Assembly (NCBI GenBank): GCA_025612375.1 | Contig: JAAXKN010000046.1 | Span: forward strand, 1 to 32,078 | Source: Ignavibacteria bacterium | Lineage (GTDB): Bacteria > Bacteroidota > Ignavibacteria > Ignavibacteriales > SURF-24 | DNA length: 32,078 nucleotides | Direction of reading: 5' to 3' | Shown here: positions 1 to 32,078 of the stretch, in pieces | Numbering within the stretch: position 1 is the stretch's first letter | How the letters are laid out: every line of letters begins with the position of its first letter | Position numbers and translations under genes: made by a program | Notes under the pieces: generated by a model | Seen by the model: only the letters and a program-made list of their open reading frames with translations | What the model was told of the DNA's origin: nothing | Databases searched by the model: none

Positions 1-835
1 CTAAGGAAGTGCGGATTATCCTGGAAATAATTTCCCAGTTAAGCTTTATATAAGACCTGAGTACTTTAATGTGTTTGCCATCATGAAACAGAAGCCAAAG
101 CTGTGCAATTACTCCTATTGCCCTGCCTGTAGTAGTTGCAATTGCCGCGCCCTGGATTCCCAGTTGGGGAAAAGGACCAAGTCCTAAGATCAGAGCCGGA
201 TCCAGTAAGATATTGATCCCGTTTGCAAGCCATAGTACCCTCATTGCAATTGCCGCATCGCCGGCCCCCCTGAAAATTGCATTAATCATAAAGAGGAGCA
301 TGATAACTGCATTTCCTCCCATCATCACCTGTGTAAAACGGTAGCCATATTCCAGGACCCATCTGTCAGCACCCATAAGCAGAAGCAGATCTTTTGCATA
401 GAAAACACCAGCAAAGGCAAAGGGGATTGATGCTATGACTGCAATAAATATTGCCTGAACGGCAGTCATTCCGGCCTTCTCTTTATTCTTTTCTCCGATA
501 CGCCTTGCAACGATAGCCGTTACGGCAGTGGACAACCCAATAGCAACCGAGTACAAAAGGAATAAATATGTTTCCGTAAGACCTATGGTTGCTACTGCAG
601 AGGGGCCAAGTGAACTTACAAAATAGATATCAACAACAGCAAAGGCGGATTCCATTATGAGTTCCAGGATCATCGGAACGGCAAGCAGAAAGATTGCCCT
701 GCTTAAGGGAATCTGTGTATAATCAGCCTCACTTCCCCTTACAGCATTTTTCAGTTCAGTCCACACAGACCTTTTTGACGATTCTGCAGAAGAGCTGTTT
801 TTTACGGGTATTTCGAATTTATCTCCTTCTCTCAC
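1..835 (-). CDS. MATE family efflux transporter (5' part; runs off the window)
   Basis: This is the N-terminal 278 codons of a multidrug and toxin extrusion (MATE) type inner-membrane antiporter, which exports drugs or metabolites using a Na+ or H+ gradient. After a hydrophilic leader of about 45 residues come hydrophobic helices. MATE-like segments include PLSRAIFLLAVPMILELIME, then VVDIYFVSSLGPSAVATIGL, GLSTAVTAIVARRIGEKN and NAIFRGAGDAAIAM followed by a helix with LDPALILG. The C-terminal half lies beyond base 1. The start is GTG at 835-833: an AAAGGA lies upstream, and the next in-frame Met is already inside the first helix. It is transcribed away from the RecQ gene, with 356 bases between them. 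The family is clear; the substrate cannot be predicted. Confidence 0.9.
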   Translation of the reverse strand, partial: MREGDKFEIPVKNSSSAESSKRSVWTELKNAVRGSEADYTQIPLSRAIFLLAVPMILELIMESAFAVVDIYFVSSLGPSAVATIGLTETYLFLLYSVAIGLSTAVTAIVARRIGEKNKEKAGMTAVQAIFIAVIASIPFAFAGVFYAKDLLLLMGADRWVLEYGYRFTQVMMGGNAVIMLLFMINAIFRGAGDAAIAMRVLWLANGINILLDPALILGLGPFPQLGIQGAAIATTTGRAIGVIAQLWLLFHDGKHIKVLRSYIKLNWEIISRIIRTSL

Positions 836-1191
836 GCAAATGTCCTTTCTGTGATATACAACTTAATTCCTAATAATATAACAGTATAATATGATTCAGG
901 AGAGGCATAAAAGCGGCAATTTTTTGGAGCAATTGCTGCAAGTTCCAAATGCAAAAGGGGGCTTGTTTCCGGTGATTGAATTATAAATCCTTTTCCTGGG
1001 AAATTGTGCCGTGCGGCACTGCAGGCCCTTTGTTGACCAGGCACATTCCTTTTTGTAAGCAGAAATTTTATGGTTCAGTATGGAAAGCTGTGCAATATGC
1101 TTTACTGCGCCCGGGTATGTAATAATATGCGAACCTATGCTGAATTACAAAGCACGATGAGATTATTACTAACAATAGATTCTATGAAGCC
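836..1191. other. Intergenic region between divergent MATE and RecQ-PRT genes
   Basis: These 356 bases hold no convincing gene; a 70-codon open frame on the minus strand has no recognisable features. The region must contain both divergent promoters. A small perfect palindrome (GTGCCG-tg-CGGCAC, 1006-1019) sits roughly in the middle and could be an operator, but nothing else supports that. No clear sigma-70 promoter can be assigned with confidence. Confidence 0.5.
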
Positions 1192-3207
1192 ATGAACAGA
1201 AAAGATGCTGAACTACTGCTGAAGAAAAAGTTTGGATATGAAAAATTTTACGACAAACAATGGGAAGCAATTGAAAAAGTACTGAATGGTGAAAGAGTAC
1301 TTTTAATTGAAAAAACAGGATTTGGAAAATCTTTATGTTTTCAGTTTCCTGCAATTATCTTTCCTGATACTACAGTGATCTTTTCACCTTTGATCGCTCT
1401 GATGCGTGACCAGGTAAAGAAACTCAATAATATAGGCATTTCCGCCAGATGCATTAATAGCGAACAGGACCCCGGAGAAAACCGCAGGATTATGGCTGAG
1501 GCAAGGTCCGGAAAGGTGAAAATACTTTATATTGCACCGGAAAGGCAGGAAGATGAAGATTGGATTGAAGTTACAGTGCAATTGAACCTTTCAATGATAG
1601 TTATTGATGAAGCGCATTGCATTTCTGAATGGGGGCATGACTTTAGACCATCTTTTAAGAGAATTATTAATCTTGTAAAACTTTTGCCTAAAAAATTCCC
1701 GGTTCTGGCTACTACAGCTACCGCCACTAAAAGAGTGGAGAAGGATGTTGCAGAACAAATTGGCGGAAATATTACTATTCTTAGAGGGCATTTAATGCGT
1801 CCTAATTTCAGGCTTTATGTCATAACAGTAAATTCTGACGATGAAAAGATGGCCTGGCTGGGTGAGTATCTCTGCAGGATACCGGGATCAGGAATTATTT
1901 ATTCAGGTACAAGAATAGATACAGAAGTATATGCAAAGTGGCTAGAGTATCTGAATATCCCTTCGACAAATTATAATGCCGGCCTGGATTCAGGTACAAG
2001 AATCGAAATAGAAAACGGCTTAATGACAAACAAATGGAAGTGTATAGTTGCAACTAATGCACTGGGAATGGGAATTGATAAGCCGGATATAAGATTTATT
2101 ATTCATACACAAATACCCCAGTCTCCTATCCACTACTATCAGGAAATAGGCAGAGCAGGCAGGGATAATAAACCTGCTTTTATTATTCTGTTTTACGGTC
2201 CGGATGACAGGAGCCTGCCCGAAGCGTTTATTGAAGGAAGCAGGCCTTCAGTTAAAAAATATGAAAGAGTAATATCTGCTGTAAGACATGAATTGCTTGG
2301 TGAATACGAAATTATGAAGCAAATAAACCTTAGACGAAATCAGTTTAGAGTTATCAAGGCAGATCTGATAGATCAGGGGATAATAAGAGAGGTGCGGTTT
2401 GGAAAAAGCAGAAAGTTTGAATATGTTACAAATGCACCGGCTTTGAATACAAAGATATTTGAAGAACTCCGGGAAGCAAAAAGAATTGATCTGGAAAAAA
2501 TGGTGGAATATGTCGGTATTAAAAGCTCAAGGATGCAGTATCTGTGTGATTACCTGGGCGATTTGTCGAAGTGTAATTTTACTAATTGCGATAATACAGG
2601 CCTTCACAAACTTACCGCAAATTTAAGTCCTGCATGGAATGAAAAGCTTAACCAATTCAGAGAAAATTATTTCCCTGAGCTTTTAGTGGAGTCAAGAGGA
2701 TCAAATTTAGTAAATGGAATAGCAGCTTCATATTATGGATTTTCTAACGTGGGAAGCGCCATTCACAGGTCCAAATATGAGAACGGAGGGGACTTCCCTG
2801 ATTTTCTGCTGAAACTTACATTAAAAGCTTATAATAAAAGATTCGGCAAAGATCACTTCGATTATATTCTTTTTGTTCCGCCTACAAAGTCGGGAAACCT
2901 GGTGAAAAACTTTGCCACAAAGATTTCACAGATGCTTAATATTCCTTTATCGGAGGATCTGGTTAAAGTTAAAACAACCCGGGAGCAGAAGATATTTGAG
3001 AACCATTTACTTAAGGAGAATAACATAAAAAATGCATTCAGAATAAATAATCCAAACTGTATTGAGGGTAAAAGTATTCTGCTTATTGACGATATTTGTG
3101 ACAGCGGCGCAACTATCAGGGAAATAGGAAAGCTGCTTACCGGATGCGGAGCAGGTAAAATAGCTCCTCTTGTAATTGCCAGGACAGTCGGGGGTGATTT
3201 AAAATAA
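1192..3207 (+). CDS. RecQ-family ATP-dependent DNA helicase fused to a C-terminal phosphoribosyltransferase domain
   Basis: A 671-residue superfamily 2 helicase expected to unwind DNA 3'-5' using ATP. Motifs in order: Walker A-type EKTGFGKSLCFQ (40-51, a variant of the usual TGGGKS), DEAHCISEWGHDFRP (139-153), ATTATAT (173-179), IIYSGTR (235-241), ATNALGMGIDKPDIR (287-301) and QEIGRAGRD (317-325). The RecQ zinc region is degenerate: Cys452, Cys461 and Cys466 remain, and the fourth Cys is absent (CDNTG). There is no obvious HRDC domain. Instead, residues about 550-671 resemble a type I phosphoribosyltransferase, with the PRPP-loop motif ILLIDDICDSGAT at 629-641. The gene lies 61 bases before a DprA-like gene, probably in one transcript. 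The start ATG has only a weak upstream purine run. The codons are A/T-rich compared with downstream genes, which suggests transfer. The helicase is certain and the PRT call strong; the biological role is unknown. Confidence 0.92.
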   Translation: MNRKDAELLLKKKFGYEKFYDKQWEAIEKVLNGERVLLIEKTGFGKSLCFQFPAIIFPDTTVIFSPLIALMRDQVKKLNNIGISARCINSEQDPGENRRIMAEARSGKVKILYIAPERQEDEDWIEVTVQLNLSMIVIDEAHCISEWGHDFRPSFKRIINLVKLLPKKFPVLATTATATKRVEKDVAEQIGGNITILRGHLMRPNFRLYVITVNSDDEKMAWLGEYLCRIPGSGIIYSGTRIDTEVYAKWLEYLNIPSTNYNAGLDSGTRIEIENGLMTNKWKCIVATNALGMGIDKPDIRFIIHTQIPQSPIHYYQEIGRAGRDNKPAFIILFYGPDDRSLPEAFIEGSRPSVKKYERVISAVRHELLGEYEIMKQINLRRNQFRVIKADLIDQGIIREVRFGKSRKFEYVTNAPALNTKIFEELREAKRIDLEKMVEYVGIKSSRMQYLCDYLGDLSKCNFTNCDNTGLHKLTANLSPAWNEKLNQFRENYFPELLVESRGSNLVNGIAASYYGFSNVGSAIHRSKYENGGDFPDFLLKLTLKAYNKRFGKDHFDYILFVPPTKSGNLVKNFATKISQMLNIPLSEDLVKVKTTREQKIFENHLLKENNIKNAFRINNPNCIEGKSILLIDDICDSGATIREIGKLLTGCGAGKIAPLVIARTVGGDLK

Positions 3208-3268
3208 TTAGTGTTTTATATTTGTCAGTATAATTATTATCAAAAGAATTTATTAATAGGATAATCTT

Positions 3269-4432
3269 ATGGTCAGATCAGAAGAGAATGCTTACTGGAT
3301 ATCTCTTGCGCATATACCCAAATGGGGAAGTGCCAAAATAAATAATCTGATTATAAAAATTTATCATGAAAATAAAATAACTATCGATGAATTCTTCCAC
3401 TTGTCTGAAGATGAATGGAAAAATATATATGGTCTAAGTGATAATGATATTACGGATCTTCTTAAGGCAAAGCCGGGTCTGCCAAATAATGCTTTCCTGG
3501 CTGAAGACCTTCTGAACCAGGGATTTAATTTAATTCCCATCATATCACCTGACTATTCATCCATACTCAAAAGTAATCTGAAATCTACTTATTCTCCGCC
3601 ACTGCTTTATGTAAAAGGAGATAAGCAGATGTTTCAGGAAAAGTCAGTTGCTATTGTCGGCTCCAGAAATGCCGCGGATATATCGCTGAAATTTACTGAC
3701 TGCATTGCACAAATGGTGACAAACGAATATAAGGTAGTGGTAAGCGGATTTGCAAAAGGCGTTGATAAACAGGCTCTGGATTCCGCATTGAAATATAACG
3801 GAAGAAGTATTATAGTATTACCGCAGGGCATAATGACTTTCGGTTCCGGTTTTAAAACATATTATAAACAGATTGTTGAGGGTAATGTGCTTGTTTTAAG
3901 TACATTCTACCCTAAAGCTCCCTGGAGGCCTGAACTTGCAATGGCGCGTAATCCGATCATATATGGACTTGCAAATGAGATATATGTGGCTGAGTCATCA
4001 GAAAAGGGCGGCACATGGTCGGGAGTAATTGACGGCCTGAGGAAAAAAAGAATAATTTATGTCAGGAAACCTTTAGCCACAGAACAAATTGCAAACAATA
4101 TTCTTATTCAGAAAGGTGCCATCCCTGTTGAATTTACAGATAATAAGATTGGAATAGTCCATATTGAAAAAGCACTGGAACAGCGTGAAGGAAGTAAAGC
4201 TGTAGTTATTCCCGGGGAGGAACCGGTTGAAGAAAAGATCCGGGAAATATTAAAAGATTCCAGGCTTCCGGCAGAGGAAATACTGGAAAAGCTTAATAAT
4301 GATTGGTCTATAAAAAAATTATTCAAAGTTTTGCATTCTTTGAATTTCATTGAGATAACAAAGAAGAAGGGTAAAAGTTATTTTAATATAAGAGCTGATT
4401 CAGATACGGAACAGCTTGAACTGACTCTTTAA
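3269..4432 (+). CDS. dprA: Divergent DprA/Smf-family DNA-processing protein
   Basis: 387 residues. DprA proteins bind single-stranded DNA and load RecA during uptake of transforming DNA; the Rossmann-like core belongs to the SLOG/LOG-related folds. Visible here: an N-terminal helical region (10-65) like the HhH/SAM part of DprA; core motifs SVAIVGSRNAA (126-136), VVSGFAKGVD (157-166), GIMTFGSG (187-194) and MARNPIIYGLA (225-235); then a basic strand region and a C-terminal winged-helix-like segment (320-375). Departures from classical DprA: AKGVDKQAL lacks the usual His of the GID-AH motif, and the FPxRNRIIAGLS motif is changed to MARNPIIYGLA. This is therefore probably an accessory paralogue rather than the housekeeping protein. 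It follows the RecQ-PRT gene and shares its low G/C. A weak ATAGGAT ribosome site precedes the ATG. Confidence 0.87.
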   Translation: MVRSEENAYWISLAHIPKWGSAKINNLIIKIYHENKITIDEFFHLSEDEWKNIYGLSDNDITDLLKAKPGLPNNAFLAEDLLNQGFNLIPIISPDYSSILKSNLKSTYSPPLLYVKGDKQMFQEKSVAIVGSRNAADISLKFTDCIAQMVTNEYKVVVSGFAKGVDKQALDSALKYNGRSIIVLPQGIMTFGSGFKTYYKQIVEGNVLVLSTFYPKAPWRPELAMARNPIIYGLANEIYVAESSEKGGTWSGVIDGLRKKRIIYVRKPLATEQIANNILIQKGAIPVEFTDNKIGIVHIEKALEQREGSKAVVIPGEEPVEEKIREILKDSRLPAEEILEKLNNDWSIKKLFKVLHSLNFIEITKKKGKSYFNIRADSDTEQLELTL

Positions 4433-4483
4433 AGGGCAAAAGAGAAATGATAATATTATGCAAATAAATCCAGGAGTGAAGAA

Positions 4484-4816
4484 ATGATACAGGATACAAT
4501 TGCTAAACTTGAAGAGAAGATAAGAACTAACAGCTCACTGAGCGAAGAAAACAGGGCTGAACTGCTTTACCTGCTCTCACAGCTGAATCCGCAGATTACG
4601 GAACTCTCCAGGACTCATTCTGAACACGCGGAGAATATTGCAGGCTCCATTGAACGCTCGGCCTACGAGGCGATGCAGGAGGAGAGAAATCCGGGCACTC
4701 TGAAATCGGAAATTGATACGCTCTCGGATTCGGTAAAGGATTTTGAAGTCTCACACCCGAAACTGGTTGAAACGGTTAATTATATCGCTAATGTTCTGGC
4801 AAATATGGGAATTTAA
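4484..4816 (+). CDS. Small helical protein, DUF4404-like
   Basis: A 110-residue acidic, heptad-rich protein without signal peptide or membrane segment, so probably cytoplasmic. Segments such as IAKLEEKIRTNSSLSEENRAELL and the end VNYIANVLANMGI resemble the DUF4404 family of short proteins of unknown function. A good ribosome site (CAGGAGTGAAGAA) precedes the ATG. It starts 51 bases after the DprA-like gene, but its codons are richer in G/C than that module, so it may be a separate unit of the host chromosome. The family assignment is from memory of its pattern; no function can be given. Confidence 0.75.
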   Translation: MIQDTIAKLEEKIRTNSSLSEENRAELLYLLSQLNPQITELSRTHSEHAENIAGSIERSAYEAMQEERNPGTLKSEIDTLSDSVKDFEVSHPKLVETVNYIANVLANMGI

Positions 4817-4954
4817 CCATTCTATCATATCTACGAATGACAAAGATTTAGATTTTGTCTGTGGCTAATGCTAAATTTACGGATGAAATAATGGTTTATT
4901 TAATGCTGTTTCGTCACTGATAAGTATCTGCATATCACTCAACAAGGAGTTATT

Positions 4955-5461
4955 ATGGCAGCTTTAGCACACCTGGGAGTTGGCCTTGCAGCCAAAAGGA
5001 TAAATACTAAAATCCCTTTATACATCCTGATCCTTTCTGCATGGGCCGGTGATATTATCTGGACTATGTTCTTTCTGCTTGGGGTGGAAAGTTATCCTTC
5101 CTCCGGCAAAGCGGCACCAAGCCCATGGTCACATGGCCTTTTTATGAATATAATCTGGGCGCTTGCTGCAGCCGCAATTACCTGGCTCATTAGCCGCCGG
5201 AAGGGCGTTAGTGTTTTTATCGGGCTGCTGGTATTCAGCCACTGGGCCATCGATCTCCTTACTCATCCGATGCGCGCTGTGATGCCTGATGACCCACCGC
5301 TTCCGCTGTTCTTCGAGGGATCCGCATCTGCCGGCCTCGGTCTTTACAGTACCCAGTTGGGCGTAAATTTGGGCGAATACGGATCTCTTGCTGTCGGAAT
5401 TATTTTTTACGCCCTGGCTTTAAGGAAAATTAAGCGGGAGAATTTAAGGGGAAACTCCTAA
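4955..5461 (+). CDS. Membrane protein, YdjM/DUF457-like putative metal-dependent hydrolase
   Basis: A 168-residue protein with about four hydrophobic helices. Polar residues typical of the YdjM/DUF457 membrane metal-dependent hydrolases lie in or near the membrane: AHLGVGLAAKR at the N terminus, SAWAGDIIW, PWSHGLFMNIIWAL and VFSHWAIDLLTHPM. The regularly placed His and Asp residues suggest a metal site, but the reaction of this family is not established. An AAGGAG six bases before the ATG makes the start clear. A strong terminator follows at 5492-5531. The family is fairly sure, the function is not. Confidence 0.8.
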   Translation: MAALAHLGVGLAAKRINTKIPLYILILSAWAGDIIWTMFFLLGVESYPSSGKAAPSPWSHGLFMNIIWALAAAAITWLISRRKGVSVFIGLLVFSHWAIDLLTHPMRAVMPDDPPLPLFFEGSASAGLGLYSTQLGVNLGEYGSLAVGIIFYALALRKIKRENLRGNS

Positions 5462-5491
5462 TCGAAATAGGGCAGAGCTCAGTCCGCTAAT

Positions 5492-5531
5492 AAAAAAGCC
5501 TTGCAAAATAAATATTTACAAGGCTTTTTTT
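5492..5531. terminator. Bidirectional rho-independent terminator
   Basis: AAAAAAGCCTTG (5492-5503) pairs with CAAGGCTTTTTTT (5519-5531) around a 15-base A/T loop. The run of A on the left and T on the right lets it work in both directions. It separates the plus-strand YdjM-like gene from the convergent minus-strand zinc-ribbon gene ending at 5620. Confidence 0.9.
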
Positions 5532-5619
5532 CTGGTTTTATTCCATCGAATCTCCAGCGCTTTGAATCTGCCCCGGCTGGAATTTCTGCCTTTGGGTCGC
5601 CGGTATTGAAACTCCTTTG

Positions 5620-6708
5620 CTAGGCCATCTCTTCACTGATTATTTCATGCCGGTGCTTTGTTTTATTTTTCAGCTCTGCGCGGCATTCGGGGCAGTACTG
5701 CCATTCGGGCTGTACCGGGTACTGGCATTGCTGGCAGAAATTGTTTGAAAGGTCAAAGCCGCAATGCGGGCAGTATGCCCTCGTTCCGTTCAGCTCGCCT
5801 TTGCATTCAGGACATGTGGATGACTTTAGTGTATCGGGTCTTGTTATTAGATAAACCGTAAGTCCGAAGAACAATGAAATTAAAGAAAGGAATGCCCAGA
5901 TTCCCGGCGTCTTTACGTCGCGTTCCTTTGCATCCACATAGACCCAGGTGGGAAGAAGGAACCAAAGGAATATTCCGGAAATGACGAGTAATATTGTAGG
6001 AATAATTCTTAAGGCATCGCTAAGATCACTTCTTTCAAATCTCCACTCGTTATAATATTTTTTCTCATTTACCCTGTCGTCGACCTTCATGAAAAGTTTG
6101 CCTATAAGCTTTCCACCGTCATCATAAACCGGGGTTGAAAAGCTGGTTGTAGGCGGCTGCAGAAGCGATTCATTGCCGTCGCCCTTGAAGAAGCGCCAGC
6201 TGTTTTCCTCTTCCCACCTTTCCGGGCGTTCGGCTCTTTCGAACTGAGAGAAGTCAACTCTGTCTGTCTTATCCACCAGTTTAGTTAGAAAGTCATTCCT
6301 GTCGCGGTAGAATTCGTCGGCTTTTATCCTGTCGCGGTATTTATCGAATGCATCGTTTGTTTTTTGAAAATCCGCCGTTGGAACGCCGAACAGGAAATCA
6401 TCCGTCATTGAAGACATCCACAAGTATTTCTTGGGCTCATCGGCTTTCTGATGTTCCACCATATATTCCGACTGAAGTTCGTTAATGAGAACCGGATCGG
6501 GCTTTGCCGATTTAATTCTGGAAGCAATTCCTTTCAAATACCTTGTATTCTGCTCCATAAAGGAATTGATATATCTATTGAATTCCTCTTTGTGCTTGTC
6601 AAACTGTGCATTATATATGGGAATTGTTGCCAGCAGAAAAACAATTGAGACGCCTGCAACAATTGCAGCAGGTATTGCAAGTTTACGAATCAGCTTTCTT
6701 TTGCTCAT
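5620..6708 (-). CDS. Membrane-anchored protein with an extracytoplasmic domain and a double zinc ribbon
   Basis: 362 residues, family not recognised by name. An N-terminal helix (about 10-32, IPAAIVAGVSIVFLLATIPI) is followed by an extracytoplasmic-looking domain of about 200 residues rich in charged and aromatic residues, then two helices (about 235-295; IIPTILLVISGIFLWFLL and WAFLSLISLFFGLTVYLI). Last comes a cytoplasmic tail with four CxxC knuckles: C299/C302, C313/C316, C325/C328 and C339/C342, forming two zinc ribbons. The start has a good GGAGAAAAT site. It is the last gene of the sigma/anti-sigma operon, 21 bases downstream of the anti-sigma gene. The layout (sensor-like outer part, zinc-ribbon inner part) would fit signal transfer or envelope stress, but that is inference. 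Confidence 0.85.
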   Translation of the reverse strand: MSKRKLIRKLAIPAAIVAGVSIVFLLATIPIYNAQFDKHKEEFNRYINSFMEQNTRYLKGIASRIKSAKPDPVLINELQSEYMVEHQKADEPKKYLWMSSMTDDFLFGVPTADFQKTNDAFDKYRDRIKADEFYRDRNDFLTKLVDKTDRVDFSQFERAERPERWEEENSWRFFKGDGNESLLQPPTTSFSTPVYDDGGKLIGKLFMKVDDRVNEKKYYNEWRFERSDLSDALRIIPTILLVISGIFLWFLLPTWVYVDAKERDVKTPGIWAFLSLISLFFGLTVYLITRPDTLKSSTCPECKGELNGTRAYCPHCGFDLSNNFCQQCQYPVQPEWQYCPECRAELKNKTKHRHEIISEEMA

Positions 6709-6729
6709 ATTTTCTCCAAAAAATATATT

Positions 6730-7221
6730 TTAATTAAAACTGTTTTTTCTGTTCGACTCCATCAGCAGTATGGGAGCCATTGCAAGAGTTATAAATGATC
6801 CTGCAATAAGAACCAGCGCAACGGACACACCTGTGTCTCCTAAGGACCGGATTATCCAATTCTTTTCTATAATATTCCAGAAGGGAAGGAGTGTTATCTG
6901 GATTTTAATAAAGTAGACAAGTGCGAATAAAAATATTTCACCGAATGCAATCTTAAGAACAGGCAGCAGCTCCACTCTGGTTTTCTTTTTTGTTGGTTTT
7001 ATAACCGGTACGGAAACTTCCCGGAGAATGCTGCCGAACAGGTCCCCGCGCGGTTCTTCTTCTTTCAATTCTGAAAGCAGATTCATTGTTCCATCCAGGC
7101 TTTCCAGGTATTCCCTGCATCCTGGGCAGGTTTTAATATGCTCCGCCACTTCTGCGTGGTCCTCTTCACTTCCTTCATGGAAGTAAAGATCCAGTAAATG
7201 ATTCTTATTTTCGCAATACAT
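6730..7221 (-). CDS. Anti-sigma factor with zinc-finger ZAS domain and two membrane helices
   Basis: 163 residues. The N-terminal part carries the zinc-binding anti-sigma (zf-HC2/ZAS) signature HIKTCPGCREYL: His28-x3-Cys32-x2-Cys35, with Cys3 as a possible extra ligand. A charged linker follows, then two hydrophobic segments (about 87-110 and 125-152), placing the ZAS domain in the cytoplasm where it would hold the sigma factor. Only one base separates it from the sigma stop codon (TACTGATATG at the junction), so the two are almost certainly translationally coupled and made in fixed ratio. The signal that releases the sigma factor is not visible; there is no large periplasmic domain here, but the next gene has one. 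Confidence 0.9.
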   Translation of the reverse strand: MYCENKNHLLDLYFHEGSEEDHAEVAEHIKTCPGCREYLESLDGTMNLLSELKEEEPRGDLFGSILREVSVPVIKPTKKKTRVELLPVLKIAFGEIFLFALVYFIKIQITLLPFWNIIEKNWIIRSLGDTGVSVALVLIAGSFITLAMAPILLMESNRKNSFN

Positions 7222-7222
7222 A

Positions 7223-7813
7223 TCAGTACTCCGTCTTTTGCAAAATCTTTCTTAACTGACCCAGGGCATTATGGAAGCGGGCTTTTAAGGTCCCTTCCGG
7301 TGTGTTTGTTACTTCGGCAATTTCAGAAAACTTCATCTTCTGATAATGCTTCAGAATGATCACTTCTTTCAGAAAAGGATTTAACTGTTCAAGCGCACTG
7401 GCTATTGTATCTTTTAGCTCTGTGTATTCCAGAAAGCAGACAGCGGGTTCCTCTTCCTTTTTACCGGAGGGTTCATCTTCCAGTATCACATCCTCAAGGT
7501 CAATATGCGGATAACTATAACGCTTCTTTACCATCTCGCTGCGGGTGATGTTTATTCCGATAGTAAACAGCCACGACTTAAAAGCTCCTTTTTCAGGATC
7601 AAAGCTATGGGATGAGAACCAGGCCTTTGTAAAAGTCTCCTGAAGAAGGTCTTCTGCGATCTCCCGGTTATTAGTATAGCGCAGTATAAAGTTATACACA
7701 CTTTTACCGTACCTGTCGTATAGGACTTTCAGGGCATTGGTATTCCTATCGGTCACCAGAGCCATCAAGTCCTCGTCGGAATACTTTATTATATTTTTAT
7801 CGGTGTTATCCAT
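7223..7813 (-). CDS. ECF-type RNA polymerase sigma factor
   Basis: 196 residues, the usual size for an ECF sigma-70 factor. Region 2 covers about residues 28-100 (YDRYGKSVYNFILRYTNNRE, then AEDLLQETFTKAW and SWLFTIGINITRSEMVKKR). Region 4 covers about 140-192 (LNPFLKEVIILKHY, FSEIAEVTNTPEGTLKARFH), the helix-turn-helix that reads the -35 element. The acidic linker (LEDVILEDEPSGKKEEE) is longer than average. It is the first gene of a three-gene operon with its anti-sigma factor. ECF factors usually activate their own promoter; two copies of ATATAGCTAT lie just upstream and are candidate control sites. No clear Shine-Dalgarno is seen before the ATG. Confidence 0.95.
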   Translation of the reverse strand: MDNTDKNIIKYSDEDLMALVTDRNTNALKVLYDRYGKSVYNFILRYTNNREIAEDLLQETFTKAWFSSHSFDPEKGAFKSWLFTIGINITRSEMVKKRYSYPHIDLEDVILEDEPSGKKEEEPAVCFLEYTELKDTIASALEQLNPFLKEVIILKHYQKMKFSEIAEVTNTPEGTLKARFHNALGQLRKILQKTEY

Positions 7814-7817
7814 CTAT

Positions 7818-7904
7818 ATATAGCTATACAGGCTGAAAGGGTAAAAGGTTGTGTCCTTTACTGAAAAATTAAAAAATATTAATAGGAGGGCGCAATATAG
7901 CTAT
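7818..7904. promoter_or_regulatory. Repeated ATATAGCTAT sites upstream of the sigma gene
   Basis: The 10-mer ATATAGCTAT occurs at 7818-7827, five bases before the sigma start codon, and again at 7895-7904; the core TATAGCTATA at 7819-7828 is palindromic. Spacing is 77 bases, about seven helical turns. These may be binding sites for a regulator or parts of promoters. This is suggestive only, because A/T-rich palindromes arise easily by chance. Confidence 0.3.
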
Positions 7905-8077
7905 CATTAGTAAAGAATTCAGCTAATTTCCCCGGTTCTTCCTGAAAAAAATGCACCTTGGGTCGGGTGAATAACCTGGCAGGGGAATAAGCCGGATTTG
8001 CAGAAAATATATGGCTGTGCTTGCAACTGAGCATATGAAACCATAAGTTTTACTACCACAATTTGGGAATCAGGTAT

Positions 8078-8518
8078 ATGAAAACTGTCCGCCTGTTCGT
8101 TTTAGCAGCTTTGTTATCTCTGCAGTTTGTTTCCGGGCTGTCTGCGCAGTCACATCCCAAAAATATTAAGGCATACCTTACGGTCAGTTTTCAGGGTAAG
8201 GCAATTGAGAACAAAGAATTCCATACGGCCGGAATTGCAGATAAAATTTCAGACATAATTACTTCAGAAGGGATAGAGCTGCTTAAAAATGTAGACATTG
8301 GAAAGCCTGGTGAACCCTGCCTTAACATCTATGTAACACTGGATGACAGTCTGAGAATGAGTGCAATAAGTTTTGAAGACGGCGGCAATAACTCGGTCTT
8401 ATCCATTCCCTACCCTGAACTATCGTATGCATACAGGAAAACAGCAGATATAACACGCTCTGTCCGTAAATATGTGAAAGAGTACATTAAGTCTTCTCCA
8501 AAGAAGAGCGGGAAATAA
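8078..8518 (+). CDS. Small secreted protein of unknown function, paired with an outer-membrane barrel protein
   Basis: 146 residues from the ATG at 8078; the open frame begins at a TTG five codons earlier, but the ATG starts a clean signal peptide (MKTVRLFVLAALLSLQFVSG, with likely cleavage after LSAQS-type residues). The mature part of about 120 residues begins with a beta-rich stretch (IKAYLTVSFQGKAIE) and ends with a basic helical tail (ITRSVRKYVKEYIKSSPKK). No known family recognised. It ends 10 bases before the beta-barrel gene, so the two should be co-transcribed and may act together at the outer membrane. A fragment of a paralogue lies downstream of the barrel gene at 10973-11077. Confidence 0.8.
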   Translation: MKTVRLFVLAALLSLQFVSGLSAQSHPKNIKAYLTVSFQGKAIENKEFHTAGIADKISDIITSEGIELLKNVDIGKPGEPCLNIYVTLDDSLRMSAISFEDGGNNSVLSIPYPELSYAYRKTADITRSVRKYVKEYIKSSPKKSGK

Positions 8519-8528
8519 GCTTTTACAG

Positions 8529-10964
8529 ATGAGATTAAACCTGGTGTTAATCAAAATTGCATTTATATGCTTGTTCCTTTTTTTAGCTCCTTTCCAAAAA
8601 CTTAACGCTTCAGGCAGCCCTTATGGAGAAAGAGATACTCTAAGGGGGAGAATCAGCGGTGTGATTGTTGACAGCCTTACGGGCAGGCCTGTTGAAGCCG
8701 CGAGTTTTCTGGTCTTCAGATACAAAGACTCAACTTTGGTTAAGGGAACAATATCAAATAAGGAAGGGAAATTTGAAGCTGCCAGGCTGCCCCTGGATGC
8801 TTTTTATGCCAAGGTATCATCCATGGGCTACAAGTCACGCAAGCGAAATAAAATTATCCTGAGCGGTGAATTCCAGGTATTGTCTCTTGATACAATCAGG
8901 CTATCTGGAAGGGATATTTATACGCCGGAGGTGGAAATAATAGCAGAAAAGGAAAGGCTTGCATACAAAGAGGACAAGATTATTCTTAACGTTGGAAAAG
9001 ACCTGGGCAACAATGCAAAAGAGGTGCTGGAAAACTCTCCTTTGATCGATGTTGACTTTAATGGTACTGTCAGCTTAATGGGGAGTGCCTCAACCGTCAT
9101 TTTTATAGATGGTAATCCGGCTGCAATGTCGGGCTATGAAAAGCTCCGCGACTTCAGGCTTTTGGATGTAAGTGAAATAGAAAGAATTGAGCTCCTTACA
9201 AATCCGCCGATTGAGTATAATGTAAAGCCGCCTACACGCGTCATAAATATAATAACTAAGAAGATTGAGTATTCAAGGTACAATGCCAGCATAGATGCCA
9301 ATCTCAATACACGGTACCGTTTTAACGGAGATATAGGGGCGGCATACGGTTATAAAAATATGTTTGTCCGAAGCGGCTATGAGAATGTATTATCAAAAGT
9401 AAAATATGGGTATGAGCTGCAGAAGAATATAAATGTAAATGATGAAGCTAGTTTCCTTCAGCAGGTCTCAAACAGTGAAAGCCACTCAGATGAGAATGAA
9501 TTTAACTTCTCAGCAGGAAAGACCGACGAAAAAAGCATGGTCACAATCCAGATGAGTTACAGCACTCCTAATTCCGATAATTCTACAGTGCTTCAGAATA
9601 ATTTTCTGGAAAATAACAAGTATACAGAAAACCATAGCAGCAGGCATAATCAAAATAAGCAAAGATTCTTCAGTGTTTCAACAAGTTATGTGAACAATAT
9701 AGGTAAGGAATACGGCACTTTAAGAGCAACATTCGGCTTTATGAATAACACAATGAATACGCTGACTGACTTTAACCAAGCCAGTTCACTTTTTGATGGA
9801 ACTGATAATACTCCCGTTCTCCAGAAAAACTCTTCGGATAACAAGAACAGTTCTTTTAGCTGGGATGCAGATTACAGGTATCCCCTGAATAAAGTGCAAA
9901 TAGTAGCCGACTACAAAGGATCCGTGAAAAATCTCCTGATGAAAAATAATTATAGCACGTTCAGCTACATTGAACAAAGTTATAATGATGACTTGTCGCA
10001 AAAGATTGAACAGAAATATTTGAATATTGACCACAGGTTTACCACTGGCCTTGAAATGGTTCTTTGGAAAATGAGACTGCGCGGCTTTTTGGGGCTTATG
10101 ACAAATACTGTGGAGAATAGTGATATTATTAAGGGAACAGGCAATAAAAATAATAATGTGAGCATGGGGGGGATGGTTATGGCAGGAATTCCCCTTCCAG
10201 GCTTTCAGCAGCTTAATGCAAGATTATCTTATGATATAAGTAATCCCTCCAACAGGCAGCTTAATCCAAATATAGATAAGACTGATTCTACAAATATCAC
10301 CATGGGAAACCCAGGACTGAAACCCTCCGGGACAAGTGTTATTAATCTGGACTATTCACTTCCGATAGGGAGCACTTATTTAAGTGCAACACTAAGTTAT
10401 ACAAATGTAAATAATCCCATTGAGCAGATCTCAGTCCAAAAAGATGGTAAAACATCCGTTACAACTTATTTTAACAATGGAAATATGAATTCCTATAGTG
10501 CCTCGGTAAACATAGGGGGAGACCTTTTCAAAAGGCTGAGCGTATGGTTGGGATCGTCTGCGACCGAAGATGTTTATAAAGGTGTTTACGCGGGGAATAA
10601 GAATTTCAGCTGGGGAGGAAGCATTCATAACAAGCTGAATATAAACAACTTAAATTTCCAGCTCGATTTTAATTACTCCTCATCAAGTATATCGGCACAG
10701 GAGAAATCCGGGAAGAATTATTCAGTGGATGCCTATGTGAGATTCTACACGCTGGATAAATATTTATCTTTCGTGCTTATGGCCGATGATATATTTAACA
10801 GCCGGAACCGCAGCAGCGCAAAATACGGGAATGGATTTTATGCTGTGAAAAACAAGGTGGAAGATACACGCATTATAACCTTCGGCATTTCATATTACCT
10901 GCAAAGCAAGTCGAAGGAAGATATTCCCCGGATGAATACCGAAGTCTACGGTGATGATTTTTAA
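8529..10964 (+). CDS. Outer-membrane beta-barrel family protein (TonB-receptor-like, with carboxypeptidase-like regulatory domain)
   Basis: 811 residues. A signal peptide (about 1-28) is followed by a carboxypeptidase-D regulatory-like beta-sandwich (about 40-125: GRISGVIVDSLTGRPVEAAS, KEGKFEAARLPLDAFYAKVS, MGYKSRKRN). Next is a plug-like domain (about 130-245: KEDKIILNVG, VLENSPLIDVDFNGTVSLMG, IFIDGNPAAM, ERIELLTNPP), then a long series of alternating amphipathic beta strands typical of a 22-strand barrel, ending in Phe. This layout is that of the Bacteroidota outer membrane beta-barrel family related to TonB-dependent receptors. No TonB box is obvious. Such proteins import substrates or take part in export; the substrate is unknown. 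Follows the small secreted protein gene by 10 bases. Confidence 0.92.
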   Translation: MRLNLVLIKIAFICLFLFLAPFQKLNASGSPYGERDTLRGRISGVIVDSLTGRPVEAASFLVFRYKDSTLVKGTISNKEGKFEAARLPLDAFYAKVSSMGYKSRKRNKIILSGEFQVLSLDTIRLSGRDIYTPEVEIIAEKERLAYKEDKIILNVGKDLGNNAKEVLENSPLIDVDFNGTVSLMGSASTVIFIDGNPAAMSGYEKLRDFRLLDVSEIERIELLTNPPIEYNVKPPTRVINIITKKIEYSRYNASIDANLNTRYRFNGDIGAAYGYKNMFVRSGYENVLSKVKYGYELQKNINVNDEASFLQQVSNSESHSDENEFNFSAGKTDEKSMVTIQMSYSTPNSDNSTVLQNNFLENNKYTENHSSRHNQNKQRFFSVSTSYVNNIGKEYGTLRATFGFMNNTMNTLTDFNQASSLFDGTDNTPVLQKNSSDNKNSSFSWDADYRYPLNKVQIVADYKGSVKNLLMKNNYSTFSYIEQSYNDDLSQKIEQKYLNIDHRFTTGLEMVLWKMRLRGFLGLMTNTVENSDIIKGTGNKNNNVSMGGMVMAGIPLPGFQQLNARLSYDISNPSNRQLNPNIDKTDSTNITMGNPGLKPSGTSVINLDYSLPIGSTYLSATLSYTNVNNPIEQISVQKDGKTSVTTYFNNGNMNSYSASVNIGGDLFKRLSVWLGSSATEDVYKGVYAGNKNFSWGGSIHNKLNINNLNFQLDFNYSSSSISAQEKSGKNYSVDAYVRFYTLDKYLSFVLMADDIFNSRNRSSAKYGNGFYAVKNKVEDTRIITFGISYYLQSKSKEDIPRMNTEVYGDDF

Positions 10965-10972
10965 GCTGGTCT

Positions 10973-11077
10973 ATGAGTCAGTCGGAAAGTTATCCAATAA
11001 CAGAAGATATAACAGGTTCAGTACGTAAGTATGTAAAAAAATGCATCAAATCCTCTCCCAAGAAAAGAAAGGAGTAA
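10973..11077 (+). pseudogene. 34-codon fragment of a paralogue of the small secreted protein gene (8078-8518)
   Basis: An in-frame stretch from ATG 10973 to TAA 11075-11077 encodes a product whose last 26 or so residues match the C terminus of the 146-residue secreted protein: EDITGSVRKYVKKCIKSSPKK here against ADITRSVRKYVKEYIKSSPKK there. The signal peptide and body are missing. It begins eight bases after the barrel gene's stop codon. The simplest reading is the remains of a second copy of the small gene, left after duplication and deletion. Translation from the ATG as a micro-protein is possible but no ribosome site is evident. Confidence 0.75.
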
Positions 11078-11162
11078 AGTATTTAATTCAGCAAATTACT
11101 TGGAAAAGCAGAAGGATTATGAAATTTGCATATTTCCCAAACTGTCTTCCTGAAAGTAGTAA

Positions 11163-13247
11163 CTAAAACTTTTCAATGAGGATATATGGAAATAAGGCTC
11201 TGGTTTTTCTGTCATTTGAATAACCGGAGAATATTTCCTTTTGATCTGTCTCCTTCGGCAGCAGTACGTCATAATAATAGGGGAGGAATTCAGAACTATC
11301 ACTGCATCCGCCATTATTCCCGTTCGCATTGCCGGAAATACTTGCCTGGCTGCCAATAAAACTGTCCCAGTATTTTTCTAATCCGCTGCTTATGTCAGAA
11401 GCCCCGACGCCTGCAAAGAGCCAGCACCTTTTGCCAATGCCTTTTAAAAACTCCTTAGGTACAGAAAACCTTATGGTTTTGGAATGGACGTCACCAAAAA
11501 TATTATCGTCAGTTTTATTCAGCTTCATCGACAGAACCTGTGTATCGTCGTAATTCTGAAGCAAAATACCCTTGTCGCTTATGCATATTGACTGATCAAA
11601 TTTACCTTCAAGATCGATATTGCCGCTCCAATCATGTATTCTTGTTTTGTTGTCGTCATTTTTTAAGTAGATTACTGCGTAGGTTCTGTAAAATCCCCAT
11701 TCAACAGAATCCCTGTTAGCCAGATCTCTGAATGTCATTTCAAAATAATATCTGCTCTTGTCTTTAAGAATTCTGAATTTCGTCAGATCAAATATTCCAT
11801 CCCTGCAATATCTGTCTTTGGGATAAATATATTTCCCATTGCCGGAGTCGTCCTTTTCCGGATCCGCCATATTGAAGACTTCCTCAGCCTTTTCATTAAA
11901 AAATGGTGAGATTTCCGGGGTTTGCAGATTCAACACCCAGTTTCTGAAATCATGCTCAATTGCAGCAATACTCTGATGGTAAACGTTTTCTATGGCCCCG
12001 GGGAATAGAGAGTCCGCTGTAGTCCGGCTGCATAAATCGGAGTATTTATCCATGCCATATTTTTCTATCAGGTACTTACTGAATGCGCCTGCCGTGAAGT
12101 AGATATCTCCGGTATTATATTTTTCAGAATGAGTGAAATCTTTTATTAAATAAATTTCGTGAATCCCGGGATCTTTTTTCTTAAGCATCAGCTCTTTAGT
12201 CCATTCAATTGAAAATAAATTGCTGAAATAAGTAGTACCCGCATAATAGACGGCAATACCTTCTCCCAGGAGGGGGATATGAAAGTTTAATGCCCGGGGA
12301 GTAATAATATGAACAATCTCGTGATAATTATCCCAGGAGACAGAGGATACAGTGTTCCACTTTGCTGTTGCTATACCATTAACGGGAGCTCTGAAATAAA
12401 ATTTTCCGATTGTTTCGGCGCCAGCTAAATAGTAGTCAATTTTTTCATTATTATTAAATGTAAACTTTGAAGCCAGATCTTCATAAAACGAATCCAGCCT
12501 GTTTATCAGGGAGCTGTCAGGAAGATTGGATGGATCTTCAAAATGGAAAACGAAATGCCTGCTTTCTTTCTTATTCCAATTTCTGGTCAGTAAGATTATC
12601 GGCTGTGAGAGTTTCAGAGCATTATGCTGTTCAGTAACCGCATAAGAAAAGCCGCCTGCATCAACTATTGTATAATCACTGGTATGCCTGATACTTTTAA
12701 CAGGGAAAAACAGGGATTGTTCAAATGCTTCTTTGTAATCGTTATAAAGGAAATAATAGTCGAAATTACTGCCCAGTCTTTTTTTAGTTTCTTCATCCCA
12801 GTAGCTTTCTAAATTGGTATTTGAGGCTTCCACATCGTCTAAATATTTTCTTATGAACTCAACATATCTAAGATCATTATTATCAATTTTTAAGGTGTCA
12901 AGGATCTTTTCAGCTTCAGAGACATATTTGCAGGGCGAAGCATTTTCAATATATTTCCGGAGGAAATAACAGGCGTCGTATTTAAGTGCAAGGCGGGCTG
13001 ACAATACGCCGGCCGCGTAGTATATTGAATAATTCCCGGGCTGAGCCTTTGACAGGCTGTATAATGCATCCAGCGCCTTAGAGGATCTGTGAGAGAGGGA
13101 ATCTTTCTTTATAGTTAGTTCAAACTCTTTAACGGACTTATCCAGATAGCCATCATTTAAATATTTTAACGCCGGATTATAATCCGTTTGAGCATGCAGA
13201 TGGCTAAAGGTTAGAAAAATAATCAGAAAACCATAAATTCTCTTCAT
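11163..13247 (-). CDS. Secreted gluzincin-type metallopeptidase with C-terminal glucodextranase-like (DOMON-type) domain
   Basis: 694 residues with a signal peptide (1-20, ending LHAQ). Residues about 22-140 are helical and TPR-like (LKYLNDGYLDKSVKEFELTI). The middle carries a peptidase MA-like zinc site: HEIVH at 309-313 and the downstream GEGIAVYY with Glu329, the usual third ligand of gluzincins. The C-terminal region begins with the calcium-site-like DPEKDDSGNGKYIYP (462-476) followed by GIFDLTKFRI and YYFEMTFRDL, a pattern I associate with the glucodextranase C-terminal domain, a surface or carbohydrate-binding DOMON-like module. Probably exported to the periplasm or cell surface; no T9SS tail is seen. 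It is 124 bases downstream of the histidine kinase on the same strand. The substrate is unknown. Confidence 0.85.
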   Translation of the reverse strand: MKRIYGFLIIFLTFSHLHAQTDYNPALKYLNDGYLDKSVKEFELTIKKDSLSHRSSKALDALYSLSKAQPGNYSIYYAAGVLSARLALKYDACYFLRKYIENASPCKYVSEAEKILDTLKIDNNDLRYVEFIRKYLDDVEASNTNLESYWDEETKKRLGSNFDYYFLYNDYKEAFEQSLFFPVKSIRHTSDYTIVDAGGFSYAVTEQHNALKLSQPIILLTRNWNKKESRHFVFHFEDPSNLPDSSLINRLDSFYEDLASKFTFNNNEKIDYYLAGAETIGKFYFRAPVNGIATAKWNTVSSVSWDNYHEIVHIITPRALNFHIPLLGEGIAVYYAGTTYFSNLFSIEWTKELMLKKKDPGIHEIYLIKDFTHSEKYNTGDIYFTAGAFSKYLIEKYGMDKYSDLCSRTTADSLFPGAIENVYHQSIAAIEHDFRNWVLNLQTPEISPFFNEKAEEVFNMADPEKDDSGNGKYIYPKDRYCRDGIFDLTKFRILKDKSRYYFEMTFRDLANRDSVEWGFYRTYAVIYLKNDDNKTRIHDWSGNIDLEGKFDQSICISDKGILLQNYDDTQVLSMKLNKTDDNIFGDVHSKTIRFSVPKEFLKGIGKRCWLFAGVGASDISSGLEKYWDSFIGSQASISGNANGNNGGCSDSSEFLPYYYDVLLPKETDQKEIFSGYSNDRKTRALFPYILIEKF

Positions 13248-13371
13248 TTTAATCGCCTGGAATATGAATATGTCCTACAAAACCGGAACCACCCATTGAA
13301 TTGTTATTGCCGGTATATTAAAAAACGAGTGTCATATTTGAGTGCAGAACAATAGAAAGCAATGCCTAAGA

Positions 13372-15414
13372 CTATGAAACCGGCAGAGTGATTTCAAATG
13401 TGGTTCCTTTGCCTATTTCGCTTGAAGCTGAAATTGTACCGTTATGCTTCTGCACAAATTCCTTAACCAGAAGAAGCCCTAATCCTGTCCCTTTTTCTTT
13501 GTTTGTCCCAGGAGTGCTTTGGACAGTTTCTGACATAAAAATCTTATCCAGTTTCTCACTCTCAATTCCCATTCCTTCATCCGAGACAAAAATTATTATG
13601 TTTGTGTCTTGCTTCTCCGCCCGAACTGTAACAGTAGAATCACTGAAAGAATATTTAATTGCATTTGAAATGAGGTTCCTTAAAACTGTATTCAGCATTC
13701 TTTTATCGGCGGAAATCTGAAGGCTTTCATCTACGCGGGCACTGAGGCAAACATGTTTTGCCCTGCCGTAGGCATCCATCAGCTCCACATTTTCATTTAC
13801 TACAGACTTAAGGTTTAACAATTCTTTCTTAAGCCGTTTATTCCCGGTTTCCGAAAGCGACCATTCAAGCAGGTTCTCCATAAGGTTATATGCTTTTGTG
13901 GTTGTGTCCTTGATTACCAAAGCGCCTTCGTTTATTTCCTGCTGCTCATCCTCTTCGGACTTCATGATAATGAGATCTGAATAGCCAAACATCGACTGAA
14001 AGAGGTTTTTCATGTCGTGGGCAATTATGGAGAAAAACTTATTCTTTATTGCAATTGTTTTTGAAAGCTCGGCGTTAACGGCTTTCAGCTCAAGTGTTCT
14101 TTCCTCCACTTTACTGTCTAGGCTGCGGTTTGCGGCTTCAAGTTCTTTCGATAAGCTTTCCACTTCCATGTACGATTCATTATACCTTAAAGACAGGAAG
14201 TAAGATTGTGAAAATATTAACAATATGAATCCCACAGAGCCGAAGTAACCTGTATAGATAATAGCCAGCCCATACAAAAGGTCGTTTATTCCGGCAAGCA
14301 GAGGCAGAAGCATTCCGGCAAAGACCAAGACAGAATGTTTTCTTTTTCTAAGAAGGGCCAAGAAAAGCCCGTAGAACAGATACCCTACAACTATTATCGA
14401 GAAATAAAACGTGGGGTATATAAAGGGCATAAAATATTCTATGGGGAAGATAAAAAGAAACAGCACTTCAAAAATGAATGCGGCAGTAAAAAAGTTGACT
14501 GCAGTTTTATTAAGCTCGTCAGGAAATATTATACGGAAGAACCTAAGCAAAACAGCAACAACAGAGATTGATGCAAGCCATGCTTTGAGATAGAACGAAA
14601 CCGAAAGTCCGGGCAGTATGTAGAAAACATATTTATCACCTTCACAGATTGTCTGCACGGCAAGCAGAAGGCAAATAACAGAAAAGTAGAGATACTCTCT
14701 TTCTTTCCGTCTGATAATAAAAAGCAGGAAATGGTAGAGGCCCATAATAAGGAGAATGCCGAAGCTCACCAGGTAGAAAAAGTTCTTCAGCTGCGACTCC
14801 AGTATAACGCCCTGTTCTGTGCCCAGAAGAATTTTTTCGTCAATTCCCGCCTCATTTGTGTCAAAGAAGTTAACTGCGTTTATTACTATTTCCAGGGAAG
14901 CCGAACTATCCTCGAAACTTACCGCTTCGCGCCCCGAAGCAGGGATGCATTTCTCAGGTATTTCAGAAAAAGTCCCTTTTTCAAGATAGAGCCTGCCGTT
15001 GAGCCAAACTTTGTATGAGGAGTGTATATCCTGAAATTTCAGGCACAGTGTTCTTACGCGCCTGGAATTATTTTTAGGGAGTTTAACTATTAATCTGTAT
15101 GTGGCCTTGCCCAAAGGGGGCAGGTTTTTCAGTTCGGTATTTTTGATTCCGTTCCACTGCGAAGGAAGTTCAAAATAATGAAGTCTGGAATTGTCTGAAG
15201 TCTGGAATTCGCCGGGCGTTAATATTTTATTCCAGTAGAATTCCCACTGCCCATTCAGTTCAGCCAGGCCGTCATTATCAAAATCCCAGGAGCTTAAATT
15301 GATTATTCCTTTTTGTGCCTGAGGGATTATTTTATTGTTCTGCCTGCATCCGGCAGAGAAAAACATTAGTAAGCTAATTAAAAGAAGTGATATTATATTT
15401 TTCGTGTCAGTCAC
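13372..15414 (-). CDS. Sensor histidine kinase with 7TMR-DISM-type input module
   Basis: 680 residues. An N-terminal signal/anchor ends in SAGC (Cys23, a weak lipobox). Residues about 40-195 form an extracytoplasmic jelly-roll domain (ELNGQWEFYWNKILTPGEF, FQDIHSSYKVWLNGRLY) as in 7TMR-DISM receptors that bind small ligands. Seven hydrophobic helices follow (about 210-410), then a coiled coil (415-455). The kinase core has an H box FFSIIAHDMKN (His466), N box LRNLISNAIKYS (Asn584) and G boxes DEGMGI (612-617) and GTGLGL (642-647). There is no receiver domain and no response regulator gene in the window, so the partner is elsewhere. The start appears to be GTG at 15414 with no good ribosome site; no in-frame ATG precedes the signal helix. 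Confidence 0.92.
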   Translation of the reverse strand: MTDTKNIISLLLISLLMFFSAGCRQNNKIIPQAQKGIINLSSWDFDNDGLAELNGQWEFYWNKILTPGEFQTSDNSRLHYFELPSQWNGIKNTELKNLPPLGKATYRLIVKLPKNNSRRVRTLCLKFQDIHSSYKVWLNGRLYLEKGTFSEIPEKCIPASGREAVSFEDSSASLEIVINAVNFFDTNEAGIDEKILLGTEQGVILESQLKNFFYLVSFGILLIMGLYHFLLFIIRRKEREYLYFSVICLLLAVQTICEGDKYVFYILPGLSVSFYLKAWLASISVVAVLLRFFRIIFPDELNKTAVNFFTAAFIFEVLFLFIFPIEYFMPFIYPTFYFSIIVVGYLFYGLFLALLRKRKHSVLVFAGMLLPLLAGINDLLYGLAIIYTGYFGSVGFILLIFSQSYFLSLRYNESYMEVESLSKELEAANRSLDSKVEERTLELKAVNAELSKTIAIKNKFFSIIAHDMKNLFQSMFGYSDLIIMKSEEDEQQEINEGALVIKDTTTKAYNLMENLLEWSLSETGNKRLKKELLNLKSVVNENVELMDAYGRAKHVCLSARVDESLQISADKRMLNTVLRNLISNAIKYSFSDSTVTVRAEKQDTNIIIFVSDEGMGIESEKLDKIFMSETVQSTPGTNKEKGTGLGLLLVKEFVQKHNGTISASSEIGKGTTFEITLPVS

Positions 15415-15688
15415 CGGTTTGTAAACAGCAAAGCCTTTTTATTATGAGTATTTATAATTTATTGGAAAGTTTTATGAAAAAATAAGTAATTCATAAATCT
15501 GATCAAAACTAATTTTTAAGCCAAAAATATTCTTGCCCGGGACTAATCTGTTATTGTCTATCGTAAATATTTTAGTAATGAGAAGCCGGAAATAAGTCAG
15601 TCATATTGAAACAAATAATTAATTCCGATTTTATAATATACAGGCTCCTGGTTAGTAATGTTTCCAATTAATATGGGGGGAATGACCA
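15415..15688. other. Divergent intergenic region between histidine kinase and signal peptidase genes
   Basis: This A/T-rich stretch of 274 bases holds no open frame of interest. It must contain the promoters of both flanking genes. The GGGGGG at 15675-15680 is the ribosome site of the signal peptidase gene. No operator or riboswitch structure was recognised. Confidence 0.5.
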
Positions 15689-16624
15689 TTGAATGCTAAA
15701 GACAGCCTGAAGCGGTTTGCCGGAATCAAAACCGAAGATGAATTAAAAAGAGGTAAAGTAAAGCCGGCAAGCAAAAGGCGGGAGTTCGTTAAGAACATTT
15801 TGTTTGCTCTAATAGGGGCTCTTATCATCAAAACTTTTTTACTGGAATCCTCAAGGGTTCCTACAGGCTCAATGGAAGGCACAGTCATGATCGGCGACTT
15901 CCTGCTTGTCAACAAGGTAATCTATGGGTCCTCAACTCCAAGGAATATCCCCTTTACAGATATCCCGCTTCCTTTCTACACATTGCCTGCATATCATGAA
16001 CCGCAGAGGAACGAGGTTGTTGTTTTTGATTATCCGGGCAATTCTGATGAATTAAATTCACCTGTTATATGGAGCTATGTAAAAAGGCTGGTGGGTCTTC
16101 CCGGTGATACAATTCAGATAAAGGATAAAGTGTTGTTTGTAAACGGCAGGGAGTTTCGGCGGCCTCCGGATATTCAATATGTTGATCCTGAAACAAGGCG
16201 TGCAGGAATATATGAAGGCGATATATTTCCAAAAGGTGCAAAATGGAACAGGGATAATTACGGCCCCATTGTAATCCCCAAGAAAGGAGATGTGATAAAA
16301 TTAAATTCCCAGAACATTGAGCAGTGGAGAACTATAATTGACCGTGAGTTTGGAAAGCGGGTTGTGGATGCTTCCAGCGGCGGGATAACAATAAATGGGA
16401 AGCCCGCCAGTTCATATACCCTGCAGAAAGATTATTATTTTATGATGGGCGACAACAGGGATAACAGTGCCGACAGCAGGTACTGGGGATTTGTGCCGAG
16501 AGATAAAATAATAGGAAGAGCTGAAGTTATATACTGGTCGTGGGATCCTTCCATTCCTTTCTATAATCTGTTCGAATTAATAGGGTCGGTAAGGCCCGGC
16601 AGGATTGCAAGGCTCATTAAATGA
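15689..16624 (+). CDS. lepB: Signal peptidase I
   Basis: 311 residues. This inner-membrane serine/lysine protease removes signal peptides from secreted proteins. An N-terminal basic stretch precedes one membrane helix (about 36-52). Box B is SRVPTGSMEGT with catalytic Ser61; box D is YVKRLVGLPGD with the general base Lys132; box E is MGDNRDNSADSRYWGFVPRDKIIG. The C-terminal part is full length. The start is TTG at 15689, eight bases after a GGGGGG ribosome site; a stop lies two codons upstream in frame, and the first internal Met falls inside the catalytic box, so a non-ATG start is forced. It would serve the many exported proteins coded nearby. Confidence 0.96.
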   Translation: MNAKDSLKRFAGIKTEDELKRGKVKPASKRREFVKNILFALIGALIIKTFLLESSRVPTGSMEGTVMIGDFLLVNKVIYGSSTPRNIPFTDIPLPFYTLPAYHEPQRNEVVVFDYPGNSDELNSPVIWSYVKRLVGLPGDTIQIKDKVLFVNGREFRRPPDIQYVDPETRRAGIYEGDIFPKGAKWNRDNYGPIVIPKKGDVIKLNSQNIEQWRTIIDREFGKRVVDASSGGITINGKPASSYTLQKDYYFMMGDNRDNSADSRYWGFVPRDKIIGRAEVIYWSWDPSIPFYNLFELIGSVRPGRIARLIK

Positions 16625-17122
16625 TTATTTACATTCCTGGCAAGACGGGGGGAAGGTAATAAATCTTATACGCGTTTTGGGGATTTTTGATATTTTACCC
16701 AGGGTTACGGCATTCCCTCCGGGAATTTGTAACCCTGGGCTACAGATATGAAACCGCTAAACGCGGTTTTTAGGAATAGGTGGTTGTATATGGGTATTCC
16801 CTCCGGCACAAAACAAACCGTTTGACAAATTCAGAATAATTTGCATTCTTATATTTTATAGCCCGTTTGTGACAGGATGCGATTGGTATGCCCCCGTGAT
16901 GCTTCCATGGTAATGCAATGCTTTAGTTGTGATTTAAATCAAAGTTCCCGCGGTTTTAAGCCATAAAAGGTTTGCTGAAATATTATTTGCCCATTTGTTT
17001 GGCGTCACGATATGGCTTAAATCTAATTTCTATTTTATGGGTGCAGGATATCGCTCCGGCATCCTGTCCTATTAAATAAGTGACTGTCCCTGACGTAACA
17101 AACTGAAGCAGACGGGTAGAAA
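16625..17122. other. 498-base intergenic region carrying a composite hairpin repeat
   Basis: Between the signal peptidase and subtilase genes. It holds copy A of the composite repeat (16698-16770). An 11-mer, ATTCCCTCCGG at 16796-16806, repeats the inner arm and loop of that copy and may be a decayed fragment. The rest, about 16810-17122, has no gene; it includes the promoter and leader of the subtilase gene, where no clear promoter can be assigned. Confidence 0.55.
16698..16770 (+). repeat. Composite hairpin repeat, copy A
   Basis: Two hairpins in series. The first has perfect 11-bp arms CCCAGGGTTAC (16698-16708) and GTAACCCTGGG (16729-16739), with an inner 6-bp stem ATTCCC/GGGAAT (16712-16717/16721-16726). 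A constant linker CTACAGATATG leads to a second hairpin AAACCGC (16751-16757)/GCGGTTT (16763-16769) with a short T tail, which resembles a rho-independent terminator. A second copy lies at 22716-22790. Its arms are conserved while its loop differs, as expected for a selected structured element. Confidence 0.8.
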
Positions 17123-20100
17123 ATGAAACATTCTGTCATTTTAATTCTGGCATTTATTCTTGCGGCACATATTGCGGCCTTTCCCCAGGAAATTAAGAAA
17201 ATTAAGTATCATGGGCAGGATATTGTAAAGGACGAACTTATAATAAAGTTTAAGAGGTACCCCGGTATATCCGCACAGTCAAATATGCCGGGCAGCCGCT
17301 CGGTTATCCTGAAGAATAAAAAAGCCACGGTAAAGAAAATCTGGTCCACCGGTGCAGAACACTGGAAGGTTTCTACTGACAGCATTGATGCACTGATCCG
17401 CGAGCTGAGAAGCAATCCTGACGTTGAGTATGCAGAACCTAACTATGTAGTCCATCATTGCAGCGCACCAAACGATGGCTCCTTTAATCTTCAATGGGCG
17501 GTAAACGGAACTTCTATAGCCGGCATTAGTGCAATGGATGCCTGGGCTATAACTACAGGAGATACTTCAATAGTAATAGGTGTAATTGACAGCGGAATTG
17601 ACTACCTGCATGTGGACCTGAAAGCAAATATATGGACAAATAAAAATGAAATTCCGGGTAATGGAATTGACGACGACCATAACGGCTATGTTGACGACGT
17701 ACATGGGTGGGACTTCTTTAATAACGATAACAATCCTATGGACGACAACCACCATGGTACGCATGTGGCGGGAATTATAGCGGCTAAAGGGAACAATAAT
17801 CTGGGCATTGCTGGAACGGCGTGGAACGTAAAACTGGCGGCAATGAAGTTCTTAAACAATGTTGGCGATGGTGAGACCAGCCAGGCAATACAGGCCTTGG
17901 AATACTGTATTGCCAACGGCATAAAAATAGTAAATTGCAGCTGGGGCGGTTCGGCTGGAAGCCAGGCACTTTACGATGAAATCAGCAAGGCCAATCAGGC
18001 CGGTGTTATAGTAGTTGCAGCAAGCGGAAACAGCGGGATTGATATGGATATCACTCCGCAGTATCCGGCTGCTTACGACCTTCCAAATATAATTTCTGTG
18101 GCTGCACACGATTCCAATGGCAACCTGGCATCGTTTTCAAATTATGGAAAAATAAGTGCTGATCTGTCTGCTCCAGGAGTCGATATCTATTCCTGCATAC
18201 CGGATAACCAATATGGCTATATAAGCGGCACATCCATGGCGGCACCTTTTGTTACAGGCGCCGTTGCCCTGATTAAGACTGTCTACCCGGAGAAGACCAA
18301 TGCTGAAGTTAAAGACCTTCTTTTATCTTCTGTTGACAAAAGCAGCAATATGCTCGGTAAGACCGTAAGCGGAGGAAGGCTGAACCTTTATAAGCCTCTT
18401 AAAAATTCCGGCATAATATCAGTAAAGCTTTCAGAGAGTGTATTTGATTTTGGCTGGGTGGCATTAAACGGCAATATGCCTGAGAAAAAGGTGACGGTTT
18501 ATAACAGCTCCACAGAAAGTATTAATATAGATACCATCAAATCGGCAAAAGGTTTCCTGATTTCAAGTCCGGGCGGGTTATTTTCAGACGTGCTTGTAAA
18601 CACTCCTCTGGGGGCTAACCAGTCGGTGGATATTATGGTAAAAGCCGATCCGAAGGAGGAAAGGTCATATGATACACTAGTTACTTTCAGGTTCTCGCGC
18701 GGCGGCGCAACCTTAAATAAACAGTTAAGGTGCAGGCTGACGGCGATTCCCAAAGGTACTGTGATTATTTCAGCAGAAGTGAGCGGAACCTGGAGCAAAG
18801 CAATGTCCCCGATTATAATTAACTCCACTGTTAAAGTTGCTTCGGGGCAGAAGCTTGATATAGAACCGGGTGTAGAAGTAATATTCTGCAATAATTCCGG
18901 CATCAGTTCAAGCCAGTCCGATGCCGGCGCTGAGTACATAATAAGGGCTATAGGTACAAAGCAGGATTCAATATACTTCAGACCGATGGATCCGAAGACA
19001 CCGTGGAGCGGCTTTTCATTTACAGGGCGCGGGAAGTACATATTTGAACACTGCAGCTTTTTATACGCATCAAAGAATAGTACGGGGCAGACCGGAAGTT
19101 CCGGAGGCGCTATATACTGCGCGGGGCCAGACCTTAGGATTGTAAATTCCCGTTTCTATGGCAACCATGCTGCAGTTGAAGGTGGAGCCGTAGATTTTTC
19201 AGGAAGTGATGCCACCTTATTCATTGATTCATCAGGCTTCACCGGTAACGATGCCGTTCTGGGCGGAGCGCTGGTTCTGCGGGGCAAGGAAAACTGGCTA
19301 ATGAATTCTGAATTTTTAAATAATAATTGCACGCAGGGTATAGTAAAAATTCAGGGGGCATCATCGGCTACAGATTCCAATGAAAAGGCTTTTGTGTATA
19401 AATGCTCGTTCAAACATAATGCAAGTAAAAGTTGGGGCAGCATGATTGATGCCTCTTCAATAAATAAAGTTGTTATTAAGAACTGCCTGGGGGCCATGAA
19501 TTCAATAGGCGGAACCCAGGGTATCATAAACTTAAATACCATTTCCACTGCAATTGTATCGAACTGCACTTTATATGATAACTATAACAGCACCGGAGGC
19601 AACGGCGCTGCACTGATGGTAATGCAAGTTAAAGACGGTGTGCTGGAAAATTCAATTTTATGGGACAAATATAATAATGAGATCAAAACTGTTCAGGACG
19701 TTAATCAGAGGTTTACGGCTTCACATAACTCAATTAAAAATTACAGCGAGATAGCCGGAAATTCCAATACGGCACCGGACTTTTCCGATACATTATCTTA
19801 CAGGCTTGCAGCAAACAGCGTACTAAGGGATAAAGGTAACCCTCTTGAGATATTTAACGACCAGGACGGAAGCAGGAATGACCTGGGTTATGAGGGAGGC
19901 AATCCGCTTGTGTTCTATCCGGTGGCGATTGATTTCGGTAGGAACGGACTTGTAAATTCCACCGCAAAAACAGTTTCTGCCGGATACGTTAATTTTAATA
20001 AGGATGCCGTTCCCGTGCAGTCGTGGAGTGTATCTTCAGGCGCCTTTACAGTTTCAGGAATGCCGGGACAGATGCTGCCTTTTAAGGCAAATGAAATTTT

Positions 20101-22666
20101 GATCAGCTTTAGTCCAAAAGAGGTAAAGAATTATTACGATACTCTTTACATAAACACAAACCTTGCTTCTGCAAATAAATTAAAAATATTGTTATCCGGA
20201 ATCTGCGAAGACATAAATTCCAAAGGCGGTGAAATATCGGGAGAGCTGGTAAAGGGAGTCTATCATATTGTAAACGATCTGCACGTTTCGAAAGGCAATA
20301 TGCTTACAGTAAACGCAGGTGTAACACTTTTATTCCAGCCCAATACCAGGCTTATAGTTGAAGGCGATCTGGAAGTAAAAGGCACGCCTGAAGAGCAGGT
20401 GGTATTTTCACCAGAATCGGACACTTCATACACGGGAATAATTACCATAAGAGGCAATAATACAAAAGACATTTTGCTGGAAAACCTTGTACTGAGAAAG
20501 ATGACGGGTTTTAATATAGAATCCGTGGCGCGTAAAATTGTATTTACCAAGTGTGAGTTTACGGACAACAATAGTTCAGGCTTATTCCTTTTCAGTCAGG
20601 GGAGCACAGCTGAATTTAATGGCTGCAGGTTTACAGGCAACAGCACTGCAGGGGCTCTTGTTTACAGCGTTTCCGGAAAGTTATATATAAACAACTGTGT
20701 TATTAGCAGAAATACCAGCAGCGCTTATATTTTAGCGGATAAAAATAAAACTTACATTTATAACAGCTCGTTGTTTAACAACAAATCAGAGTCCGGAATA
20801 ATGATTGCCACGGACCCTGCGGCCGCGGCATTTACGGATTCCTGCAAAGTTATAAATTCAATTATAGCTGATAACATTAATGCCTCGGCAAAATATCAGT
20901 ATGAGGTAAGCCTGGTTTCCCGGACTGCAGCAGAGCCTCTGGAGAATCCAAGTGTAAAGGTATTTCTGGAATTAACAAACACATGCATCAAAGGCGGCGC
21001 GGCAAAACTGTTTGTTCCTTCGGGCTCAAAGAATATTTCTTTTTATTTTGATGGCGCTGATCCTCAATTTGCTGATTCATATGGCAATCTTTCAGGCAGC
21101 TCGCCATGCATTAACAAAGGAACAAACACTTATGACGGACTGAAGTTTTCGGCTGTGGACCTTTCAGGAAACTTCAGGATATGGAACGGGCGGATTGACC
21201 TGGGCGCATATGAATACGGCTCAAAGAAATATTCCGCAGTGCCGGCAAAAGGAGTATTGGATTATCCAAAAGACCAGGATACGGTTATCAAAAATGTAAC
21301 CTTAAAGTGGAGGCGGGCAGGTGAAGCTTTGACATATTATCTGCAGGTAAGCGATACCATTGCATTTACAAGGACTGTGTATAATGATTCGGCTCTGACA
21401 GATACAGCAAAGGCAATGACCCTCCTTAGCTACAGTAAAAAATATTTCTGGAGGGTGGCCGTGCATAACGGTCAGAATTTGGGACCGTGGTCGGACGTAT
21501 GGAGCTTTAACACAATAACTTTGTCTCCGGGGTCAGCTCCTGTACTGAAGCAGCCGGCAGACAAAGCAGTAAATCAGCCGTTGGCTTTAACCCTTCTGTG
21601 GAGGAAATTCAAAGGCGCTGATAAGTATCAGCTTCAGGTTTCAAAAGAGCTTAATTTCAGCAGCCTTGTGGTAAATGATTCCGCATTTGCCGATACACTA
21701 AAACAGATTCCGGGGCTTACCAACAGTACTGAGTATCACTGGAGGGTAAGAGCATTAAACCAGGGAGGCGCGGGGCCGTGGTCGGAGGAATGGACCTTTA
21801 CAACCAAACCGCCTCTTCCGGCCATTCCGGTGCTTGCAAAACCATTGAACGACTCTAAGGACAGCCTGGCAACCCTTAAGCTGGAATGGAAAGTTAATAA
21901 GTTTACAGACAAATACAGGCTTATTGTATCTGAAGATGAGCAGTTTTCAAAAATTAAATTTGCCGATTCCACGCACCAGGATACAGTAAGGGTAGTAAAG
22001 GAATTAAAAGAAGGGATGAAATACTTCTGGAAGGTAAGTTCAATTAATGCTGCCGGGGAAACCTATTCGGACACGTGGGCATTTACTACGCTTCTTAACG
22101 CGCCGGACAGCCTGAAGGCAAAGGTATTGAGCAGGAACAAAATAGAGCTTAAATGGCTGGATAAATCCAACGGAGAGTCGGGCTTCATAATTGAAAGAAG
22201 GCAGTCGGCTGACTTTATGGTTCTGGATACAGTAGATGCAAATATAACAAGCTACACAGATTCAACTATAAATGTTAAGTCTTTTTATAAATACCGTGTA
22301 AGCTCATTTACGCCATTTATGTTATCAGTCTTTACCGGTCCGGATTCGGTTACCACCGGTGTAGAAGAATACAGCCATATTCCAAAGGATTACATGCTTT
22401 TGCAGAACTATCCCAATCCCTTTAATCCTGTAACAGTAATTAAGTATGGGCTGCCTTCAGAAAGCCACGTTAAGCTTACAATTTATAACGCACTTGGCCA
22501 GGAGGCGGGGAAGTATGTAAATGAAATTCAAAGTGCCGGGTTCCATCAGATTAATTTCAACGCCAGCGGATTATCGTCGGGAGTGTATTATTATCTTTTA
22601 GATGCAAGGGCGACTGATGGTTCCAGGGATTTCAGGAAGGTTAAGAAGATGATGGTGATAAAGTAA
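17123..22666 (+). CDS. Giant secreted subtilisin-like serine protease (S8) with beta-helix, FnIII-like repeats and type IX secretion tail
   Basis: 1847 residues. Signal peptide (1-20); an N-terminal propeptide-like domain (about 30-110, DELIIKFK to VEYAEPNYVV); then the S8 catalytic domain with Asp156 (VIGVIDSGID), His211 (HHGTHVAGIIAA), oxyanion Asn303 (AASGNSG) and Ser371 (SGTSMAAPF). Next are two units, each an Ig-like HYDIN-type domain followed by a right-handed beta-helix-like region (about 430-910 and 930-1370). Three FnIII-like repeats of about 95 residues follow, recognisable by YYLQVSD/YQLQVSK/YRLIVSE and YFWRV/YHWRV/YFWKV. Then come one more FnIII domain and a T9SS type A C-terminal domain (QNYPNPFNPVTVIKYGLP, ending KKMMVIK). 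All catalytic residues are present, so it should be active at the cell surface or released. Matching hairpin repeats flank the gene. Confidence 0.95.
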   Translation: MKHSVILILAFILAAHIAAFPQEIKKIKYHGQDIVKDELIIKFKRYPGISAQSNMPGSRSVILKNKKATVKKIWSTGAEHWKVSTDSIDALIRELRSNPDVEYAEPNYVVHHCSAPNDGSFNLQWAVNGTSIAGISAMDAWAITTGDTSIVIGVIDSGIDYLHVDLKANIWTNKNEIPGNGIDDDHNGYVDDVHGWDFFNNDNNPMDDNHHGTHVAGIIAAKGNNNLGIAGTAWNVKLAAMKFLNNVGDGETSQAIQALEYCIANGIKIVNCSWGGSAGSQALYDEISKANQAGVIVVAASGNSGIDMDITPQYPAAYDLPNIISVAAHDSNGNLASFSNYGKISADLSAPGVDIYSCIPDNQYGYISGTSMAAPFVTGAVALIKTVYPEKTNAEVKDLLLSSVDKSSNMLGKTVSGGRLNLYKPLKNSGIISVKLSESVFDFGWVALNGNMPEKKVTVYNSSTESINIDTIKSAKGFLISSPGGLFSDVLVNTPLGANQSVDIMVKADPKEERSYDTLVTFRFSRGGATLNKQLRCRLTAIPKGTVIISAEVSGTWSKAMSPIIINSTVKVASGQKLDIEPGVEVIFCNNSGISSSQSDAGAEYIIRAIGTKQDSIYFRPMDPKTPWSGFSFTGRGKYIFEHCSFLYASKNSTGQTGSSGGAIYCAGPDLRIVNSRFYGNHAAVEGGAVDFSGSDATLFIDSSGFTGNDAVLGGALVLRGKENWLMNSEFLNNNCTQGIVKIQGASSATDSNEKAFVYKCSFKHNASKSWGSMIDASSINKVVIKNCLGAMNSIGGTQGIINLNTISTAIVSNCTLYDNYNSTGGNGAALMVMQVKDGVLENSILWDKYNNEIKTVQDVNQRFTASHNSIKNYSEIAGNSNTAPDFSDTLSYRLAANSVLRDKGNPLEIFNDQDGSRNDLGYEGGNPLVFYPVAIDFGRNGLVNSTAKTVSAGYVNFNKDAVPVQSWSVSSGAFTVSGMPGQMLPFKANEILISFSPKEVKNYYDTLYINTNLASANKLKILLSGICEDINSKGGEISGELVKGVYHIVNDLHVSKGNMLTVNAGVTLLFQPNTRLIVEGDLEVKGTPEEQVVFSPESDTSYTGIITIRGNNTKDILLENLVLRKMTGFNIESVARKIVFTKCEFTDNNSSGLFLFSQGSTAEFNGCRFTGNSTAGALVYSVSGKLYINNCVISRNTSSAYILADKNKTYIYNSSLFNNKSESGIMIATDPAAAAFTDSCKVINSIIADNINASAKYQYEVSLVSRTAAEPLENPSVKVFLELTNTCIKGGAAKLFVPSGSKNISFYFDGADPQFADSYGNLSGSSPCINKGTNTYDGLKFSAVDLSGNFRIWNGRIDLGAYEYGSKKYSAVPAKGVLDYPKDQDTVIKNVTLKWRRAGEALTYYLQVSDTIAFTRTVYNDSALTDTAKAMTLLSYSKKYFWRVAVHNGQNLGPWSDVWSFNTITLSPGSAPVLKQPADKAVNQPLALTLLWRKFKGADKYQLQVSKELNFSSLVVNDSAFADTLKQIPGLTNSTEYHWRVRALNQGGAGPWSEEWTFTTKPPLPAIPVLAKPLNDSKDSLATLKLEWKVNKFTDKYRLIVSEDEQFSKIKFADSTHQDTVRVVKELKEGMKYFWKVSSINAAGETYSDTWAFTTLLNAPDSLKAKVLSRNKIELKWLDKSNGESGFIIERRQSADFMVLDTVDANITSYTDSTINVKSFYKYRVSSFTPFMLSVFTGPDSVTTGVEEYSHIPKDYMLLQNYPNPFNPVTVIKYGLPSESHVKLTIYNALGQEAGKYVNEIQSAGFHQINFNASGLSSGVYYYLLDARATDGSRDFRKVKKMMVIK

Positions 22667-22669
22667 CAG

Positions 22670-22698
22670 ACATAAAACCGCTGCGCGGTTTTTTATGT
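22670..22698 (+). terminator. Rho-independent terminator of the subtilase gene
   Basis: ACATAAAACCGC (22670-22681), a TGC loop, and GCGGTTTTTTATGT (22685-22698), three bases after the stop codon. Its sequence nearly equals the second hairpin of the composite repeat (CAGATATAAAACCGC...GCGGTTTTTTT), so it is probably a further copy of that module. Confidence 0.85.
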
Positions 22699-22715
22699 TG
22701 TTCCCGTTATTCATA

Positions 22716-22790
22716 CCCAGGGTTATAAATCCTCTAAAGGGGAATTATAACCCTGGGCTACAGATATAAAACCGCTCGCGCGGTTTTTTT
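22716..22790 (+). repeat. Composite hairpin repeat, copy B
   Basis: The first hairpin has perfect 12-bp arms CCCAGGGTTATA (22716-22727) and TATAACCCTGGG (22746-22757) around an A/T-rich centre. The linker CTACAGATATA is the same as in copy A apart from its last base. The second hairpin is AAAACCGC (22768-22775)/GCGGTTTT (22780-22787) followed by more T. It stands 13 bases before the convergent CBS-protein gene ends, and can terminate transcription from the subtilase side. Confidence 0.8.
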
Positions 22791-22800
22791 ATTGGATGTA

Positions 22801-23217
22801 TTAGTGTTCAGAAACCTTTTCCAGAACCTCTCCGCTCAGCTTCATATTGTGTGATGCCAGAGCCATATCGCCCAGTGAGCAGATGCCTACAAGCCGTTTC
22901 TGGCGGTTGAGGATGATAAGCCTCCTAATCTGGTTTTTTTCCATTGTTTCAGCCATTTTCTCAACCGGCTCATCTTCGTAGCAATAGACAACTTTTTTTG
23001 TCATAATGTCGCGGACCTTATCGGTCTTAGGGTCGTGTCCTTCGGCAGAAGACCTTATAACAATATCGCGGTCGGTTATCATTCCGATTAGTTTATCGTT
23101 TTCGTAGACCGGCAGAATTCCGCAGTCGAGCGATTTCATTTTCTGAGCCGCCTCGGCAACAGAAATTTCGGGTTTTATAATTTCCACATGCGGTGTCATA
23201 ATTTCTTTAATTGTCAT
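22801..23217 (-). CDS. CBS-domain-pair protein
   Basis: 138 residues from the ATG at 23217, chosen because a near-perfect AAGGAGG (23224-23230) precedes it by six bases; the longer open frame to 23400 crosses the promoter and a palindrome and has no coding features. Two CBS motifs form a Bateman module: the first about residues 5-62 (MTPHVEIIKPEISVAEAA, GILPVYENDKLIGMITDRDI), the second about 72-130 (IMTKKVVYCYEDEPVEKMAE, RRLIILNRQKRLVGICSLGD). Such modules bind adenosyl nucleotides and act as energy or redox sensors, but a free-standing one gives no clue to its partner. Cytoplasmic. Confidence 0.92.
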   Translation of the reverse strand: MTIKEIMTPHVEIIKPEISVAEAAQKMKSLDCGILPVYENDKLIGMITDRDIVIRSSAEGHDPKTDKVRDIMTKKVVYCYEDEPVEKMAETMEKNQIRRLIILNRQKRLVGICSLGDMALASHNMKLSGEVLEKVSEH

Positions 23218-23243
23218 TTCAATCCTCCTTATAATGTTTGTTA

Positions 23244-23276
23244 CAATACTATTCAAAAAATCGCTTAAAGTGTCAA
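23244..23276 (-). promoter_or_regulatory. Probable promoter of the CBS-protein gene
   Basis: On the minus strand TTGACA (23271-23276) is followed after 19 bases by TAGTATTG (23244-23251). The latter is one base off the Bacteroidota-type -7 element TAnnTTTG, and the spacing fits that class. The element lies 27 bases upstream of the start codon, which agrees with the chosen start at 23217. Confidence 0.5.
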
Positions 23277-23325
23277 GTGATTTCCCTGCGGGGGATTTTT
23301 TGAATACCATTGAAGTAAGGGGGAG

Positions 23326-23396
23326 AATATAATGCAGGGGCGGCTTTGAGCCTGTGGAGGGCAGATGGCTCATCCGCCCCTGCAGCGCATTATATT
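23326..23396. repeat. Long nested G/C-rich palindrome (REP-like) after the cupredoxin gene
   Basis: Outer arms AATATAATG (23326-23334) and CATTATATT (23388-23396), middle arms GCAGGGGCGG (23334-23343) and CCGCCCCTGC (23374-23383), inner arms GAGCC (23348-23352) and GGCTC (23367-23371). The structure begins 11 bases after the stop of the minus-strand cupredoxin gene and so sits in its 3' end. It may end or stabilise that transcript, or be a dispersed repetitive palindrome. Confidence 0.65.
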
Positions 23397-23407
23397 TCAA
23401 GATAAGA

Positions 23408-23839
23408 TTACTGGACTGTTACTGTTCCTTTCATCACCTGCTGGTGCGGCCTGCAGTAATAATTGAAGGTGCCTTTTGTATCAAACTTATAGCTGAATGT
23501 GGCATTCTGGCCTATTAAGCCGCTGTCGAATTTCCCGTCGGGAGCTCCGGGAGTGCCGCTGGTTACAGTATGCTGGTAAGGGTCCTCGTTAGTCCATGTA
23601 ACCGTAGTGCCGGCCGCAACTGTAATATTTGCCGGAGAAAATGCCATACTTTTCATTACCACCTGTGAAGTATTAGTACCGCCTCCGGAATTGCCGCCTC
23701 CCGGGGTGCCCGTCTGCGGGGCGGGGCTTGTGCTGTAATCGTTCTTGCTGCATCCGCCAACAGCGGCCAGGCTAAGGATAACAAAGGCAGCCAAAAGGCG
23801 GGCTTTATTCTTCATGAAATTACTTTTTATTAAACTCAT
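23408..23839 (-). CDS. Cupredoxin (plastocyanin/azurin-like) lipoprotein
   Basis: 143 residues. A lipoprotein signal peptide ends at VGGC with Cys30 as the lipid site. A Ser/Gly/Thr/Pro-rich spacer (31-58) leads to a compact cupredoxin fold (about 59-143: VVMKSMAFSPANITVAAGTT, VTWTNEDPYQHTV). The type-1 copper ligands are all present: His90, Cys129, His132 and Met136 (YYCRPHQQVM). It should be anchored in the periplasm or outer membrane and carry electrons or bind copper. The ATG at 23839 has an AGGAAG upstream; the Met at residue 9 is an alternative start that would also give a good signal peptide. No cytochrome or oxidase genes lie beside it. Confidence 0.92.
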   Translation of the reverse strand: MSLIKSNFMKNKARLLAAFVILSLAAVGGCSKNDYSTSPAPQTGTPGGGNSGGGTNTSQVVMKSMAFSPANITVAAGTTVTWTNEDPYQHTVTSGTPGAPDGKFDSGLIGQNATFSYKFDTKGTFNYYCRPHQQVMKGTVTVQ

Positions 23840-24091
23840 ATTCTCTGCTCTTCCTTTCTTTTATTGATTTCCGGTGCCCTGGTGTTCAGTTTTGAATTGC
23901 TTTAACACCCTCTCTGCGCTTTCTTATTGGATAACGGAGAAAGGAAAAGGTTACAGAGAGGGGGGGAATATATTTTTACTAAATCCGGCATTGCAAAGAC
24001 TTCAGGTAAAGCTTTTGTTTTTACGGCATATCTATTATTTTAAACCCTCAAGAAAATCATTCCTATCCTATTGAAAACCAAGGAGTTGTCT

Positions 24092-27000
24092 ATGTCGTTA
24101 AAGGCATCTGTTGTCTTTTTATTGGTCCTATTGTCATCTCACTGTTTTGCAGAGAATATCAAAAGCAAGTCCCTCGTTGATAATGCCTGGAAGGCATGGC
24201 AGAAAAATGATCATGAGCTGGTCAGGGAAAGCTTTCTTAATGCAATTAAAGAAGACCCCAAGAACACCCACGCATACTGGGGCCTTGCTTTTATGTACTC
24301 GCTTGAAGGCAAACATCAGAATGCCTGGGAAACATTTAAAAAAGCTCTTGAAATTGAACCCTCACCATTTCCTTATTTATACCCCATAATGTACTCCAGC
24401 TCTGTTTACGGAAAGGAACTGGCAAACCCTGAGATAGTGGAATGGTACAAAAAACTCATAGAAAATCCCGATCCTATGGGAATCCTTAAGGCAATGGCCT
24501 ATGAAAGGCTGGGCAAGTACTATGTTTCCAAAAGGAATTTTGAGGAATCGGAAAAGTATTTTAAAGGGATTAATTCAATAAACGACTGGATGCTTATAGG
24601 GCCTTTTGACAACATATCCGCTTCGGGCTACGACAAGGCTTACGCTCCTGAGAACGAATATGCGCCAGGGAAAACTTATTCCGGGCAGAACGGAGTTCCC
24701 GCAAAGTGGATCAAGCTTCCGATGGCAAGAAGGGACCGCTGGATAGATTTTACGCGTTTTTATTCGCAGTCGAACGCGGTTTTTTACGGTAACACATTTA
24801 TTTATTCGCCCAAAAAGCAGAGGGTGCAGCTAAGGATAGGCACCTCGGGATTTCTGCGCGCCTTCTTAAATGACGCTCTGGCAATTGACATTTTTGAAGA
24901 ACGCAACAACGACCTCGACACGTACATTGCGGAAGTGGATCTTCAGGAGGGGTGGAACAGGCTTCTTGTCAAGTGCGGCTCGGCCGAAATAACAAGCTGC
25001 AACTTTCTTGTCCGCATTACCGATGATAAGGGTGCAAGTGTAGACGGCCTGAAGTATTCTTCTGAAGAGCAATCGTACAGCAGAACAAACTCCGCTAATG
25101 CTAAAATGGTATCCAATTTTGCAGAAGATTTCTTCAGCGAAAAAGTAAAAACAGATCCTGAAGAGCCGGAGAACTATATGTTTCTTGCCGAGTCGTATCT
25201 GAGGAACGATAAGTCGGTTGAGGCTGAAATGGTGCTTAAAGAGGCCATAAGGAAATTTCCCGACTGCATGCTGTTCTACCACAAGATAACTGAAGCCTAC
25301 TTAAGAGGTAAAAAGAACGACGAAATGGAAACAGCTTACGAGAAAATATTCTCGACTGATAAGTACATTCCTGATGTGCTGGTTTATAAAATTGACCAGT
25401 ACATGAAAAACGAAGAGTATGACAAAGCCTCCGAAGTAATTGATATGCTGGCAAAAGCCGCACCCGGTTCAATGGAGCTGCTTGCAGAAGAGATAGGTCT
25501 TGCGGCAAAAAGAAACCAGATTGAGAAGATCGTGGAGATTAATGTAGAGGCCTGCAAGAAATATCCTTCTGATTATAATTTTGCTTACCTGGATGCGGCA
25601 ATAAAGTATCAGAAAGAAAAAAGCAATCAGGATGCTGTTAATGTTCTTGAAGAGTTCATGAAGATAAATTACCATAACAGCGCCCTTTATACAATTGCCC
25701 AGTATTACCTTCAGGCATCGGATATAGCCAACTGGGATAAATACATGAACCTGCTGATTGAGTATGAACTGGCTTCTCCCGGCTATTATTACTCCAAAGC
25801 AAAAACATATTATTCCATGCGCCAGTACGACAAGGCTGAAGCTGAAATTATGAAGGCGCTGGAGTTATGTAATAACAGCTCACTTTACTGGAGCCAGCTT
25901 GGCGAAATTTACAGAATGAAAAATGAAAAGAGCCGGGCAATTGAAATGTTTAATAATGCCTTAACCTTCGACCCTTCTAATTATGAGGCGCGGGATATTA
26001 TAAGGGATCTGCAGGGGAAGACTTCACTGTATCAGCATTTTGAACAGGACGATATAAATGAGCTGGTAAAGAATGCGCCGGCAAATAATGCTTACCCCAA
26101 TGACGACGGCGTTGTTCTTTTGAACAGCATGAAAAGGCTCGTTTATGAAAGAGGTGCCTCAGAATCGACTGAGGAACTGCTGGTTAAGCTTTTTAACAAA
26201 AAAGGAATTGATACATATAAGGAGTACTGGGTTAACTATAATTCAGGCCAGCAGCTGATAGTGGAAAAAGCTGTTGTTATTAAAAAGGACGGAAGCGAAG
26301 TAAAAGCAGACGTTGAAGACAGCCATATTGTTTTTAAGTCGCTTGAGGAGAATGACTGCGTATACATAAAGTACCGCATAAAGAATGTTTTTGCGGGCAT
26401 GCTGGCAAAGTATTACTGGGACTCATTTAATTTCAGCAGTTATTACCCGGTTAAAAAAGCAAGCTACAGTGTACTACTGGAGAACGATTCAGACTTCAAA
26501 TACACTACTCAGAATATGAAAAATAAACCTGAGAAGAAGAAAACTGAAGACGGGACAATCTACAGCTGGGCGCTGAACGATCAGGAGGCATTAGCAGAAG
26601 AGTACGGCATGCCGGAACTCATTGATATCGGCAAGGTATTAACTATTTCAAACCTTCCCGACTGGAGTTTACTGGTTGACTGGTATTCGGACCTGACAAA
26701 GAATAAGACCAGGTCGAATTACGAAATAAAAGAACAGGTGAATAAACTCTTTGAAGGAAAAGCAGGGCTTTCGGAAGATGAAAAGATACAGATCATTTAC
26801 GATTTCATTACAGAAAATATAAGGTACAGCAGCGTATCCTTCAGGCAGTCGGAATTGATTCCGCAGAGGGCAAGGGATGTTCTTGCCAGCAAAATTGGCG
26901 ACTGCAAGGATGTAGCAACCTTATGCAAAGCCATGCTGAAGGAAGCGGGAATTAATTCTTATTATGTACTGCTCAGCACAAGCGGCAACGGAAGGTATGA

Positions 27001-27838
27001 GAATGTGCTGCCTTCAGTAATATTTAACCACTGCATACTGGCGGTGGAGACAAGCAAGGGTGAAAAATTTATTGACCTTACTGCAAACAATTATCCTGTT
27101 AACACTCTGCCTCTAATGGATCTGGACGCATTTTATCTTTTAATTAAGCCGGGAGTTACTTCGCCTGCAAGAATGCCTCAGAAAAGCCTGCAGGAGAGTA
27201 TTTCTTCCAGGACTTCAACAGTAAGTTTTAATCCTGACGGAAGTATAAAAGTTAAATGCAATGTAAAGAAAACGGGCATAACGGGAGCTTCATACAGGGA
27301 ATTATTCAGGTATATAGATAATACAGAGGCCAAGGAGAATATAACCAAGTCATTAAGCCAGTACTTCCCGAACTTAAAGCTTCTGGAATACAACTGCGGA
27401 AACCTGAATGAGTTTGAGGCACCGGCGGAGTACGATTATACATTTGAAACGCCCGACCTGGTAAGTGAAACAGGGGACTTTTCAATATTAAAGATGCCGT
27501 GGCTTGACCGTCTTAATCCTGATTACGGGTTTTCATATGAAAAGAGAAAATTCCCTTATAACCAAACCCCCGGCATCGGGAGTCTGACCGAAGAAGTCAG
27601 TGTTGTTCTGCCCGAGGGTTTTGAGCCGATGGATGCCAATAAGTCGGCCTCACTTACTTCTCCCTTTGCAGATTACACAATTGACATTGTATACCGCGAC
27701 GGAGTTATACACGCAAAAAGGAGCATTACCTTTAAGAGCCAGTGTATTTCCACGGAAGATTATGCTGCCAGTAAGGATTTTTACAATAAAGTAATAAAAG
27801 AAGATTCAAAGCAGATACTGCTGAAAAAGAAGATATAG
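24092..27838 (+). CDS. Large secreted TPR, DUF3857 and transglutaminase-like domain protein
   Basis: 1248 residues from the ATG at 24092, which has AAGGAG (24080-24085) upstream; the open frame begins at a TTG seven codons earlier. Signal peptide (1-20, SSHCFA). N-terminal TPR repeats (about 30-150, NTHAYWGLAFMYSLEGKHQN); a jelly-roll or galactose-binding-like domain (about 165-315, DWMLIGPFDN, FLRAFLNDALAI, EGWNRLLVKCG); more TPRs (about 350-650); DUF3857 (about 690-810, GQQLIVEKAVVIKKDGSEVK); then a transglutaminase-like core with Cys938 (KIGDCKD), His980 (FNHCILAV) and Asp995 (FIDLTA). A beta-rich tail completes it. The triad is intact, so a peptidase or transferase role in the periplasm is possible; the substrate is unknown. 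A cupin gene follows 63 bases later. Confidence 0.92.
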   Translation: MSLKASVVFLLVLLSSHCFAENIKSKSLVDNAWKAWQKNDHELVRESFLNAIKEDPKNTHAYWGLAFMYSLEGKHQNAWETFKKALEIEPSPFPYLYPIMYSSSVYGKELANPEIVEWYKKLIENPDPMGILKAMAYERLGKYYVSKRNFEESEKYFKGINSINDWMLIGPFDNISASGYDKAYAPENEYAPGKTYSGQNGVPAKWIKLPMARRDRWIDFTRFYSQSNAVFYGNTFIYSPKKQRVQLRIGTSGFLRAFLNDALAIDIFEERNNDLDTYIAEVDLQEGWNRLLVKCGSAEITSCNFLVRITDDKGASVDGLKYSSEEQSYSRTNSANAKMVSNFAEDFFSEKVKTDPEEPENYMFLAESYLRNDKSVEAEMVLKEAIRKFPDCMLFYHKITEAYLRGKKNDEMETAYEKIFSTDKYIPDVLVYKIDQYMKNEEYDKASEVIDMLAKAAPGSMELLAEEIGLAAKRNQIEKIVEINVEACKKYPSDYNFAYLDAAIKYQKEKSNQDAVNVLEEFMKINYHNSALYTIAQYYLQASDIANWDKYMNLLIEYELASPGYYYSKAKTYYSMRQYDKAEAEIMKALELCNNSSLYWSQLGEIYRMKNEKSRAIEMFNNALTFDPSNYEARDIIRDLQGKTSLYQHFEQDDINELVKNAPANNAYPNDDGVVLLNSMKRLVYERGASESTEELLVKLFNKKGIDTYKEYWVNYNSGQQLIVEKAVVIKKDGSEVKADVEDSHIVFKSLEENDCVYIKYRIKNVFAGMLAKYYWDSFNFSSYYPVKKASYSVLLENDSDFKYTTQNMKNKPEKKKTEDGTIYSWALNDQEALAEEYGMPELIDIGKVLTISNLPDWSLLVDWYSDLTKNKTRSNYEIKEQVNKLFEGKAGLSEDEKIQIIYDFITENIRYSSVSFRQSELIPQRARDVLASKIGDCKDVATLCKAMLKEAGINSYYVLLSTSGNGRYENVLPSVIFNHCILAVETSKGEKFIDLTANNYPVNTLPLMDLDAFYLLIKPGVTSPARMPQKSLQESISSRTSTVSFNPDGSIKVKCNVKKTGITGASYRELFRYIDNTEAKENITKSLSQYFPNLKLLEYNCGNLNEFEAPAEYDYTFETPDLVSETGDFSILKMPWLDRLNPDYGFSYEKRKFPYNQTPGIGSLTEEVSVVLPEGFEPMDANKSASLTSPFADYTIDIVYRDGVIHAKRSITFKSQCISTEDYAASKDFYNKVIKEDSKQILLKKKI

Positions 27839-27851
27839 TGAAATGCCACAT

Positions 27852-27887
27852 GGGGCAGTCCCAATATTCATTATTGCGGACTGCCCC
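27852..27887. repeat. Perfect 10-bp inverted repeat between transglutaminase-like and cupin genes
   Basis: GGGGCAGTCC (27852-27861) and GGACTGCCCC (27878-27887) enclose a 16-base loop that itself folds as CAATA-ttcat-TATTG. A T run is missing on the plus strand (TAAAA follows), so it is not a classical terminator for the upstream gene; it may be a mRNA-stabilising or REP-like element. Confidence 0.7.
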
Positions 27888-27901
27888 TAAAAGGAAAATG
27901 A

Positions 27902-28447
27902 ATGAATAAAATTTTCAAAGCATCGGACCTGTTTAACGTGCCGGACGGGACAAAGGTCGCTTCACTTTTCAGTTCAACAGACCTCTTAAGCAACGCTGCC
28001 GCCTCAAAGGAAAGCCTAAGTATTGCAATAGGCGAAATACCTCCGGGCACTAAATCCAAAATTCATGTTCATCCCGTGGTATCGCAGGTAACCTTTGTCC
28101 TGGACGGTGCAATATCCATCTATATGAAGGATAGATTTTCTTCTGAAAAATATAAGCTGGAGATGAAAAAAAGCGAGGCTGTACTTACACAGGAGGGGAC
28201 ATTCTTTCAGCTGGTAAATGAGTCGGACGACATCTGCCGGGTTATCTACATTGTAACGCCGGAGTTTTTATTTGAAGCTATTGATGGCGAGGTTACGTAT
28301 AACGACGCAATTGTGCTGGAAGAGGATTGGGAAGATCTTGCACGGCTAAACTGGAATCCGCCGGAGCTGAAAAGTCTTAATGATGCGGCAGAAAGCAGGA
28401 AGAAAGCTTTGGAAAGGGTGCTGTTAAGAAAGAGTCCGGTAAGATAG
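27902..28447 (+). CDS. Cupin-domain protein
   Basis: 181 residues, no signal peptide. A single cupin beta-barrel covers about residues 35-130. Motif 1 is PPGTKSKIHVHPVVSQVTFVLDG with His55 and His57; the usual Glu is replaced by Gln62. Motif 2 (TQEGTFFQLVNES) lacks the usual Pro and has Gln95 where the third His stands, so metal binding may be weak or lost. The helical C-terminal 40 residues are outside the barrel. The function could be binding or sensing of a small molecule rather than catalysis. The ribosome site AAGGAAA is acceptable. The gene converges with the exonuclease gene, leaving only 11 bases. Confidence 0.85.
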   Translation: MNKIFKASDLFNVPDGTKVASLFSSTDLLSNAAASKESLSIAIGEIPPGTKSKIHVHPVVSQVTFVLDGAISIYMKDRFSSEKYKLEMKKSEAVLTQEGTFFQLVNESDDICRVIYIVTPEFLFEAIDGEVTYNDAIVLEEDWEDLARLNWNPPELKSLNDAAESRKKALERVLLRKSPVR

Positions 28448-28458
28448 AATCCTGGGGG

Positions 28459-28986
28459 TTAAAATCTTCTTCTTTCAAACGGTTTAATGCCGTTACTGCT
28501 CATGTGCTCAAGAGCTTTAATCATAATTCTGGCGCATGCCTCGGTATCTGAACCGGCCTCGTGGTGGTTTAAGGGAATGCCGAAATATTCGCACACGTTG
28601 TTTAATCGGGTGGGGCGTATATTCCAGAGCTCGCGCGAAATTTTAACCGTGCATCTGAAAGGGATTCCGGGGTAGTCGATATCATAGAGGCTGCAGCATG
28701 CCTTAAGGACACCCTCGTCGAAAGAGGAGTTATGGGCGGCAAGAAAATCCACTCCTTTGAACATTGGCCGAATATCGGGCCACAATTCTCCAAATGTCAG
28801 TTCATTTTTCACATCCTTCCATGTAATGCCATGAATGTCTGTAAAGACAAACCAGGGGCTAGGTGGCTTAATAAGGTGTGTTTGTCTTTCAACAACTTTA
28901 TTATCCTCAACGCGTACAAGTCCAACTGCGCAGGCGCTGTCTCTTTTATAATTAGCGGTTTCAAAATCGATAGCCAGGAACTTCAA
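28459..28986 (-). CDS. DEDDh-family 3'-5' exonuclease (DnaQ-like)
   Basis: 175 residues, almost only the exonuclease domain. Catalytic motifs: Exo I AIDFETAN (Asp7, Glu9), Exo II AHNSSFDEGVL (Asp90), Exo III HHEAGSDTEACA (His142, Asp147). It would remove nucleotides from DNA or RNA 3' ends with two metal ions, in the cytoplasm; it resembles stand-alone proteins of the DNA polymerase III epsilon type. The start is TTG at 28986 with GAGG five to eight bases before it; an in-frame stop lies three codons upstream and the first motif begins at residue 5, so a non-ATG start is forced. No polymerase gene is nearby. Confidence 0.93.
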   Translation of the reverse strand: MKFLAIDFETANYKRDSACAVGLVRVEDNKVVERQTHLIKPPSPWFVFTDIHGITWKDVKNELTFGELWPDIRPMFKGVDFLAAHNSSFDEGVLKACCSLYDIDYPGIPFRCTVKISRELWNIRPTRLNNVCEYFGIPLNHHEAGSDTEACARIMIKALEHMSSNGIKPFERRRF

Positions 28987-29196
28987 GGAGCCTCACATTT
29001 TTTTTGCGAAATATAAATCTTTTCAGGCATTTATGAAATGGCTTATTTAACGTGAAATCTGCTTTTGTGTTCGCTTTTAGAAAAGAGAATTCCTATTTTA
29101 ATCTATTATCGGATTCATGGCCTGATGTTCTCTCAAAGTAAACTGCATACTTGTTCTGGTTTCACCATAAAATTATTTAACTTCAGGAGATGTAAC

Positions 29197-30459
29197 ATGA
29201 AAAAGATCTTTTTTGTCCTGTTAATCCTTGCCTCAGGTCTCTTTGCGCAGAGCAAACCTATTTCCGGCGAAACATTTACTGTTAGTTACAATCCGGCGCA
29301 GACAGCCGTGCTCGAACGCTCAGATGAGGTTACGCTTGTTTATGCTTTTGACTACTGGGGCAGGCAGGTAAGCGGACCCAATAATGCCTTCGATCTTTTC
29401 AGGAATGTGCAGAACCCGGATTCCGGAAGGTCATTTAAAGAGAAGATGACTAAAGAAGGTAACCTGTGGAAGGCTTCAATTAAAATACCTGAGGCGGCTT
29501 CACTCCTATCCTGGTATTTTACAGACGGAACTAAAAATGACGACAACAGGAGAAAAACATACGTCTCTTATGTCTACGACGGCAAAATGAAGCCTGTGAG
29601 GAACGCCAGATTCTCGAATGTGGATTTTATGGTCATGGCAGGGAAATCCCTGGATGAACAGATACGTGAGCTGGAGGCTGAAGTAAAGGACTTTCCGGAT
29701 AACTTCACTGCAAGGTTTGCTTACCTTACAAAAAGGATGGCCAAAATAAATGATTACAGCAGCCTGCAGAAGGAAAGAAAGTTTTTCGAGAAATACTTTA
29801 CAGATCTTAAAAAGAAATACAGCGATAATTACGATGTGCTTAACATTGAGGTAAGGACATACGACCAGTACATGTACTCTCTTGGAAGGATCTATAATAA
29901 TGAATATATGGGTATTGACGTAATATATAAAGATCTGATCGGGAAAATACCTCCTGAAAAGATGAGTACCTATGTTAAACGCTCTTATGACAGAATTAAG
30001 AAAAATGAAGAGGGGCAGAAATTTGCAGAATCGATCGTGGGCAAGGACGCGCCGGAGTTTGAGTTTGAAACCATTAAGGGGGAGAAGATGAAGCTTTCCG
30101 ACTTTAAGGGAAAATACGTTCTGCTCGATTTCTGGGGCACGTGGTGCGGCCCCTGCGTTGGCGAGATACCAAATCTTGTTAAGGCTTATAAGCAGTTTAA
30201 GGAGAAGGGTTTTGAAATTATAAGCATAAGCAGCGATTATATAAACGGGAAGAAAGATAAGGATTACCTGAAGAAATTTACGGATGAAAAGGAAATGGGC
30301 TGGAACCATGTGCTGGATAACGGCACGATCCACCAGTCGTACAGAATTAATCACTGGCCGACGCTTTATCTGGTGGATAAGAATGGGAAGGTGATTAGGA
30401 ATGAGAATGTTTTACGGGGGCAGAATCTGGAGGGGACGCTGAAGGAGGTGTTGGAGTAA
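29197..30459 (+). CDS. Secreted TlpA-like thioredoxin-domain protein
   Basis: 420 residues from the ATG at 29197, which has AGGAG (29185-29189) upstream and begins a signal peptide (MKKIFFVLLILASGLFAQS); the open frame extends 44 codons further up without coding features. Residues about 20-130 are a beta-rich domain (DEVTLVYAFDYWG), 140-270 helical, and 280-420 a thioredoxin fold: GKDAPEFEFETIKGEKM, YVLLDFWGTWCGPC (Cys317, Cys320) and a cis-Pro loop at HWPTLYLVDKNGKV. It probably reduces or exchanges disulfides in the periplasm, like the TlpA/ResA-type proteins common in Bacteroidota. A tandem repeat and a terminator follow directly. Confidence 0.93.
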   Translation: MKKIFFVLLILASGLFAQSKPISGETFTVSYNPAQTAVLERSDEVTLVYAFDYWGRQVSGPNNAFDLFRNVQNPDSGRSFKEKMTKEGNLWKASIKIPEAASLLSWYFTDGTKNDDNRRKTYVSYVYDGKMKPVRNARFSNVDFMVMAGKSLDEQIRELEAEVKDFPDNFTARFAYLTKRMAKINDYSSLQKERKFFEKYFTDLKKKYSDNYDVLNIEVRTYDQYMYSLGRIYNNEYMGIDVIYKDLIGKIPPEKMSTYVKRSYDRIKKNEEGQKFAESIVGKDAPEFEFETIKGEKMKLSDFKGKYVLLDFWGTWCGPCVGEIPNLVKAYKQFKEKGFEIISISSDYINGKKDKDYLKKFTDEKEMGWNHVLDNGTIHQSYRINHWPTLYLVDKNGKVIRNENVLRGQNLEGTLKEVLE

Positions 30460-30460
30460 A

Positions 30461-30490
30461 CGTTCGACGTTCGACGTTCTACGTTCGACG
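30461..30490. repeat. Tandem 7-bp repeat (CGTTCGA) after the thioredoxin gene
   Basis: Four units: CGTTCGA at 30461-30467 and 30468-30474, CGTTCTA at 30475-30481 and CGTTCGA at 30482-30488, followed by CG. It starts one base after the stop codon and ends just before the terminator stem. The unit is far too short for a CRISPR array. Confidence 0.85.
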
Positions 30491-30497
30491 GTAAGAA

Positions 30498-30528
30498 ATA
30501 AAAAAGCCCGCGGTGCGGGCTTTTTTAT
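30498..30528. terminator. Bidirectional rho-independent terminator
   Basis: A perfect 14-bp stem ATAAAAAAGCCCGC (30498-30511)/GCGGGCTTTTTTAT (30515-30528) with a GGT loop. It serves both the thioredoxin gene (plus) and the acyltransferase gene (minus), whose stop codon at 30527-30525 lies inside the stem. Confidence 0.92.
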
Positions 30529-31652
30529 TTGGTTGAAATACTTTTGGGGGAGAGGGGGAGTTTTGATGATAGAGCGCTGAAATATTTAATGACCTTATTT
30601 GAAAGCATGCTATGTTCAAAAGCTGTGAAGAGCTGCTTTCTTAGGGCGTCAATAAATATGCATATGGTGAAGATCCCTGTGATTGTTATGACTGATGCGG
30701 GGATGAAATAGGGGGTGTTTATATACAAATCCGTGTGAAGAATGTTTTTGTATAATATGCCTCTTAAGAATATGTCTTCGTGTATTAAATATACGCCGAA
30801 TGTTAATGCTGAGACTGAACAGATTATTTTAATTATGACGGTGCTCTTAATGGAGACATTTCTGAAATACATGAATAGCATTACTGAGGATAATATTACT
30901 GTTACTGAGTTGTATTCGAAAAACATGCCTGATAAGGCGTGAAAGCCGAGTGCGGTGAGGCCGAATTTGGAGGCTGTGATCATCAGCGTTAATAAAATGT
31001 AGGCGCTGAGATAATAGCCTTTTTTTATTTCGTGATTCCAGTATAGCCTTATGTATGAGGCGATAAAGTACAGGAATACAAAGTGAATGATGCTGAATCC
31101 GTTTGTCTTATCGAGTGAGAATCCGAACGGGAGCACTGTGGGCCAGAGGCTTAATACTGTAAATAGGATTATTAAGAGATTCTGAAATTGTTTTCTGCTC
31201 AGTGCGTGAATCATTATGTTAAGGAAAGGCGAAAAGATATAGAGCGCCAGATATACAGTGACAAACCAGTACTGGTTCGTTAACACAGGCACACATGCCA
31301 TGGCCAGATGTTTAATTGTGAAAGGCTCAAGTCCCAGCGCTATAAGCACCAGGTAAATGGTAACTGAATAAAAGAGCACCTGAAGCCACAGGCGGATGAG
31401 TTTCTTTACCCTGAACTGCGAGGTTACGAGGAAATAGCCGCTTATTAAGATGTAGCAGTTTACGGCAACAATGCAAATGGCCTCAAGCGCCCATGCGAAC
31501 GTCCAGCTGATGCCGAATGGCTGGTTTCGAACTAATCCCTCTCCGTGCGCCAGATAGTGGAGGGCTACTATCATAAGCATTGCAATTATCCTCAAGAGCT
31601 CTATGTTAGCGTCCCTGGTTTTGTTTTTCATCTGTCCCGCAGCAGTTTCCAT
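30525..31652 (-). CDS. Membrane acyltransferase (acyltransferase 3 family)
   Basis: 375 residues from the ATG at 31652. The open frame extends 50 codons further up, but that part lies over a palindromic region and has no coding look; an ATG at 31631 with GGGACAG before it is the other likely start. About ten hydrophobic helices. The N-terminal NIELLRIIAMLMIVALHYL carries the conserved Arg and His of acyltransferase 3 proteins, and later parts (NCYILISGYFLV, NQYWFVTVYLALYIFSPFLN, FGVYLIHEDI) fit the same family. Such enzymes acylate sugars of O-antigen, exopolysaccharide or peptidoglycan from the inner membrane. No polysaccharide genes are nearby, so the acceptor is unknown. Confidence 0.9.
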   Translation of the reverse strand: METAAGQMKNKTRDANIELLRIIAMLMIVALHYLAHGEGLVRNQPFGISWTFAWALEAICIVAVNCYILISGYFLVTSQFRVKKLIRLWLQVLFYSVTIYLVLIALGLEPFTIKHLAMACVPVLTNQYWFVTVYLALYIFSPFLNIMIHALSRKQFQNLLIILFTVLSLWPTVLPFGFSLDKTNGFSIIHFVFLYFIASYIRLYWNHEIKKGYYLSAYILLTLMITASKFGLTALGFHALSGMFFEYNSVTVILSSVMLFMYFRNVSIKSTVIIKIICSVSALTFGVYLIHEDIFLRGILYKNILHTDLYINTPYFIPASVITITGIFTICIFIDALRKQLFTAFEHSMLSNKVIKYFSALSSKLPLSPKSISTK

Positions 31653-31772
31653 ATAATACCTGAAAGTTTTTTGGTTGCAGTATTTTATGAACGGATAGTA
31701 TAAAATCACCCCGTGAAAATAGTGAATATTTTGGTAATTAAGAATTGTAATTTTTGAGGCCGAGTGGAGGAT

Positions 31773-31850
31773 GGCGCCAGGGAGTGGTCCCTGGCGCCGC
31801 ATTGGTTAATGGTTTATGCCATTCTGAGGAGGGCGCGCCGCCGCGCGCCC
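31773..31850. repeat. Cluster of three hairpins, REP/BIME-like, upstream of the acyltransferase gene
   Basis: First stem GGCGCCAGGGA (31773-31783)/TCCCTGGCGCC (31788-31798), perfect 11 bp with a GTGG loop. Second, a weaker AATGG (31808-31812)/CCATT (31819-31823). Third, GGGCGCGC (31831-31838)/GCGCGCCC (31843-31850), perfect 8 bp. The base composition is very unlike the A/T-rich neighbourhood. On the minus strand the third hairpin reads GTAGGGGCGCGC..., a form common in dispersed bacterial palindromes. Confidence 0.7.
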
Positions 31851-31872
31851 CTACAGAGAAATTATTGGAGGC

Positions 31873-32078
31873 TTATATGATTGTTTTGTACCAGGCTTTC
31901 TTTTTCTTTTTTGGCATAAGCATGGCTACTATGCCGGCGCTGACGGCGGCTGCGGCGGCTGTTTTAAGGATAAATTCCGTTCTGTTGTATTTCCAGTCGG
32001 CCTTGTAGCCGCGTTCGGCAAATATGTTAGGTACATGGGCATGGCTTATGTCGTCTATTATTCCTTCCACGGCGTTAA
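31873..32078 (-). CDS. 3' end of an unidentified gene
   Basis: The frame is open to the window edge (reading NAVEGIIDD...) and stops at 31873-31875. The visible 67 or so residues contain a soluble part (ISHAHVPNIFAERGYKADW), an Ala-rich hydrophobic stretch (AAAAAVSAGIVAMLM) that could be a membrane helix, and a basic tail with five Lys in a row. No family recognised. The protein probably begins outside the window, though a GTG at 32070 could also start a 65-residue protein. The codon pattern and the sensible hydrophobic/basic ending favour a real gene over a chance frame. Confidence 0.5.
   Translation of the reverse strand, partial: NAVEGIIDDISHAHVPNIFAERGYKADWKYNRTEFILKTAAAAAVSAGIVAMLMPKKKKKAWYKTII

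What the first reader, a model, noticed from the sequence alone, without database searches (positions are those of the whole stretch)
1192..4432. RecQ-PRT fusion helicase plus divergent DprA-like protein: a candidate undescribed two-gene DNA system
Seen: a RecQ-type helicase whose usual C-terminal parts are replaced by a phosphoribosyltransferase-like domain, followed after 61 bases on the same strand by a DprA-family protein altered in two core motifs. Established: RecQ unwinds DNA, DprA binds ssDNA and loads RecA, its core is related to nucleotide-binding SLOG/LOG folds, and PRTases make or break nucleotides using PRPP. Inference: the pair processes incoming or damaged DNA and may couple this to nucleotide chemistry, for example in phage or plasmid defence or in uptake of foreign DNA. 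I recall that DprA-PRTase associations have been listed as defence candidates but cannot verify it here.
Basis: partly seen in the sequence, partly recalled or inferred. Interest (0 to 1): 0.75.

Follow-up and report, generated by a model that had tools for sequence, protein, structure and literature searches.

The report
PsyrTA (RqlHI) toxin-antitoxin gene pair
The two genes are an ordinary but intact copy of PsyrTA, also called RqlHI, a known toxin-antitoxin pair listed in bacterial-defence databases, in which a helicase carrying a toxic nucleotide-enzyme domain is held in check by a DprA-like partner.

Summary
In detail: 1192-3207 (+) encodes a 671-aa RecQ-type helicase ending in a phosphoribosyltransferase (PRTase) domain, and 3269-4432 (+) a 387-aa DprA-like protein, 61 bases apart. 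The pair is not undescribed. PADLOC's PsyrT model matches the first end to end (848 bits, 2-669) and its PsyrA model matches the second (248 bits). PsyrTA is the RqlHI pair studied in pathogenic E. coli, where the PRTase domain is genotoxic and the DprA-like protein binds and restrains it (PMC4670107). Every proposed check came out in favour of such a cassette. In the order, 8 of 59 genomes carry full-length PsyrT, and all 8 have PsyrA immediately downstream; a phylum sample gave 13 of 296, again with PsyrA adjacent (one split by contig ends). The genome has a separate housekeeping dprA and two further RecQ-family helicases. The same-genus relative has the same flanks but different genes in the slot. 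Two genomes of different families share the pair at 91%/85% identity while their housekeeping RecQ and DprA are only 46%/58% identical, so it moves horizontally. Catalytic motifs of helicase and PRTase are intact. An anti-phage role is plausible but unproven for this pair. New member of a known kind; low interest.

The parts
1192..3207 (+). psyrT (rqlH): RecQ-family helicase (motif I KTGFGKS aa 41-47, DEAH aa 139-142, motif VI QEIGRAGRD aa 317-325) plus winged-helix-like linker plus C-terminal PRTase domain (PRPP motif LIDDICDSGAT aa 631-641); the toxin
   Evidence: PADLOC PsyrT 848 bits over 2-669; Pfam; motif alignment with E. coli and Nostoc plasmid homologues; AlphaFold model
3269..4432 (+). 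psyrA (rqlI): DprA-like protein, N-terminal helical domain, Rossmann/SLOG core, flexible linker, C-terminal winged helix; the antitoxin
   Evidence: PADLOC PsyrA 248 bits; Pfam DNA_processg_A; model's best PDB match is ShosA 8zva, E 4e-16
923..4841 (.). variable slot holding psyrTA (and a DUF4404 gene at 4484-4816): flanks are colinear with the same-genus genome, this stretch is not
   Evidence: window 1-922 aligns at 91% to G001:C21:786-1707, 4842-4891 at 86% to 4823-4872 and 5617-7931 at 84% to 6187-8500; nothing in between aligns significantly

Best explanation
The locus is a horizontally acquired PsyrTA (RqlHI) system working as a toxin-antitoxin pair. PsyrT loads on DNA through its RecQ helicase, and its PRTase domain then carries out a damaging PRPP-dependent reaction, most likely on nucleotides or DNA. 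PsyrA, a DprA paralogue, binds the PRTase domain and keeps it in check. When PsyrA is diverted or lost, for example by binding the ssDNA or ssDNA-protein complexes of a replicating phage or plasmid, PsyrT is released, DNA damage follows, and the cell stops growing or dies. Shown here: gene identity, intact active-site motifs, strict pairing, mobility and accessory status. Shown elsewhere for E. coli RqlHI (PMC4670107): PRTase-dependent genotoxicity, neutralisation by RqlI, physical binding that needs the PRTase domain. Inferred: the same roles here, the trigger, the chemistry and the anti-phage purpose.
For: PADLOC PsyrT/PsyrA matches, with positive controls from an E. coli and a Nostoc plasmid scoring on the same models. 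PsyrT and PsyrA are adjacent in 8/8 order-level genomes and in 13/13 phylum-level genomes, one split over two contig ends. Separate housekeeping dprA (C69, 261 bits) and two further RecQ-family helicases (C4, C1). Patchy presence and an allelic slot in the same-genus relative. Horizontal transfer: G002/G011 pair 90.6%/85.4% identical versus 45.8%/57.5% for housekeeping RecQ/DprA. Residues needed for toxicity in RqlH (PRTase DIVD, including D663) and for helicase activity (K49, D148) have counterparts here: DICD in LIDDICDSGAT, K in KTGFGKS, D in DEAH. Homologues lie inside a type I restriction-modification operon on an E. coli conjugative plasmid, beside parAB on a Nostoc plasmid and after a type IIG-like restriction gene in G054.
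Against: Identity to the E. coli-type pair is only 33% (PsyrT) and 31% (PsyrA), so function is transferred across a distance. No other defence gene was recognised among the neighbours scanned, which were not the whole window. In a native E. coli host PsyrTA gave no detectable phage protection (PMC12409345). In the 2015 survey many Gram-positives had RqlH without RqlI, so a strict toxin-antitoxin reading does not hold for the whole family.
Confidence: 0.9

Rival explanations
1. A DNA-repair or DNA-uptake module: helicase, PRTase and DprA act together like ComFA, ComFC and DprA on incoming ssDNA, with no toxin-antitoxin or defence role.
For: DprA and ComF-type PRTase homology (TIGR00201 comF 43 bits, below cut-off); the parallel with comF is drawn in PMC4670107 and PMC5512222.
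Against: Accessory and horizontally moving, with a separate housekeeping dprA and RecQ-family helicases; the E. coli homologue is toxic without its partner and its authors saw no transformation.
Confidence: 0.06
2. A DpdF/Dpd-type or other RecQ-family defence helicase rather than PsyrT.
For: DpdF models are the next best PADLOC matches (372 bits and lower).
Against: The best DpdF match covers only residues 4-366 and scores less than half of PsyrT's; PsyrT covers the PRTase end too and the neighbour is PsyrA; NF041063 DpdF scores 175 against a cut-off of 550.
Confidence: 0.01
3. A decayed or domesticated pair without activity.
For: None beyond the lack of a recognised defence island around it.
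Against: Both frames are open with all catalytic motifs intact and homologues conserved across families.
Confidence: 0.03

Closest known systems
PsyrTA / RqlHI (PADLOC PDLC03928 + PDLC03927; E. coli RqlH-RqlI, Pseudomonas syringae PsyrTA)
   Same: Gene order toxin-antitoxin, full domain layout (RecQ helicase-PRTase; DprA-like), intact helicase and PRPP motifs, strict adjacency
   Different: Sequence 33%/31% identical to an E. coli plasmid homologue; 61-base gap instead of overlap; belongs to a distinct clade shared with neighbouring families and Bacteroidota MAGs (58-69% PsyrT identity)
ShosTA (and the P2-phage DprA-PRTase pair of PMC9122126)
   Same: DprA-like antitoxin with PRTase partner; best solved-structure match of PsyrA is ShosA (8zva)
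   Different: The ShosT model is 237 positions and matches only the PRTase end of the window protein (547-666); the window toxin carries a RecQ helicase
ComFA/ComFC/DprA competence proteins
   Same: A helicase, a PRTase and DprA acting together on DNA
   Different: Not fused, competence genes, no known toxin-antitoxin role (own knowledge)

Membership tests
PsyrTA / RqlHI | RecQ-family helicase fused to a C-terminal PRTase domain, full-length match to PsyrT | tested here: met
   PADLOC 848 bits, 2-669 of the protein against 2-688/689; Pfam
PsyrTA / RqlHI | DprA-like partner immediately downstream on the same strand, matching PsyrA | tested here: met
   248 bits, 61-base gap; pairing in 8/8 and 13/13 relatives
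PsyrTA / RqlHI | Intact PRPP-binding and helicase residues shown necessary in E. coli RqlH | tested here: met
   LIDDICDSGAT, KTGFGKS, DEAH aligned with E. coli and Nostoc homologues and with PMC4670107
PsyrTA / RqlHI | Toxicity of T alone, relieved by A; physical interaction | not testable with these tools
   Only known for E. coli RqlHI (PMC4670107)
ShosTA | Stand-alone PRTase toxin with ShosA | tested here: not met
   The toxin is a 671-aa helicase fusion; ShosT matches only 547-666, 28 bits
DpdF (Dpd system) | Full-length DpdF match | tested here: not met
   Partial match; NCBIfam DpdF 175 bits against cut-off 550
Housekeeping DprA | Equivalog-level dprA match and the only dprA of the genome | tested here: not met
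   TIGR00732 103 bits against cut-off 191; the true dprA is at C69

The most novel reading that the evidence does not exclude
The clade to which this pair belongs (about a third identical to the studied E. coli-type pair) could use its PRTase for a different reaction or respond to a different trigger than RqlHI, making it a functionally distinct PsyrTA subtype.
Probability: 0.1. Interest if true: 0.4.

Novelty: new member of a known kind. Interest (0 to 1): 0.15.

Why it matters
It removes a claimed new system and places it in a known one. The remaining open question belongs to the whole PsyrTA/ShosTA group: what the PRTase domain does to DNA or nucleotides, and how a DprA-like protein switches it. 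The divergent clade reported here gives extra sequence diversity for mapping that interface.

Tried and rejected
The genome-contig scan with P0001 gave only two further loci. The 50-bp conserved stretch at 4842-4891 was tested as a dispersed repeat that might mark an insertion boundary: it is single-copy in the genome, so rejected. PsyrT was sought in phages: no record covers 80% of it. An apparent orphan PsyrA in G027 lies about 120 bases from a contig end with its T side off the contig, so it is undecided, not an orphan. The RqlH biochemistry paper (PMC3378886) is not held, so its content is cited only through PMC4670107.

Full report
Observation. The two ORFs are real and correctly placed: 1192-3207 (+, 671 aa) and 3269-4432 (+, 387 aa), separated by 61 bases. 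Pfam finds DEAD, Helicase_C and Pribosyltran in the first protein and DNA_processg_A in the second. No RQC or HRDC domain is detected, but the AlphaFold model (mean pLDDT 80) shows a winged-helix-like unit at about 354-411 between helicase and PRTase, and aligns to solved RecQ catalytic cores over 464-501 columns in the top three hits.

Identity. PADLOC names both genes. PsyrT matches 2-669 of the first protein (848 bits, 1e-255) and PsyrA matches the second (248 bits, 5e-74); the next families are far weaker (DpdF 372 bits over the helicase part only; ShosA 107 bits). The same two models recognise an annotated RecQ/DprA pair on an E. coli plasmid and on a Nostoc plasmid. NCBIfam keeps the second protein well below the dprA equivalog cut-off (103 against 191 bits). 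The PsyrA model (pLDDT 85) has the DprA layout with a C-terminal winged helix, and its best solved match is the antitoxin ShosA from E. coli (8zva), followed by DprA structures.

What is known of the family. Russell and Mulvey (PMC4670107) showed in pathogenic E. coli that RqlH alone induces SOS, filamentation and mutation, that this needs the PRTase domain (abolished by D663A), that the DprA-homologous RqlI relieves it, and that the two proteins co-immunoprecipitate only if the PRTase domain is present. PsyrTA of Pseudomonas syringae is cited as a validated toxin-antitoxin family (PMC8790059). Rousset et al. (PMC9122126) found that a phage-borne DprA-PRTase pair protects against T7 and lambda and link it to shosTA, syrTA and rqlHI. 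Phage SSB is reported to activate the related ShosTA (PMC10732053). Against a defence role, PsyrTA gave no detectable protection in one native-host study (PMC12409345).

Membership tests. The residues that matter in RqlH have counterparts here: the PRPP motif LIDDICDSGAT (E. coli plasmid LVDDIVDSGWT), the Walker motif KTGFGKS and DEAH. In PsyrA the unusual motifs (VLPQGI, AMARNPIIYGL) are shared by the homologues of its clade and differ from all ten housekeeping DprA proteins compared; GSR and SGxAxGxD are invariant. They mark the subfamily and are not decay.

Co-occurrence. Of 59 genomes of the same order, 8 carry full-length PsyrT (824-995 bits; all other matches listed are at most 416 bits and lack the PRTase end), and each of the 8 has PsyrA next to it on the same strand. 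In a sample of 296 genomes of the phylum, 13 have PsyrT, and all 13 have PsyrA: 12 directly downstream and one with the two genes at the ends of two contigs (the four order-level genomes among the 13 are).

Accessory status. The genome has a separate housekeeping dprA (C69, 261 bits) and two other RecQ-family helicases. The only other genome of the genus searched lacks the pair and has the same flanks: window 1-922 aligns at 91% and 5617-7931 at 84% in the same order, but between them that genome has other genes, including a truncated HipA-type toxin gene. Identity does not follow kinship. G002 and G011, of different families, share PsyrT at 90.6% and PsyrA at 85.4% while their housekeeping RecQ and DprA are 45.8% and 57.5% identical; G006 and G054, of one genus, have housekeeping proteins 83-90% identical but PsyrT only 34%. 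This is best explained by horizontal transfer. Elsewhere the pair sits inside a type I restriction-modification operon on an E. coli conjugative plasmid, beside parAB on a Nostoc plasmid, and after a type IIG-like restriction gene in G054. No other defence gene was recognised among the neighbours scanned in the window itself; not every ORF of the window was scanned.

Mechanism. Most likely a toxin-antitoxin unit: PsyrT is a DNA-loaded PRTase toxin, and PsyrA is a direct inhibitor that can be drawn away by ssDNA or ssDNA-protein complexes. The first half is shown for E. coli RqlHI; the trigger, the chemistry and the anti-phage purpose are inference. It is a described one, and the finding is a new member of a known kind.

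Noticed in passing
L065:2930-3538 (same-genus genome, slot equivalent to window 923-4841): A truncated HipA C-terminal gene (Pfam HipA_C positions 40-213) overlaps a secretion-tail gene in the slot where this window has psyrTA, which suggests a variable site that collects toxin genes.
   Followed up: partly
L090 (E. coli plasmid NZ_OX030731.1, 34045-44124): psyrTA lies between hsdS and hsdR inside a type I restriction-modification operon on a conjugative plasmid.
   Followed up: no
window 4484-4816 (+): DUF4404 gene directly after psyrA, inside the non-colinear stretch; it may be cargo of the same insertion.
   Followed up: no
window 4842-4891: A 50-bp stretch 86% identical to the same-genus genome although its surroundings differ; single copy in the genome.
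   Followed up: partly
L049:9401-10324 and L035:1441-2445: Two PsyrA homologues (G026, G027) lack the C-terminal winged helix, so it seems dispensable in some copies.
   Followed up: no
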